This document shows positions 1-64,000 of a DNA stretch of 64,000 bases, in pieces. The notes under the pieces were generated by a model, which was not told the DNA's origin, ran no database searches, and saw only the letters and a program-made list of their open reading frames with translations. Source of the DNA: Actinomycetota bacterium (GTDB lineage Bacteria > Actinomycetota > Acidimicrobiia > Acidimicrobiales > MedAcidi-G1); assembly GCA_018673475.1 (NCBI GenBank), contig JABHCN010000013.1, forward strand, positions 1-64,000, written 5' to 3'. The stretch's first letter is position 1; each line of letters begins with the position of its first letter. Position numbers and translations under genes: made by a program.

Positions 1-1
1 C

Positions 2-820
2 GACCACCTTGATACCGAGATGGCTCCACTGATCGCCCTGGCCGTCACCGCCGAGGCAACCCGCAACCTGCGCCTCACGACCCTCGTGTTGTCAAACGAC
101 TTCCGCCACCCGGCCTTTCTGGCAAAACAGGCTGCCACCCTAGATCTGTTGTCCGACGGCCGCCTCGAACTAGGGGTGGGAGCCGGCTGGAAGACATCCG
201 ACTACGAGCAGTCGGGAATACCCCTGGACCGTCCCGGCATACGAATCGAGAGGCTGACCGAGGCCATCACAGTGCTAAAGGGATGCTTCGCAGACGGCCC
301 GTTCGACTTCGACGGCGAGCACTACACGATCCGCGGCCTCGACGGTCAGCCTGCCTGTGTCCAGCGGCCGCACCCACCGATCCTGCTGGCCGGAGGGGGC
401 CGGCGAATGCTCACCCTCGCTGCGCACCAGGCCGACATCGTGGGCCTCAACGCCAGCCTCCATGCCGGCGTGATCGACCACAACGCAGGGCCCTCGGCCA
501 CGACGGATGCAACAGACCAGAAGATGGAGTGGATCAGAGAGGCCGCCGGAGACCGGTTCAACCAGATCGAACTCCAGACCAGGGTGCACGTCTCCTCAAT
601 AACAGACGACCCCGAGGGAATCGCCGACCTGATGGCACCGGCCCTCGGTATCTCACCCGAGGAGGCCCTGGCATCTCCACACGTCCTTGTCGGCTCCGAG
701 GGTCAGTGCGTCGAGACCCTGCTGGCCTGGCGGGAACGCTGGGGCCTCACCTACATAGGCCTCAACGAGGACTCAATGGTCGAGTTCGGGCCTGTGGTCG
801 AGGCCCTGACAGGCGTCTGA
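2..820 (+). CDS. LLM-class F420-dependent oxidoreductase, 5' end outside window
   Basis: The frame is open to the left edge, so the true start lies upstream; the first in-window ATG (position 20) sits inside the conserved part. About 272 codons are visible. The sequence has the luciferase-like TIM-barrel pattern of F420-dependent reductases: NDFRHPAFLAKQAATLD, then DLLSDGRLELGVGAGW, then a central region ending PPILLAGGGRRML. It most resembles the actinobacterial TIGR03621 group of F420-dependent LLM oxidoreductases, whose substrates are mostly unknown. It would be a soluble enzyme using reduced F420. It converges with the next gene, 14 bases away, with no clear terminator between. The substrate cannot be inferred. 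Confidence 0.85.
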   Translation, partial: DHLDTEMAPLIALAVTAEATRNLRLTTLVLSNDFRHPAFLAKQAATLDLLSDGRLELGVGAGWKTSDYEQSGIPLDRPGIRIERLTEAITVLKGCFADGPFDFDGEHYTIRGLDGQPACVQRPHPPILLAGGGRRMLTLAAHQADIVGLNASLHAGVIDHNAGPSATTDATDQKMEWIREAAGDRFNQIELQTRVHVSSITDDPEGIADLMAPALGISPEEALASPHVLVGSEGQCVETLLAWRERWGLTYIGLNEDSMVEFGPVVEALTGV

Positions 821-834
821 CCCACTCGGGGGCT

Positions 835-1443
835 TCAGGCAGAACGGCCCAGCAGCGCCAGCAGGCGAATCCCCGCCGGGGCATCCTCGGGCGGCATGAC
901 CGGTTCGGCAAAGTGGCCGCTCATCGCCCCCGTGCCGGCCACCGGTCGCCAGAAGTCCAGGCACCTCTCGGCAAGGGATGCAGGCAGTTCCACCCGGCGG
1001 CCACACGCAGTTGCGAGGTCCCAGCCGTGGATCAGGTTGTCGGTGACCCTGAAGCCCAAGATGACCGTGCCGGGGAAGTCGCCCGAGGGGTGGCTGTGGG
1101 TGCGGTCCAGGACATCACCGACCGACGCCGCCTCGAGAGCGGCCACAGCAGTGCCCCTCCAGGTCGCCATGGGGTTCGGGCCGAGCACCGAGGTGTCCAC
1201 CTCGGGAGCCGTGGTCACCTGCCCACCGTTGAACAACTCCACGACCATCGCCTCACCCAGCACCACATGGGCCACCAGAGAACGGACATCCCAGCCGTCA
1301 CATGGAGTGGCTGCATCCCAGCAGTCGTCGTCGACCAGCGAGAGTTGCTCACCGAAGAAGGCGCACGCCGTCGTGTAGGCGGCGAGGGTATCCATGGCCA
1401 CCGACGACGCAGCCGCGTCGGAAGGGACGTCGCCTACTCCCAC
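835..1443 (-). CDS. DinB/mycothiol-dependent maleylpyruvate isomerase-like protein (TIGR03086 type)
   Basis: A 202-residue protein if it starts at the GTG at 1443, which overlaps the end of guaA by 10 bases; an ATG at 1395 would give 186 residues and drop a poorly conserved lead. The motifs [16 protein letters not shown] and [11 protein letters not shown] are typical of the actinobacterial TIGR03086 metal-binding family within the DinB/MDMPI superfamily, four-helix proteins that bind a divalent metal through histidines and often act with mycothiol. The specific reaction is unknown. The overlap with guaA suggests co-transcription, but a functional link to GMP synthesis is not implied. Confidence 0.75.
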
Positions 1444-3005
1444 TCGATCGTTCCAGGCGGCTTCGAGGTGATGTCATAGGCGACCCTGTTGACGCCGTCC
1501 ACCTCGTTGATGATGCGACTCGACATGGTCTCGAGAAGGTCGTACGGGAGACGTGCCCAGTCGGCGGTCATGGCGTCCTCGCTGGAGACCGCCCGAATGA
1601 TCACCGGACGGGCGTAGGTGCGCTCGTCGCCCATGACCCCGACAGACCGGATGTCGGGTAGCACGGCGAACGCCTGCCAGATCTCACGCTCGAGACCGGC
1701 ACTGTGCAACTCCTCACGGACGATCAGGTCGGCAGCCTGGAGCACACCAACGGTCTCAGGTGTCACCTCGCCGATGATGCGTACCCCGAGCCCGGGGCCC
1801 GGGAAGGGCTGACGCATGACGATCTCCTCGGGCAGACCCAGCTGGCTGCCCACCGACCGGACCTCGTCCTTGAACAGGTTGCGCAGGGGCTCCACCAGCT
1901 CGAAGTCCATGTCATCGGGCAGACCTCCGACGTTGTGGTGGCTCTTGATCTTGGCGGCATGCCCGGTGCCTGACTCGATGACATCGGGGTAGAGCGTTCC
2001 CTGCACCAGGAAGCGTGCATCCTCGATTCCCCCCGCAGCCCCCTCGAAGATGCGAATGAACAGCTCACCGATCACCTTCCGCTTGGCTTCGGGTTCGGTC
2101 ACACCGGCCAGGCCTGCAAAGAACCGGTCGGCCGCTCGAATGTGGATCAGTTCGATCCCCTGGGTCTTCTGGAAGGTCTCGACGACCTGCTCGCCCTCGC
2201 CGGAACGCATCAGCCCGGTGTCAACGAACACGCAGGTCAACTGATGGCCGATCGCCTCATGGACGAGCGCTGCAGCCACGGCCGAGTCGACACCACCGGA
2301 GAGGCCACAGATGGCCCTGCCGGTGCCCACCTGCTCGCGTATCGCGGCCACCGACGACTCGATAATGGAGTCCATGTTCCAGTCTCCGGCACAGCCACAC
2401 ACCTCGTGGACGAACCGGGCCAGAAGGTCCTGCCCACACGGCGTGTGGTGTACCTCGGGATGGAACTGGACCCCGTAGAGACCCTGCCCGGGAGCCTCGA
2501 ACGCCGCCACGGGGGCATCGGCGGATGATGCCGTCACCACTGCACCGTCGGGTGCAACCGTGATGGCGTCGAAGTGGCTCATCCAGACCCCGTGCACCCC
2601 TGCGCCGGCATCAGCAAGCAGCACCGCAGGCTCGGCGACGGTCATGTCGGTTCGGCCGTACTCGCCCCGCTCGTTGCGCCCAACCGTGCCGCCCCGTTGG
2701 TGGGCTATCAGCTGCGCCCCGTAACAGATGCCGAGAATCGGAACCCCGAGGTCGTAGACACCGGGATCGATCCGGGGCGCCCCCTCGACGTGCACCGACG
2801 CAGGGCCACCGGAGAAGATAATTCCCGAGGGCCTGTGGGCTGCCAGGTCGGTTGCCGAGATGTCATGCGGGACGATCTCGCTGAACACGTTCGCCTCGCG
2901 CACCCGCCGGGCTATCAACTGCGCGTACTGGGCACCGAAGTCAACCACCAGGATGCGATCGGTCGCTGCTGCGGCACCGCCTATGGAGTCTGAGACCCCT
3001 GTCAT
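1434..3005 (-). CDS. guaA: GMP synthase (glutamine-hydrolysing)
   Basis: Converts XMP to GMP with ATP and glutamine, the last step of guanine nucleotide synthesis in the cytoplasm. The 523-residue protein has the full two-domain layout. The class I glutamine amidotransferase domain has its nucleophile Cys94 in [10 protein letters not shown] and partners His182 and Glu184 in VQFHPEV. The ATP pyrophosphatase domain has the P-loop SGGVDS at 236-241. The C-terminal dimerisation domain ends in the family signature KPPGTIEWE. The length matches the family. It lies 24 bases downstream of guaB3, as expected for a purine branch cluster. Confidence 0.97.
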
Positions 3006-3029
3006 GGACCGGTGCTCATGGTGTCAGGG

Positions 3030-4193
3030 TCAGTGTCCCATCCCCACGCCCTGGGACTTCTGCAGCGACTTTCCCTCGGTCTGGAGCGCCGGAGCCACCA
3101 TCACCTCGGCCTTCTGGAACTCCTTGATGTCGAGGTAGCCACAGGTGGCCATCGAGGTACGCAGGCCGCCGAACAGGTTCAGGCGACCGTCGTTCTCCCT
3201 GGCGGGGCCAAGGAGTATCTCGCTGAGCGTGCCCCTCGTGTCGGTCTTGACACGGGCACCCCTGGGCAGGGTCGGGTGGAACGTGGCCATTCCCCAGTGG
3301 TAGCCCCGTCCGGGTGCCTCGGAGGCGGCTGCGAGCGGTGAGCCGACCATGACGGCGTCGGCACCACAGACGATTGCCTTGGAGATATCTCCACCTGTGG
3401 CCATACCGCCATCGGCGATCACATGGCAGTAGACGCCGGTCTCGTCGAGGTGGCGCATCCGTGCCGCCCGGACGTCGGCTATGGCCGTTGCCTGTGGCAC
3501 GCCCAGGCCAAGTACGCCCCGGGTGGTGCAGGCGTGGCCGGGGCCGACTCCGACGAGGATGCCGGCGGCACCGGTTCGCATCAGGTGCAGGCCCGCCTTG
3601 TAGGTGGCACAGCCGCCAACGATCACCGGAATGTCGAGCTTTCGGATGAAGGTCTTCAGGTTCAGCGGTTCGACCGTGGTCGACACGTGCTCTGCGGACA
3701 CGACCGTTCCCTGAATGACCAGGATGTCGAGCTCGCCGGCGAGGATGTGGTCGAGATATGCCTCGGTCCGCTGCGGGGTGACCGACGCACACGCCACGAC
3801 GCCAGCATCCCTGATCTCCCTGATGCGGGCGGTGATCAGCTCGGGCTTCACGGGCGCCTGGTAGAGCTCCTGCATCCGCTGGGTGGCCTGCTCGACTGGA
3901 AGCGAGGCGATCTCGGCGAGAACGGCATCGGCGTCGTCGTAACGGGTCCACAGGCCCTCAAGGTTGAGCACGCCCACGCCGCCCAGCCGGCCCACCTCGA
4001 TGGCCGTGGCGGGGCTGACCACGCCATCCATCGCCGATGCCATCAGGGGAAGGTCGAACCTGTAGGCGTCGATCTGCCAGCTGATGTCGACGTCTTCGGG
4101 GTCGCGGGTACGGCGACTGGGCACGATTGCGATGTCGTCGAACCCGTACGCCCGACGACCGCTCTTGCCCATGCCGATGTCGATCTCAGCCAT
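3030..4193 (-). CDS. guaB3: GuaB3-family IMP dehydrogenase-related protein
   Basis: A 387-residue TIM-barrel protein of the IMP dehydrogenase/GMP reductase superfamily without the CBS pair, as in the actinobacterial GuaB3 group (about 375 residues in Mycobacterium). The start at 4193 was chosen because MAEIDIGMGKSGRRAYGFDD aligns with known GuaB3 N termini; upstream codons are not conserved. The active-site loop carries a cysteine in GHACTTRG, equivalent to the IMPDH nucleophile, and the phosphate-binding region IVGGCATYKAG is present. Its physiological reaction was long uncertain; work on GuaB3 enzymes elsewhere supports IMP dehydrogenase activity. A canonical guaB is not in this window. Confidence 0.93.
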   Translation of the reverse strand: MAEIDIGMGKSGRRAYGFDDIAIVPSRRTRDPEDVDISWQIDAYRFDLPLMASAMDGVVSPATAIEVGRLGGVGVLNLEGLWTRYDDADAVLAEIASLPVEQATQRMQELYQAPVKPELITARIREIRDAGVVACASVTPQRTEAYLDHILAGELDILVIQGTVVSAEHVSTTVEPLNLKTFIRKLDIPVIVGGCATYKAGLHLMRTGAAGILVGVGPGHACTTRGVLGLGVPQATAIADVRAARMRHLDETGVYCHVIADGGMATGGDISKAIVCGADAVMVGSPLAAASEAPGRGYHWGMATFHPTLPRGARVKTDTRGTLSEILLGPARENDGRLNLFGGLRTSMATCGYLDIKEFQKAEVMVAPALQTEGKSLQKSQGVGMGH

Positions 4194-4299
4194 GTGTCGC
4201 CGGCCCTTCGTCTGCCAGGTGGAAAGAGCAGACCTTAGCGGCCTATCCAACGGGTCAGAGGCCCAGCCACACCATCTCTGACAGCTACCGGCCGCCTTC

Positions 4300-5709
4300 T
4301 CAGGCCAGCTCGTCGAGGAGGTCGGCCAGCCTGTCGACATGGTCAGATGTGGTCCGGCTTCCGCCAATGGCCACACGCAGAACGTGGCGGTCCGACAGCC
4401 TGGTATGGGTGAGCAGGACCTCTCCAGTTGCGTTAAGGGCTGCCAGCAACTCCTCGCTGGCGGCGTCACCGTCAACGTGGGAAAAGCACACCAGCGCCAA
4501 CGACACCGGTGCGGCAAGCCTCAGCCGTGGATTCGAGGAGATGCGCCCCGCCAGCCGCTCGGCGGCCTCGACGTGGTGGCGGATGTGGGCCCGCAGACCC
4601 TCCACGCCGTAGCTGCGCAGAACGAACCAGAGCTTCAGGGACCTGAAGCGACGTCCCAGCGGCACCTGCCAGTCCCGGTAGTCGATGACATCTCCCGAGT
4701 CGCTGGCTGTGTTGCGCAGGTACTCGGGGAGCACGGACAGCGAGTCGAGCAGGGGTTTCCTGTCGGCAACGAAGAAGGCGCTGCAGTCGAAGTTGGTGAG
4801 CAGCCACTTGTGCGGGTTGAACACATAGCTGTCCGCCTGCTCGAGACCGGCCAGGATCCCGCGGTGCTCGGGGCACACAGCGGCCGAGCCGGCCCACGCC
4901 GCGTCGACGTGCAGCCAGGCACCCGCAGCCGTGGCCACCTCGGAGATCTCGGGAAGAGGGTCAAATGCTCCAGACGACGTCGTTCCAACGGTTACCACGA
5001 CCAGACACGGGATCAGGCCGGCGGCCACATCGGCCTCAACCGCCAACCGCAGTGCAACCGGGTCCATGGCGTAGTCGTCGTCGGTGTCAATGGACCGCAA
5101 CTGGTCGGCACCGAAGCCGGCCACAAGCACATCCTTCTCGATTGAGGAGTGCGACTGGCTCGACGTGTAGACACGCAGGTCGGGCAGAGCCGCTGCCCCT
5201 CCAGCCCGGTCACGGGCTGCCAGCACGGCGCACAGCGACGCCGAGGATGCCGAGTCCTGGATCACACCGCCACCGGGTCCGTCCGATCTGAACCGGTCAG
5301 GCAGGCCACACAGATCGATCAGCAGGTCGAGCACGTGGCTCTCCAGTTCGGTGCACGCCGGGCTGGTGGACCAGAGCATTCCCTGCACGCCGAGGCCGGC
5401 AGAAAGCAGTTCCCCCAGAACAGCCGGGGGCGACGAGTTGCCCGGGAAGTAGCCGTAGAAACCAGGGTGCTGCCAATGGGTGATGCCCGGGGCGATCAGG
5501 CGCTCGACGTCGGCCAACAGGTCGACAAAGGGTTCGCCGGCCTCTGGAACCGTGTCGGGCAGAGATGCACGAATCTGGCCCGGCTGAACCCCCGGGGCCA
5601 CGGGCTGGTCCTCGATGCCGGCCAGATAGTCGACGATCCAGTCGATGGTGGCGTGCCCGGCGGCACGAAACTCCTCAGGGGTGAGGTGGCTTGGTGGGTC
5701 AGCTGGCAC
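4300..5709 (-). CDS. Group II PLP-dependent decarboxylase, aromatic-L-amino-acid type
   Basis: A 469-residue protein starting at GTG 5709; the open frame further upstream overlaps the Nudix gene and is not conserved. It has the aromatic amino acid decarboxylase pattern: THWQHPGFYGYFPGNSSPP near the N terminus, WSTSPACTELE in the substrate region, and the pyridoxal-phosphate lysine in YVFNPHKWLLTNFDCSAFF. These enzymes decarboxylate tryptophan, tyrosine, phenylalanine or DOPA to amines. The same position in the mycobacterial cluster holds a glutamate decarboxylase gene (gadB), but this protein is closer to the aromatic group. Substrate not determinable from sequence alone. Confidence 0.88.
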   Translation of the reverse strand: MPADPPSHLTPEEFRAAGHATIDWIVDYLAGIEDQPVAPGVQPGQIRASLPDTVPEAGEPFVDLLADVERLIAPGITHWQHPGFYGYFPGNSSPPAVLGELLSAGLGVQGMLWSTSPACTELESHVLDLLIDLCGLPDRFRSDGPGGGVIQDSASSASLCAVLAARDRAGGAAALPDLRVYTSSQSHSSIEKDVLVAGFGADQLRSIDTDDDYAMDPVALRLAVEADVAAGLIPCLVVVTVGTTSSGAFDPLPEISEVATAAGAWLHVDAAWAGSAAVCPEHRGILAGLEQADSYVFNPHKWLLTNFDCSAFFVADRKPLLDSLSVLPEYLRNTASDSGDVIDYRDWQVPLGRRFRSLKLWFVLRSYGVEGLRAHIRHHVEAAERLAGRISSNPRLRLAAPVSLALVCFSHVDGDAASEELLAALNATGEVLLTHTRLSDRHVLRVAIGGSRTTSDHVDRLADLLDELA

Positions 5710-5755
5710 GGTTGCCCACCCCGGTCGGAAGCGTCCCTGGGAACATCGTCGGACC

Positions 5756-6454
5756 CTACCGCTGCCGGTCCTCGACACCCAGACCCAGGCAGAGCAGTTG
5801 GCGCAGCATCGCGGCCGTGGCCCCCCAGACCGTGTCGCCTGCCAACTCGAAGAACGTGACGGCTCTGACGTTCCCGTCGATCGGCCAGAGTTCCTCAGCG
5901 AACACACCGTCCTCCAGCAGGTCCGACAGCGGAACCCTCAGGATCACCTCCACCTCTGCGGGATCCGGAACGAGGTCGGGTGGAGCCGAGAGTTCCGCCA
6001 CGTAGGGGTGGATCCAGCTCCGGCTGCCAACCGTCATCCACCTGTCCAGTTCGCCAATGATCCGGGGAAGGGAGGGATCCAGGCCGATCTCCTCATGTGC
6101 CTCCCGGAGAGCGGTGGCCCAGTGGTCATCATCGTCCGGGTCGTGACCGCCACCGGGAAAGCTCACCTCGTGGCCGTGGGAGCTGAGGTCCGGTGAACGG
6201 CGGGTGAGGATCACGTTCACCGATCCGTTCGACTCGTAGAGGGGTACCAGCACAGCCGAGGTCCGCTCGGGCAGGGGTACGCCGAAGCGGTCGACGGTGA
6301 CCGGGTCGTGGCGGTCAAGGGCACGTGAGAGATCGGCAATCGTGGGGGCCCCACCGTCACGACCAGCCCAGGGGGCCGGTCCACCCTCCCTCCAGCCGTC
6401 GGGCCGTCGGACCACCTGTGGCCCGCGGCCGGGCCGCTCGACAGTGGGCTCCAT
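5756..6454 (-). CDS. Nudix hydrolase, CoA pyrophosphatase-like
   Basis: A 232-residue cytosolic protein. The central region VSFPGGGHDPDD followed by ALREAHEEIGL is a Nudix box of the CoA-diphosphatase (NudL-like) type, with the metal-binding REAHEE glutamates intact. The leading Glu of the box is replaced by Asp-rich sequence. RRSPDLSSHGHEVSFPGG is the usual CoAse lead-in. The likely reaction is hydrolysis of CoA or its oxidised derivatives to phosphopantetheine and 3',5'-ADP. It sits between the groEL terminator and the decarboxylase gene, 46 bases before the latter, so the two may be co-transcribed. Confidence 0.85.
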   Translation of the reverse strand: MEPTVERPGRGPQVVRRPDGWREGGPAPWAGRDGGAPTIADLSRALDRHDPVTVDRFGVPLPERTSAVLVPLYESNGSVNVILTRRSPDLSSHGHEVSFPGGGHDPDDDDHWATALREAHEEIGLDPSLPRIIGELDRWMTVGSRSWIHPYVAELSAPPDLVPDPAEVEVILRVPLSDLLEDGVFAEELWPIDGNVRAVTFFELAGDTVWGATAAMLRQLLCLGLGVEDRQR

Positions 6455-6489
6455 ACACCGAGGCTACCGGTGGCACCCAAAACGCCGGA

Positions 6490-6511
6490 AGCCGGGCCCT
6501 GCGGCCCGGCT
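6490..6511 (-). terminator. Probable terminator after groEL
   Basis: A perfect 9-bp stem (6490-6498 pairing with 6503-6511) with a 4-base loop lies 27 bases past the groEL stop. On the minus strand it is followed after a few bases by GTTTTGG. The T tract is short and displaced, so efficiency is uncertain. Confidence 0.55.
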
Positions 6512-6537
6512 CCAGGTCAAACTGTCCCGAGGGACCG

Positions 6538-8196
<1,659 letters not shown>

Positions 8197-8487
8197 CTAC
8201 TTGACGATTGCCAGCACGTCGCGGGCGTTGAGAATCAAGAGGTCCTCGCCGGCAACGGCAATCTCGGTGCCGCCGTACTTGCTGTAGACGACGGTGTCGC
8301 CGGTGGCTACGTCCATCGGGACGAGCTCACCGCTCTGGTCGGAACGACGACCGGGACCGACGGCCAGGACCTCGCCCTGCTGGGGCTTCTCCTTGGCTGT
8401 GTCGGGAATGACCAGGCCGCTGGCCGTGGTCTCCTCGGACTCGCTGGGGCGGACCACGATGCGGTCCTCAAGTGGTTGAAGATTCAT
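8197..8487 (-). CDS. groS: Co-chaperonin GroES (Hsp10)
   Basis: The 96-residue lid of the GroEL chamber. Starts at ATG 8487 ([12 protein letters not shown]); an in-frame ATG at 8502 is rejected because a strong GGAGG lies 8 bases before 8487 and the family starts here. The mobile loop region [18 protein letters not shown] and the C-terminal [14 protein letters not shown] are intact. The operon carries a CIRCE operator and a promoter-like pair directly upstream, so heat-shock control by HrcA is expected. Confidence 0.97.
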
Positions 8488-8509
8488 AGAAAACGCCTCC
8501 ATTTGGCGG

Positions 8510-8536
8510 TTAGCAGTCTCCTTGGACGAGTGCTAA
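8510..8536 (-). promoter_or_regulatory. CIRCE operator (HrcA binding site)
   Basis: TTAGCAGTC, nine bases, then GAGTGCTAA. This is the CIRCE inverted repeat (TTAGCACTC-N9-GAGTGCTAA) with a single mismatch in one arm. It lies between the promoter hexamers and the groES ribosome binding site, where HrcA would block transcription. Confidence 0.93.
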
Positions 8537-8564
8537 CGATAGGGGTGGGCGGTGTGGCCCACAA
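8536..8564 (-). promoter_or_regulatory. Candidate groES-groEL promoter
   Basis: On the minus strand TTGTGG, 17 bases, then TATCGT directly before the CIRCE element. Spacing is ideal for a housekeeping sigma factor. The same two hexamers with the same spacing occur upstream of rplC (38639-38667), which strengthens the call. Confidence 0.6.
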
Positions 8565-8612
8565 CGTGGCGGGCGGGGTTTCGCCAGAGCCCGTCGGAGA
8601 TTGCCGGCCCAG

Positions 8613-9644
8613 CTAGCCGATCAGGTTCAGACCCAGGTTCGGATCGGCACCCGTGTCGAGCGGGCTGGGCCCCTCACGCCTGAACTGCCACCAGCCCGCA
8701 GCAGCAACCATCGCGGCGTTGTCGGTGCACATCGCAGGCGGGGGCAGGAACGCCCGTGCACCTGCACCATTGCAGACCTCGACGAACCGTTCCCGCAGGC
8801 GGGAGTTGGCTGCCACGCCACCACCCAGACAGGCGGCCCTCACACCGGTCTCCTCGATCGCCCACCGGGTCTTGGTCACGAGGGCATCCACCACCGCCTC
8901 CTGGAAGGAGGCAACTACATCGGCTGTCGACGCATCGGGGTCGGACCGGAGGTGGTTGACAACAGCCGTCTTCAGCCCGCTGAACGAGAACGCATAGCGC
9001 CGGTCGTCGGCCAGGGTCGCCGGGTTCTCCTGAACCAGGGCACGCGGGTAGGAGAACGCCGACCGGTCACCATCGACAGCCAGGTGGTCAACGGCCGGTC
9101 CCCCCGGGTAACCGAGACCCAGGTAGCGGGCCACCTTGTCGAAGGCCTCACCGGCGGCATCGTCGAGTGTCGACCCGAGCAGCCTGTACCGACCGTGATC
9201 CTCCATGACGACGAGCATGGTGTGTCCACCTGAGACCAACAGGACGACCATGGGCATCTCGAGGTCGGGCTCCTCGAGGAGGGCCGCGTAGAGGTGGGCC
9301 TCGAGGTGGTTGACCGCAACGAAGGGAACATTCCACGAGAGCGACAGTGCCTTGGCGGCGCTCACCCCCACCAGCAGCGAGCCGACCAGGCCCGGGCCGG
9401 TGGTTGCCGCAACGGCCGCAAGGTCACGGCCCTCGACCCCGGCTGCGACCATCGCCTCGGCCACGACCGGAACCAGCAACTCGACGTGAGCACGGCTGGC
9501 GAGTTCGGGAACCACCCCGCCGTACCTGGCGTGCTGGTCAACCTGACTGCTGACGACCGATGAGCGCACCACCCGCGCAGCCTCGACCACCGAGGCGGCG
9601 GTCTCGTCACACGAGGTCTCTATTGCCAGAACCAGGTCAGACAT
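8613..9644 (-). CDS. tsaD: tRNA N6-adenosine threonylcarbamoyltransferase TsaD
   Basis: Transfers the threonylcarbamoyl group to A37 of ANN-decoding tRNAs, with TsaB and TsaE. The 343-residue ASKHA-fold protein starts at MSDLVLAIETSCDETAA; the open frame upstream is not conserved and lies inside rimI. Metal ligands are in HLEAH, and the SGGHT nucleotide motif and the late CTDNAAM motif are present. The start codon overlaps the end of rimI by 8 bases, so translation is probably coupled. It is the last gene of the tsaE-tsaB-rimI-tsaD string, as in Mycobacterium. Confidence 0.96.
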   Translation of the reverse strand: MSDLVLAIETSCDETAASVVEAARVVRSSVVSSQVDQHARYGGVVPELASRAHVELLVPVVAEAMVAAGVEGRDLAAVAATTGPGLVGSLLVGVSAAKALSLSWNVPFVAVNHLEAHLYAALLEEPDLEMPMVVLLVSGGHTMLVVMEDHGRYRLLGSTLDDAAGEAFDKVARYLGLGYPGGPAVDHLAVDGDRSAFSYPRALVQENPATLADDRRYAFSFSGLKTAVVNHLRSDPDASTADVVASFQEAVVDALVTKTRWAIEETGVRAACLGGGVAANSRLRERFVEVCNGAGARAFLPPPAMCTDNAAMVAAAGWWQFRREGPSPLDTGADPNLGLNLIG

Positions 9645-10182
9645 GGTCACCACCGCCACATGTCGCCCGGGTGGTGGCGCAGGCCGCCTCGACACGCTCA
9701 ATGAAGGACGGGTCGGCAACGTCGTGTACCCACATGACCAGGGCATCCTCGCCGTTGTCGGAGTAGTAGCCGGGCCGAACCCCCGAGGGGGCGAACCCGA
9801 ACCTGGCGTAGAGGCCTCTTGCCGGCATGTTCGAGGCCCTCACCTCGAGCGTCATCGCCACAAGGTCGAGCGACACCGACCGGCGGCAGAGTTCGGCCAG
9901 CAGGAGGCAACCGATGCCGGCCCCCTGAGCCGTCGGACTGACAGCCACCGTCGTGACGTGACCCTCGTCGGCCACCACAGCGAGACCCGCATGGCCGACA
10001 ACCTCTCCACCGGCCTCGGCAACGACATGGAACCTGGTGTCGACTCCAAGGATCTGGTCGCGGAGAAAGCCGGTGGACCACGGTCTCACGAAGACCATCT
10101 CGTCGATAGCCGTCACAGCATGGATGTCAGCCTCGCCCATCCTTCGCAGGACCACCGGGTCACCAGCCGTAACGACGCTCAC
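9637..10182 (-). CDS. rimI: Ribosomal-protein-alanine N-acetyltransferase RimI-like
   Basis: A 181-residue GNAT-fold acetyltransferase. The acetyl-CoA loop is in VSPTAQGAGIGCLLL and the C-terminal motif NMPARGLYARFGFAPSGVRPGYY is typical of RimI, which acetylates the N terminus of ribosomal protein S18 in E. coli. Its place between tsaB and tsaD is the conserved actinobacterial order. It overlaps both neighbours (4 bases with tsaB, 8 with tsaD). Substrate specificity in actinobacteria may be broader than S18. Confidence 0.9.
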   Translation of the reverse strand: MSVVTAGDPVVLRRMGEADIHAVTAIDEMVFVRPWSTGFLRDQILGVDTRFHVVAEAGGEVVGHAGLAVVADEGHVTTVAVSPTAQGAGIGCLLLAELCRRSVSLDLVAMTLEVRASNMPARGLYARFGFAPSGVRPGYYSDNGEDALVMWVHDVADPSFIERVEAACATTRATCGGGDHV

Positions 10183-10880
10183 GCCCCGCCCTCCCTCGTC
10201 GTCCAGTTGATCTCGGCATCGGGCCTGCGAAGGTAGACCGGCTCAAGCTCCCAGGGCCTCACGAACTCCTCACGCATGGCCCTCGCATGTGCAAGCTGAA
10301 CGAGTGCCCTGGCACTGGGGTTGGCCAGGCCCTGCTCGGCCAACTCCACCCCCCTGATCCCACCGAACACCTCCTGGTACCGGAGGGCCCCGTCGCCGAC
10401 GAGCAGGCTCCTCTCCTCGGTGACCTCCAGTTCAGAGGCGAGGTCAGCCGGGCTGCACACGCGTGGATCCACCACCCGTTGAATCCCACCGGGAACCTTT
10501 CGGAACATGGCCACGAACAACTCGCCCCTCCGTGCATCGAGGGCAGACACGATCAGGCGACTGGTCCAACGGGCCGGAAACGCCAACAGGTCGAGGCTTG
10601 AAACTCCGATCACCGGGATACCCAGCGCGTATGCCATCGAAATGCCCGCGACGATGCCGACCCGGAGGCCCGTGTACAGGCCCGGGCCCACATCGACAGC
10701 CACGGCACCCAGTTCGGTGAGTTCGATACCGGCCTGGCGCCGCACAAAGTCGATCTGGGGGCCAAGCGCCTCGGCGTGGCGACGGCCCTGACCGGAGTGG
10801 GCCGAGGCCAGCACCCCCTCGTGGCCTCCGACCGCGCATCCCACCTGACCGCTGGCACTCTCGATGGCGAGGATCAGCAC
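10179..10880 (-). CDS. tsaB: tRNA threonylcarbamoyladenosine synthesis protein TsaB
   Basis: A catalytically inactive ASKHA paralogue of TsaD that forms the core heterodimer for t6A synthesis. The 233-residue protein starts at GTG 10880 with MLILAIESASGQVGCAV, and has the DVGPGLYTGLRVGI signature of the family. It overlaps tsaE by 7 bases and rimI by 4, so the four genes are likely translated as a coupled unit. Confidence 0.94.
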   Translation of the reverse strand: MLILAIESASGQVGCAVGGHEGVLASAHSGQGRRHAEALGPQIDFVRRQAGIELTELGAVAVDVGPGLYTGLRVGIVAGISMAYALGIPVIGVSSLDLLAFPARWTSRLIVSALDARRGELFVAMFRKVPGGIQRVVDPRVCSPADLASELEVTEERSLLVGDGALRYQEVFGGIRGVELAEQGLANPSARALVQLAHARAMREEFVRPWELEPVYLRRPDAEINWTTREGGA

Positions 10881-11377
10881 GGCTCACCGCCGCCCGGCGT
10901 CGAAACGTCCATGGCTGCAACTGTGGCCTCACGGTCGGCCCAACCGTCGCCGACCGTACGGAACTCCAGGAATCGGTCGTCGGGGCCGTCGCCAAGGACC
11001 ATCCGGATCTCGAGGTAGCCACCGGGCAGCGCACCTGCGATGGCATCGCCCCACTCGATGACCGTCACGGACCTGTCGTCGAGCAGTTCATGAAGTCCCA
11101 GGTCGCGCACCTCATCGATGTGGACGAGTCGGTAGACGTCGATGTGGTTCACAACGAGGTCGCCCTCGTAACGGTTGGCGAGGGTGAACGTGGGCGACGT
11201 GATCGGCGTGGTCACCCCGAGGGCCCGTCCGAGTCCCTGGGTGAACGCTGTCTTGCCGGCACCGAGATCGCCGCACAACACGATCAGGTCACCGGCCCTG
11301 ACCGACCCGGCCAGAGAACGCGCAACGGCCATGGTCTGGCCAGCGGAGTGGGTTGCTATGACCGTCAGTGCGCCCAT
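10874..11377 (-). CDS. tsaE: tRNA threonylcarbamoyladenosine synthesis ATPase TsaE
   Basis: The P-loop ATPase of the t6A system, 167 residues. The Walker A motif is in CGDLGAGKTAFTQGLGRALG, followed by the switch-like region ITSPTFTLANRYEG and VNHIDVYRL, then the Walker B-like VTVIEWGDAI. It binds the TsaB-TsaD dimer and drives cycles of catalysis. It overlaps the uracil-DNA glycosylase gene by 13 bases and tsaB by 7. Confidence 0.95.
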   Translation of the reverse strand: MGALTVIATHSAGQTMAVARSLAGSVRAGDLIVLCGDLGAGKTAFTQGLGRALGVTTPITSPTFTLANRYEGDLVVNHIDVYRLVHIDEVRDLGLHELLDDRSVTVIEWGDAIAGALPGGYLEIRMVLGDGPDDRFLEFRTVGDGWADREATVAAMDVSTPGGGEPC

Positions 11378-11934
11378 ACCCGCTCCATCAACTTCTTCGC
11401 CCGGACCAGGTCTGAGCGCATGCGGGCCATTACCTCAGCACCGCCGCGCAGGGCCGCAGCCGGGTGGAAGGTGGGCACGAGCTGGCGGTCGCCGAACGGG
11501 TAGGACCGACCCCTCAGCTTCGTGATGCCTGTGTCGGTCTCAAGGAGCAGCTTGGATGAGAAGTTTCCGAGGGTGACCACGACCGCTGGATCAATGGCCC
11601 GGATCTGCCCACCCAGATAGGGACGACACGCCGCTATCTCGTCGGACCTCGGGTCACGGTTCTCGGGAGGTCGGCACTTGACGACGTTGGTGATGTAGCA
11701 GGCTGACCGGTCGATTCCCAGCTCCTCGTCAAGCAGGCGGTCCAGCAGCTTCCCAGACCGGCCAACGAACGGAACGCCCTGGCGGTCCTCCTCGGCACCG
11801 GGTCCCTCGCCGACGAACATCAGGTCCGCGGCAGGGTCACCCGAACCGAAGACAACGCTGCTGCGACCATCAGCGAGGCCGCACATGGTGCATGAACCAG
11901 CCTCGACGGCCAGCAGTTCGAGCGAGTTCGACAC
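11365..11934 (-). CDS. Uracil-DNA glycosylase, family 4 (iron-sulfur type)
   Basis: A 189-residue DNA repair enzyme that excises uracil arising from cytosine deamination. It begins at GTG 11934. Two N-terminal cysteines in CTMCGL and two later ones in CYITNVVKCRPPENRDP and AACRPYL supply the 4Fe-4S cluster and its surroundings typical of family 4. The active-site motif GEGPGAEEDRQGVPFVGRSG and the C-terminal substrate loop HPAAALR are present. The 13-base overlap with tsaE suggests shared transcription, but no pathway link is evident. Confidence 0.93.
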   Translation of the reverse strand: MSNSLELLAVEAGSCTMCGLADGRSSVVFGSGDPAADLMFVGEGPGAEEDRQGVPFVGRSGKLLDRLLDEELGIDRSACYITNVVKCRPPENRDPRSDEIAACRPYLGGQIRAIDPAVVVTLGNFSSKLLLETDTGITKLRGRSYPFGDRQLVPTFHPAAALRGGAEVMARMRSDLVRAKKLMERVWAH

Positions 11935-11981
11935 CCCTGAAGCGTACAGACCGGGGCTCTCCAGAACGGGTGCAACCGGCT

Positions 11982-12869
11982 TCAGCAGGCGTTCCCTATC
12001 GCCCTCTCCACGACCGCCACGGTCAATACCCGCAGGATGTCGAGTTCGGCGCCCCCAATGGAAACCCCACCGGTCGCTGCTGCCACCACGGCATCGCCGT
12101 CGGACCGCGTGTGAGGGGGAAAGATCGCCCGAGCCAGGCCGTCATGGGCCGACTGCGCCAACAGCAGGCATCCGGCCTTGTCGACAGCTCCGTTTGTGAC
12201 CACCACACCGATGGTCGTGTTGTCCCTGCCCCCATCTGCGAGCGAACCGGCGCCGGTCCTCTCAGGCCACGAATCGAACACGCCATCGGCGATCGACTGC
12301 GAAACCAGACCGTCATCGACATCGCCGGCTGCGTTGACCGCCATGGCAGCTGCCACAACCAGATCACCACGCCGGGCCGAGGCGAATCCGAATCCACCTG
12401 GAGCCGATCGGTCCCGTCCCCGCCACGTTCCTACCGTGGCGCCTGCACCGGCTCCGACCCGACCAACCTCCACGGTGTCTGACGCTGCCGCATTGGCCGC
12501 CAGGCGCCCCTCGGCGGCGCCGGGCCTCACCGAACCGTCTCCCACCATGAGGTCAAAGAGGGACATCCCGACCACGATCGGCACCGGGCCCGCCGGCGTG
12601 GGAAAGCCGACACCCTGCTCCTCAAGATGGGCCACGACGCCATCTGAGGCGGCAAGGCCGAAGACCGACCCACCCGAGATGACCACGGCATCCAGACGGC
12701 TGACGCTCCGCTCAGGAGCCAGCAGGTCAAACTCGCGGGTTGCCGGTGCGCCTCCACGGACCTCACCGGAGGCCACCGTGCCCTCTGGGAACAGGAGCAC
12801 CGTGCAACCGGTGGCTGCAGCCTCGTCGGTCCAGTGGCCCACCCTGACACCATCGATCGGGAACTTCAC
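11982..12869 (-). CDS. P1/S58 (DmpA-like) self-processing peptidase family protein
   Basis: A 295-residue protein if translated from GTG 12869, 10 bases after the upstream gene stops; longer frames run into that gene. The N-terminal VRVGHWTDEAAATGCTV and VISGGSVFGLAASDGV segments and the later DNTTIGVVVTNG are hallmarks of the DmpA/L-aminopeptidase (MEROPS S58) family. Members cleave themselves before the Thr/Ser of the last motif to create an N-terminal nucleophile. Known members release N-terminal residues from peptides, esters or beta-peptides; the substrate here is unknown. No signal peptide is seen. Confidence 0.88.
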   Translation of the reverse strand: MKFPIDGVRVGHWTDEAAATGCTVLLFPEGTVASGEVRGGAPATREFDLLAPERSVSRLDAVVISGGSVFGLAASDGVVAHLEEQGVGFPTPAGPVPIVVGMSLFDLMVGDGSVRPGAAEGRLAANAAASDTVEVGRVGAGAGATVGTWRGRDRSAPGGFGFASARRGDLVVAAAMAVNAAGDVDDGLVSQSIADGVFDSWPERTGAGSLADGGRDNTTIGVVVTNGAVDKAGCLLLAQSAHDGLARAIFPPHTRSDGDAVVAAATGGVSIGGAELDILRVLTVAVVERAIGNAC

Positions 12870-12879
12870 GCCGCCGACG

Positions 12880-13992
12880 CTAGTTGCACGCCCCTGCGAC
12901 CAGCACATCAATGCGGTCGTCGTAGTCCTCGACCACCCGTCGCCAGTCGAACCGGCGCATCATCACGTCCAGCCCCGCCACCCGATCACGCCACCCGGGA
13001 AGGTCACCGAGAACATCCCTGAGCCGGCTGGTGAGCCCTTCGTCGGGGTACAGGGCTGCCCCGTGCCATCTGTCCGGCACCAGCTCGGGATAGCTCTGTC
13101 TGGTCGGCAGAACCGGCACCGCACCCGCAGCCATTGCCTCAACCACCGCGATCCCGAAGAACTCGTGGGTGGCCGCGCTCACCACCACGTCGCTGGCGCC
13201 CAGCAGATCTACGTACTCCGACCTCGGGAGGTACCCGAACTGGACCACCCGGTCGCCCAACTGCCCCCTTGCCTCGGTCATCTCCCTCGGGTCGACACGC
13301 GTGTTCTCGCCAGCCACGGCAACCCGGAATGCAAGGCCCTCACCGGCCAGCTTCAGGAGGGCGGCCATTACCGCTCCGGGATTCTTGTCGTGGTCCCAGC
13401 GCTGGTTCCAGAGAACCGTCGGCACCTCCGGGCAGGTGGCGGCGTCACGGACCGGTACATCCGAGAGATCGACTCCCACGGGGACGACACGACATGCAGA
13501 GGCGACCGCTTCCAGCCACGGGGCATGGGCCTCGTCGGGAGCACGTTCGAGGAGGGCCGGCAGGGCCTCGAGGAGTCCGTCGCGCTGGAACGCCGAGTTG
13601 AACCAGACCTCGTCGGCCGCGGCCATCCCCAACCAGTTGATCAACGGCAGCGAATCGTCGACACGCTGACCGGGGGCCAGGGGATACATGAGCTGGTTCT
13701 CGTGCAGGTACAGGACCACCGGCGGATTGCCCAGGAACCGGCGGCTGAAACCCAGCCACGCCGCCAGGTCGATCATGCCGCTGACGATCACAAGGTCAGG
13801 AGGTCCCGTCCGCTCCACGGCAGCCCTCGCCTCTGCTGCCAGCGTCAGCGACGAGCCCCGCATCCGCCACCTCCAGAACGCACCCGGGTGGCTTACGGTC
13901 ACGACCTCGTGACGGCTGTGGGTGGCGAGACCGTCAGCCCACGCCGCATGGGAGCCACCGTGGTACGGCTCGACAAGAAGAACGCGGCTCAC
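12880..13992 (-). CDS. DUF3524-type glycosyltransferase, tRNA-queuosine alpha-mannosyltransferase-like
   Basis: A 370-residue GT-B-fold protein. The N terminus MSRVLLVEPYHGGSHAAWAD, then HPGAFWRWRMRG and YLHENQLMYP, are the signature of DUF3524, the domain of GTDC1/QTMAN, which mannosylates queuosine in tRNA-Asp in animals. The C-terminal half has the sugar-nucleotide region ATHEFFGIAVVEAMAAGAVPV typical of GT4 enzymes. Its own acceptor is unknown: the family name gives the best guess, and cell-surface glycosylation is an alternative because alr, nnr and glmS lie nearby. It sits 20 bases after alr. No Q-synthesis gene is in the window. Confidence 0.82.
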   Translation of the reverse strand: MSRVLLVEPYHGGSHAAWADGLATHSRHEVVTVSHPGAFWRWRMRGSSLTLAAEARAAVERTGPPDLVIVSGMIDLAAWLGFSRRFLGNPPVVLYLHENQLMYPLAPGQRVDDSLPLINWLGMAAADEVWFNSAFQRDGLLEALPALLERAPDEAHAPWLEAVASACRVVPVGVDLSDVPVRDAATCPEVPTVLWNQRWDHDKNPGAVMAALLKLAGEGLAFRVAVAGENTRVDPREMTEARGQLGDRVVQFGYLPRSEYVDLLGASDVVVSAATHEFFGIAVVEAMAAGAVPVLPTRQSYPELVPDRWHGAALYPDEGLTSRLRDVLGDLPGWRDRVAGLDVMMRRFDWRRVVEDYDDRIDVLVAGACN

Positions 13993-14012
13993 GGGTCTGT
14001 TCCTGATCCGGC

Positions 14013-15110
14013 TCAGTACCTGCGCGGCACCCGGTGCCCGATGGTGGCAAGCACCTCGTACCCGATGGTGCCGGTCGCATCTGCCATCTCCCCGACGGTA
14101 AGGAAGTCATCTCCCTGGCCACCGAGGATCACGGCCTCGTCACCCACGGCCACCCCGTCATCCACCTCAACGACCGTCTGGTCCATCGTGATAACGCCCC
14201 GTATCGGCCGACGCCGCCCTCCGATGAGCACCGCTCCGTGTTCCCACCATGCCCTTGTGAGGCCGTCTGCGTAGCCGATCGGCAGGGTGGCCAGCCTCGT
14301 TCGACGATCGGCCATCCACCTGCGGCCGTACGACACGCCCTCTCCGGTCTCCACACCGTGGAGGTGAACGACCTCGCTACGGAGGCGGAGTGCCTGTCGG
14401 AGCCCCAGCTCGCAGCAACGGTCGCGCAGGGCTGTCGAGGGTTCCACTCCGTAGAGGCCGATTCCGACCCTGACCATCGACCTGTGGCTGTCAGGTCGGG
14501 TCAGGGTTGCCCCGGTGTTGGCCATGTGGACAACCGGCGGGTCAAGACCGGCAGCGGAGAGGTCCGCCAGGGCTTCGTCAAGCGCTGCCATCTGGTCGCC
14601 GGTGAACTCATCGCCTGGCTGGTCGGCCGAGGCGAAGTGGGTGAAGATCCCCTCCAGGGTGAGGCCCGCTCCCCCGATCCGCTTCGCCAGTCGGACCGCA
14701 TCAGAAGGATCTGCACCCACCCGGTTCATCCCCGTGTCGAGCTTGAGGTGAACCGGTGAGCCAGCTGGTGCGACAGTGGCGAAGGCGTCTATTCCTGCCT
14801 CTGAGTAGACGGTGGGCCTGACTCCGGCCAGTTCAGCCAGACCGGCCATCTCGGATGGCCGCGGCTCGGATAGGACCAGAACCGGTATGGCAATGCCCGC
14901 AGACCGGAGTTCGGCAGCCTCGTCGACCAGTGCCACCCCCAGCCATTTCGCGCCAGCCTCGACAGCGACCCTGCCCACCGCGACAGCCCCATGGCCGTAG
15001 GCGCCGGCCTTGACGACGGCACACAGGTCGCTCTCGCCGACGATTCCCTGAAACACACCGACGTTGTGGGCAATGGCCGTAAGGTCGATCTCGGCCCATG
15101 TGGGTCTCAT
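14013..15110 (-). CDS. alr: Alanine racemase
   Basis: PLP enzyme making D-alanine for peptidoglycan. The 365-residue protein has the cofactor lysine in VVKAGAYGHGAVAVG, the barrel motifs KLDTGMNRVG and GVSYGRRW, and the C-terminal beta domain ending GHRVPRRY. Its ATG overlaps the stop of nnr by one base (TGATG), implying translational coupling. The position next to nnr and upstream of the tsa genes is the mycobacterial order. Confidence 0.96.
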   Translation of the reverse strand: MRPTWAEIDLTAIAHNVGVFQGIVGESDLCAVVKAGAYGHGAVAVGRVAVEAGAKWLGVALVDEAAELRSAGIAIPVLVLSEPRPSEMAGLAELAGVRPTVYSEAGIDAFATVAPAGSPVHLKLDTGMNRVGADPSDAVRLAKRIGGAGLTLEGIFTHFASADQPGDEFTGDQMAALDEALADLSAAGLDPPVVHMANTGATLTRPDSHRSMVRVGIGLYGVEPSTALRDRCCELGLRQALRLRSEVVHLHGVETGEGVSYGRRWMADRRTRLATLPIGYADGLTRAWWEHGAVLIGGRRRPIRGVITMDQTVVEVDDGVAVGDEAVILGGQGDDFLTVGEMADATGTIGYEVLATIGHRVPRRY

Positions 15111-16471
15111 CAGAGCGAAGCCCCCTCGGCGGAGTCGACCCCGAGACCCACAAGTACCTCGACGAGGTGCGTGGCCAGATCTCCGGCAAGCACACCGGTT
15201 TCGGGGCAGGCGGCCACCAGCCTGCCGTGCACGTGCGCCGCTGCGGCCGCTGCGTCAAACGGGTCGGCCCCACGGGCCAGGAAGGCCCCCAGGATGCCTG
15301 CCAATACGTCGCCGGTACCCGCTGTGGCCAGGCGACTGTCGCCGGCCGTGACCAGCCGGACCCGTCCGTCGGGTGCCGCCACGACCGTCGTAGGACCCTT
15401 CAGGAGCACAACAGCATCGAACGAGCGTGCCAGATCCGCTGCTGCACCAATGCGATCAGGCCCCGGACGACTACCGGTAAGGCGCTCGTACTCGCCGTCA
15501 TGAGGGGTCAGAACCACCGACGCCATCCGCCCATGCTCCGCATCGACATCCACGAGGGCGTTCAGGCCGTCGCCATCGACGACGACCGGAACGGTCGAGC
15601 TGGCAACAAGGCGTCGCACCCCTGACCACGTGTCACGGTCAGTACCCAGCCCCGGCCCCACCACCAGGGATCCGAACCTCTCAAGATCGCCGGAAACCTC
15701 GACCAGGCCGGCATCCACCGGGTGTCCGACCACCTCGACAGGAGCACCGGTGCCGGTTCCACCGGGAACCGAGAGGCGCACGTAGCCGGCACCGGCCCGT
15801 TGAGTGGCCGCCGCTGCCAGGTTGGCGGCCCCCTCCATGCCTGGAGATCCGGCAACGACCCAGCACGCACTGTTCCACTTGTGGGCATCCGGTTGCCGTG
15901 GTGGAACCAGGCTGGAGATGTCGCCGTCCTCGATCAGGAATGCTCCCGCCCCCGAGACATCGAGGCCGATATCCACCACCTCAACCCGCCCAGCCAGGCC
16001 GGGCCCCTCACCAAACAGCAGACCCGGCTTGAGGGCCGCAAACGTGACGGTCCGAACGGCGCTCATTGGAACGCCCATTGCAATACCGGTCAGGCCGTCA
16101 AGGCCAGAGGGCAGGTCAACGGCCAGTACGGGCGAGGACGTCAGAGGTGGCTCGAAGGGACGCCGCAACCCGGTGCCAAACGCCGCATCCACGACCAGGT
16201 CCGCCGGAGGAAGCCGCTCGGGTGCATCAAGGACGTCAACGATCACGGTCCGCACACCACGCTGCTCCAACCTCTCGGCGGCCACACGGCCATCGGCGCC
16301 GTTGGAACCCGGGCCTGCGAGCACCACCACACGCCTGCCATAGCCACCACCCAGTTCCTCGAGCACGGCCCGTGCCACCGCCGCACCGGCACGTCCGACC
16401 AGAACGTCAACGGGCTCGGGAGACGCCGCATCGATCTCGGCCATCTCGACCGGGGTGACAACCGGAATCAC
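15110..16471 (-). CDS. nnr: Bifunctional NAD(P)H-hydrate epimerase / ADP-dependent dehydratase
   Basis: Repairs hydrated NADH and NADPH. The 453-residue protein fuses two domains. The N-terminal YjeF_N epimerase has the Rossmann motif VLAGPGSNGADGRVAAERL and DAAFGTGLRRP. The C-terminal carbohydrate-kinase-like dehydratase has VVGPGLGTD, LTPHDGEYERL and the nucleotide loop AGTGDVLAGILGAFLARG. Fusion of the two activities is the common bacterial arrangement. It lies between acpS and alr and shares its last base with the alr start codon. Confidence 0.95.
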   Translation of the reverse strand: MIPVVTPVEMAEIDAASPEPVDVLVGRAGAAVARAVLEELGGGYGRRVVVLAGPGSNGADGRVAAERLEQRGVRTVIVDVLDAPERLPPADLVVDAAFGTGLRRPFEPPLTSSPVLAVDLPSGLDGLTGIAMGVPMSAVRTVTFAALKPGLLFGEGPGLAGRVEVVDIGLDVSGAGAFLIEDGDISSLVPPRQPDAHKWNSACWVVAGSPGMEGAANLAAAATQRAGAGYVRLSVPGGTGTGAPVEVVGHPVDAGLVEVSGDLERFGSLVVGPGLGTDRDTWSGVRRLVASSTVPVVVDGDGLNALVDVDAEHGRMASVVLTPHDGEYERLTGSRPGPDRIGAAADLARSFDAVVLLKGPTTVVAAPDGRVRLVTAGDSRLATAGTGDVLAGILGAFLARGADPFDAAAAAAHVHGRLVAACPETGVLAGDLATHLVEVLVGLGVDSAEGASL

Positions 16472-16499
16472 GATACGGCCACCCCGTGGACCCGATCCA

Positions 16500-16865
16500 T
16501 CACAGGGCCACCGCCGTGGCCGTGGCCATCAGGTCGGTGTGGCTGAGGGTCAGGAGCCAGCGCTCCACACCGGCAGCGCTGGCGGCATCGGCCGCTCCGC
16601 CGTGCAGGAGCAGAACAGGTCTGCCAGACGGCTCGCGCACAACCTCGATGTCATACATTGCGACCCCGCCCAGACCGAGACCAAGTGCCTTCAGCACCGC
16701 CTCCTTAGCCGCGAACCGGACCGCATACCTCTCCGTCGGATCTGCCCGCAGGTCGGCGTAGGCACGCTCGGCCGGCCGGAACAACCGTTCCCTCAGGCCT
16801 GGGGTGCGTTCAAGGGAGCGGCGAAAGCGCCCCATGTCGACCAGGTCCGTTCCGATACCTATCAA
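16500..16865 (-). CDS. acpS: Holo-[acyl-carrier-protein] synthase
   Basis: Transfers 4'-phosphopantetheine from CoA to the ACP serine for fatty acid synthesis. I place the start at TTG 16865: it yields MIGIGTDLVDMGRF, the exact family N terminus, follows a strong GGTGGAGG by seven bases, and leaves a 22-base gap after glmS, whereas the longer frame to 16907 overlaps glmS and adds unconserved residues. The 121-residue protein has the metal aspartate in GTDLVD and the RFAAKEAVLKALG motif. Small trimeric group I type. Confidence 0.93.
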   Translation of the reverse strand: MIGIGTDLVDMGRFRRSLERTPGLRERLFRPAERAYADLRADPTERYAVRFAAKEAVLKALGLGLGGVAMYDIEVVREPSGRPVLLLHGGAADAASAAGVERWLLTLSHTDLMATATAVAL

Positions 16866-16887
16866 CGCGGTGCCTCCACCGCCCACA

Positions 16888-19800
16888 TCAGGACGAACCC
16901 TCCCCACGAAGGCGACCGGCTATGCCTCCGACAGGGTCAACAAGGAGGTCCTCGACGGGCAGGTCGGCCAACCGGTCATCGCGCAACTGGGTCTCTGTCT
17001 CACAGACGGCGTCGCGGATCTCGTCGTAACGGTTGCGGTAGCCGTGGAGCACGCCACGCAGGTCATCGGGCGGCAGGTGGTCGTGGAGCACCACATGCAG
17101 CAGGGTCAGACCAGTCGCCTGACCGTCCTTCACCTCGGGGACCAGCACGATCGTTCGGCCGTCCCTGGCTCCCCGGGTGACGAGAACCTCACGAGCCACG
17201 ACCACGCTGTGCTTGGTGCCGCGAAGCGCAGGATCACGATCGGAACGAGACTCGATGCCGGTGGAGATCCCACCCCTGTCGACGATCGCCACCGTTGGCG
17301 TGCTCCCCTCGAGCCCGTCGACCCGGTAACGGGTGAACCCGACAACATCGGCCACCGCAGCATCCAGGTCGGCCAGCAGCCGCAGGGTCCTGTAACTGAG
17401 CGAATCACGCGGTGCGCCGGCATCGAGAACCTCGCGGACCAGGCCAGCGGTCAGGAGCATCTCGTCGGTTCTGGAGATCCCCACCGTCACCGTCTTGGCC
17501 TGGTGCTTGATGGCATCAATCGGTCGGGTCAGTTCCTCGATGGCCTGCGTCAGTGCCCCGGCCAGGTCATCGAGCACCAGCGCCGGTGTGCCGACCGGAC
17601 CAAACTCGAGCTGATAGGACTCCAGTGGCAGGTCACCCGTGGCATAGCGGAACTGCGCCGCCAGGCGGACCGCTGTGGAAGCCTCGAGGTGGCCGTTGAG
17701 GCGTCCCGACCTGAGCTCGTCAAAGAACCGGGATGCCAGCGGCCTCAACTGCAACCTGAGGTCCTCGACCGGGCCGGCGGAGGCACCCGCTGTCAGACCG
17801 GCCGCCGCCAGGCGTTCGATGGCGGCATGCGCCTCTCGCAGCGGGGCGGCCTGGGCGTCGATGGAGCGCGCCGCCTCGTAGCCGAAAAGGTGCCCGACCA
17901 TTGTCGAGAGCACGAACGCCAGACGCGGGTGCACCCGTGGGACGGTCACGACGTCGAGGGCGTCAGGGAACCTGCCCAGGCCTGGATCTGCGTCTGTGAC
18001 AACTATCGGCGCGGCCTTATGGGCCCGGTAGATGGCCACCTCCTTGGCCACGTCATCAGCCGTGGAGCCCACCATGCCGGTTGCACAGACCAGCACCATC
18101 GGCTCGGCCGACAGGTCGATGTGCTTCTTGTCCTCGGTGGCGTCGGCGGCAATGGACTTGTAGCAGAGCTCGGACAGCTTGATCCTGATCTCGCGAGCGG
18201 CGATCAGGTTCGCACCAGTGCCCACGACGGCCCAGTGGCGACGCCCTGGCCCGTATCTGTCTGCGACGTTCCCGATGTGTTCCTGCAGGGCCAACACCTC
18301 GACCATGGCCTCAGGAAGGTCACGCAACCCGTCGAGCAGGTCCGCCCGGTCATCGGCACCGGGAAGACCGGCGGCGTCGGCGAGTGCCGCTGCCAACAGG
18401 ATGCCTGCCACCACCTGGGCGTAGAAGGCCTTTGTCGATGCGACGCTCATCTCAACATCGCGGCCATCGGATGTGTAGAACACGCCGTCGGCCCGGTCTG
18501 TCAGATCGCTGTTCCTGCGGTTCACTATCGCAAGCACCCTGGCGCCGCGTGCCCTCACCAGGTCGACGGTGCGGTTGGTGTCGGTGGTCGTACCGGACTG
18601 GCTGATTGCGACGATCAGGGTGTCGGACATGTCGCGGCGCAGACCGGAGCCCGACAACTCGGTTGCGGCCCTCGCCTCGGTGATCATGTCGGACCCCGTG
18701 AACTCTGCCGCAACCGACAGTGCAACCGCCTCGCCCGCTACCGCTGCGGTTCCCTGCCCGATGATGGTCACCCGGCGGATCCGGCCAGCAGCCAGATCGG
18801 CACGCAGATCAGCTCCGAGGGCACGCTCTCCGAGCCTGACCGTGGACGTGCCGTCGACATCTACGAGCCTGCCCCGCAGGGTGGAGCGGACCGACGCCGG
18901 AGCCTCGCCGATTTCCTTGATCAGGTAGTGCGGGCTGTCGCCACGGTCAATGTCGCGTGTGGTGATCCCGGCCTTCACGAACTCGTGCTCTGCGACCGGG
19001 AGCAGCCGGCCGTCGTAGGACCGCCGGTCGATACCGGCCGGGTCACCGGCCAGCGAACCATCCAACCCGACGATCTGGCCATTACCGGCAACCGGTCCGG
19101 CGCCATCAGACACGGCACCTCCCTCCATTCGAAGGTAGGTGTCTGTCAGCTCCACCACGCCGTAGGGCTCACTCGCAACAATGAAGGCATCTTCGGCAAC
19201 GCCTATGTAGAGGGCCTGGCCACTTCCCCGCAGCGCCAGCCAGAGGCGGTTCGGGGAACCACCCATCGACGCAGCCACGGCGACCGACCCCTCAAAGGCG
19301 GCGACGGTACGTCGGAACGCCTCGTCCTCGGACTCGTCTGCCGCAAGGTGACTGGCACAAAGTGCCGGTACGACCCTCGTGTCGGTCGTGATCTCGGATG
19401 CGACCGAGAGGTCCTCGGATGCGACCAGGTCCGCATGGTTGTCGACATCACCGTTCTGGACGGCCAGCACCAGCGGTGAATGCAGTCCGTCGGCGCGGGT
19501 GGAGTCCAGCGGATGTGCGTTCGCCTCGGAGATGAGGCCGACGCTGGCCCAACGGGTGTGACCCAGCACGGCGCCGCTGACCGACGGGCTGACAAGCAGT
19601 CCGGTCAGCACCGCGTCGGTGGCAAGTGCCGTTCGCATTGCAGCGGTGTTGTCGCCCAGCTCTCCGATCTCCGCTGCAGCCTTCACCACGAACGAGAAGC
19701 CTCCACCGGGGAGGCGTCTGACGGCTCCGCTGCGGAGGAGGGAGTCCTCGTCACGGCCCATCAGGTCGACATCATCGAAGCCGTGGTCCCAGACGGTTAC

Positions 19801-20319
19801 GACGAGGCCCGCCGAATCCCGGCCACGGACCTCCAGCCTGTCAATCGCGGTGAGGGCCTGGTGGACCGAGAGCAGCACTGCACGGCCGGCCTCGCTGGGT
19901 GGCTGGCGCTCCGAGGCCAACGAAGCCACACCGGCATGAGCACCCAGCCGGTCACGGCGCAGCGACCATGCAGCGTCCCTCGCCCTCACCAGGGCGACGT
20001 TCGCCAGTTCCAGGTCGGCCCGCGCACCTTCAAGGACCTTCTCCATCCGAATGAGATGCTCAGAGACCTGTTCCAGAAGTGGATCCAGAAGCCCGATCAG
20101 AGAACCTCCGGCCTCCATCGCCGCCAGCCCGGAAACGCCGCCCAACAACTGATTGGCCATCTCGAGCTGGTCGGCCACCTCCGCCAGGCCAACTTCGTCG
20201 GGGGCGACCACCAACCCCCTGAGAAGGTCCAGAGCCCGACCAACGGGTCCGGTGACATCGGTGACCGTCGGTACCGGCCGAACTGACGGCCGCCTGAGGA
20301 CCGCGATAATGCCGCACAT
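16888..20319 (-). CDS. glmS: Enlarged glutamine-fructose-6-phosphate aminotransferase (GlmS-like, 1143 residues)
   Basis: GlmS makes glucosamine-6-phosphate from fructose-6-phosphate and glutamine; usual length is about 610-625. This protein starts MCGII with Cys2 as nucleophile, then has about 135 mostly helical residues (10-145) not found in canonical enzymes before RLEVRGRDSAG (161-171). HTRWASVG, NGDVDNH and TDTRV complete the glutaminase site. Two SIS domains follow: ISQSGTTTDTN with DVEMSVASTKAF, then LSELCYKSIAADA and EDKKHIDLSAEP, which keep the equivalents of E. coli Glu488 and His504. About 100 extra residues precede KHQAKTVTVG, matching the usual C-terminal AKSVTVE (Lys942 for Lys603). 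A further 197 residues (947-1143) with no recognised domain follow. Catalysis is probably intact. Confidence 0.88.
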   Translation of the reverse strand: MCGIIAVLRRPSVRPVPTVTDVTGPVGRALDLLRGLVVAPDEVGLAEVADQLEMANQLLGGVSGLAAMEAGGSLIGLLDPLLEQVSEHLIRMEKVLEGARADLELANVALVRARDAAWSLRRDRLGAHAGVASLASERQPPSEAGRAVLLSVHQALTAIDRLEVRGRDSAGLVVTVWDHGFDDVDLMGRDEDSLLRSGAVRRLPGGGFSFVVKAAAEIGELGDNTAAMRTALATDAVLTGLLVSPSVSGAVLGHTRWASVGLISEANAHPLDSTRADGLHSPLVLAVQNGDVDNHADLVASEDLSVASEITTDTRVVPALCASHLAADESEDEAFRRTVAAFEGSVAVAASMGGSPNRLWLALRGSGQALYIGVAEDAFIVASEPYGVVELTDTYLRMEGGAVSDGAGPVAGNGQIVGLDGSLAGDPAGIDRRSYDGRLLPVAEHEFVKAGITTRDIDRGDSPHYLIKEIGEAPASVRSTLRGRLVDVDGTSTVRLGERALGADLRADLAAGRIRRVTIIGQGTAAVAGEAVALSVAAEFTGSDMITEARAATELSGSGLRRDMSDTLIVAISQSGTTTDTNRTVDLVRARGARVLAIVNRRNSDLTDRADGVFYTSDGRDVEMSVASTKAFYAQVVAGILLAAALADAAGLPGADDRADLLDGLRDLPEAMVEVLALQEHIGNVADRYGPGRRHWAVVGTGANLIAAREIRIKLSELCYKSIAADATEDKKHIDLSAEPMVLVCATGMVGSTADDVAKEVAIYRAHKAAPIVVTDADPGLGRFPDALDVVTVPRVHPRLAFVLSTMVGHLFGYEAARSIDAQAAPLREAHAAIERLAAAGLTAGASAGPVEDLRLQLRPLASRFFDELRSGRLNGHLEASTAVRLAAQFRYATGDLPLESYQLEFGPVGTPALVLDDLAGALTQAIEELTRPIDAIKHQAKTVTVGISRTDEMLLTAGLVREVLDAGAPRDSLSYRTLRLLADLDAAVADVVGFTRYRVDGLEGSTPTVAIVDRGGISTGIESRSDRDPALRGTKHSVVVAREVLVTRGARDGRTIVLVPEVKDGQATGLTLLHVVLHDHLPPDDLRGVLHGYRNRYDEIRDAVCETETQLRDDRLADLPVEDLLVDPVGGIAGRLRGEGSS

Positions 20320-20441
20320 GCCCTGGTCCTCGCCCTTTCTCGCCTGATCAGCAGGCCTCGTTGGTCGTATCTGAACCGGTGGATCCGGATCCGTGGAGCG
20401 CCCTCCAGAGGCGCCCTCCGGCCAATTCTAGGACCGTTCGG
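20320..20441 (-). other. glmM-glmS intergenic leader
   Basis: A 122-base gap. Directly before the glmS ATG the minus strand carries AGGGCGAGGACCAGGGC, a purine-rich ribosome binding region. I see no convincing promoter pair, riboswitch or glmS ribozyme fold, so regulation of the enlarged glmS is not readable here. Confidence 0.4.
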
Positions 20442-21782
20442 TCAACTGCCCGCCGCGGCACCGGTCCCGGTGCCCGCATCAGCGTTCCTGACGGCCTCAC
20501 AGAGCCTCTCTGCCACGGACTCGGCAGTACCGGCGTCAACCGCCTCGACCATCACCCTCACCACAGGCTCGGTCCCCGAAGGTCTCACCAGCACACGCCC
20601 ATCCGAGCCGAGGCGACCCGCCTCCTCCTGGATCAGGTCTGCGACACCGGCCACAACGGCAGCACCGCTCCCCGACACCGGGATGCTCTCTAGGACCTGG
20701 GGCGTACGGCTCACCAACTCGGCAGCCATGTCTCCGATCGTGCGACCCGCCCTCACCACTGCATCAAGAACCTGAACTCCGGTCAACAGGCCGTCGCCTG
20801 TGGAGGCGAACTCGGGAAACACAATGTGGCCGGACTGCTCACCACCGAGAGACCAACCTCCATTGTCGAGCGCCTCAAGCACGTTGCGGTCCCCGACATC
20901 GGTTTCGTGAACCAGGATTTCGTGATCAGCGAGGCCACGGCGAAGGCCCAGGTTGGCCATAACGGTAACGACGACGGTCGACCCGGTTAACAGCCCCCTG
21001 CCGAGACGGTCAACCGCACAAATGGCCAACAGGTGGTCACCGTCCAACAGCGACCCATCGGAGGCCACAGCCACAACACGGTCACCGTCGCCATCAAACG
21101 CGAGGCCCGCGTCGGCACCCGACGAAACCACTGCATCCTGGAGGCTCTCGGGCCTCGTCGAACCGCACCTCTCGTTGATGTTGCGGCCGTCGGGAGAATC
21201 GTGGATAACGGTCACCTGGGCACCGAGCCTCGACAGAACCCCGCCGGCGCTCAAAGAGGTGGCACCGTTAGCGCAGTCGACAACGAGACGCATCCCGGTA
21301 AGGGCCCCAGGGGCAACTGAGCCCACAACCGAGTCGGCCCACCTTCGGTCCGCTACCTCGGCCCGGGAGTAGTTGCCGGTCGGGTCGAGCCGGGGGCGTC
21401 GGTGCCATACCTCCTGGATCGCTACCTGGGTCTCGTCACCCAGCTTGCGTCCACCCGCAGCAAACAGCTTCACACCGTTGTCCCACCAGGGATTGTGTGA
21501 AGCCGAGACCATTGCACCGGCAACAGAGTCCAGGGCAGCCACACAGGCCACGGCCGGAGTCGGCGCCATACCGAGCGAGACCACATCGACCCCACCGGCG
21601 ACGAAGCCCTCGGCGAGGGCATCCACGAGCTCGGGGCCGGACTCGCGTGGGTCGTGACCGACAACCACCCTGTCTGAGCCCAGGTGGCCGGCCGCTGCGA
21701 AACCCAGACCCCGCACCGAGGCCGCGTCGAGTTCGGTGCCTATCCGTCCACGGACCCCGTCGGTTCCGAAACTGAGATCCAT
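20442..21782 (-). CDS. glmM: Phosphoglucosamine mutase
   Basis: Converts glucosamine-6-phosphate to glucosamine-1-phosphate for UDP-GlcNAc and peptidoglycan. The 446-residue protein has the phosphoserine motif MVSASHNPWWDNGVKLF, the metal-binding loop AFDGDGDRVVAV, the sugar-binding GGEQSGHI and the phosphate-binding RPSGTEPVVRV. It directly precedes glmS, so consecutive steps of one pathway are co-located, as in Mycobacterium. Confidence 0.97.
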   Translation of the reverse strand: MDLSFGTDGVRGRIGTELDAASVRGLGFAAAGHLGSDRVVVGHDPRESGPELVDALAEGFVAGGVDVVSLGMAPTPAVACVAALDSVAGAMVSASHNPWWDNGVKLFAAGGRKLGDETQVAIQEVWHRRPRLDPTGNYSRAEVADRRWADSVVGSVAPGALTGMRLVVDCANGATSLSAGGVLSRLGAQVTVIHDSPDGRNINERCGSTRPESLQDAVVSSGADAGLAFDGDGDRVVAVASDGSLLDGDHLLAICAVDRLGRGLLTGSTVVVTVMANLGLRRGLADHEILVHETDVGDRNVLEALDNGGWSLGGEQSGHIVFPEFASTGDGLLTGVQVLDAVVRAGRTIGDMAAELVSRTPQVLESIPVSGSGAAVVAGVADLIQEEAGRLGSDGRVLVRPSGTEPVVRVMVEAVDAGTAESVAERLCEAVRNADAGTGTGAAAGS

Positions 21783-21825
21783 ATCTGAAGACTACGGGCC
21801 GGGCCAGAGCCGGACCCCGCGGGGC

Positions 21826-22218
21826 TCAGCGCTTGCTGTACTGCGGAGCCTTGCGGGCCTTCTTGAGGCCGTACTTCTTGGATTCCTTCTTACGGTCATC
21901 GCGGGTGAGGAACCCGGCTTCCTTCAGTGCAGGACGCCTCTCGGACTCGAGAGCCTCAAGGGCCCTGGCGATTCCGAGGCGAAGGGCTCCAGCCTGACCG
22001 CTGATACCACCACCGTGCAGGGTCGCGTCGATGTCGTATACACCCTCTGTGGCGGTGACCCGAAAGGGCTCCATGAACACGAGGCGGTGGCTCTCAGAAG
22101 GGAAGTAGTCGACGACAGGACGCCCGTTGACCGTCACCGTGCCGGTCCCCTCGCGAAGGCGTACACGTGCTACGGACCTCTTGCGACGGCCTGTGGTCTG
22201 GATGATCGGCTTTGACAT
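21826..22218 (-). CDS. rpsI: 30S ribosomal protein S9
   Basis: 130 residues of the small-subunit head near the P site. [18 protein letters not shown] is the N-terminal signature and the C terminus [12 protein letters not shown] is the basic tail that contacts P-site tRNA. It lies 14 bases after rplM, forming the universal rplM-rpsI pair. glmM follows after 43 bases. Confidence 0.97.
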
Positions 22219-22232
22219 CAGCTGTTCCTCGG

Positions 22233-22685
22233 TCAGGCCCTACGGGCCCGGGTGTGTTCGAGGGCCAGCGGCTGCGGCTGCTGTGCCCCATGGGGATGTT
22301 CGGCGCCGCGGTAGACCTTCAACTTCTTGAGCATCTGGCGACCGAGACGGTTACGGGGAAGCATGCCCCTGATGGTGCGACGGAGGGCCTCTTCGGGCTT
22401 GTCGGCCAGAAACTGCCCATAGGTACGGGAGCGGAGACCACCCGGATAGCCGGAGTGGTCGTAGACGTTCTTGTCGGACTCCTTGGCACCTGTCAGAACC
22501 ACCTTGCCGGCGTTCACGATGACGACGTGGTCGCCTGTGTCGACATGGGGGGTAAAGGTGGGCTTGTGCTTGCCGCGGAGAACCGAAGCCACCTCGGAGG
22601 CGAGGCGACCGAGTACCAGGCCGTCAGCGTCGACGACGTGCCACGCACGCTCAATCTCGCCTGCCTTGGGTGTATAGGTGGACAC
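22233..22685 (-). CDS. rplM: 50S ribosomal protein L13
   Basis: An early-assembling large-subunit protein. Start at GTG 22685 with GAGGA six bases upstream gives 150 residues (family about 145); the open frame further upstream is not conserved. Core motifs [35 protein letters not shown] and [20 protein letters not shown] are complete. It leads rpsI, with a candidate promoter about 108 bases upstream. Confidence 0.96.
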
Positions 22686-22792
22686 GGGTGTTCCTCTCGA
22701 ATGTGTAGTCGTGAAGCCCGGTTCCGGGTCACGGCCCGGTCCGGATGCAGGCAACCGGGATAGGCCCCGATCACCACATGGACCGGGGGTAA

Positions 22793-22821
22793 AGGCTATG
22801 CCCGACACCCCCTCCCGGCAA
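22793..22821 (-). promoter_or_regulatory. Candidate rplM-rpsI promoter
   Basis: On the minus strand TTGCCG, 17 bases, TAGCCT. The -10 hexamer is the same as that proposed for rpoB (52704-52709). The transcript would have a leader of about 100 bases containing short GC-rich hairpins, where autoregulation by L13 could act. Confidence 0.4.
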
Positions 22822-22847
22822 CCCGCCGGGCGTGGCACAGGGTCGGA

Positions 22848-23606
22848 TCAACCCACCGGATAACGAACAGACCATAGGGACAGGCCCTGAGGTGGAGCCG
22901 GCTTGCCTGCAGCCTGACGGTCAAGTGCTGCGAGCACCGCCGACATCCCCGTAACCGGGAGCCAACCGGCCCCGATCGGCACCAGAACCCCGACTATCGA
23001 TCTCACCATCTGGTGGCAGAAGGCCGACGCCGTGATCTCGAAAACCAGGATGTCGTCGGCCGGACCGCTCCATTCGGCTGCCTCTATCCGTCTGACCATC
23101 ATCTTGGCGCTCTCGCTGAGTGGGTTCTTGCGCCGCCTGCAGAAAGAGGTGAAGTCATGCTCACCGATCAGGTCACCACACGCCGTGTTCATCGCCGACA
23201 CGTCAAGAGGATCAGGAACGTGCCAGGTCGTTGGCGACAGGAGGGGATCTGGAAAGGGACGGTTCAGAACGCGGTAACGGTAGGTCCGACCGGTTGCGTT
23301 GAAACGGGCATCAAAGTCATCGTCGGCCGACTCGAGGGTCGACATGACGATCGAAGGAGCACATAGGCGGTTCACCGACCGGCGCAACTTCGCAAGGTCG
23401 ACATCGTCTGGAACGTCAAAGCTGAGCACCTGCCCCGCAGCGTGAACACCACGGTCCGTGCGGCCGGCACAGGTCACGACAACCTCGGACCCGACGACCC
23501 GGGACAGGACTGCCTCAAGGTCACCTGCGATGGTGCGCACATCCCTGTTCACGGCAAACCCGTGGAACGGTGCCCCGTCGTATGCGATCTCTGCCCGGAC
23601 CCGCAC
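22848..23606 (-). CDS. truA: tRNA pseudouridine synthase A
   Basis: Makes pseudouridine at positions 38-40 in the anticodon arm of many tRNAs. The 252-residue protein has YDGAPFHGFAVN, the catalytic aspartate in CAGRTDRGVHAAGQVLSFD, RFNATGRTYRYRVLN and the C-terminal SAFCHQMVRSIVGVLVPIG. It follows rplQ after 37 bases, the standard actinobacterial rpoA-rplQ-truA order. Confidence 0.96.
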   Translation of the reverse strand: MRVRAEIAYDGAPFHGFAVNRDVRTIAGDLEAVLSRVVGSEVVVTCAGRTDRGVHAAGQVLSFDVPDDVDLAKLRRSVNRLCAPSIVMSTLESADDDFDARFNATGRTYRYRVLNRPFPDPLLSPTTWHVPDPLDVSAMNTACGDLIGEHDFTSFCRRRKNPLSESAKMMVRRIEAAEWSGPADDILVFEITASAFCHQMVRSIVGVLVPIGAGWLPVTGMSAVLAALDRQAAGKPAPPQGLSLWSVRYPVG

Positions 23607-23643
23607 GACTACCTGGCCGGACTACCTGGGTGGCTGGAAAAGA

Positions 23644-23997
23644 TCAGACCAGTTCGATGCGGGCCATCGGGGCATTGTCACCGCTGCGTGGACCCACCTT
23701 GAGGATCCTCGTGTAACCACCCGGCCGGTCCTCGTAGCGGGGGCCGATCTCGTCGAACAACTTTGCAGCCATCTCGCGGTCACGCAGGAACGACACCACC
23801 TGACGGTGGTTGTGCAGGCCACCCTTGCGGGCCTTGGTGATCATCTTCTCGGCGATCGGACGCAGGGCCTTGGCCTTGGCCTCGGTAGTCGTAATCGCCT
23901 CGGCGGCAATCAACGAGGCAACCAGGTTGGCCATCATCGACTTCTGGTGCGCAGAGCTGCCGCCGAAACGGCGACCCTTCCTGGGGGTTGCAGGCAT
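23644..23997 (-). CDS. rplQ: 50S ribosomal protein L17
   Basis: 117 residues lining the peptide exit tunnel mouth. [20 protein letters not shown] and the central [18 protein letters not shown] are family motifs, and the length is close to the E. coli protein. It follows rpoA by 4 bases, so the two are probably translationally coupled. Confidence 0.96.
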
Positions 23998-24001
23998 GGT
24001 C

Positions 24002-24940
24002 TCAGCCCCGAACCCGCAGGGACAGACCCCGCTCGTCCAACTTCTCGATTACCTCGTCGAGGGACTTCTGACCGAAGTTGGTTACAGCCAGGAGGTCATC
24101 CTCGGACTTCTCGAGCAGCTGACCGATGGTGTCGACCTGGGCCCGCTTGAGACAGTTCCGGGGACGCTCGGAAAGGTCGAGGTCCTCAATTGGGAGAGCC
24201 ATGTCTGGGGAACCCACGATTGTCGACTCGGCCTCGCCGAGCTCAAGACCCTGGGGCTCGTCGCTCATGTTCTCGACCAGCTTGATCAGGGACCCCAGCG
24301 TGGCGCCAGCCGAAGCCAGGGCCTCCCTGGGGGAGATGGTTCCGTCGGTCTCAATGTCGAGCACGAGCCTGTCGTAGTCACTCGACTGCTCGACCCTGGT
24401 GGGTGAGACGTCGAAGGCGACCCGGCGGACCGGTGAGAAGAGGGCATCGACAAGAATGACCCCGATGACCGGCTCCCCGCCGACACGCTCGGCAGGCAGG
24501 AATCCACGACCACGCTCGATCGTCAACTCGAAGGCCAGACGGCCCTTGGAGTTCAACGTCGCCAGGTGCAGATCGGGGTTCACAATCTCGACATCGTCGT
24601 TGGTGGCCAGCACCTCGGCGGTGACATCGGCGGCACCACGGACATCGGCACGGAGGGTCACGGGCTCATCGCTGTGGCAGCGGACCTCGAGGTCCTTCAG
24701 GTTCAAGATGATGTCGGTGATGTCCTCGACGACACCATCGATCGTGCCGAACTCATGGAGCGCATCGTCAAAGCGAACCTGTGTGACAGCCGCGCCCGGG
24801 ATGGACGACAGCAGGGTGCGGCGCAGGGAGTTGCCGAGGGTGTGGCCGAAACCCGGCTCGAGCGGACCCACAGCAAACTGCTGGCGGTTCCCATCTTGTT
24901 CGGTTTCGACCTCAACGGTCGGACGCTGAATGACCAGCAT
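24002..24940 (-). CDS. rpoA: RNA polymerase subunit alpha
   Basis: The 312-residue assembly scaffold of RNA polymerase. Start at ATG 24940, with AAGGTGG upstream, gives [12 protein letters not shown] as in other actinobacteria. The N-terminal dimerisation domain has [20 protein letters not shown]; the C-terminal DNA- and activator-binding domain has [21 protein letters not shown] 141-base gap separates it from rpsD, with a 7-bp hairpin at 24956-24971 just before its ribosome binding site. Confidence 0.97.
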
Positions 24941-24955
24941 GGCTATCCACCTTCT

Positions 24956-24971
24956 CGCTGCGCTCGCAGCG
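24956..24971 (-). other. Leader hairpin before rpoA
   Basis: A perfect 7-bp inverted repeat (24956-24962 with 24965-24971) separated by two bases ends within about 8 bases of the rpoA ribosome binding site on the minus strand. A two-base loop is too tight, so the real loop would open to four or more. It could affect rpoA translation; this is inference. Confidence 0.35.
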
Positions 24972-25081
24972 TTTCCTGGTACCGGCTCCCGGAGGAACCC
25001 GACCAACTGTCTGTGTTGTTCGAATCGTCTGTCTGCAGGTCCCGGGCTGGCCAGTGAAGCCGCGCCGGAGGCCCCTGTCGG

Positions 25082-25699
25082 TTACTTGCTGTAGAGCTCA
25101 ACCACGAGTTGTTCCCGGAGCGGGATGTCGATCTGGTCACGGAGAGGTAGTTCCTTCACGGTGACCTCGTGACCGCCGTCGGCGACCTCGAGCCATGCCG
25201 GAGCCTGACGGTCGAGAACGTCCACGTTCCACTGCACCACGACCATGTTCCTGGCCTTGTCACGCAGGGCCACGACCTGGTCCTTCTTGACACGGAAGCT
25301 GGGGATGTCGACACGACGTCCATCGACGTTGACGTGGCCATGGTTGACCATCTGGCGGGCCTGCGGTCGGGTCGCTGCCATGCCGGCCCTGTAGACGACG
25401 TTGTCGAGGCGCAACTCGAGGAACCTGAGCAGGTTGTCGCCGGTGACACCGTCGCGACGATTGGCCTCGTCGTAGAGGCGCCTGAACTGTCGCTCTGTCA
25501 GACCGTACGAGAACCTGGCTTTCTGCTTCTCCTGAAGCTGGGCCAGATACTCGGAAGGGTTTCCGCGGCGACGGGTGCGACCGTGCTCGCCTGGCGGGTA
25601 GGGGCGCTTGTCGAGGGCAACGGTTTCACCCTTGGTCCCGAAGATGTTCGTGCCCAGGCGACGCGAAATACGCGCCCTGGGACCCGTGTAACGCGACAT
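25082..25699 (-). CDS. rpsD: 30S ribosomal protein S4
   Basis: 205 residues from ATG 25699, which overlaps the stop of rpsK by one base (TGATG). S4 nucleates small-subunit assembly on the 5' domain of 16S r[38 protein letters not shown] and the S4 RNA-binding domain [20 protein letters not shown] are intact. There are no N-terminal zinc cysteines, so this is the cysteine-free form. Confidence 0.96.
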
Positions 25700-26097
25700 C
25701 AGACCCTCCGCCGCTTGGGGGGGCGGCAACCGTTGTGGGGGATCGGGGTGACATCTTTGATGCCGGTCACCTCTATGCCCGTGTTCTGGATAGTGCGGAT
25801 GGCTGTCTCGCGACCCGACCCGGGCCCCCTGACAACCACATCAACCTTTCGGACCCCGTGCTCCATGGCCTGCCGGGCACACTGCTCGGCGGCCATCTGG
25901 GCGGCGAAGGGTGTCGACTTACGGGAGCCCTTGAAGCCCACGTTGCCGGCAGTTGCCCAGGCAAGGGTGTTGCCCCCCTGGTCGGTGATGGTGATGATCG
26001 TGTTGTTGAAGGAACTCTTGATGTGCGCAACGCCGTGTGGGACGTTCTTGCGCTCCTTCTTACGGGGACGACGGCCCCCTGCTGACGGTTTTGCCAT
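25699..26097 (-). CDS. rpsK: 30S ribosomal protein S11
   Basis: 132 residues on the small-subunit platform near the E site. The motifs [36 protein letters not shown] and the C-terminal [16 protein letters not shown] are typical. It shares single bases with the stop of rpsM and the start of rpsD, showing tight coupling of rpsM-rpsK-rpsD. Confidence 0.97.
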
Positions 26098-26474
26098 TAC
26101 TTCACTGCCTGCTTCTTGTTGGCGACTGTCTTACGGGGACCCTTGCGTGTCCGGGCGTTCGTGTGGGTGCGCTGCCCGCGGACCGGAAGCCCACGGCGGT
26201 GGCGTAGACCCTGATAGCAGCCGATGTCCATCTTGCGCTTGATGTTCTGGGAGACCTCTCGTCTCAGGTCGCCCTCGACCTTGAGTTGCTGGTCGACGAA
26301 GGCCCTGATGTGGGTGATCTCCTCGTCGGTGAGGTCCCTTACACGTGTCGACGGGTTGACCCCGGCACCCTCGCACACCAGACCTGCAGTGGTGCGGCCG
26401 ATGCCGTGGATGTAGGTGAGAGCGATCAACACCCGCTTTTCGCGGGGGACGTCGACGCCGGAAATTCGTGCCAT
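26097..26474 (-). CDS. rpsM: 30S ribosomal protein S13
   Basis: 125 residues of the small-subunit head that contact the large subunit and P-site t[23 protein letters not shown] and [20 protein letters not shown] are signatures and the basic C-terminal tail is present. It follows rpmJ by 13 bases and its stop overlaps the rpsK start (TAATG). Confidence 0.97.
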
Positions 26475-26487
26475 GTGGTGTGTTCCC

Positions 26488-26601
26488 CTAACCTTGGCGC
26501 TGCTTGTGACGCGGGTTGCTGCAGATCACCTGCACGCGACCGTGGCGCCGGATGACCCGGCACTTCTCGCACATCCGCTTTACGCTTGTTCGGACCTTCA
26601 T
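26488..26601 (-). CDS. rpmJ: 50S ribosomal protein L36
   Basis: A 37-residue zinc-ribbon protein read directly from the DNA. It starts [20 protein letters not shown] and ends NPRHKQRQG. The zinc ligands Cys11, Cys14, Cys27 and His32 are all present, so this is the zinc-binding paralogue. It sits between infA and rpsM, its usual alpha-operon position, and binds 23S rRNA near the base of the L7/L12 stalk. Confidence 0.96.
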
Positions 26602-26655
26602 AGTCTTCTCATTCGATCTTCGTGTCGGCCGGTCGGATCGACCGGCCGGTGTTGG

Positions 26656-26886
26656 CTACTTGTAGCGGTAGGTGATGCGTCCCCGCTGGAGGTCGTAGGG
26701 AGTCAACTCGACCTGGACACGATCGCCCGGCAGGATCCGGATGTAGTGCATCCGCATCTTGCCGGAGATATGGGCCAACACGTTGTGGCCGTTCTCCAAC
26801 TCGACACGGAACATGGCGTTGGGCAACGGCTCCAACACCGTGCCCTCCATCACGATCGCGTCTTCCTTGGACTTCGTCAGGGTCAT
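26656..26886 (-). CDS. infA: Translation initiation factor IF-1
   Basis: 76 residues from ATG 26886 ([15 protein letters not shown]); the longer upstream frame is not conserved. The OB-fold segment [20 protein letters not shown] and the nearly invariant [18 protein letters not shown] are complete, ending [11 protein letters not shown]-1 binds the A site of the 30S subunit during initiation. A promoter-like pair lies about 140 bases upstream, so infA probably heads the alpha-operon transcript (infA-rpmJ-rpsM-rpsK-rpsD). Confidence 0.96.
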
Positions 26887-27026
26887 GCTCCCAGTTGTGT
26901 TCTTATGCTTAAATGTTTCGGTCTGACCGTCTTGGAAACGCCGTTGGCGCACCAGACGATCAAGGTCATTCGTACCCGAATGCCCACCAGCGACGCGGGC
27001 AACAGCCCGGCCGAGGCCGAGGGACA

Positions 27027-27055
27027 ACGCTATCGCAGGCCCCAGAAGGGTCCAA
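27027..27055 (-). promoter_or_regulatory. Candidate infA promoter
   Basis: On the minus strand TTGGAC, 17 bases, TAGCGT, in the 201-base gap between adk and infA. A small hairpin (CATTCG, 4-base loop, CGAATG) lies in the predicted leader. No coding capacity was seen in the gap. Confidence 0.4.
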
Positions 27056-27087
27056 CCCGCCGACCCGGCCCAGCCAGAAACTGTCCG

Positions 27088-27660
27088 TCATGCCAGAATC
27101 CCGTCAACAATGGTGCACAGCCGACCAAAGACCTCATCCTCGCTACCCAGGCCGTCCACCACCCTCAACATGCCGCGGTCCTCGAACCACGAGAGCAGGG
27201 GCGCTGTCTCCGACTCGTAGAGGTCCAGACGGAGGCGGATCGCCTCCTCGGTGTCGTCGACACGGCCACGCTCCAACATCCGACCGATTACCACGTCGAC
27301 CGGTACGTCCAGGTTGAGCGCACCGGCCAGTGGTGTTCCAACCGAGCCCAGGATGCCCTCGAGCGCCTGAGCCTGAACCGGGGTCCGGGGAAAGCCGTCG
27401 AGGATCACACCGTGTTCGACCACGTCTGGCATCGCCAGCCTCTCGGCCACGATCCCGTTCACCACCTCGTCGGGAACGAGGTTCCCGGCATCCATAACTG
27501 CCTGGGCCTCCCGGCCGAGCTCGGTACCGGACGCCACAGCGGAGCGCAGCATGTCACCGGTCGAGACGTGGACCATGCCGTAGGCCTCCACCAGACGTAC
27601 GCACTGGGTGCCCTTACCGGAGCCCTGACGGCCCAGGATCACCAGGTGGACTGCAGCCAC
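27088..27660 (-). CDS. adk: Adenylate kinase, short form
   Basis: Balances AMP, ADP and ATP. GTG 27660 gives a 190-residue protein starting three residues before the family N terminus; a TTG at 27678 would add six more. The P-loop is ILGRQGSGKGTQ, and VSTGDMLRSAV and GVILDGFPRTP bind AMP. After LERGRVDD the protein goes straight to EEAIRLRLDLYE, so the zinc-type LID insertion is absent, as in the short actinobacterial enzymes. It follows secY by 27 bases. No map gene follows, unlike the common secY-adk-map-infA order. Confidence 0.94.
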   Translation of the reverse strand: MAAVHLVILGRQGSGKGTQCVRLVEAYGMVHVSTGDMLRSAVASGTELGREAQAVMDAGNLVPDEVVNGIVAERLAMPDVVEHGVILDGFPRTPVQAQALEGILGSVGTPLAGALNLDVPVDVVIGRMLERGRVDDTEEAIRLRLDLYESETAPLLSWFEDRGMLRVVDGLGSEDEVFGRLCTIVDGILA

Positions 27661-27687
27661 GATGTCAGATCCCGCCAACCACAGGGG

Positions 27688-29019
27688 CTACTTGAGGAAG
27701 CCTTCGTAGTTCCGCATCGTCAACTGTGAGTCGACCTGCTTCATCGTCTCAAGCGACACTCCTGCAGCGATCAGGATCGAGATACCGACGAACCCGAAAC
27801 CCGCCGCACCAGCGCCGGAGGAACCACCAATCCCGGAACTGGTATCGAGGAACACGTTGATGAGGATCGACGGAATCAACGCAACCGCCGCCAGGAAGAG
27901 GGCCCCAGGGAGGGTGATGCGGGAAAGGATCTTGGCCAGGTACCGCTCGGTCTGGTAGCCGGGGCGGATACCGGGAACAAACCCACCCTGCTTGCGGATC
28001 GTGTCGGCCTGCTTGACCGGGTCAAAGGTGATCGCCGTGTAGAAGTACGCGAAGCCCACCACCAGCAGGCCGGTGATACCGAAATAGAAGACGTTGTCCG
28101 GCTGAGCCAGGTTGTCGTCGATCCAGCGTCGAAAGCCGTCCCACGGCAGGGCTGCAGCGAGCAGCACCGGCAGGTACAGAACCGATGAGGCGAAGATGAT
28201 CGGGATCACACCCGACTGGTTGACCTTGAGAGGGATATAGGTGTTCTGGCCCCCGTACATGCGGCGACCCACCACCCGCTTGGCGAACTGCACCGGGATC
28301 CGACGCTGCCCCTGTTCCACGAACACGATCGCAGCGACCAACCCGATGAGAACAACAAGAACTATTCCCAGCGCAATAGGCCCGTTCTCGGCATGAATCA
28401 GTGATCCCTGCGCGGGGAAGGCGCTAACAATCGAGATCATGATCAGAAGCGACATTCCGTTGCCGATTCCCTTCTGGGTAATCAGCTCACCCATCCACAT
28501 GAGCAGGGCGGTACCGGCGGTGAGGGTGAGAACAACCAGGCTGACCGTGCCGATGTGGAAGTTGGGAAGCAGGTTCGCACCCGACGAGCCGCTGATGGAG
28601 TTTCCGCCGCTGTTGAACAGGAAGGCGAAGCTGGTGGACTGGATTACGGCAATGGCCACGGTCAGGTAACGGGTCCACTGGGTTATCTTGCGCTGCCCAA
28701 CAGCCCCCTGTTGCTGCCACTGCTCGATCTTGGGGACGACCACGCCAAGGACCTGCATGATGATCGACGCGGTTATGTAGGGCATGACGCCGAGGGCGAA
28801 CACGGCGAACGTGGTGAGGGCGCCACCCGAGAACAACTGGAGAAACGCCAGAACACCACCCTGGTTGGCCCTGTCGCGCAGCAACTGGACCTGCTCGACG
28901 TCGATTCCCGGAGCGGGCATGAACGCGCCGATCCGGTAGAGCAGGATCATGAGCAGGGTGAACAGGATCCGCTTGCGCAGATCGGCGACCCTGAACATGT
29001 TCAGCATGCTGGAAATCAA
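27688..29019 (-). CDS. secY: Protein translocase subunit SecY
   Basis: The ten-helix membrane channel of the Sec pathway, 443 residues. I use TTG 29019: it follows GGGAG by 5-6 bases and puts eight residues before FRVADLRKRILFTL, as in other actinobacterial SecY proteins; ATG 29007 is the alternative. Family motifs include AFMPAPGID near the plug, GISILIAAGVSLETMKQVDS near the end, and the cytoplasmic loop GFVPGIRPG. It follows rplO by 55 bases, as usual in the spc operon. Confidence 0.96.
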   Translation of the reverse strand: MISSMLNMFRVADLRKRILFTLLMILLYRIGAFMPAPGIDVEQVQLLRDRANQGGVLAFLQLFSGGALTTFAVFALGVMPYITASIIMQVLGVVVPKIEQWQQQGAVGQRKITQWTRYLTVAIAVIQSTSFAFLFNSGGNSISGSSGANLLPNFHIGTVSLVVLTLTAGTALLMWMGELITQKGIGNGMSLLIMISIVSAFPAQGSLIHAENGPIALGIVLVVLIGLVAAIVFVEQGQRRIPVQFAKRVVGRRMYGGQNTYIPLKVNQSGVIPIIFASSVLYLPVLLAAALPWDGFRRWIDDNLAQPDNVFYFGITGLLVVGFAYFYTAITFDPVKQADTIRKQGGFVPGIRPGYQTERYLAKILSRITLPGALFLAAVALIPSILINVFLDTSSGIGGSSGAGAAGFGFVGISILIAAGVSLETMKQVDSQLTMRNYEGFLK

Positions 29020-29074
29020 GTTGGCTCCCGGTGGTCGGGTGTTCCCCGGTTCGACCCGGGGTGAATGGATGTGG

Positions 29075-29560
29075 TCAGCGGTTCATTAGGGCGTTGCCGC
29101 TTGCAGGCGGCCTCACGGCAAACGGCAGAGGCAGCTGCTCGATGCTCCCACCGGCAGCCACAATCGCCTCCTCGGCGGACGCCGAGAAGGCGTGAGCCTT
29201 CACGTTCACCGCTCGTGTTACCGCGCCCCGGCCCAGAACCTTGACGAGGGACTTCTTGCCTACCAGGCCCTTGGCGAGCAACGTCTCAGGGGTCACATCG
29301 GTCAGGCCGGACTCCTCGATGGAGTCCAGGTTGATTGCCTGGTACTCGACCCTGAACGGGTTCTTGAAGCCACGCAACTTTGGAATCCGCTGGTGGAGGG
29401 GCATCTGCCCACCTTCAAACCCGAGGCGGACCGTGTTACGGGCCCGCTGGCCCTTCATGCCGCGACCGGCGGTCTTGCCGCCCTTTCCGCCGATTCCACG
29501 CGCCACGCGCTTGCCGCGCTTGCGGGATCCCGGCGGCGGTGTCAGATCATGGACCTTCAT
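29075..29560 (-). CDS. rplO: 50S ribosomal protein L15
   Basis: 161 residues that thread into the large subunit. The glycine-rich basic N terminus [19 protein letters not shown] and [14 protein letters not shown] are characteristic, followed by [18 protein letters not shown]. The last part is a compact globular domain with [16 protein letters not shown]. It follows rpmD by one base. Confidence 0.96.
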
Positions 29561-29561
29561 C

Positions 29562-29759
29562 TCACTCGACCTCCTCTACCTTGACCAGGTGTGGGACCCG
29601 GGCGATCATGCCCCGGATCTCGCCCCGGTCAGGCAGGACGTTGCTGCGACCGATCCGGCCGAGCCCCAACGCACGCAGGGTTCCCCTCTGCTTGGGCTTG
29701 GAGCCGATTGCGGAACGTACCTGGGTCACCTTGAGGCTCCCGGAAGCTGCTGCGCTCAT
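29562..29759 (-). CDS. rpmD: 50S ribosomal protein L30
   Basis: 65 residues. [20 protein letters not shown] and [20 protein letters not shown] are the family core. The start codon overlaps the rpsE stop by four bases, so re-initiation is likely. The short N-terminal MSAAASG lead and VEEVE end are slight extensions beyond the usual 58-60 residues. Confidence 0.95.
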
Positions 29760-30337
29760 GCGGAGACCTCGTCGGCGGCCAGACCGTCGATGCCCGCCTC
29801 GGTGCGACGGTAGGCGGTAAGCAGTGCCGCAGGCACGAACTCCTCGGGATCGAGGCCGCGCAGGCGTGCGATCTCGTCGGGCCTACGAAGCGACTTGAGA
29901 CCGTTGATGGTGGCCCTGGCAACGTTGATGTGGTTGGAGGATCCCATCGACTTGCAGAGGATGTCGTGAACGCCCGCCTCCTCGAGGATGGCCCTGGCTG
30001 CCCCACCGGCGATCACGCCGGTTCCCGGAGCGGCAGGCTTGAGCATGACACGCCCACCACCCATGACACCGAGGACCGGATGAATGATCGTGGAACCTGT
30101 CAACGCCACGTCGAACAGGTTCCGCTTGGCCTCTTCGGTTCCCTTCTGGATAGCGAGGGGCACCTCCTTGGCCTTTCCGTACCCGAGACCGACCCGGCCC
30201 GCGCCGTCGCCGATGACCACGAGGGCGGTGAACGAGAACCGTCGACCACCCTTGACGACCTTGGCGACCCGGTTGATGTGGATGACCCGTGACTCCCGAA
30301 GTTGGGAGTCGTCGGTCTTGTGCCTCTTCTGTGCCAC
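29756..30337 (-). CDS. rpsE: 30S ribosomal protein S5
   Basis: 193 residues near the mRNA entry channel, involved in decoding accuracy. Start is GTG 30337, sharing one base with the rplR stop. [20 protein letters not shown] is the RNA-binding double-stranded motif region, and [20 protein letters not shown] follows. [20 protein letters not shown] is the C-terminal domain. About 25 residues longer than E. coli S5, mostly at the ends. Confidence 0.96.
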
Positions 30338-30693
30338 TAGAACTCCAGTCCTGCATCGCGGGCGGCATCGGCCAGAGCCGCCACCCGTCCGTGGTACCGG
30401 TAACCGCCCCGGTCGAATACAACCATTTCGATTCCGGCCGTGCGTGCCCGTTCGGCCACGACCTTTCCAACCTCGGTGGCCGCAGCCATACCGGTGGATC
30501 CATCGGCGACCCCGGCCTGCTGGCTTGAAGCCGACGCCAGGGTGGTTCCGGTGTGGTCGTCGATGACCTGTGCCGAGATGTTGCGGCTGGACCGGAACAC
30601 GGCGAGGCGCGGTCGGGAAGCGGTGCCGCGAACGGCCTTGCGTACCCGACGGTGCCGGCGAATGCGTCCGGTGCGTCGATCGATGGCGCTCAC
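30337..30693 (-). CDS. rplR: 50S ribosomal protein L18
   Basis: 118 residues that bind 5S rRNA with L5. [20 protein letters not shown] and [20 protein letters not shown] are signatures, and [20 protein letters not shown] closes the domain. It overlaps rplF by four bases and rpsE by one. Confidence 0.96.
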
Positions 30694-31229
30694 TTGGCCG
30701 CCTTTCCGGCCTTGCGGGCCACGTGTTCTCCGAGGTACCGGACTCCCTTGCCCTTGTATGGCTCGGGCTTGCGGTAGGACCGGATGACAGCGGCCGTCTG
30801 GCCTACCGCCTGCTTGTCGACCCCGGACACGATAATTCTCGTGGGTTCAGGGACGTCGAAGGTGACGCCCTCGGGGGCCTTTACGTTGACCGGGTGGCTG
30901 AATCCCAACTGCAGTTCAAGTGCATCGGCGCCCTTGGCCACGGCCCGGTAACCGACGCCGACAATCTGGAGTTCACGGCTGAACCCCTCTGATACGCCCA
31001 GCACCATGTTGTTCACGAGGGACCTGGCCAGGCCATGCAGTGCCCGGTTCTTCCGCTCATCGTCGGGGCGTTCCAGCACGATCGTGTCACCGTCCTTGCG
31101 GACGCTGATATCGCCCGGGACGGTCATGTCGATGCTGCCCTTCGGGCCCGTCACCTCGACGTGCTGGCCGTCGAGGGTCACCTCGACGCCGGATGGAACG
31201 GTTATTGGAGTCTTGCCGACTCTGGACAT
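30690..31229 (-). CDS. rplF: 50S ribosomal protein L6
   Basis: 179 residues with two tandem L6 repeats near the factor-binding site. [20 protein letters not shown] is the N terminus. The C-terminal signature [20 protein letters not shown] is intact, followed by a lysine-rich tail. Length equals the family norm (about 177-180). It follows rpsH by 12 bases. Confidence 0.96.
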
Positions 31230-31241
31230 GTTGTTCCTCCC

Positions 31242-31646
31242 CTACCAGACGTAGCAGAGCACCTCGCCGCCCATATGGCGGCGACGTGCCTCACGGTCGC
31301 TCATCAGGCCCTTGCTGGTACTGATCACGGCAACGCCGAGACCACCCAGGACACGGGGAATCTTGCTTGAGTTGGCGTATACGCGAAGGCCCGGCTTTGA
31401 CACACGCTGGACACCGCTTATAACCCGCTCCCGTTCAGAGGAGTACTTCATCTGGATCGTCAGCACCTTGCCGGGCCCGCTGGCGGACTCGGCCACGCCA
31501 AAGCTGGCGATGTAGCCCTCGTTCTTGAGGACTCCTGCCAGTGCGACCTTCTGGTTGGAGGACGGCATGTCCAGCCCGTCGTGCATCGCCTGGTTGGCGT
31601 TGCGGATACGGGTGAGCATGTCGGCCACCGGGTCTGTCATCGTCAT
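31242..31646 (-). CDS. rpsH: 30S ribosomal protein S8
   Basis: 134 residues. [17 protein letters not shown] is the N-terminal signature and [20 protein letters not shown] with AREARR-type basic end binds the 16S central domain. The start may be ATG 31646 or the ATG two codons later; both fit. In E. coli S8 represses the spc operon; whether this holds here is not visible. Confidence 0.96.
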
Positions 31647-31658
31647 CTCAGATCACCC

Positions 31659-31844
31659 CTACCAACTGGCCTTGGTGAGACCAGGAATCTCACCGGCATG
31701 GGCCATCGAACGCAGGCATACCCGACACAGGTTGAAGGCCCGGTACACGGAGCGCGGGCGCCCACAGCGGCGGCACCGCGTATAGGCGCGGACCTTGAAC
31801 TTGGGCGTCTTCTGTTGTTTGTTGACGAGTGCTTTCTTTGCCAC
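31659..31844 (-). CDS. rpsN: 30S ribosomal protein S14, zinc-binding type
   Basis: 61 residues from GTG 31844, overlapping the rplE stop by one base (TAGTG). The zinc ribbon is Cys-x2-Cys in TRCRRCGRP and Cys-x2-Cys in NLCRVCLR, twelve residues apart, the short type Z form rather than the 101-residue cysteine-free form. Located in the small-subunit head. Confidence 0.96.
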
Positions 31845-32416
31845 TACTGCCCCTCCTTGCGGAACGGAAATCCGAATGCGGCGAGAAGGGCACGGCCCCC
31901 AGCGTTATCGGATGCGGATGTCACGATCGTTATGTCCATGCCTCTGGTGCGATCGACGGTGTCGTAGTCGATCTCAGGGAAGATCAACTGTTCGGTCACA
32001 CCGAACGTGTAGTTCCCGTTGCCGTCAAACGACCTCGGGTTGAGGCCCCGGAAGTCACGAATACGGGGAATCGCAAGGCTGATCAGGCGATCCAGGAACT
32101 CATACATACGTGGACCCCGGAGCGTGACCTTGGCGCCGATCGACTGCCCCTCCCGCAACTTGAAGTTGGAGATGGACATCCGGGCCTTGGTAACCAGGGG
32201 CTTTTGCCCGGTAATCAACTCAAGGTCAGCCAGAGCACCGTCGAGCAGCTTCGCCTGCTGGGCGGCGTCACCGACACCCATGTTGACGACGATCTTCTTG
32301 AGCTTCGGCACCTGCATGATGTTGGCCAGACCCAACTCGGTCTGGAGGGCCGACTGGACCTCATTGGCGTACAGGTCGCGGAGTCGGACGGTGGTTGATG
32401 TAGTTGTCTCAGCCAT
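31844..32416 (-). CDS. rplE: 50S ribosomal protein L5
   Basis: 190 residues of the central protuberance that bind 5S rRNA and contact P-site t[22 protein letters not shown] and [20 protein letters not shown] are family motifs, with RVTLRG-type [15 protein letters not shown] following. The N terminus METTTSTTV-like lead ([20 protein letters not shown]) is slightly longer than in E. coli. Its start overlaps rplX by eight bases. Confidence 0.96.
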
Positions 32417-32723
32417 CGAGGTCCACCCCCGTCCTACGACAGATCCGGACCTTCACGCCGTCGGCGTCGAAGCGGTAGCCCACCCTGGTCGGTTGACCGT
32501 CGCTGGGGCTGATGATCGCCACGTTGGACACGTGGAGCGGCATGGCCTTGTCGATGATGCCTCCCTGCATGGTGGCGCTGGTTGGCTTCTGGTGACGCTT
32601 GGCGATGTTCACGCCCTCAACGATCACCTTTTCCTCTGACGGAAGCGCACGGGTCACCTCTCCCTCGCGGCCCCTGTCCTTACCGGCCAGGATCCGGACG
32701 GTGTCGCCCTTCTTGATCTTCAT
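32409..32723 (-). CDS. rplX: 50S ribosomal protein L24
   Basis: 104 residues from ATG 32723 ([20 protein letters not shown]); the upstream frame extension lies in rplN and is rejected. The KOW motif is at the N terminus and [14 protein letters not shown] follows. L24 initiates large-subunit assembly. One base after the rplN stop. Confidence 0.96.
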
Positions 32724-32724
32724 C

Positions 32725-33093
32725 TCAGAGCACCTCCGGCGCCAGGGAGACGATTCGCATGAACTTCCGGTCACGCAACTCGCGACCCACAGGGCCGAAA
32801 ATGCGGGTTCCGCGCGGCTGGTCCTGTTCATTGAGAAGCACCGCTGCGTTCTCGTCGAACCTGATGTATGAGCCGTCTGGACGCCGGCGTTCCTTCTTGG
32901 TGCGTACGACTACGCACCTGACGACCTCGCCCTTCTTTACGGCTGCGCCCGGTGTGGCCTCTTTCACCGTGGCGGTGAACACATCGCCGATGGACGCGTA
33001 GCGCCGCTTCGAGCCGCCCAGCACCTTGATGCAGAGCACCTCGCGGGCACCCGAGTTGTCGGCAACCCTGAGTCGGGTCTCCTGTTGGATCAT
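32725..33093 (-). CDS. rplN: 50S ribosomal protein L14
   Basis: 122 residues at the subunit interface, contacting 16S helix 44. [20 protein letters not shown] and [17 protein letters not shown] are signatures, with [17 protein letters not shown] following. Exactly adjacent to the rpsQ stop. Length equals the family norm. Confidence 0.97.
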
Positions 33094-33387
33094 CTACCTG
33101 GCCCTCTCGAGAATCTCGACTACCCGCCACCGCTTGAGCTTGGAGAGCGGACGGGTCTCCTGGACCCTCACCCGGTCACCGACCTTGGCGTCGTTGGCCT
33201 CGTCGTGGGCGTGCAGGCGCTTGGACCTCTGGATGGTCTTGCCGTAGCGGCGGTGCCGCACACGGTCGACCACGAGGACTACCGCCGTCTTGTCCTGGAC
33301 GTCGGACACGACCACGCCTTCACGCACCTTCCGGCGGTTCGGCCTTGCCTCGGTCCCATCGATACTGGTTGCTTCGGTCTCGGCCAT
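33094..33387 (-). CDS. rpsQ: 30S ribosomal protein S17
   Basis: 97 residues with an OB fold. [19 protein letters not shown] and [20 protein letters not shown] are typical. About 13 N-terminal residues ([13 protein letters not shown]) are extra and acidic compared with E. coli S17. The start overlaps the rpmC stop by one base. Confidence 0.96.
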
Positions 33388-33623
33388 CAGCCGTCCACCT
33401 CCTCGCCAGCAGTAGCCATGGCTTCTGCTGCTTCGATCTCACGTGCACGCAACTCTGTCAGGAGGCGGGCAATGGACCGCTTGACCTCGCCGATACGTGC
33501 GTGGTTCTCCAACTCGCCGGTGACCAACTGGAACCGCAGGTTGAAGAACTCTTCTTTTGACTCGCTCAACTGCTCGAGCAACTCGGTGTCACCGACCTCG
33601 GTGAGCGCCTTCTTCTTGGCCAT
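33387..33623 (-). CDS. rpmC: 50S ribosomal protein L29
   Basis: 78 residues, a helical hairpin at the tunnel exit where trigger factor and SRP dock. [20 protein letters not shown] is the conserved first helix and [19 protein letters not shown] the second. Slightly longer than typical at the C terminus. Two bases after rplP. Confidence 0.95.
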
Positions 33624-33625
33624 GA

Positions 33626-34042
33626 CTAGAAGCCCTCCTCACGCTCGACGAATCGAGCCTTGATCGGGAGCTTCTGGATGGCCCGGTCGATCGCCTCTCG
33701 GGCAACGACGATGTCGCTGTAGGAGAGTTCGAACAGGATCCGACCGGGCTTGACCACTGCAACCCACTTCTCGGGGTTTCCCTTACCTGAACCCATGCGG
33801 GTCTCAGCAGGCTTCTCGGTGACCGGCTTGTCTGGGAAGACGTTGATCCAGACCTTGCCACCGCGCTTGATGTGGCGGGTCATGGCGATACGTGCAGCCT
33901 CGATCTGGCGGGCGGTGATCCACCCGGGCTCGAGCGCCTGGATTCCGTATTCACCGAAGGTGACCTCGGTCATCCCCTTGGAGTTACCGCGCATCCGACC
34001 ACGGTGCTGCTTGCGGTGCCTGACCTTCTTTGGCATCAACAT
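33626..34042 (-). CDS. rplP: 50S ribosomal protein L16
   Basis: 138 residues near the A site. [19 protein letters not shown] is the family N terminus, so ATG 34036 may be the true start, with ATG 34042 two codons upstream. [20 protein letters not shown] and [18 protein letters not shown] are signatures. Two bases after rpsC. Confidence 0.96.
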
Positions 34043-34044
34043 GA

Positions 34045-34995
34045 TCAGTCACCATCCCCGGAGCGGAAATGGGGGGCTTCGTGCTGTTCGCGGGTGGATG
34101 CCTCGATGGCCTCCTCCTCGGCGAGCAACTTCTCGAACTCGGCGTCGCCCTCCTTGACAAGCGGAGCCGGCTCGGCCTCGGTTTCGCCGGCCTCGGCGGC
34201 TACCTCTGACGGCACCTCTTCCTTTTCAGGCGCTACCTCTTCAACGGGACGGCGATGGGCCGCTGCGGAAGAGGAGACCACCTTGCCGGGCTTGGTCTGT
34301 CCCGAGGTCTCCCCGACGGCCATGGCGGCCTCTCTGGTTATCTTGTCCTCGAGCTGGCTCTTGTAGGGAAGGATGTCGCCCTTGTAGATCCAGACCTTCA
34401 CGCCGATACGGCCGTAGGTCGTGCGGGCCTCGCGAAACCCGTAGTCGATGTCGGCCCTAAGGGTGTGAAGCGGCACGCGACCCTCGCGGTACCACTCGGA
34501 GCGGGACATCTCAGAGCCCCCTAGGCGACCCGAACACTGCACCCTGATTCCCAGGGCGCCGGCCTTCTGGGCGTTCTGCACAGCGCGCTTCATTGCCCGT
34601 CGAAAGGCAATTCGGCCGGCCAACTGGTCGGCGACGCCCTGAGCAATGAGAGCGGCATCCAGCTCAGGCTCCTTGATTTCCTGGATGTTGAGCTGAATCC
34701 TGTTGTTCCCGGTTATCTCACCGAGGCCAGCCCTCAGGCGGTCGGCTTCGGCGCCCTTGCGTCCGATGACGATCCCGGGCCTGGCGGTGTGCACATCTAT
34801 CCGGAGGCGGTCGCGGGTGCGCTCCACCTCGACGCGGCTGATTGCGGCGTGTGGCAACTCGGTCATCAGGTACTCGCGTACCTGCCAGTCCTCGATGATG
34901 TTGTCGGCGTACTCCTGCCGGGTCGCGAACCACCGCGATTTCCAGTCGGTGGTTACGCCGAGGCGGAACCCGTACGGGTTTACCTTCTGGCCCAT
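34045..34995 (-). CDS. rpsC: 30S ribosomal protein S3 with acidic C-terminal extension
   Basis: 316 residues against about 233 in E. coli. The KH domain and mRNA-entry region are complete: [40 protein letters not shown] and [20 protein letters not shown]. After residue 215 comes an extension of about 100 residues rich in Glu, Ala and Pro (for example [20 protein letters not shown]) with no recognised fold. Actinobacterial S3 proteins often have some C-terminal extension; this is among the longer ones. Its start shares one base with the rplV stop. Confidence 0.96.
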
Positions 34996-35696
34996 CAGCC
35001 CTGCTCCTTCGGGGACTCTGTGGACCCGTCTTCGTCGGCGGCTTCATCTTCGGGTTCTTCGACAGCCTCTTCGGCTACCTCAGCGACCTCTTCCTCGACA
35101 ACCTCGGCATCTTCGATGAGAGCCTCCTCGGCTACCTCTTCAGCCACATCGACTGTCTCTGATCCGGCCTCGACGCCTGCCTCTTCAGCAGCCTCAGCAG
35201 CCTCAGCAGCTTCGGCTTCGGCTTCGGCGGCACGGCTCTTCTCAACGCGTTGGCGACGTGACTCGGCTGCCTGCTCACTGGCTCCGGTACGGCCCCGGGA
35301 CTCCGCCCGCTCGCGCATCGCCGTGAGCTCAGCGTCGCTGTAACGGCTCACGATGATCGTGATGTGACAGGTCCTCTTGTTGATGCGCGTGGCGCGTCCA
35401 CGTGCCCTCGGACGCCAGCGCTTGAGCGTGGGGCCCTCATCGGCGTAGCAGGCCGAGACGTAGAGCTCCTCGGCGCTGATCCCGTCATTGTGTTCAGCGT
35501 TGGCGACGGCCGAGTCCAGACACTTGGATACAACGTCGGATACAGAGCGCTCGGAGAACTCCAGGATCTCAGAGGCCCGCCCGTAGGACTCACCGCGGAT
35601 CAGGTCGAGCACGGCACGCGCCTTTGACGCCGACACACGGATGTGGCGTGCAACGGCCCGGGTACCCGGCCGCTCATTGGTCTTGGTTGCGACCAT
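34995..35696 (-). CDS. rplV: 50S ribosomal protein L22 with long acidic tail
   Basis: 233 residues from ATG 35696, which overlaps the rpsS stop by one base; the much longer open frame upstream is inside rpsS and rplB. The normal L22 core occupies about residues 12-125: [35 protein letters not shown] and [19 protein letters not shown]. The last 105 or so residues are nearly all Ala, Glu, Asp and Val, for example [20 protein letters not shown], which is unusual for a tunnel-lining protein and must project from the surface. Confidence 0.94.
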
Positions 35697-35974
35697 CAGC
35701 GATTGACCGCCTTCTCCTGGGTCGAATGGGACCGGAAGGTCCGTGTCGGAGCGAACTCGCCCAGCTTGTGTCCGACCATCGACTCGGTCACGTAGACGGG
35801 CACGTGCTTGCGGCCATCGTGAACCGCGATCGTGTGGCCGACCATGTCGGGGACGATCGTCGAACGTCGTGACCAGGTCCTGATGACCTTCTTCTCGCCA
35901 GACTCGTTCAACACATCGACCTTCTTCAAGAGATGGTCGTCTACGAACGGTCCCTTGCTGAGACTCCGTGGCAT
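35696..35974 (-). CDS. rpsS: 30S ribosomal protein S19
   Basis: 92 residues of the small-subunit head. [20 protein letters not shown] and [20 protein letters not shown] are the family signatures, ending [20 protein letters not shown]. Length equals E. coli S19. Six bases after rplB. Confidence 0.97.
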
Positions 35975-35980
35975 CTCTGC

Positions 35981-36817
35981 CTACCTCCGCGATCCGCGGC
36001 GGCGGCGCCGGCGCACGATCATCTTGTCGGACTTCTTGTTGCGCTGTCGGGTACGGCCCTCGGGCTTTCCCCATGGTGAGACCGGGTGTCGGCCACCCGA
36101 GGACTTGCCCTCACCGCCACCCAACGGGTGGTCGACCGGGTTCATCGCCACACCGCGGGACTGCGGGCGCTTGCCCTTCCAGCGATTGCGACCGGCCTTT
36201 CCTATCTTGATCAGCTCATGTTCCTGGTTGCCGACCTCGCCGACTGTCGCCCTGCAGTCGATCCGGACCCTGCGCATCTCGCTGCTGGGCAGTCGGAGTG
36301 TCGCGAAGTCGCCCTCCTTGGCAACCAGCTGAACGCTGGAGCCGGCGCTGCGGGCCATCTTGCCGCCGCCATCAGGCTGCAACTCGACGTTGTGGATAAC
36401 GGTACCGACCGGGATGTAGCGGAGCGGCAGGGCGTTACCGGGGCGGATTTCGCTGCCCTGGCCGGACCTGAGCGTGTCGCCCACCTGGACACCCTTGGGA
36501 GCAAGGATGTAGCGCTTCTCGCCGTCGTGGTAGTGCAACAGGAGGATCCGGCAACTGCGGTTCGGGTCGTACTCGAGGGCGGCCACCTTTGCGGGCACGC
36601 CGTCCTTGTTCCGTCGGAAGTCGACGACCCTGTAGCGCTGCTTGTGACCACCGCCACGGTGGCGTGAGGTCTTGCGCCCGTAGTTGTTGCGACCGCCGGT
36701 GGAGGTCTGCTTCTCGAGGAGGGACCTCTCAGGGGTTGTACTCGTAATCTCCGAGAAGTCGGCGACGGTCTGGAACCGTCGGCCGGGACTGGTCGGCTTG
36801 CGCTTGCGTTGTGGCAT
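35981..36817 (-). CDS. rplB: 50S ribosomal protein L2
   Basis: 278 residues needed for subunit joining and peptidyl transfer. [40 protein letters not shown] and the functional histidine loop [20 protein letters not shown] are intact. Length is close to the 273-residue E. coli protein. Four bases after rplW. Confidence 0.97.
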
Positions 36818-36821
36818 GGCC

Positions 36822-37112
36822 CTATACCTCGAACAACTCGATCGAGTCGCCCTCGACGAGGGTGACGTATGCCCGCTTAACGTCGGGACGTGAGCTATAG
36901 GACATTGTGCGACGGTTCCGCTTGCGCTTTCCGCCGCGGTTGAGCGTATTCACCTTCTTGACGGTGACATCGAAGATGGCCTCTACCGCATCGCGGATCT
37001 CAGGCTTGGAGGCCGAGTTGGCGACCTCGAAGGTGTAGACGTGATCCTCGAGGAGCCCGTAGGACTTCTCGGAGACCACTGGGCGTCGGATGACGTCGCG
37101 TGCGTCCTTCAC
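36822..37112 (-). CDS. rplW: 50S ribosomal protein L23
   Basis: 96 residues from GTG 37112, overlapping the rplD stop by four bases (GTGA); the open frame upstream is not used. [20 protein letters not shown] and [20 protein letters not shown] are family motifs. L23 docks trigger factor and SRP at the tunnel exit. Confidence 0.96.
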
Positions 37113-37783
37113 TCCTCTTCCTCCTCGTCGGTTGCCGGCTCGGAGTCGACAGGTGCAGATGACCCGGTCGAGGCGGAACCGCCCGGCAGGGTTGCCTGGG
37201 TGAAGACAACCCAGTCGCACACCAGAACGTCGTATGCATTCAGCTCGCCCGGCGAGATCACGTGTACGTGCCCGAGGTTGGCGAAACTCTTCCAGGTGTT
37301 CACGTCGCCACGATCAGCCACCAGCAACACGCGTCCCTCGACGTTGAGGGCCTCGAGGGCGGCGACGGCGTCACGGGTGCGTGGAGCCTCGAAATCCCAG
37401 GCGTCGACAACAGCGACCCTGCCCTCAGATGCCCGGTCCGAGAGTGCCGAGTTGAGTGCGAGGCGGATCATCTTCTTGGGGGTCTTCTGGGCGTAGCTGC
37501 GGGGCTTGGGGCCGAGCGCCACACCACCACCGCGCCAGATCGGCGACCTGCTGGAACCGTGTCGGGCACGACCGGTTCCCTTCTGAGCCCAGGGCTTTGC
37601 ACCACCGCCACGGACCTCGGCCCGGGTCTTGGTGCTCTGGGTTCCGCTGCGGCGTGCCGCCAGCTGGGCGGTAACCACCTGATGCAGGACGGCGGTGTTG
37701 GGGGTGATACCAAACACCGAGTCGTCTAACTGCAGCGAACCGCTGTCGGAGCCGGTCATTGTGCGAACGGTTACGTCAGCCAT
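37109..37783 (-). CDS. rplD: 50S ribosomal protein L4
   Basis: 224 residues from ATG 37783, three bases after rplC. RRSGTQSTKTRAEVRGGGAK, QKGTGRARHGSSRSPIWRGG and VALGPKPRSYAQKTPKKMIR form the tunnel loop. The C terminus adds a short Ser/Pro/acidic tail ending [10 protein letters not shown]. In E. coli L4 represses its own operon. Confidence 0.96.
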   Translation of the reverse strand: MADVTVRTMTGSDSGSLQLDDSVFGITPNTAVLHQVVTAQLAARRSGTQSTKTRAEVRGGGAKPWAQKGTGRARHGSSRSPIWRGGGVALGPKPRSYAQKTPKKMIRLALNSALSDRASEGRVAVVDAWDFEAPRTRDAVAALEALNVEGRVLLVADRGDVNTWKSFANLGHVHVISPGELNAYDVLVCDWVVFTQATLPGGSASTGSSAPVDSEPATDEEEEE

Positions 37784-37785
37784 CG

Positions 37786-38424
37786 TCAGGCACCCTTCAC
37801 GGCGTTGCGGATTAGGACCGTGGCACCGCTGGCTCCGGGTACCGAGCCCCTGACCAGCAGCAGGCTGCGCTCGGAATCGGCCTCGACGACCTTGAGGTTC
37901 AGCGTTGTGGTGCGCTGGTTGCCGAGACGACCGGGCATCTTCTTGCCCTTGAACACGCGAGATGGTGTGGCGCACTGTCCGATGGCTCCGGGCTTACGGT
38001 GCACCTTGTGGGCACCGTGTGAGGCCCGCTGGCCGGCGAAACCGTGACGCTTCATGACGCCGGCGAAGCCCTTGCCCTTGCTGACAGAGGTCACGTCGAC
38101 CCGGGACTCGTCGGCGAGCGAATCGACGGTGATCTCCTGGCCAAGTTCGTATCCGTCGACATCGTCTACCCGCAACTCGACAAGGCGGACACCTGCATCC
38201 ACACCGGCACCATCGAAGTGGCCGGCCTCGGGGCGGGTCAGCTTGGCTGAATCGCGCTGGCCGAAGGTGACCTGGAGGGCGCTGTAGCCGTCGGTGGCGA
38301 CGGTTTTGATCTGGACGACACGGTTGGGGAGCACGCGCAGAACGGTGACGGGAACGACGCGGTTCTCGTCGTCCCACACCTGGGTCATGCCGACCTTCTC
38401 GCCGACTATTGCCTTGCTTGCCAT
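37786..38424 (-). CDS. rplC: 50S ribosomal protein L3
   Basis: 212 residues. KAIVGEKVGMTQVWDDENRV, VSKGKGFAGVMKRHGFAGQR and GQCATPSRVFKGKKMPGRLG are the signatures; the long loop reaching the peptidyl-transferase centre is complete. The ribosome binding site AGGAG lies 7 bases before ATG 38424. Because rpsJ is not directly upstream, rplC now heads this transcript, with its own promoter candidate at 38639-38667. Confidence 0.97.
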   Translation of the reverse strand: MASKAIVGEKVGMTQVWDDENRVVPVTVLRVLPNRVVQIKTVATDGYSALQVTFGQRDSAKLTRPEAGHFDGAGVDAGVRLVELRVDDVDGYELGQEITVDSLADESRVDVTSVSKGKGFAGVMKRHGFAGQRASHGAHKVHRKPGAIGQCATPSRVFKGKKMPGRLGNQRTTTLNLKVVEADSERSLLLVRGSVPGASGATVLIRNAVKGA

Positions 38425-38443
38425 GATGGCTCCTGCGACTGGA

Positions 38444-38466
38444 ACCGGTGGGTGCCTCCCACCGGT
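38444..38466 (-). other. Leader hairpin before rplC
   Basis: A perfect 9-bp stem (38444-38452 with 38458-38466) and 5-base loop lies 20 bases before the rplC start codon, just upstream of its ribosome binding site. No T tract follows, so it is not a simple terminator. It could serve translational or attenuation control of the S10-type operon. Confidence 0.5.
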
Positions 38467-38638
38467 AGCGACCTCTGGCGGCCGCTCACGCGAACGCTCC
38501 GCACGGAAAACCCGGCGGAGCGATAATTTCGGTTTCGCCGTACGGTTCCGCTGCGCTGCACCGGTTTGAATCGGATCGGCAGACGGCCTTAACGGACATC
38601 GGTTTTCTCACTCCGGGCCCTCCGGAGCGTTGGGGGTA

Positions 38639-38667
38639 ACGATACGGCCGAAGCGGCCGCCCCACAA
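38639..38667 (-). promoter_or_regulatory. Candidate promoter of the rplC ribosomal operon
   Basis: On the minus strand TTGTGG, 17 bases, TATCGT, followed by TA. The hexamers and spacing are identical to those proposed for groES. The transcript would have a leader of about 208 bases before rplC. The rest of the 323-base gap (38425-38747) shows the leader hairpin but no gene. Confidence 0.55.
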
Positions 38668-38747
38668 CCGGGTGGCCATCCCTCAGGGGTCATGGGTCTA
38701 CCGGTAGCGTCGGGATCTGAACCGGCGATGGTCAGGAGCGCTACCCG

Positions 38748-39938
38748 GTGAACAACCCGAACGAGGGAATTCCCGACGAACCCCCAGTTCAACGCATGTT
38801 TTCGGGTATCCCGACTACCCCGCCGGCATGGGCAGTCAGGGCCCTCCTGACACTCCTGGGCGGCCTGGCCACCCTCTGGTACCTGCGCGGAATCCTGGCA
38901 TCGTTGAGGTCCCTCTTCCTCATTCTCCTGGTGGCGATGTTCCTCTCATTCGCCCTGGAACCAGCTGTCAACCGACTGGAGCGGTTGGGCTTGCGCCGAG
39001 GTCTCGGAACGGCGCTCGTATTCCTGGTCGGGATGGGTGCCCTCGGAGGGTTCGGCACGCTCGTGGGAACAATGCTCGCCGAGCAGGTAACTGCCTTCAG
39101 CGAGAACGTTCCCTCCTACCTCCGAGACATCGACACGTTCCTGGAGGACACCTTCGGCATCTCAGGCGCAACCGCCGACCTTCGAGCCGAGTACGACGAA
39201 GGAATGGCCCGCCAACTCGGTGCCGTCGCCAACGACATGGCACGCTTCGGGACCACCATCGTCAACGTGCTGTTCCAGATCTTCACGGTCGGGCTGTTCG
39301 CCTTCTACATGCTGGCCGAGGGGCCGGCCCTCCGCAGGACCGTGTGTTCCCTGCTGCCACAGCACAGGCAGAGGGCTGTAATCGAGGTATGGGACCTGGC
39401 AATCTCCAAGACCGGTGGCTACATCCTCTCCCGCACGGTTCTGGCAGTGGCATCCACCATCGTCCACTGGGTGGCCTTCGAGGTGATCGGCCTCCCCTCC
39501 CCCCTGGCACTCGCCCTGTGGGTGGGGGTCATGTCGCAGTTCGTTCCCGTTGTCGGCACCTACATAGCGGGTTCGGTCCCGATCGTCATCGGGTTACTTG
39601 AAGAACCCATCCACGGCCTCTGGGCACTGGTGGTCATAGCCGTCTACCAGCAGGTCGAGAACTACCTCTTTGCTCCCCGGATCACATCGCAGACCATGCA
39701 GCTGCACGCCGCTGTTGCCTTCGGGTCCGTCATCGCCGGTGCCGCCATCCTGGGAGTTGTCGGTGCACTGCTGGCCCTACCGGCTGCAGCAACCGTTCAG
39801 GCGGTCGTGTCATCCACCGCTCCGCGCCACGAGGTGGCCGAGGATCTGTTGGACCAGAGCCAAGTGCGGCGCGGTCGCCGGCAACGGCCCGAGCGACAGG
39901 CGATCGCCGAGACCGACGCCGAAGATCGGGAAACCTGA
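38748..39938 (+). CDS. AI-2E/PerM-family membrane transporter
   Basis: 396 residues; GTG 38748 with GGAG nine bases upstream is the likely start, ATG 38796 an alternative. Hydrophobic helices around residues 35-75 include SLFLILLVAMFLSFALEPAV, and VGVMSQFVPVVGTYIAGSVP followed by ALVVIAVYQQVENYLFAPR is the AI-2E/PerM signature. Members are inner-membrane proteins reported to export autoinducer-2, Na+ or other solutes; function in this organism is unknown. The C terminus is basic and cytoplasmic (RRGRRQRPERQ). It is the only plus-strand gene inside the ribosomal region and separates rpsJ from rplC. Confidence 0.88.
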   Translation: MNNPNEGIPDEPPVQRMFSGIPTTPPAWAVRALLTLLGGLATLWYLRGILASLRSLFLILLVAMFLSFALEPAVNRLERLGLRRGLGTALVFLVGMGALGGFGTLVGTMLAEQVTAFSENVPSYLRDIDTFLEDTFGISGATADLRAEYDEGMARQLGAVANDMARFGTTIVNVLFQIFTVGLFAFYMLAEGPALRRTVCSLLPQHRQRAVIEVWDLAISKTGGYILSRTVLAVASTIVHWVAFEVIGLPSPLALALWVGVMSQFVPVVGTYIAGSVPIVIGLLEEPIHGLWALVVIAVYQQVENYLFAPRITSQTMQLHAAVAFGSVIAGAAILGVVGALLALPAAATVQAVVSSTAPRHEVAEDLLDQSQVRRGRRQRPERQAIAETDAEDRET

Positions 39939-39960
39939 GCTCACTCTCTGGTCAAAACCC

Positions 39961-39986
39961 GGAGGACGCCCCGCAGGGCGTCCTCC
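39961..39986. terminator. Bidirectional terminator between the transporter gene and rpsJ
   Basis: A perfect 11-bp stem (39961-39971 with 39976-39986) and 4-base loop CGCA sits between two convergent genes. On the minus strand it is followed by GGGTTTTG; on the plus strand by a weaker T-rich stretch. It would end the rpsL-rpsG-fusA-tuf-rpsJ transcript and the transporter transcript. Confidence 0.8.
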
Positions 39987-40031
39987 AACTCGTTCTGTTG
40001 TACCCGTTCGGGACCCGGCCGGGCCCCTTGA

Positions 40032-40352
40032 TCAGGTCTGTTGAATCTTGATCTCGACGTCGACCCCTGCCGGCAGGTCAAGGCGCTGGAGCGAATCGAT
40101 CGTCTTGGGCGACGGTTGCATGATGTCGAGAAGACGCTTGTGGATGCGCATCTCGAAATGCTCTCGAGAATCCTTGTCCTTGAAGGGCCCCCGGATGACC
40201 GTGTAGCGGTGCTTCTCGGTCGGAAGCGGCACCGGACCACGGATATCGGCCTGGGTGCGAAGGACGGTCTCTACGATCTTGCGTGTCGACTGGTCGATCA
40301 CCTCGTGATCGTAGGCCTTGAGCCGAATCCGAATCTTCTGGCCAGCTGGCAT
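40032..40352 (-). CDS. rpsJ: 30S ribosomal protein S10
   Basis: 106 residues of the small-subunit head; also the NusE transcription antitermination factor that binds NusG and Nus[41 protein letters not shown] and [13 protein letters not shown] are signatures. It lies 13 bases after tuf and ends its transcript here, rather than continuing into rplC as in the usual S10 operon. Confidence 0.97.
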
Positions 40353-40365
40353 CCGCTGATCCCTG

Positions 40366-41556
40366 CTACTTGAGGATCTTGGTTACAGCGCCGGCACCGA
40401 CTGTGCGGCCACCTTCGCGGATGGCGAACCGGAGGCCGACGTCCATGGCGATTGGAGCGATGAGCTCAACGGTCATGGTGGTGTTGTCGCCTGGCATGCA
40501 CATCTCGACACCTTCGTCGAGGGCGATGTTGCCGGTCACGTCGGTGGTCCTGAAGTAGAACTGCGGACGGTAGTTGGAGAAGAACGGCTTGTGGCGTCCA
40601 CCCTCCTTGGTTGTCAGCACGTAGACCTCGGCCTCGAACTGGGTGTGCGGTGTGATCGAGCCGGGCTTGGCAAGAACCTGCCCACGCTGGACCTGCTCCT
40701 TGTCGATACCCCGCAGGAGTGCACCGATGTTGTCACCGGCGATTCCCTCGTCGAGCAGCTTGCGGAACATCTCGACACCGGTGCAGACCGTGGTCTGGGT
40801 GTCCTTGAGGCCGACGATCTCGATGTTGTCGCCGGTGTTCACCTTGCCCTGCTCGACACGACCGGTGACGACAGTGCCGCGACCGGTGATCGAGAACACG
40901 TCCTCGATGGGCATCAGGAACGGCTTGTCGACATCGCGGTCCGGCTGGGGGATGAACTCGTCGACCTGGTTCATGAGGTCGACCACCTGATTGGCTGCGG
41001 CCTCGTCGCCCTCTAGGGCCTTCAGGGCCGATACCCGCACAACCGGTGTGTCGTCGCCCGGGAAGTCGTACTCGTCGAGCAGCTCGCGGACCTCCATCTC
41101 GACCAGTTCGAGGAGTTCCTCGTCATCGACCATGTCGCACTTGTTGAGGGCGACGATGATCTTGGGCACACCCACCTGGCGGGCCAGCAGCACGTGCTCA
41201 CGTGTCTGGGGCATGGGGCCATCGGCGGCTGACACGACAAGGATCGCACCGTCGACCTGGGCCGCACCGGTGATCATGTTCTTGATGTAGTCGGCGTGAC
41301 CGGGCATGTCGACGTGGGCGTAGTGGCGGTTCGGTGTCTCGTACTCGACGTGCGAGACGTTGATCGTGATGCCACGCTCACGCTCTTCAGGCGCCTTGTC
41401 GATGTTGTCGAACTCGGTAAATGCCGTTGAATCGGGATCACGGTCCGAGAGGACCTTGGTAATCGCCGCGGTAAGGGTTGTCTTACCGTGATCGATATGT
41501 CCCATGGTGCCGACATTTACGTGTGGCTTGTTGCGTTCAAACTGGGCCTTGGCCAT
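40366..41556 (-). CDS. tuf: Elongation factor Tu
   Basis: 396-residue GTPase that delivers aminoacyl-tRNA. G1 is [16 protein letters not shown]2 lies in [21 protein letters not shown]3 is [15 protein letters not shown], and the specificity motif is [11 protein letters not shown]. The C-terminal domain ends [15 protein letters not shown]. Single gene in the standard str-operon position after fusA. Confidence 0.98.
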
Positions 41557-41599
41557 GACTCTTCCTTGGATTTGTGTTTCTGGTTCTTCTGCTCAGTGG

Positions 41600-43687
41600 T
41601 CATTCACCGCGTATGCGGCTCACGATTTCTTCCTGCACCGACCCTGGTGTCTGCTGATATGAGTCGAATTGCATGGTGTAGGTCGCGCGCCCCTGGGTGC
41701 GCGAACGCAGATCGGTAGCGTACCCGAACATCTCGGACAACGGTACCTGTGCGCTCACCACCTGGTTTCCGCTCCGGGCCTCCATCTGGCCGACCCTGCC
41801 GCGTCGAGAGTTGAGGTCGCCGACGACGTCACCCATGTACTCCTCTGGGGTCACCACCTCGACACCCATGACAGGCTCGAGCAGAACCGGCTTGGCCAGG
41901 CGGACAACTTCACGGAACCAGGCCTGTGCGGCGATCTTGAAGGCCATCTCAGACGAGTCGACATCGTGTGACTTACCGTCGTTGAGGCTCACCTTCATCC
42001 CCAGCAGGGGGAATCCGGCAAGAACTCCGGCGGTCATGGCCGACTGGATACCTGCGTTCACGGAGGGGATGTACTCCTTGGGCACGCGGCCACCCCTGAT
42101 GTTGTCCTCGAACATGTAGGTCTCGTCGTCTTCGCTCCAGGGAGCGATCGAGGCAACGATCTCAGCGAACTGTCCGGAACCGCCGGTCTGCTTCTTGTGC
42201 GTGTAGCGGTGGTCGGCGACCTCTCTGGTGATGGTCTCACGGTAGGCCACCTGTGGCTTGCCGACGTTGGCATCCACCCTGAACTCGCGTTTCATACGAT
42301 CGACAAGCACCTCGAGGTGAAGTTCACCCATGCCGCCGATAATCGTCTGTCCGGTGTCCTCGTCGCTCTTGACAGTGAAGGTGGGGTCCTCCTCGGCCAA
42401 CGCTCCGAGCGCCCTGCCCATCTTGTCCTGATCGGCCTTGGAGCGTGGCTCGACTGCGACGTGGATGACAGGAAGGGGAAACTCCAGCTGCTCAAGCACG
42501 ATCGGGTGGTCCGGTGCACAGAGGGTGTCTCCGGTTCGGGTGTTCTTGAGGCCAATGCCCGCCACGATGTCTCCGGCACGGACATCATCGCGGTCCTCAC
42601 GGTCGTTGGCGTGCATCTCGAGGATCCGGCCAATCCGTTCCTTGGAACCGGTACGGGCATTGAGCACCGCCGATCCCTTGTCGAGGGTGCCGCTGTAGGC
42701 CCGGAAGTAGACGAGCTTGCCAACGTGGGGATCGGTCATGATCTTGAATGCAAGGGCGGCAAACGGCTCATCGTCGGCGGCGACCCGTTCGACCGTGTCG
42801 CCAGTGCGGGGGTGGACTCCCTCTACAGGGGGAAGGTCCAGGGGCGACGGAAGGTATTCAACCACCGCGTCCAACAGGGGCTGTACCCCCTTGTTCTTGA
42901 ATGCCGAGCCCGTGAGGATCGGCACGCAGTCACCAGAGATCGTTCCAGAGCGCAGCGCCGAGCGAATGTCGGCGGGGGTGATCTGCTCTTCGGCAACAAA
43001 CTTCTCGAGGATGTTCTCGTCGAACTCGGACAGGCAGTCAAGTAGCTCGCTGTGGTACTCCTCGGCCGATTCGACCATGTCCTCGGGGATGTCCACGACG
43101 TCCCACGAGGCACCAAGGTCCTCGCTCTGCCACACGAGGGCCTTCATCTCGACAAGGTCGACCACACCGGCGAACCCGGCCTCGGCACCAATCGGCAACT
43201 GAACTACCGCCGCGTTGCAACCAAGTCGCTCGCGGATGGTTCCCAACACGAAGTAGAAGTCGGCACCCGTGCGGTCCATCTTGTTGACGAAGCACATGCG
43301 GGGAACTGCGTACTTGTCGGCCTGGCGCCAGACGGTCTCGGTCTGTGGCTCTACGCCGGCGACACCGTCGAACACGGCCACGGCGCCGTCAAGCACACGA
43401 AGTGAACGCTCCACCTCGACGGTGAAGTCGACGTGACCGGGGGTGTCGATGATGTTCACCCTGTGGTCGTTCCAGAAACAACTCGTGGCAGCCGAGGTGA
43501 TCGTGATGCCCCGCTCCTGCTCCTGTTCCATCCAGTCCATGGTGGCGGCACCGTCGTGGACCTCGCCGATTTTGTAGTTGACCCCGGTGTAGTAGAGGAT
43601 TCGCTCGGTGGTCGTGGTCTTGCCCGCGTCGATATGGGCCATGATCCCGATGTTGCGGGTCTTTGCAAGTGGGTGTCGCTCGGCCAT
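41600..43687 (-). CDS. fusA: Elongation factor G
   Basis: 695-residue translocation GTPase. G1 is [19 protein letters not shown], the switch region has [18 protein letters not shown]3 is [16 protein letters not shown] and the specificity motif is [12 protein letters not shown]. Domains II-V follow, with [20 protein letters not shown] and [16 protein letters not shown] near the end. Normal length. A 143-base gap precedes it after rpsG. Confidence 0.97.
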
Positions 43688-43830
43688 GTCAGTGTCTCGA
43701 TGCTTGGTTGTTCAGATCTTGGTCCGGGCCCGCGTGGGCCCTCTGGTGTTTCTGGTGCACCCGTGGTTTCGCCTTCGTGACTACCCCTACGGCGGCACGG
43801 GCTCTGGCCCGCGCTACACCCCGGGGTGGT
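43688..43830 (-). other. rpsG-fusA intergenic region
   Basis: A 143-base spacer with a GC-rich hairpin (GGGCCC, 4-base loop, GGGCCC at 43726-43741). No T tract follows, so it is probably a leader or processing structure rather than a terminator. No gene seen. Confidence 0.4.
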
Positions 43831-44301
43831 TCACCAGCGGTAGTGGGCGAACGCCTTGTTTGCCTCGGCCATCTTGTGAAGGTCCTCGCGGCGCTTCACC
43901 GAGGCACCGATGCCATTGGAGGCATCCATGATCTCGTTTGCCAGGCGCTCAGCCATCGTGGGCTCACGACGGTCACGCGAGTAGTTCACCAGCCACCTGA
44001 CGGCAAGGGTGTTGGCACGGCGCGGGCGAACCTCGACGGGAACCTGATAGGTGGCACCGCCTACACGACGGCTTCGGACCTCGAGCTGGGGCCGGACATT
44101 CTCGATGGCACGCTTCAGGGTGCCGACCGGCTCACTACCGGTCTTGGACTCGACCATCGTCATCGACGCGTAGACGATTCGCTCCGCTGTGGAGCGCTTG
44201 CCCTTCTGGAGAACCTTGTTCACCAACTGGGTTATCGCAACCGACCGGTAGACCGGATCGGGGGTCAGTTCGCGGCGTACCGCTGGGCCCTTCCGTGGCA
44301 C
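43831..44301 (-). CDS. rpsG: 30S ribosomal protein S7
   Basis: 156 residues organising the small-subunit head near the E site. [20 protein letters not shown] and [18 protein letters not shown] start the family fold, and [13 protein letters not shown] ends it. Two bases after rpsL. Length typical of actinobacterial S7 proteins. Confidence 0.97.
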
Positions 44302-44303
44302 GA

Positions 44304-44675
44304 TCAGCCTTCTTTCTTGGCGCCGTAGCGGCTTCGGGCCTGACGGCGCTGGCTTACCCCTGAGGTGTCAAGGGTTCCACGGACGACCTTGTAGCGGACA
44401 CCGGGAAGGTCCTTCACACGGCCACCACGAACCAGAACGATCGAGTGTTCCTGGAGGTTGTGGCCCTCGCCCGGGATGTAGGCCGTGATCTCGGCACCGC
44501 TGGTCAGCCGGACACGGGCCACCTTGCGCAGGGCCGAGTTCGGCTTCTTGGGAGTGGTCGTGTACACCCTCGTGCAGACGCCACGGCGCTGGGGTGCGCC
44601 CTTGAGGGCCGGTGTGGCCTCCTTGCGACGCTTTGAAGAACGGCCCTTGCGGACCAACTGCTGAATAGTGGGCAC
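44304..44675 (-). CDS. rpsL: 30S ribosomal protein S12
   Basis: 123-residue decoding-centre protein starting at GTG 44675, with GAGGTAGACAA upstream. [20 protein letters not shown] and [19 protein letters not shown] carry Lys residues at the two classic streptomycin-resistance sites, so the sequence is wild-type there. It heads rpsL-rpsG-fusA-tuf-rpsJ, 161 bases after rpoC. Confidence 0.97.
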
Positions 44676-44771
44676 TTGTCTACCTCGTTGCGGAACCCGT
44701 ACAGGTCCCTGAATGGAGAAACTCGAAACATCGTCGCGGCGACACTGGGGTCACACCGCAGCCAGCGACTG

Positions 44772-44801
44772 AGTCTACGGGTGGAAAAACGCTACTCACA
44801 A
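44772..44801 (-). promoter_or_regulatory. Candidate rpsL operon promoter
   Basis: On the minus strand TTGTGA, 18 bases, TAGACT in the rpoC-rpsL gap, predicting a leader of about 90 bases. The -35 hexamer resembles TTGTGG at groES and rplC. Confidence 0.4.
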
Positions 44802-44836
44802 GCGCGACCCGCACGACATGCCGCTGAGACCTTCAC

Positions 44837-48829
<3,993 letters not shown>

Positions 48830-48894
48830 TCGTCTACTTCCTACGTCTTGTCACTGGGTACATGTCACTAACTATCGGTCTGAACTTGGATGGA

Positions 48895-52512
<3,618 letters not shown>

Positions 52513-52703
52513 TAGAACTCCTGGCCAGGGTTTACGGACAAGGGGCAAACCGGGGAACGACCATTACCGATCCGAAAACGGAACATGCAACAGGCGCGAC
52601 CACGGCAACTGCGAAGCCTAATGCGAGCGCGCAGGGCTCCGCAACCCCCAAACCATCATCGGCCCGGGGAGGAGACACCACTACGTGATGCCCTCCGGGC
52701 CCA

Positions 52704-52732
52704 AGGCTAGGGAATCTGAACCCGCGGGTCAA
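52704..52732 (-). promoter_or_regulatory. Candidate rpoBC promoter
   Basis: On the minus strand TTGACC, 17 bases, TAGCCT, about 185 bases before rpoB and downstream of the rplL hairpin. The -35 matches five of six consensus bases. It would allow rpoBC expression independent of rplJL. Confidence 0.5.
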
Positions 52733-52772
52733 GGTTCTCGGGTCTCCGATGGAGAGAGGGCCCAAAACGACC

Positions 52773-52801
52773 GATGCCCCCGGGAGTTACCCGGGGGCAT
52801 C
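52773..52801 (-). terminator. rplL-rpoB attenuator/terminator hairpin
   Basis: A perfect 12-bp stem (52773-52784 with 52790-52801) and 5-base loop starts 21 bases after the rplL stop, followed on the minus strand by GGTCGTTTTGGG. It matches the known partial terminator that lowers rpoBC relative to rplJL in other bacteria. Confidence 0.8.
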
Positions 52802-52822
52802 GTGAAGGACGGTTTCCCGTCG

Positions 52823-53200
52823 CTACTTGAGTTCGATTGACGCGCCGGCAGCCTCGAGGGACTCCTTGGCCTTCTCGGCGTCTTCCTTCGAAACACCCTC
52901 CATCACGTTGCTGGGGGCGCCGTCGACAAGCTCCTTGGCGTCCTTGAGGCCCAGGTTGGTCAGTGCCCTGACCTCCTTGATCACCTGGATCTTCTTGTCG
53001 CCGGAGTCAGTCAGAACGACATCAAATGCGTCCTGCTCCTCTTCTTCCTCGCCATCACCGGCAGCGGGGGCGGCGGCGGCCGCAGCCACGGGAGCAGCGG
53101 CTGTAACACCGAACTTCTCCTCGAACTCGGTCAGCATCTCGCTCAACTCGAGAACGCTCATCTCAGCGATGGCGTCCAGTATCTCTTCTTTGGTTGCCAT
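52823..53200 (-). CDS. rplL: 50S ribosomal protein L7/L12
   Basis: 125-residue stalk protein that recruits translation factors. The N-terminal dimer domain ([16 protein letters not shown]), an Ala/Pro-rich hinge, and the C-terminal factor-binding domain ([20 protein letters not shown]) are standard. Two bases after rplJ and before the attenuator. Confidence 0.97.
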
Positions 53201-53202
53201 GA

Positions 53203-53955
53203 TCAGGCCTCCTCGGTGTCGTCGGCCGCAGCCGTCTCTGTGTCGGCATCTGCCTCTTCGGCAGCTACCCCATTGTCATCAGCCGGCGCCTCTTCAGCAG
53301 CAGCATCATTGTCATCAGCCGGTGCCTCTTCAGCCACGGCATCAGAATCTGTTTCCTCGACCGGAGCCTCATCGGCAACGGCCTCACCCTCGTCGGCGTC
53401 GTCTGACGACACCGGTCCACCCTGCTGCTCGATCAGCGCCTTGAGCCCGTAGGCCAGGTTCTGTGGGAGTGCATTGAGAAGGCTTGCGAACTGCTGCATC
53501 GGTGCAGCCAATGCGCCGGCAATCTGGGCGAGCAGAACCTCACGCGGTGCGATCTTGGCCAGGGCCCTGATCTGCTCGACGCTCAACCGCTCAGAGTCCA
53601 ACAGGCCACCCTTGATCACCAGGGCCTCGTGGACCTTGGCGAACTCGTCCAGGGCCTTTGCGACCGACACCGCATCGCCGGCTGAACCATCGGGCCGCTC
53701 GCCGACCAGGGCAATGGCTGTAGGCCCGGTCAGCAGGTCGTCAATATCGAAGTCCAGATCGCTGACCGCCAGCCTCACGAGGGTGTTCTTGTACACCTTG
53801 TACTCGCCACCGACTGCACGCAGTGCAGCACGCAACTCGGCCAGGGCAGGGACATCAAGGCCCCTGTATTCGGTTAGCACCGCGGCTTCGGTGTTGGACA
53901 GCCGCTCGCGAACCTCGTCTACGACAGCAACCTTGTCGGGGCGGGGATTCTCCAC
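53203..53955 (-). CDS. rplJ: 50S ribosomal protein L10 with acidic repeat tail
   Basis: 250 residues from GTG 53955, which follows AGGAGG; longer frames upstream are not conserved. The L10 core ([36 protein letters not shown], and the C-terminal stalk helix) covers about residues 1-180. The last 70 residues are almost all Ala, Asp and Glu, with a duplicated EEAPADDN unit encoded by a DNA direct repeat (53271-53334). L10 usually has about 165-175 residues. It anchors L7/L12 dimers. Confidence 0.95.
53271..53334. repeat. Tandem 28-base direct repeat in the rplJ tail
   Basis: Copies at 53271-53298 and 53307-53334 differ by one base, with a 36-base period that keeps the reading frame (12 residues). 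Each encodes EEAPADDN. It likely arose by slippage or unequal recombination and could vary in copy number between strains. Confidence 0.85.
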
Positions 53956-54225
53956 GCTCCTACCTCCTGGTGTTCCTCGGGTCAGGGGCTGCCGGTTGCA
54001 CCGGCCTCCCATGTACGTCTTCAATCTGGCGTGACGGACGTACACCGATGACCCGGTCCGGACATGGTCCGGAGCCGATCAGGAGACTCGCCTGCTCGGG
54101 CGGCTGGTAGGCGCGTTCTGTGCCATCTGGCGGCACAACCCGGAGGTCTTCGGTGAGCGTGTCAGTTGTGGCGGTCAGGGTAGCGGTGCATCGTCACACC
54201 CCCACCTCGACTGCTGCGGTAGGCG
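53956..54225 (-). promoter_or_regulatory. Structured rplJL leader (L10 leader candidate)
   Basis: A 270-base gap before rplJ. It holds an 8-bp stem with a 17-base loop (54012-54019 with 54037-54044), a GC-rich hairpin nearer the start codon, and further inverted repeats. In many bacteria L10 or L10-L12 binds such a leader to repress rplJL. Placement fits; the kink-turn was not modelled. Confidence 0.5.
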
Positions 54226-54939
54226 TCAGTCGGCGACCTGTTGTGGATCGATCCTGACACTCGGCCCCATCGTTGATGAGATGGCGACCTTCTTGAAATA
54301 GCGGCCCTTGGTAGACGCCGGCCTGAGACGCTCCAGCTCCTCGACCGCTGCCTTCAGGTTGACTACAAGTGCCGGAACCTCAAAGCTGACGCGTCCGATC
54401 GGTAGATGGACGTTTCCGAACTTGTCTGTACGGAACTCGACCTTGCCGCCCTTGAACTCGGCTACTGCCTTGGCGACATCGTCGGTGACGGTGCCGGACT
54501 TCGGGTTTGGCATCAGACCACGAGGTCCGAGCGAGCGTCCCAGCTTGCCGACCGTCGGCATCATGTCGGGGGTAGCTATGGCCACATCGAAGTCGAGCAT
54601 TCCGCCTTCGACCTCTGCAGCCAGGTCATCGGCACCGACATGGTCTGCACCGGCCTCGCTGGCAGCCGTAGCCGCCGCGCCCTGGGCGAACACGGCCACA
54701 CGGACGTCCTTGCCGGTTCCAGATGGCAGGCTCACGGTTCCGCGGATCATCTCCTCGGTCTTGCGTGGGTCAACGGCAAGACGCACCACCAGGTCGATGC
54801 TCTCATCGAACTTGGAGCCGTGGACCGACCTGACCATCTCGAGCGCATCTGTGCCCGAGTGGAGTTCCTGTGGGTCTATACGGGCCGCCGCATCGTCGTA
54901 ACGCCTGCCCCGGCCACTGCTATTTTCACTCTTCGCCAT
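54226..54939 (-). CDS. rplA: 50S ribosomal protein L1
   Basis: 237 residues from ATG 54939. L1 forms the mobile stalk that helps release E-site tRNA. KFDESIDLVVRLAVDPRKTE, GRSLGPRGLMPNPKSGTVT and EFRTDKFGNVHLPIGRVSF are signatures. The N terminus (MAKSENSSGRGRRYDD) has a short charged lead. 110 bases after rplK. Confidence 0.96.
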   Translation of the reverse strand: MAKSENSSGRGRRYDDAAARIDPQELHSGTDALEMVRSVHGSKFDESIDLVVRLAVDPRKTEEMIRGTVSLPSGTGKDVRVAVFAQGAAATAASEAGADHVGADDLAAEVEGGMLDFDVAIATPDMMPTVGKLGRSLGPRGLMPNPKSGTVTDDVAKAVAEFKGGKVEFRTDKFGNVHLPIGRVSFEVPALVVNLKAAVEELERLRPASTKGRYFKKVAISSTMGPSVRIDPQQVAD

Positions 54940-55049
54940 GGTGTTCCTCCCGGCTTCCTCGTGTTCGGCTCCTGTGTCCGGCGGGGCGAGGTACTCCCCT
55001 GTCCCGGAACCACCCATTGCGGGTGGTGGCCATTCGGTCTTCGGTCTGG

Positions 55050-55475
55050 TCAGGCGACCTCGATACCCATGCTGCGTGCAGTACCTGCAACCTGCAGCTT
55101 GGCGCCTTCCATGTCGATGGCATTGAGGTCGGGCATCTTGGCCTCGGCGATCTCTTCGACCTGAGTCCACGAGATCGACCCGGCAACCTCACGGCCAGGA
55201 TTCTCAGCAGCCTTGTCCAGCTTCGCCGCCTGCCTGATGAGAAATGAGGTGGGCGGGGTCTTGGTGATGAAGGTGAAGGAGCGGTCCTCGTAGATCGTGA
55301 TCTCGACGGGGACGATCTGACCGCGCTTGTCCTCGGTCTTGGCGTTGTACTCCTTGCAGAAGTCCATGATCGCCACACCGTGGGGGCCGAGCGCTGTACC
55401 GACAGGCGGTGCCGGGGATGCCTGACCGGCAGGGATCTGGATCTTCACGATCGCCATTGCCTTTTTCTTTGCCAT
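55050..55475 (-). CDS. rplK: 50S ribosomal protein L11
   Basis: 141 residues from ATG 55475 ([20 protein letters not shown]); twelve upstream codons are not conserved. The N-terminal proline-rich thiostrepton-site region [20 protein letters not shown] and the rRNA-binding C terminus are intact. Part of the GTPase-associated centre. It leads rplA. Confidence 0.97.
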
Positions 55476-55610
55476 GTCTGTTACTCGTAGTCGGTAGTCG
55501 GTTGGGGCCACCTTCGGTGGCTGGGTCGAACGGTCAAGTCTGGAGGTGGGTCAGGTGATTGGCAACCCTGACACCGGTCACCTCTCGGCAACCCGGGCAG
55601 GATCGGCCGC

Positions 55611-56450
55611 TCAGAGCTGTGCCACCTGTGAGAACTCCAACTCGACCGGGGTTTCCCGGCCGAAGATGTTGACCAGCACCTTGACCTTCAACTGGTCGAC
55701 GTTTATCTCGATGATCTCGCCTGAGAAGTCTGCGAACGGGCCTTCCTTCACCCTCACGGTGTCGCCTGTGTCGAAACCCAGCCGGGCCTTGGCCTTGACC
55801 GGTGCCTCGGCTGCGGTTTCGTCGGCGCTCGGAAGGAAGGTCTCGACCTCGCGCCGGCCCAGACGGGATGGCTTGCCACCGGCGCCCACGAAGTTGACGA
55901 TGCCCGGCGTATCGCGGATGGCGGCCCAACTGGCGTCGTCGAGGTAGCAGCGCACCAGGAGGTAGCCGGGGAACATCTTCTTGGCGACCGTGACCTTCTT
56001 GCCATTACGGAACTCGACGACGTCTTCCATGGGGATGACGATCTCGAGGATGCGGTCCTCGAGGTTCATGGATGCCGTGCGGGCATCGAGGTTCTTGCGG
56101 ACCTTGTTCTCGTAGCCCGACTGGGTGTGGACGACATACCAGTTGCCCGGCCTGTCATAGGCGCTCTCCAGCTTGGGGGCCGGTTCACCGTCGTCGGGTG
56201 CGAGGAGGGCTTCCTCGTCGAGCACCTCGGCTTCCTGGTCCACAGCGGCAGCGGTCTCGGCGACTACCTCCTCATCGGGCTGGGCTTCGTCTACAAGGTT
56301 GCCGACTGGCAACAGGTCGGCCGGGGTCGGCTCGGCTACGTCGTCACCAACTGGCTCGTCGGCAGCCTCGGCACTGGAGTCGGCGAGGTTCCCGGTGGGG
56401 AGCAGGTCGGCAGCGGCCATGGGTGTCTCGGTCTCTTCGGTGGTGCTCAT
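55611..56450 (-). CDS. nusG: Transcription factor NusG with acidic N-terminal extension
   Basis: 279 residues against 181 in E. coli. The core begins near residue 103: NWYVVHTQSGYENKVRKNL (NGN domain), KKMFPGYLLVRCYLDDASW, and the KOW domain GDTVRVKEGPFADFSGEIIE, ending PVELEFSQVAQL. The first 100 residues are acidic and contain a duplicated motif, ADLLPTGNLAD (14-24) and ADLLPVGNLVD (44-54). NusG binds RNA polymerase and couples it to Rho or the ribosome (S10). Its start overlaps the secE stop by one base. Confidence 0.96.
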   Translation of the reverse strand: MSTTEETETPMAAADLLPTGNLADSSAEAADEPVGDDVAEPTPADLLPVGNLVDEAQPDEEVVAETAAAVDQEAEVLDEEALLAPDDGEPAPKLESAYDRPGNWYVVHTQSGYENKVRKNLDARTASMNLEDRILEIVIPMEDVVEFRNGKKVTVAKKMFPGYLLVRCYLDDASWAAIRDTPGIVNFVGAGGKPSRLGRREVETFLPSADETAAEAPVKAKARLGFDTGDTVRVKEGPFADFSGEIIEINVDQLKVKVLVNIFGRETPVELEFSQVAQL

Positions 56451-56746
56451 CAGATGTCAAACAGGTTGAGTACGGAGTTGGAAAATATCCAGTCGAGGCC
56501 GGACACGATGGAGGTCACGGCGACGATGGTGACGACCACGACCGTTGCGTAGTTGGCGGTCTCGGCACGTGACGGCCACGCCACCTTGCGAAGTTCGGCC
56601 CTGACCTCGCGGGAGAACTGGGCAACGCTGGTCCGCTCCTCGGCCTGGTGGGACGACTGCTCACGGCGCTGGCGGATCGGCTCGCCGTCGGCGTCAACCT
56701 CACCCTGACGCTGCAGGAGTCTCTTCTGCTCGCGGTTCATGGACAT
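56450..56746 (-). CDS. secE: Protein translocase subunit SecE
   Basis: 98 residues with one membrane helix near the C terminus (ATVVVVTIVAVTSIVSGLDW) preceded by the conserved amphipathic EVRAELRKVAWPSRAET. The charged N terminus is about 40 residues longer than minimal forms, as in many actinobacteria. ATG 56746 has GAGG seven bases upstream; ATG 56740 is an alternative. Clamps SecY. Confidence 0.94.
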   Translation of the reverse strand: MSMNREQKRLLQRQGEVDADGEPIRQRREQSSHQAEERTSVAQFSREVRAELRKVAWPSRAETANYATVVVVTIVAVTSIVSGLDWIFSNSVLNLFDI

Positions 56747-56878
56747 GGACAGGCCTCAAGTTGGAATATCTGTGGATGGATCAGGCTAACGGTGTCTAAA
56801 TCACCGCGCGCCCCTGATGGACAGGTTGACGGACGAACCGAGAACCCGGCAGTCCGACGGTACCGCCGACCTACCTTG

Positions 56879-56952
56879 CAGGGCAGGAGGGACTCGAACC
56901 CTCAACCGCCGGTTTTGGAGACCGGTGCTCTAGCCATTTGAGCCACTGCCCT
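56879..56952 (-). tRNA. tRNA-Trp (anticodon CCA)
   Basis: The minus strand folds into a full cloverleaf: 7-bp acceptor AGGGCAG/CTGCCCT, anticodon loop CTCCAAA and a T arm with TTCGAGT. The 3' CCA is not encoded. It precedes secE by 132 bases, a common bacterial arrangement. Confidence 0.93.
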
Positions 56953-57088
56953 GTGTTCCCGACCTCCGGCTCAGTGTCGGAGTCGGGGGGCGGATCCGGC
57001 GGCAGGATACCAGCCGACCTGACCTGATCCCGCAGAGAATAAGGGGTCCACGGACGTGCCTGCCTGTGGACATGGGCCCCACAGGGTG

Positions 57089-57250
57089 TCAGCGGGTCTC
57101 CTTGTGGTCGACGTGGGAACGACACCACCTGCAGTACTTCTTAAGCTCGATGCGTTCGCGGGTGTTCGCCTTCGACTTGGTGGTTATGTAGTTGCGACGT
57201 TTGCACTCCTGGCACTCCAGGGTGACCTGAACTCGCTTGTCGGATGCCAT
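57089..57250 (-). CDS. rpmG: 50S ribosomal protein L33
   Basis: A 53-residue protein read directly from the DNA. It starts [20 protein letters not shown] and ends [16 protein letters not shown]. Two Cys-x2-Cys pairs (Cys13/16 and Cys40/43) make the zinc-binding form. Located between tRNA-Met and tRNA-Trp, as in the mycobacterial rpmG-secE-nusG region. Confidence 0.95.
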
Positions 57251-57320
57251 AACAGTTTCTCACTTCCGGGTATATGTACGGCCCACTTGTCTCTTCGGCG
57301 GGCCGGGTCGCCTTTTTGGC

Positions 57321-57397
57321 TGGTAGCGACGGACAGATTCGAACTGTCGACCTCTCGATTATGAGTCGAGCGCTCTCACCAACTGAGCTACGTCGCC
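57321..57397 (-). tRNA. tRNA-Met, elongator (anticodon CAT)
   Basis: Full cloverleaf on the minus strand, with CCA encoded at the 3' end. The anticodon stem CTCGA/TCGAG lacks the three G-C pairs of initiators. A CAT anticodon could also be a lysidine-modified tRNA-Ile; the Thr-Met-rpmG-Trp order known from actinobacteria favours Met. Confidence 0.88.
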
Positions 57398-57401
57398 AGC
57401 G

Positions 57402-57474
57402 AGCTCCCTGACAGAATCGAACTGTCGACCTTCTCCTTACCATGGAGACGCTCTGCCGACTGAGCTAAGGGAGC
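57402..57474 (-). tRNA. tRNA-Thr (anticodon GGT)
   Basis: Acceptor GCTCCCT/AGGGAGC, anticodon loop ATGGTAA and a T arm with TTCGATT. CCA is not encoded. It is four bases before tRNA-Met, so the two are surely co-transcribed. Confidence 0.93.
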
Positions 57475-57567
57475 ACAACCACCTGCCGGTGGCCGGGCAA
57501 CAGGATGCCACGCTAGCCCTGCGTTCCCCAACGTCCGCCATCTCATCAGATGTGGTGGTGAGGTCAT

Positions 57568-57580
57568 TACAGTCAGCCCC
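57568..57580 (+). promoter_or_regulatory. Candidate -10 element for a leaderless GNAT mRNA
   Basis: TACAGT at 57568-57573 ends seven bases before ATG 57581, the spacing at which transcription would begin at or next to the start codon. No ribosome binding site is present. Confidence 0.4.
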
Positions 57581-58084
57581 ATGCCTCCACTCAGGACGCG
57601 GCTGGCCCAACCCGGTGACTCCGAGGCCATTCGTCGGATCTACAACGTCGAGGTCCTGGCCTCTACCGCCACGTTCGACCTCGTGGAGCGAACAGCCGAG
57701 GAGCAGGTCTCATGGCTGACCGAGAGGTCCGGGGCGTTCAGCGTGCTTGTCGCGGAGTTGGACGGAGTCGTCGTCGGCTTTGCGTCGTTGTCCCCCTACC
57801 GGGAGCGTGCCGCCTACCGGACGACCGTGGAGAACTCCGTCTACGTCGATGCCGGGCACCGCGGCTGCGGTGTCGCCGATGCGCTGCTGGGTGAGTTGAT
57901 AGAGGTTGCGCGCGGCAGTGGCTTCCACTCCGTGGTCGCACGGGTCGGGGGTGGCAACGAGGCAAGCATCGCCCTACACGCCAAGCACGGTTTCGAGATG
58001 GTCGGTACAGAGCGGGAGATAGGTCGCAAGTTCGGCCGCTGGCAGGACGTGGCTGTCATGCAGACGATCTTGGACACCCCCTGA
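57581..58084 (+). CDS. GNAT acetyltransferase, phosphinothricin acetyltransferase-like
   Basis: 167 residues. NVEVLASTATFDLVERTAEE and the acetyl-CoA region NSVYVDAGHRGCGVADALLG, followed by ALHAKHGFEMVGTEREIG, are the pattern of the PAT/MddA branch of GNAT enzymes. Known members acetylate phosphinothricin, methionine sulfoximine or other amino acid analogues; the substrate here is unknown. Transcribed divergently from the tRNA cluster, with no ribosome binding site seen. Confidence 0.85.
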   Translation: MPPLRTRLAQPGDSEAIRRIYNVEVLASTATFDLVERTAEEQVSWLTERSGAFSVLVAELDGVVVGFASLSPYRERAAYRTTVENSVYVDAGHRGCGVADALLGELIEVARGSGFHSVVARVGGGNEASIALHAKHGFEMVGTEREIGRKFGRWQDVAVMQTILDTP

Positions 58085-58247
58085 CCTGGCGGGCACTGTG
58101 CATCGACAGTTAGGAGTCAGGGACCGACCGAACCGATCGGCACCGGATGCTCAACCGACACCTGTGTGGCCTGTCCACTCATGCCCGGCTGGCCGACTCC
58201 TCCACCACCCAGCCAGCGACTACCAACCCAAGGAACCGAGAACCGGA

Positions 58248-58278
58248 AAGGCCCGGAACCGTTGTGATCCCGGGCCTT
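58248..58278 (-). terminator. Terminator-like hairpin after initiator tRNA
   Basis: A perfect 9-bp stem (58248-58256 with 58270-58278) begins six bases past the tRNA 3' end on the minus strand. Only a short T stretch follows. Confidence 0.55.
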
Positions 58279-58283
58279 CAACT

Positions 58284-58360
<77 letters not shown>

Positions 58361-58392
58361 GCGAGGAGGCTAACGGTCGGCGCGGGCGGCTC

Positions 58393-59544
58393 CTACCCGA
58401 CAACGACGTCGCTCAGGTCCTTTGGGTGGTTGGTGATCTGCTCGTAGCCGTCGTCGGTGACGATGAAGCTGTCACCCACCTGTGCTCGGAAGGTTCCCGA
58501 CACGCTGACCGATCCATCGACGGCCAGCACCATGCCCGGCTCCAGGACCGTCGTGTCGCCGAACACCAGCTCGGGCTTCTCCAGGTAGCTGTAGCCGGTG
58601 GCCCGGCCACAGCGGAACGGGTAGTCAAAGCCAGCATCGCTGATCACCTCTGCGTAGGCCGCATGAACTGAGTCCGCAGTTGCCCCGGGGCGGAGTGCCG
58701 AGAGGGCGGCAGCCTGGCTGGCGAGGGCCACCTGGTAGACGTCGGCCTGCTGGCGGTCCACGACCTCTCCGATCCAGAACGTGCGGTCGAAGCCCAGCTT
58801 GAAGCGGTGGAAGTTGGTCATGCCGCAGAAGCAGAGGAACACCGGCTCGCCGTGTCGCATGACCCGGGTCGAGGCCCTGTGATGCGGCTTGGTGATCTCG
58901 CTACCCGAGGCCATGATCTGGAGGAAGTGCGTGTTGGGCGACATGCAGGTGTCGTCGTAGTGGGCGTCGAGGAGTTCGGCCGCCTTGCGGGTGCCGGCAT
59001 CTGAGGTTGCGAGAGCCACCTCGAACTCCGGTACGCCTGCGCCAATGGCCGCGCGGCCAGCATCCATCATGGCGTCGGCCACCTGACCGGCATGGCGCGC
59101 CAACTGCAGTTCTGCAGGCGACTTGACCATCCGCATGGCCCCGACCACCGGGGTCACATCGGCCAGCCGGCCCTCCTCGACCAGCGTGTCCACAAAGTTG
59201 CGTACCAGCGGAGGCATGCGGTCCGGCTCGACTGCCACCCGGTGAGCGCTGGCTAACACTGCCAGCAGTTCCTGGCGCCATTCGTTGCCAAGGCCGTCGT
59301 TCCACACGGCGATCCGGTCCACCCGAGCCGCCGCAGCGGCCATGTCAGCCTCCATGTTCGGCGTGATGAGCAGGCTCTCGTCCTGATGCGGTACGACCAG
59401 GATGGTCGGTCTCCCGAACTCCATGTGCAGGTAGTCGTAGTAGCCGGTCAGGTAGTAGACGCTGTCATCGTCGGTGATTAGCGCCACGTCGATGCCCTCG
59501 ACAGCCAGGCGACGGCGAAACATCTCCATCCGCTCGGTGAACAT
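58393..59544 (-). CDS. Creatinase-like M24 family protein, metal ligands not conserved
   Basis: 383 residues with the two-domain creatinase/prolidase (pita-bread) layout. The N-terminal SVYYLTGYYDYLHMEFGRP and central GSEITKPHHRAS (His221/222) align with the family. The five metal ligands of M24 aminopeptidases are not kept: the first Asp is replaced in FLCFCGMTN, the second aligns with Gly251 before FDRTF, the GHGIG histidine becomes Arg in GRATG, and the iEPG and final Glu positions are Asp343 and Gly357. This pattern suits metal-free hydrolases such as creatinase, or another activity. It follows vapC by 16 bases. Confidence 0.85.
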   Translation of the reverse strand: MFTERMEMFRRRLAVEGIDVALITDDDSVYYLTGYYDYLHMEFGRPTILVVPHQDESLLITPNMEADMAAAAARVDRIAVWNDGLGNEWRQELLAVLASAHRVAVEPDRMPPLVRNFVDTLVEEGRLADVTPVVGAMRMVKSPAELQLARHAGQVADAMMDAGRAAIGAGVPEFEVALATSDAGTRKAAELLDAHYDDTCMSPNTHFLQIMASGSEITKPHHRASTRVMRHGEPVFLCFCGMTNFHRFKLGFDRTFWIGEVVDRQQADVYQVALASQAAALSALRPGATADSVHAAYAEVISDAGFDYPFRCGRATGYSYLEKPELVFGDTTVLEPGMVLAVDGSVSVSGTFRAQVGDSFIVTDDGYEQITNHPKDLSDVVVG

Positions 59545-59560
59545 CAGACAGGCACCGCCT

Positions 59561-59959
59561 TCAACAGCCGATGACCGACAGGCCGATCGACCGTGCGGCC
59601 TCGGCCTGTCGCTGGTCGAAGGTCAGCACGGTCGTCGCCGATCCGGCACGACGTGCGGCAGCCAGGTGGATGGAGTCGAGTGAACGGCAAAGCGTCTTCT
59701 CGGCGATGCGGGCCGCCTCGGCACAGACCTGAGCATCAAGTGGGATAACCGCGAAGGCATCAAGGTCCACTACAAGGCGGGCTCTCAGCACCTCAAGGTC
59801 GTCGGTCAGGATCCTGGTCAGGTTCCGCCTCACCTCGATCGCCGTCAGCGCCGAGGTCACCAACACCGGATCCGAGGCCATGTGAGCCACAGCCTCCGCC
59901 GCACCGTCCTCCTTCAGGTAGCGCTTGATCAGTGCACTTGAGTCGACATAGAGGGTCAC
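59561..59959 (-). CDS. vapC: VapC-type PIN-domain toxin
   Basis: 132 residues. The PIN active-site acids are all present: Asp6 in YVDSSALIKRY, Glu42 in AIEVRRNL, Asp95 in CRSLDSIHLAAA and Asp115 in LTFDQRQ. VapC toxins are Mg-dependent ribonucleases, many cutting tRNA anticodon loops or rRNA. The gene overlaps the antitoxin by four bases, the usual arrangement. Target unknown. Confidence 0.92.
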   Translation of the reverse strand: MTLYVDSSALIKRYLKEDGAAEAVAHMASDPVLVTSALTAIEVRRNLTRILTDDLEVLRARLVVDLDAFAVIPLDAQVCAEAARIAEKTLCRSLDSIHLAAARRAGSATTVLTFDQRQAEAARSIGLSVIGC

Positions 59960-60213
59960 CGACCACGATCCTCGTCGAGCGCCTCTTGGCTACTCATGGC
60001 GGCACGCACCCGAACCGACGGCTGAAGGCCGGTTCGCAGAGGTGGCTGAATCCAGCCCTCGGCGATTCCCCGCTCCACAGCCGAACCGTGGTCGTACGGA
60101 ACGAGGCGGGCCACGGGGCGGCCACGGTCGGTGACCACGACAGCCTCTCCATCGGCCACCCGGCCGAGGTACTCGGACAGCTTCGCCTTCAGTTCACGGA
60201 TACCGACGTTCAT
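59956..60213 (-). CDS. vapB: VapB-type antitoxin (Phd/YefM fold)
   Basis: 85 residues. MNVGIRELKAKLSEYLGRVA and VVVTDRGRPVARLVP are the Phd/YefM DNA-binding fold; the C-terminal GLQPSVRVRAAMSS region should wrap the toxin. It would neutralise VapC and repress the operon through the palindrome at its own start (60212-60245). Confidence 0.9.
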   Translation of the reverse strand: MNVGIRELKAKLSEYLGRVADGEAVVVTDRGRPVARLVPYDHGSAVERGIAEGWIQPPLRTGLQPSVRVRAAMSSQEALDEDRGR

Positions 60214-60245
60214 GTAGTCACTATAACAACCTTTTGTGACTACAT
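60212..60245 (-). promoter_or_regulatory. vapBC promoter-operator palindrome
   Basis: A perfect 10-bp inverted repeat (60212-60221 with 60236-60245) overlaps the vapB start codon. Within it TATAGT (60220-60225) ends six bases before the ATG, predicting a leaderless message. Antitoxin binding here would cover the -10 element and the start codon. Confidence 0.7.
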
Positions 60246-60273
60246 CAGTGCAGATTCCCCCTCCGCGAGACGG

Positions 60274-61095
60274 TCAGGCCACTACCGGGTAACCACCAAC
60301 CTCGGCGGCTGCCAGACGGTCGGCAAGTACCTCGTAGTCAGAGGTGGACCTCACCCGGTAGCCGTACAGGTCAAGAGGTCGACGCACCTCTTCACCCAGC
60401 AACGCCACTGCCTCTGACACCGCGGCGTTAACGGTCTCCCGCAACCCGACGTGAGCCCAACCGATAACCAGGGGAGGAGCTGGCATCGGCTCGGTCCACC
60501 CGATGATCCTCAGCTCGTCGACCGCGGGTTCATGACTGGTTGCCAGGCTCCAGGCCACCGCGTCGATGGAAGTCAGGTCGGCTCGCCCCTCTGCCACGGC
60601 ACGGATGGAAGCGCGGTGCGAGCCGGTCTCAACCACCTCGTCGAAGAACCTGCCACCCTCAGCCAGCGGAGCTATCAGGTCGACGAGCGCAGCATGCCCC
60701 GACTGCGACTCCCGACCGTTGATCGCCGCACATCTGCCGCGGAAGTCGTCCAGGCCGTCAGCCGGGTCGCCAGCGTGGCACGCGACCACGGACCGGTAGT
60801 CGCCCGGCTGACATCCCTCCACCCCGTAGTCGAGCGCCCCGAGCACCTCCACCCTGCCGCGCAACGAGCCCACGACATTCAGGCCACACACCTGGGCGGC
60901 CAGCAGGTTCGGCGCAACCCAGAGTTCAGACACGTGATCCGGCCTCCACAGCCCAACTGGCGCGTCCACTCCGACCTGACAGAGGCGCCTGGCGATCGCC
61001 GCCCAGAGTGCGTCGACCTCGTCGCGGACCTCGGGCCAGTCGTACATGGGCAGCCCGGCAACCCAGCCGCCAACCGGGGCAGCGGAACGGATCAA
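60274..61095 (-). CDS. PhnD/SsuA-type substrate-binding-like protein without signal peptide
   Basis: 273 residues from TTG 61095, overlapping the hutI stop by four bases; ATG 61047 would give 257. [20 protein letters not shown] and [20 protein letters not shown] match the phosphonate/sulfonate periplasmic binding fold (PF12974-like). No signal peptide or lipobox is present, and no permease or ATPase gene is adjacent, so it is more likely a cytoplasmic ligand-binding protein or enzyme than a transporter subunit. Coupling to hutI hints at a link with histidine breakdown. Confidence 0.75.
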
Positions 61096-62234
61096 CAGAT
61101 CGTCTGTCGGACGAGCGGCACGCCCGGACGGTAGGCGAGATGGTGGTGGCTGGGGGCGTCAAGAATGGCCAGGTGTGCGGCCGAACCGGGGGTGAGTCGA
61201 CCAACGTCGGTTCGCCGCAGTGCTGTGGCACCGCCGAGGGTTGCCGCCTGGACCGCCTCGTCAATCGTCATGTTCATGTCGCGCACCGCCAGCGCGATGC
61301 AGAACGCCATCGAGGTGGTGTAGCTGGACCCCGGGTTGCAGTTCGTGGCCAGCGCCACCGTGGCGCCGGCGTCGATGACCCGCCGGGCATCCGGATACGG
61401 CTGACGCGTGGAGAAGTCCGTCGCCGGCAGGAACGTGGCAACCGTGTCGCTCCCGGCGAGCGCCTCGACATCGGCGTCGGCGAGGTAGGTGCAGTGGTCG
61501 ACGGAGGCGCAGCCTGACTCAACTGCCAACTGCACGCCCGGGCCGTGGTCCAACTGGTTGCCGTGGAGCCGTAGGCCCAGACCGGCCTCCCGGCCGGCAT
61601 CCAGAACGGCCCGACACTGATCGACGTCAAACGCCCCCTTCTCACAGAAGGCGTCGATCCAACGAGAGTGCGGCGCGCATGCCTCGAGCATCGGACCACA
61701 AACCAGGTCGATGTAGTCGTCGGCCCGCCCCTCGAACTCGGTGGGCAGGAGGTGCGCCCCGAGAAATGTGGTTTCCTCGGTGAACTCGGAGGCCAGGCGG
61801 AGAGTACGGGCCTCGTCGTCGACGTTGAGGCCGTAACCGGACTTGACCTCGACGGTGGTCGTGCCGCCCGCCCGAAGTTCAGCAATTCGACTGGCAGTCA
61901 GAGCCCGCAGCTCGTCGCCTGACGCTGTCCTGGTCGCCTCGGTCGTCACGCGGATTCCACCACCGTCATAGGGCTGTCCGGTCATGCGTGCCGTGAACTC
62001 CTCGGCCCTGTCGCCAGCAAAGATGAGATGGGTGTGGGAATCCACGAAGCCCGGCAGCACACAGGCACCGTCCACGTCGATCCGCTCGTCGGCCACCTGT
62101 CCGGCAGGCCCAACGGACAACACGAGGCCGTCGGCTATCACCACGGAGGCGTCGCGTACGAGGCCCAACGGGCCCTCGCCCAGAGCCGGGTCATTGGTGA
62201 CGAGCATGCCGATCCGGTCGACAGCCAGCGTCAC
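61092..62234 (-). CDS. hutI: Imidazolonepropionase
   Basis: Third step of histidine degradation, hydrolysing imidazolonepropionate to N-formimino-L-glutamate. The 380-residue amidohydrolase has the metal motif [20 protein letters not shown], the substrate region [12 protein letters not shown], and [20 protein letters not shown] with [12 protein letters not shown]. The start overlaps the hutF stop by four bases. Confidence 0.95.
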
Positions 62235-63574
62235 GAGGTGACCTCCCTCACCGCCTCGGCCAACTCGGAGGCGACATCCACCGACACGTGGACCCTGTCA
62301 CGCACAACCACCTCGCCAGCAACCACCAGATCCGTGACATCGGCCGCTGAGGCGGCAAACACGATCGACGCCATTGCAGTCTCTGCTTCGGCACCCGCCA
62401 GACGCACCGAGTCCAGTGCCACGGTCACCATGTCGGCCAGTGCTCCCGGCTCAAGTATTCCACCACCAGTCCAACCCAGCGACCGGTAGCCGTTGACGGT
62501 AGCCATTGCCAGGAGGTCGTCGACCCCGTGGGTGCCACGCTCGAGCGTCGCGAGCCGCTCGTCCAACTCAACCGCCCTCGCCTCCTCGAACATGTCGATG
62601 ACGGCATGGCTGTCGGATCCCAGGCTGAGTGGGGAACCGGCGGCCGCCAACGCCCCGGAAGGACCGATGCCGTCGGCCAGATCGCGCTCTGTGGTCGGAC
62701 ACATGCAGATACCGGCCCCTGCTCCACCGAGTAGACCGATGTCGTCTTCAGTCAGGTGGGTGGCATGCACGGCCGTGAGCCGATCGGTCAGCGCACCCAC
62801 CGAGGCCAACAGCCCCGTGGGCGTGCATCCGAAGTGGGCCTCGCACTGCTCGTTCTCCTCTGACCGCTCCGAGAGGTGCACGTGCAGGGGTGCCTCCCGG
62901 CCTTCAGCCCATGCCGCCACCTCCGCGATCGCCGCCGGATCGACGGCGCGGACCGAGTGCACGGCCGCCCCTATCTGCGCCCGTGGCCCCGGCTGCAGTT
63001 CCTCAAGCCGCTGTGCCCAGGCATCCGCCGATCCGTCTCCGAAACGCCTCTGGTCCTCTTCGAGCGGAAGGTACCCGTCTGCCGACAGGCCACCGTGCAG
63101 GTAGGAGGCATCCAGCAGGGTGATCCTGATGCCAACATCGGCTGCCGCCGCCAGGATCGCCTCACCCATGGCATTCGGATTTGCGTACGGCGTACCATCG
63201 AGCTGGTGGTGGAGGTAGTGGAACTCCCCAACGGCCGACACACCGGATAGTGCCATCTCTCCGTAGGTGGCCCTCGCAAGTGCGTAACAGGTGTCAGGGT
63301 CCAGCCGGCGGGCCACCTCATACATCTGCTCCCTCCAGGTCCAGAAGGTGCCGGCCCCTGCATGGGTCCGTCCCCGCAGGGCCCGGTGGAAGGCGTGGCT
63401 GTGGGTATTGGCAAAGCCGGGAAGGGTGAGGCCCGTGAGTCGCGTGGCGCCCGGTGGTGGTGCGCCCACTCCGGCGACAACGGCGGACACGAAGCCATCA
63501 GCAGTATCTATGAGGATGCCGGGTTCCACCTGTCCGCGGCCCAGCCACGCCGCCTCACACCAGTAGGTGCTCAC
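62231..63574 (-). CDS. hutF: Formimidoylglutamate deiminase
   Basis: Deiminates N-formimino-L-glutamate to N-formyl-L-glutamate and ammonia. The 447-residue amidohydrolase has the zinc motif [56 protein letters not shown] and [20 protein letters not shown], which separate HutF from related deaminases. It implies the five-step route ending with an N-formylglutamate amidohydrolase (HutG), not in this window. Its start is 4 bases upstream of the deformylase stop. Confidence 0.94.
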
Positions 63575-64000
63575 GACCCGACACGCTCCACAAAGGCGGT
63601 GATGCGCTCGACGAACTCATCACGGTGGTGGGCCTCGAACTCCTCCCATGTCGACAGGGTCGCCGGATCAACCACCCTGTCCACGAAAAGCACCCCGTCG
63701 AGATGGTCGCACTCGTGCTGCCATGTCGCCGCGGTGAGGCCCCTCACAACCTCATCATGGTGGTTTCCGCTGCGGTCCTCGTAGCGGACCCGAACGTTGA
63801 CGTAACGCTCCACCTCGCCACGCAGTGGGACCGACAGGCAACCCTCGTTGTTCACGAACACCTCGTTGTCAATAGGCTCGACCACGGGGTTGACGGCCAC
63901 GGTCAGCGGGATCTGGGGTTTGTAGGGGTACCGGGGATTATCGGTCACCTCAAGCACAGCGACCCTAACTGGTTCACCGATCTGGTTGGCGGCGATGCCG
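63571..64000 (-). CDS. def: Peptide deformylase, N terminus outside window
   Basis: Removes the formyl group from new proteins. The frame is open to the window edge; upstream of the first internal GTG it reads GIAANQIGEPVRVA, which is motif 1 of the family. Motif 2 EGCLSVP supplies the metal cysteine and motif 3 HECDHLDG the two metal histidines and catalytic glutamate. The C-terminal tail continues to VERVGS. The overlap with hutF may be chance packing of unrelated genes. Confidence 0.93.
   Translation of the reverse strand, partial: GIAANQIGEPVRVAVLEVTDNPRYPYKPQIPLTVAVNPVVEPIDNEVFVNNEGCLSVPLRGEVERYVNVRVRYEDRSGNHHDEVVRGLTAATWQHECDHLDGVLFVDRVVDPATLSTWEEFEAHHRDEFVERITAFVERVGS

Follow-up and report, generated by a model that had tools for sequence, protein, structure and literature searches.

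The window, by which is meant the whole stretch of 64,000 nucleotides analysed, carries on its minus strand an open reading frame for a two-domain glycosyltransferase, lying between genes for an alanine racemase and an S58-family peptidase (Table 1). The N-terminal half of the encoded protein was matched by Pfam PF12038 (QTMAN_N, the N-terminal domain of tRNA-queuosine alpha-mannosyltransferase, formerly DUF3524) over the whole profile (positions 1-168 of 168; 163.5 bits, cut-off 25; E-value 5e-48), and the C-terminal domain was matched by Glycos_transf_1 with 47.5 bits. None of the NCBIfam models reached its cut-off for this protein, the best scoring 40.1 bits against a required 400, which leaves no ordinary named GT4 family there with a better fit. 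The preliminary description of this DNA had linked a DUF3524 signature to GTDC1/QTMAN while allowing that ordinary GT4 enzymes might match better; that better match was not found among the NCBIfam models and the family call stands. The reading frame encodes a genuine QTMAN-family protein, from a family that is already known and whose Pfam model already recognises bacterial proteins. A profile search detected a single QTMAN_N gene in the source genome (assembly of 2.04 Mb, 94.6% complete) and no match in E. coli, one of the control genomes and, in strain K-12, a Q maker. The closest relatives of the protein come from Acidimicrobiales and from MAGs of the Microthrix type (L036 is 84% identical), which makes an acidimicrobial actinobacterium the most likely source of the window. 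The QTMAN rows aligned with the protein are about 33-85% identical to it. The donor-site core is intact. E285 is kept in 120 of 121 rows, and E277 is invariant in a 16-row alignment and lies below the 93% list of the 121-row alignment.

Table 1. Features at and around the QTMAN-family gene in the window (residues are those of the encoded protein)
Feature	Position	Strand	Basis
QTMAN-family glycosyltransferase	12880..13992	-	370 aa, GTG start; Pfam PF12038 and Glycos_transf_1, AlphaFold model
QTMAN_N domain, residues 3-174, proposed acceptor domain	13471..13986	-	Pfam match
WRWR stretch, residues 40-43	13864..13875	-	W40, W42 and R43 kept in 116-119 of 121 rows
HENQ motif, residues 97-100	13693..13704	-	kept in 113-120 of 121 rows
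GT4 C-terminal (nucleotide-sugar) domain, residues 192-325	13018..13419	-	Pfam match; GT4 folds
RWDHDK, residues 198-203, GT4 donor-site stretch	13384..13401	-	R198, D202 and K203 in 121 of 121 rows
EFFGIAVVE, residues 277-285, GT4 E-x7-E stretch	13138..13164	-	both E align with those of PimA
alr, alanine racemase, upstream neighbour	14013..15110	-	TIGR00492, 319.6 bits, cut-off 168
S58-family peptidase, downstream neighbour	11982..12911	-	PF03576, 108.9 bits
tsaE, tsaB, rimI, tsaD (t6A genes)	8613..11377	-	TIGR00150, TIGR03725, TIGR01575, TIGR03723, all above cut-off

An AlphaFold2 model built from 59 aligned sequences (mean pLDDT 96.2, pTM 0.93) predicts a two-domain GT4-like enzyme, whose best Z against solved GT4 structures is 33.1, over 343 residues. 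The GDP-mannose enzymes PimA and PimB' gave Z values of 26.0 and 27.5, respectively, and UDP-sugar enzymes scored as well or higher, so the sugar is not named by the fold. In sequence searches against solved structures, PimA ranked first both for the protein alone (E 9e-8, residues 156-355) and for the 16-row profile, and it came within the top four with the 59-row profile. In the alignment of the protein alone with PimA, R198 coincides with its PimA counterpart, as do the two glutamates, and K203 lies one residue off PimA's lysine. Residues 1-75 are left uncovered by sequence in every best solved-structure stretch among the matches listed, and no solved QTMAN structure is named among the best 50 matches of each fold comparison.

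The gene order reported earlier, with the gene placed between alr and an S58 peptidase and t6A genes nearby, was confirmed by family models (Pfam in the case of the peptidase); the starts of tsaE and tsaD lie 1.5 kb and 3.1 kb, respectively, past the QTMAN gene. By eye, the peptidase more probably begins at a GTG one base after the stop codon of QTMAN than at the listed TTG. Elsewhere in the window (16888-20319, minus strand), a GlmS-like reading frame encodes 1143 aa against a glmS model of 607 positions and reaches 216 of 418 bits, below the cut-off; its counterparts in four relatives measure 1134-1171 aa. The arrangement alr-QTMAN-S58-udg-tsaE-tsaB-rimI-tsaD is that of the window's relatives, with tsaD present in 12 loci. 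Among 96 gene-order rows (97 loci, of which L048 had no reading frame in the QTMAN cluster), alr lies directly upstream in nine, all from close kin of the window, and the other loci have mostly housekeeping neighbours, including dnaX/recR, gyrA, mutY and NADH dehydrogenase genes (named by eye). The neighbourhood offered as a functional hint in the preliminary description is thus lineage-specific and says little, and a function drawn from alr or the t6A genes was rejected because the surroundings differ elsewhere. Physical linkage to the queuosine (Q) genes was rejected too: no tgt or queA was found near QTMAN among the reading frames of the 97 loci (up to 10 kb per side, often less). As a control, the same queries recovered tgt from all 63 tgt loci and queA from four of the 63. 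A second GT4-like reading frame within 5 kb was detected in only two of the 96 loci, with a profile derived from QTMANs, which distant GT4s may escape; this indicates that the QTMAN gene rarely sits in a glycan cluster. Gene position therefore does not connect QTMAN directly with Q, and it argues against membership of surface-glycan clusters.

According to the preliminary description, absence of tgt would argue against a Q acceptor; the gene is present on contig 40 of the source genome (TIGR00430, 394.9 bits, cut-off 306.75), directly adjoined by queA within the gene order ruvA-ruvB-queA-tgt-secD-secF-relA, as named by eye. The genome also carries queG (TIGR00276, 248.4 bits, cut-off 200), and no QueH match was found in it. 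With tgt, queA and queG all present, the source cell should place Q in tRNA, as read from the genes alone. The pocket of its TGT is GGLSVGE, of the preQ1 type. This TGT (L001 1492-2601, G000 contig 40; also L215 6329-7438) is without the CxCxxC zinc cysteines, reading PGFPASPAAAW instead, and passes the TIGR00430 cut-off despite their absence; the cysteines are also missing in the TGT of L139 (G684) and are retained in the other 61 rows of the alignment.

In a sample of 396 Actinomycetota genomes, 17 gave a QTMAN_N match and 267 a queA match. The 17 QTMAN genomes span 12 family codes and all carry tgt; all 17 also carry queA, compared with 250 of the 379 others (one-sided Fisher test, 0.001, kinship ignored). 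A wider scan with one genome per species returned at least 563 confirmed QTMAN stretches, 80 of which were kept; these come from Actinomycetota, Chloroflexota, Bacteroidota/Rhodothermota, Acidobacteriota, KSB1, Spirochaetota, Myxococcota/Deltaproteobacteria and Omnitrophota, with some unassigned. Viral copies were sought in viral_contigs with six short peptide patterns, none of which found a match. Fifty genomes were picked for spread among the 80, and queA was found in 46 of them. Named strains with both QTMAN and queA include Longimonas halophila KCTC 42399 (L099) and Flavilitoribacter nigricans DSM 23189 (L108). Two of the remaining four (G403 and G415) have tgt, and the other two, G397 (L037) and G437 (L102), each of 1.7 Mb, have a QTMAN gene with neither a tgt nor a queA match; these are possible counter-examples, and may be incomplete genomes or real exceptions. 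That genomes with QTMAN genes nearly always carry the tRNA-queuosine machinery suggests that Q may be glycosylated in some bacteria as well.

A different picture emerged from Chloroflexota. QTMAN_N exceeded the cut-off in 27 of the 251 genomes sampled, and 26 were retained after L214 (G652) had been dropped from this set, the conservation counts and the tree, since it scored 43 bits, above the Pfam cut-off, without the family motifs (its inclusion gives 27 QTMAN genomes, with queA in 9/27 and tgt in 27/27). The partial gene of L213 leaves one gap in several conservation counts. Whereas queA was found in 163 of the 251 genomes, it is present in only 8 of the 26 with QTMAN, compared with 155 of the 225 others (two-sided Fisher test, 3e-4, kinship ignored), and 18 QTMAN genomes are without it. 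Dependence on queA, that is, on Q synthesis, was consequently rejected as a general rule, as the association runs the opposite way here. This anti-association would speak against a Q acceptor if Q needed home synthesis, but tgt is present in all 26 QTMAN genomes, including the 18 without queA; of 17 sampled Chloroflexota lacking both queA and QTMAN, only 7 have tgt (one-sided Fisher test against 18/18, 1.1e-4, kinship ignored). The Q link proposed at the outset is in this phylum borne out for tgt and not for queA. The QTMAN gene thus accompanies TGT both where Q is synthesised and where it is apparently salvaged, and this TGT-linked, queA-independent spread goes beyond the preliminary description. 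The residues W40, W42 and R43, the HENQ motif and R198/D202/K203 are equally kept in QTMANs of queA-bearing and queA-less genomes, as expected if both share finished Q as acceptor. On the bacterial QTMAN tree, the proteins from queA-less genomes correspond to two changes, that of G573 lying well away from the others. Two further Chloroflexota (G447 and G460) show a strong queA match and no tgt match, and are either incomplete genomes or cases of odd queA use.

The pocket of the TGT itself differs between the two groups. It reads GGSLG in 18 of 18 queA-less QTMAN Chloroflexota and GGL[SA]VGE in 8 of 8 queA-bearing ones. According to the available part of one report, GG[LS][AS]G is the motif typical of queuine-salvaging TGTs (PMC11570991), and the accessible text of another describes how the change of Val233 to glycine in the Zymomonas enzyme enlarged the pocket for queuine while the mutants still did not insert it (PMC3660597). 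GGSLG has likewise lost the valine and falls one residue short of the published motif, with L in place of A/S, so that it represents a likeness and no match. It occurs in 20 of 63 TGT rows, namely those of the 18 sample genomes, of G457, a control genome without QTMAN, and of G415 (the genome of L065). A branch with SH-aLRT 94 separates these 20 enzymes from the other TGTs, and they keep the catalytic stretches and the zinc cysteines. An exact fit to the published motif, GGLAG, was found in four of the seven tgt-bearing controls without QTMAN (G476, G494, G503 and G512), which indicates that a salvage TGT and QTMAN need not pair. A second TGT paralogue with the pocket GGWPLD is present in 12 Chloroflexota (L162-L172, L178), of which nine have QTMAN but no queA and the other three have queA.

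The Q_salvage family (Qng1/DUF2419, PF10343) was rejected as a general QTMAN partner; it is found in 64 of the 251 Chloroflexota but in only 2 of the 26 QTMAN genomes (G533 and G573). In G573, however, its gene directly precedes the GGSLG TGT gene, 57 bases apart and in the same direction (contig 19:39491-41529), which provides an independent pointer to queuine use. The two genes are also neighbours, in divergent orientation, in G481, a queA-less member of the Chloroflexota (contig 276:855-3466). In both genomes they look like a bacterial queuine-salvage pair.

The reading that we consider probable is that the window encodes a bacterial QTMAN that glycosylates Q34 of tRNA, most likely with alpha-mannose from GDP-mannose, yielding manQ, presumably on tRNA-Asp; acceptor, sugar, hydroxyl and tRNA are all deduced. 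The full-length QTMAN_N match, the tgt, queA and queG genes of the source genome, the association with TGT in two phyla, also in lineages where queA is missing, the altered pocket in every queA-less QTMAN genome of the Chloroflexota sample, the motifs kept with or without queA and the near absence of other GT4-like genes nearby all argue for Q34, and PimA, a GDP-mannose enzyme, as best solved sequence match argues for mannose. In the source genome, preQ1 would be inserted by TGT and Q finished on the tRNA by QueA and QueG; in some Chloroflexota, Q would apparently be put at position 34 by a queuine-accepting TGT. The Q34 anticodon loop would then be held by the QTMAN_N domain, and the GT4 domain would transfer the sugar, with retention, to one of the cyclopentene hydroxyls of Q. 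The broader proposal that glycosylated Q is a bacterial tRNA modification across several phyla, and that some Chloroflexota have the animal arrangement (no QueA, a remodelled TGT that takes queuine, and a QTMAN capping the salvaged base), is in our judgement evenly balanced.

The assignment of mannose is weakened by the fold comparisons, which leave GDP-mannose and UDP-sugar enzymes unseparated. Transfer of another sugar (glucose, galactose or GlcNAc) to Q34, or glycosylation of a tRNA other than tRNA-Asp, so that the product would be a novel Q derivative in place of manQ, is unlikely, though several points favour it: many UDP-sugar enzymes are found among the GT4 fold and the best structural matches, the spread of identity among QTMAN rows leaves room for a change of sugar, and the occurrence of manQ on tRNA-Tyr in a mosquito, as given in the available portion of PMC11705514, indicates that the choice of tRNA can drift. 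The family name and the best solved sequence matches point to mannose instead.

The Q34 assignment itself is weakened by the deviation of GGSLG from the published motif and by the GGLAG controls without QTMAN, as well as by three observations that also favour a GT4 enzyme for some other acceptor (a lipid, a glycan or a small molecule), namely the queA anti-association in Chloroflexota, the two genomes without tgt or queA (G397 and G437), and a QTMAN gene that is never near tgt or queA. On that explanation the TGT link would reflect shared ancestry and genome content, and we regard it as improbable given the full QTMAN_N domain, tgt in 26/26 QTMAN Chloroflexota (18/18 of the queA-less ones against 7/17 controls) and GT4-like neighbours in so few loci. 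An enzyme that modifies a precursor, either preQ1- or epoxyqueuosine-tRNA or else free queuine, in advance of Q-tRNA or in its place would suit a gene that accompanies TGT and is at times found without queA. This is very improbable, since preQ1 carries no cyclopentene hydroxyls and the altered TGT pocket of queA-less genomes indicates that the inserted base is queuine itself.

If Q34 glycosylation by the bacterial enzyme is true, a modification so far described, in the sources available, as an animal one of unclear purpose would gain a simple host in which to learn the role of the sugar, and the question of the origin of the animal enzyme would be raised. Bacteria that make Q and bacteria that apparently salvage queuine with the same glycosyltransferase would offer a direct contrast for tRNA mass spectrometry. 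In the portions available of the open-licence literature, outside which most subscription papers lie, no bacterial mannosyl-Q and no tested bacterial QTMAN was found, and the open-licence papers naming QTMAN or QTGAL report, as far as their accessible text goes, no bacterial enzyme.

Several known systems provide a frame for these findings. PimA and PimB' share the GT4 fold with the window protein, PimA aligning over its C-terminal part, and differ from it in having no sequence match of QTMAN_N length and in using a lipid, phosphatidylinositol, as acceptor. The queuine-salvaging TGT of the Chlamydia trachomatis type resembles the 18 GGSLG enzymes in the loss of the pocket valine, unlike the TGT of the window's own genome, which retains it. 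Further modification of Q34 of tRNA-Asp in bacteria has a precedent in GluQ-RS, as described in the available part of PMC3542578; it is likened to the proposed bacterial QTMAN in this respect, although GluQ-RS is a relative of glutamyl-tRNA synthetase and adds glutamate. In animals, according to the accessible text of PMC12518689, the mannose of manQ is placed on the allylic 3-hydroxyl, for which QTMAN is selective. Judged by domain profile, the animal enzyme (GTDC1) and the window protein appear to share the order of a QTMAN_N domain followed by a GT4 domain, in hosts with Q-tRNA machinery, with the difference that animals take up queuine whereas the bacterial host has its own queA and queG.

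Follow-up and report, generated by a model that had tools for sequence, protein, structure and literature searches.

An enlarged, probable glucosamine-6-phosphate synthase with a conserved, putatively sensory C-terminal domain occupies the glmS slot of many Acidimicrobiia-type bacteria

Many Acidimicrobiia-type bacteria are without a glucosamine-6-phosphate (GlcN6P) synthase, GlmS, of normal size and carry a clade-wide giant variant, which is a form of GlmS rather than a system of a new kind. The GlmS reaction is where a cell commits carbon and nitrogen to the amino sugars of the cell wall, and the enzyme is a drug target. In the window, by which we mean the whole stretch of 64,000 nucleotides analysed, the giant glmS gene lies on the minus strand at 16888..20319 (ATG start, 1143 codons and a stop; coding part 16891–20319). 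As the initial annotation had proposed, it is a real gene, read in a single uninterrupted frame of 1143 residues with the complete GlmS architecture of glutaminase domain, double-SIS isomerase domain and AKTVTV tail. A review gives 589–716 residues for the GlmS subunit (PMC9272926); the window protein and its family (1105–1183 residues) fall outside this range, and the presence of a form of about 1140 residues at the glmS slot across many families extends the known range of subunit size. What is surprising is its size, its either/or distribution and its conserved C-terminal domain; in architecture and residues alike, its catalytic portion is that of GlmS.

Pfam recognised SIS and GATase_6 in the protein, and GlmS models were the top matches in NCBIfam, all of them under their own cut-offs. 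The window protein scores 216 bits against the TIGR01135 equivalog cut-off of 418, which all giants listed likewise fail to reach, so that the giant represents a divergent subfamily and not a member by that model. Single-frame orthologues of 1105–1183 amino acids and the same architecture, with 43–96% identity to the window protein, are found across the order and the class in dozens of independent genomes; Aquihabitans sp. G128, with a complete chromosome, is one source, and others are records titled Ilumatobacteraceae and Microthrix. These bear directly on the concern that a gene fusion artefact or an assembly error, such as a hidden frameshift or join, produced the long chain. The window genome is a draft of 78 contigs, and long spurious frames do arise at high GC, as an antisense frame of 891 amino acids illustrates; but length and architecture recur in dozens of genomes from many families, the complete Aquihabitans chromosome among them, and the motifs stay conserved right to the C-terminus. 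The chance of an artefact is negligible, an explanation that the orthologues already refute. Two open frames lie opposite the gene on the plus strand, at 16804–19479 (891 codons) and 19480–20286 (268 codons); long antisense frames often arise spuriously at about 67% GC.

The window protein has Cys2, RGRDSAG, HTRWA, NAHP, NG, TDT, SQSGT, ASTK, Lys714/Glu717, Lys732-His733 and AKTVTV (Lys942). Across 60 giants the equivalents of Cys1, Arg73, Trp74, Asn98, Gly99, Asp123, Ser347, Gln348, Ser349, Thr352, Ser401, Glu481, Lys485, Glu488, His504 and Lys603 are invariant, with Glu488, His504 and Lys603 represented by Glu717, His733 and Lys942 of the giant. The original observation that Cys2 and the glutaminase motifs are kept, and that residues of the Lys603, His504 and Glu488 types are present, is confirmed, and no key residue is lost on alignment in any of the 60. 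An AlphaFold2 model of the full chain (pLDDT 87, pTM 0.77) matches the folds of both E. coli GlmS (1jxa; Z 39.7, 586 residues aligned) and human GFAT-1 (Z about 41, about 600 residues); by domain, the glutaminase part matches 1xff (Z 30.8, rmsd 1.6, 235 residues) and the isomerase part 2v4m (Z 41.2, rmsd 2.2, 343 residues). Some details depart from the canonical enzyme. The His504 loop, canonically GELKHGPLALI, reads TEDKKHIDLSSEP in the giant, the Ser303-type position is Ala and the His77-type position is Val, so that substrate or kinetics could differ from those of canonical GlmS. The initial suggestion that the enzyme is probably active but regulated or assembled differently agrees with everything observed and is supported.

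Alignment to canonical GlmS and the AlphaFold2 model together define how the additions are distributed along the chain, all of it encoded on the minus strand. Residues 1–10 (20290..20319) form the first glutaminase strand, MCGII, with the nucleophile Cys2 that is invariant in the 60 giants. Insertion 1 (about residues 11–155, some 145; 19855..20289) enters after this strand and before the first helix of the glutaminase fold, and is predicted to be helical (19–36, 42–59, 61–70, 73–96 and 101–134), much as the initial estimate of about 135 helical residues between MCGII and RGRDSAG had it. The glutaminase (Ntn) core (residues 156–400; 19120..19854) carries RGRDSAG, HTRWA, NAHP, NGD, TDT and AEIGELGDN, the last being an invariant motif specific to giants, with about 40 extra residues between RGRDSAG and HTRWA. 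An interdomain linker (residues 401–455; 18955..19119), longer by alignment than that of canonical GlmS, leads into the double-SIS isomerase domain (residues 456–821; 17857..18954), recognised by SQSGT, ASTK, Lys714, Glu717 and His733. Insertion 2 (about residues 822–925, some 104 where about 100 had been noted before AKTVTV; 17545..17856) extends from the last SIS helix to the catalytic tail and is likewise predicted to be helical (825–840, 849–871, 880–894, 899–906 and 912–930). The tail itself (residues 926–950; 17470..17544), LTRPIDAIKHQAKTVTVGISR, includes Lys942, the counterpart of Lys603 of E. coli; beyond it, residues 951–1143 (about 193, against 197 first counted; 16891..17469) make up the C-terminal domain, for which AlphaFold2 and fold searches predict a GAF/PAS-like fold. 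The two insertions and the C-terminal extension described at the outset are therefore all present, and the expansion between RGRDSAG and HTRWA and the longer linker, which that description did not list, are to be added to them.

Mean pairwise identity is highest in the tail (residues 926–950, 91%) and declines through the SIS domain (67%), the glutaminase domain (62%), the C-terminal domain (56%) and insertion 2 (48%) to insertion 1 (35%). The C-terminal domain is conserved nearly like the catalytic cores while insertion 1 drifts, which indicates a selected function of the former. Pfam, NCBIfam and PDB sequence searches returned no match for insertion 1, insertion 2 or the C-terminal domain, and the whole-chain fold search is a slight probe of the two insertions. 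Weak matches to Catalase, MMR_HSR1 and Alpha-mann_mid in the added parts were scattered among members and were taken as chance.

Folded alone (residues 945–1143, AlphaFold2 with 62 sequences), the C-terminal domain gave a model with pLDDT 92.6 and pTM 0.88; its placement is not fixed by the monomer model of the whole chain, in which tail residues 936–950 have pLDDT below 50. Its closest solved structure is the N-terminal ACT/PAS segment of the 180-kDa Mycobacterium smegmatis glutamate dehydrogenase (7jsr residues 174–361; Z 8.8, rmsd 4.8, 164 of 199 residues aligned, 9% identity); next come GAF and PAS/Cache sensors (5w10, 3ci6, 3trc, WalK and chemoreceptors; Z 6–7.2, 80–103 residues). These sensors share with it an antiparallel sheet and flanking helices, although most of the matches leave the C-terminal helices of the giant's domain uncovered. 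GAF, PAS and Cache structures fill the match lists, so that a sensor fold of GAF/PAS type appears the likely class, but the scores are middling (Foldseek E-values about 2e-3), and we therefore describe the domain as GAF/PAS-like without assigning it to either family; across 62 members, no GAF or PAS profile of Pfam matched it even with E allowed up to 10. Among viral models, Foldseek retrieved only weak matches, to GAF and histidine-kinase structures. When 396 genomes of the phylum were searched with the domain, strong matches occurred only at places consistent with giant GlmS, all others having E above 1e-3. Arg1025, Lys1036, Asp1053, Arg1055, Glu1062 and Glu1107 are invariant, charges that would be compatible with a charged ligand, and we read the domain as a putative added allosteric sensor module. 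Sensor folds of the GAF/PAS kind also serve as plain dimerisation modules.

The gene sits in a conserved setting. Directly upstream is glmM for the next enzyme of the pathway (446 aa; 20442..21782, minus strand), and downstream, overlapping the glmS stop, is acpS (135 aa as called; 16500..16907, minus strand), both named from sequence and gene order. Most loci examined show rplM-rpsI-glmM-[glmS]-acpS-nnrE-alr, a slot common to giant and canonical glmS, and a record titled Acidobacteria (L159) has the giant in the same glmM-acpS context. At L182 (genome G708) and L188 (genome G478) the giant gene lies away from glmM and acpS, unlike nearly all other loci examined, which possibly reflects lateral transfer or rearrangement. 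Control by a glmS ribozyme was considered and rejected, the Rfam matches in the window being tRNAs only.

Within the window's order the two forms exclude one another: among 108 genomes with completeness of at least 90%, tallied by hand and counting as canonical any GlmS above the TIGR01135 cut-off, 66 have the giant only, 41 the canonical enzyme only, none has both and one (G215) has neither. G215 is 98% complete and its congener G282 has the giant; an assembly gap is the probable explanation, a real loss a possible one. The enlarged form marks a large part of the order, not one genome. Outside the order, 12 more genomes bear the giant and no canonical GlmS, and G365, whose large genome shows 5% contamination, has both forms. 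A tree built from 598 core columns, its root imposed on canonical GlmS, unites the giants in a single clade (support 0.8) with a very long stem of 2.2 substitutions per site. Giants of other classes in the phylum are nested within this clade, which suggests that the gene may have been transferred outward to them. Among the best 80 of 561 matches in genome contigs are metagenome bins (L094, L097, L134, L157, L111 and L149) that bear the title Bifidobacterium breve or Ferrithrix thermotolerans but carry giant glmS typical of Acidimicrobiia, and these titles look like wrong taxon labels.

To judge from gene content, the giant is most likely the only GlcN6P synthase of the window genome: at 94.6% completeness this has a single SIS place, with no other SIS-domain protein, hence no canonical glmS elsewhere, and no match to NagB, yet it has MurA (511 bits), an enzyme that uses UDP-GlcNAc. 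Neither this genome nor G007, which belongs to its family, yielded a confident GlmU (best about 62 bits), so that the pathway to UDP-GlcNAc is left with a gap; the best match of that search in the window genome (L192) resembles an RmlA-type nucleotidyltransferase. A confident GlmU is lacking in 11 of 59 genomes from the order, irrespective of which form of GlmS they have. The GlmU homologues of the order seem to be without the acetyltransferase end, their matches spanning only model positions 2–344 of 452, where they end, in frames of about 365–440 amino acids, and acetylation may thus be performed by another enzyme. One such short GlmU lies at L197:1396-2586 (+), directly before a prs-like gene.

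We think it reasonably probable that the giant is the organism's only GlcN6P synthase, enlarged once, and that its C-terminal domain is a likely metabolite sensor. Catalytic activity, ligand sensing and signal relay are here deduced from sequence and predicted structure. Cys2 would hydrolyse glutamine and ammonia would pass to the SIS domain, where fructose-6-phosphate would be aminated and isomerised by Glu717, His733 and Lys942. The two helical modules and the GAF/PAS-like domain would have been gained once, giving the enlarged form that now fills the glmS slot of many families. In GlmS, the Lys603-type residue belongs to the C-terminal tail, which lies where the two domains meet, close to the ammonia channel. 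With the C-terminal domain directly behind this tail and a helical module directly before it, the additions would be well placed to control tail closure, and such control would make glutamine hydrolysis responsive to a metabolite signal. The C-terminal domain would most likely be a metabolite sensor that, fused directly to the mobile tail, regulates the flux towards UDP-GlcNAc; the helical modules would probably brace this domain, either against the glutaminase domain or against an adjacent subunit. Feedback through the UDP-GlcNAc pocket of the eukaryotic enzyme was judged unlikely because the pocket residues are not conserved. Among the isomerase-domain positions compared (Arg343, Gly355, Thr447, Thr458, Gly461 and His463), Thr447 and Gly461 are Val in 60 of 60 giants, His463 is Tyr in 54 of 60, Thr458 is Ala or Ser in 55 of 60, and only Arg343 is partly kept. 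A feedback signal would consequently enter elsewhere, and the C-terminal domain is the obvious candidate. The more specific proposal, that the tail-fused sensor exerts direct allosteric control in answer to UDP-GlcNAc or a nitrogen or energy metabolite at a non-eukaryotic site, the ordinary enzyme having been replaced in much of the order, we advance only tentatively.

The main rival to the sensor model is a purely structural role, in which the additions serve to assemble another kind of oligomer, or a scaffold that includes GlmM or some other partner, and the GAF/PAS-like fold does no more than dimerise. Both insertions are predicted to be helical, insertion 1 shows the low conservation often seen in bracing parts, glmM is a constant neighbour, and the tetramer of the large glutamate dehydrogenase is built by its added N- and C-terminal segments (PMC8175468). 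We nevertheless consider this account rather unlikely, since the C-terminal domain has many invariant charges, more than a plain interface usually needs, and since glmM adjoins canonical glmS too, so that the context is not specific to giants.

It is improbable that the protein is a different SIS-type amidotransferase which makes another amino sugar while GlcN6P comes from elsewhere. Its shortfall against the GlmS equivalog cut-off, the long stem between giants and canonical GlmS and the altered Ser303-type, His77-type and His504-loop positions would suit such an enzyme, but it stands in the glmS slot, occurs precisely in those genomes that are without canonical GlmS and has an invariant catalytic set, while no other SIS protein or NagB match offers a source of the GlcN6P for the UDP-GlcNAc that MurA demands. 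That the C-terminal domain is a second enzyme domain, acting for example on GlcN6P, and not a sensor, is very improbable: it has invariant Arg, Lys, Asp, Glu and His residues, and the short GlmU leaves the acetylation step without an obvious enzyme, but its fold matches are sensor domains with none of acetyltransferase type, and the short GlmU also accompanies canonical GlmS and so does not track the giant.

Compared with E. coli GlmS (TIGR01135/PRK00331), the giant has the same domain order, fold over about 590 residues, catalytic residues and glmM-glmS-acpS slot, but has about 1140 residues against about 610, adding two helical insertions, a loop motif and a C-terminal domain. Eukaryotic GFAT-1, which is subject to feedback control (PMC7000685), shares the catalytic architecture and also exceeds bacterial GlmS in size, but has its insertions at other places, and the giant is without the UDP-GlcNAc pocket residues. 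The large glutamate dehydrogenase is similarly an enlarged enzyme of nitrogen metabolism with added putative sensor domains, its ACT/PAS segment having been proposed to sense metabolites (PMC8175468); it differs in adding N-terminal ACT/PAS domains and a helical C-terminal domain, and has no detectable sequence relationship to the giant's C-terminal domain. Our literature search, outside which subscription papers mostly fall and whose silence is weak evidence, turned up no paper describing an enlarged GlmS from Acidimicrobiia. The giant puts an uncharacterised and strongly conserved domain on an essential enzyme, which suggests uncharacterised regulation of the GlcN6P step, and a natural comparison is provided by related genomes within one order, some having the plain enzyme at this locus and others the enlarged one. 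Elsewhere in the window genome, contig C75 encodes a GlxB/MgsA-like glutamine amidotransferase of 299 amino acids (L172:1408-2307, minus strand) that also has RGRDSAG, followed by an open reading frame resembling a glutamate-synthase-type GXGXG subunit (L172:710-1426, minus strand).
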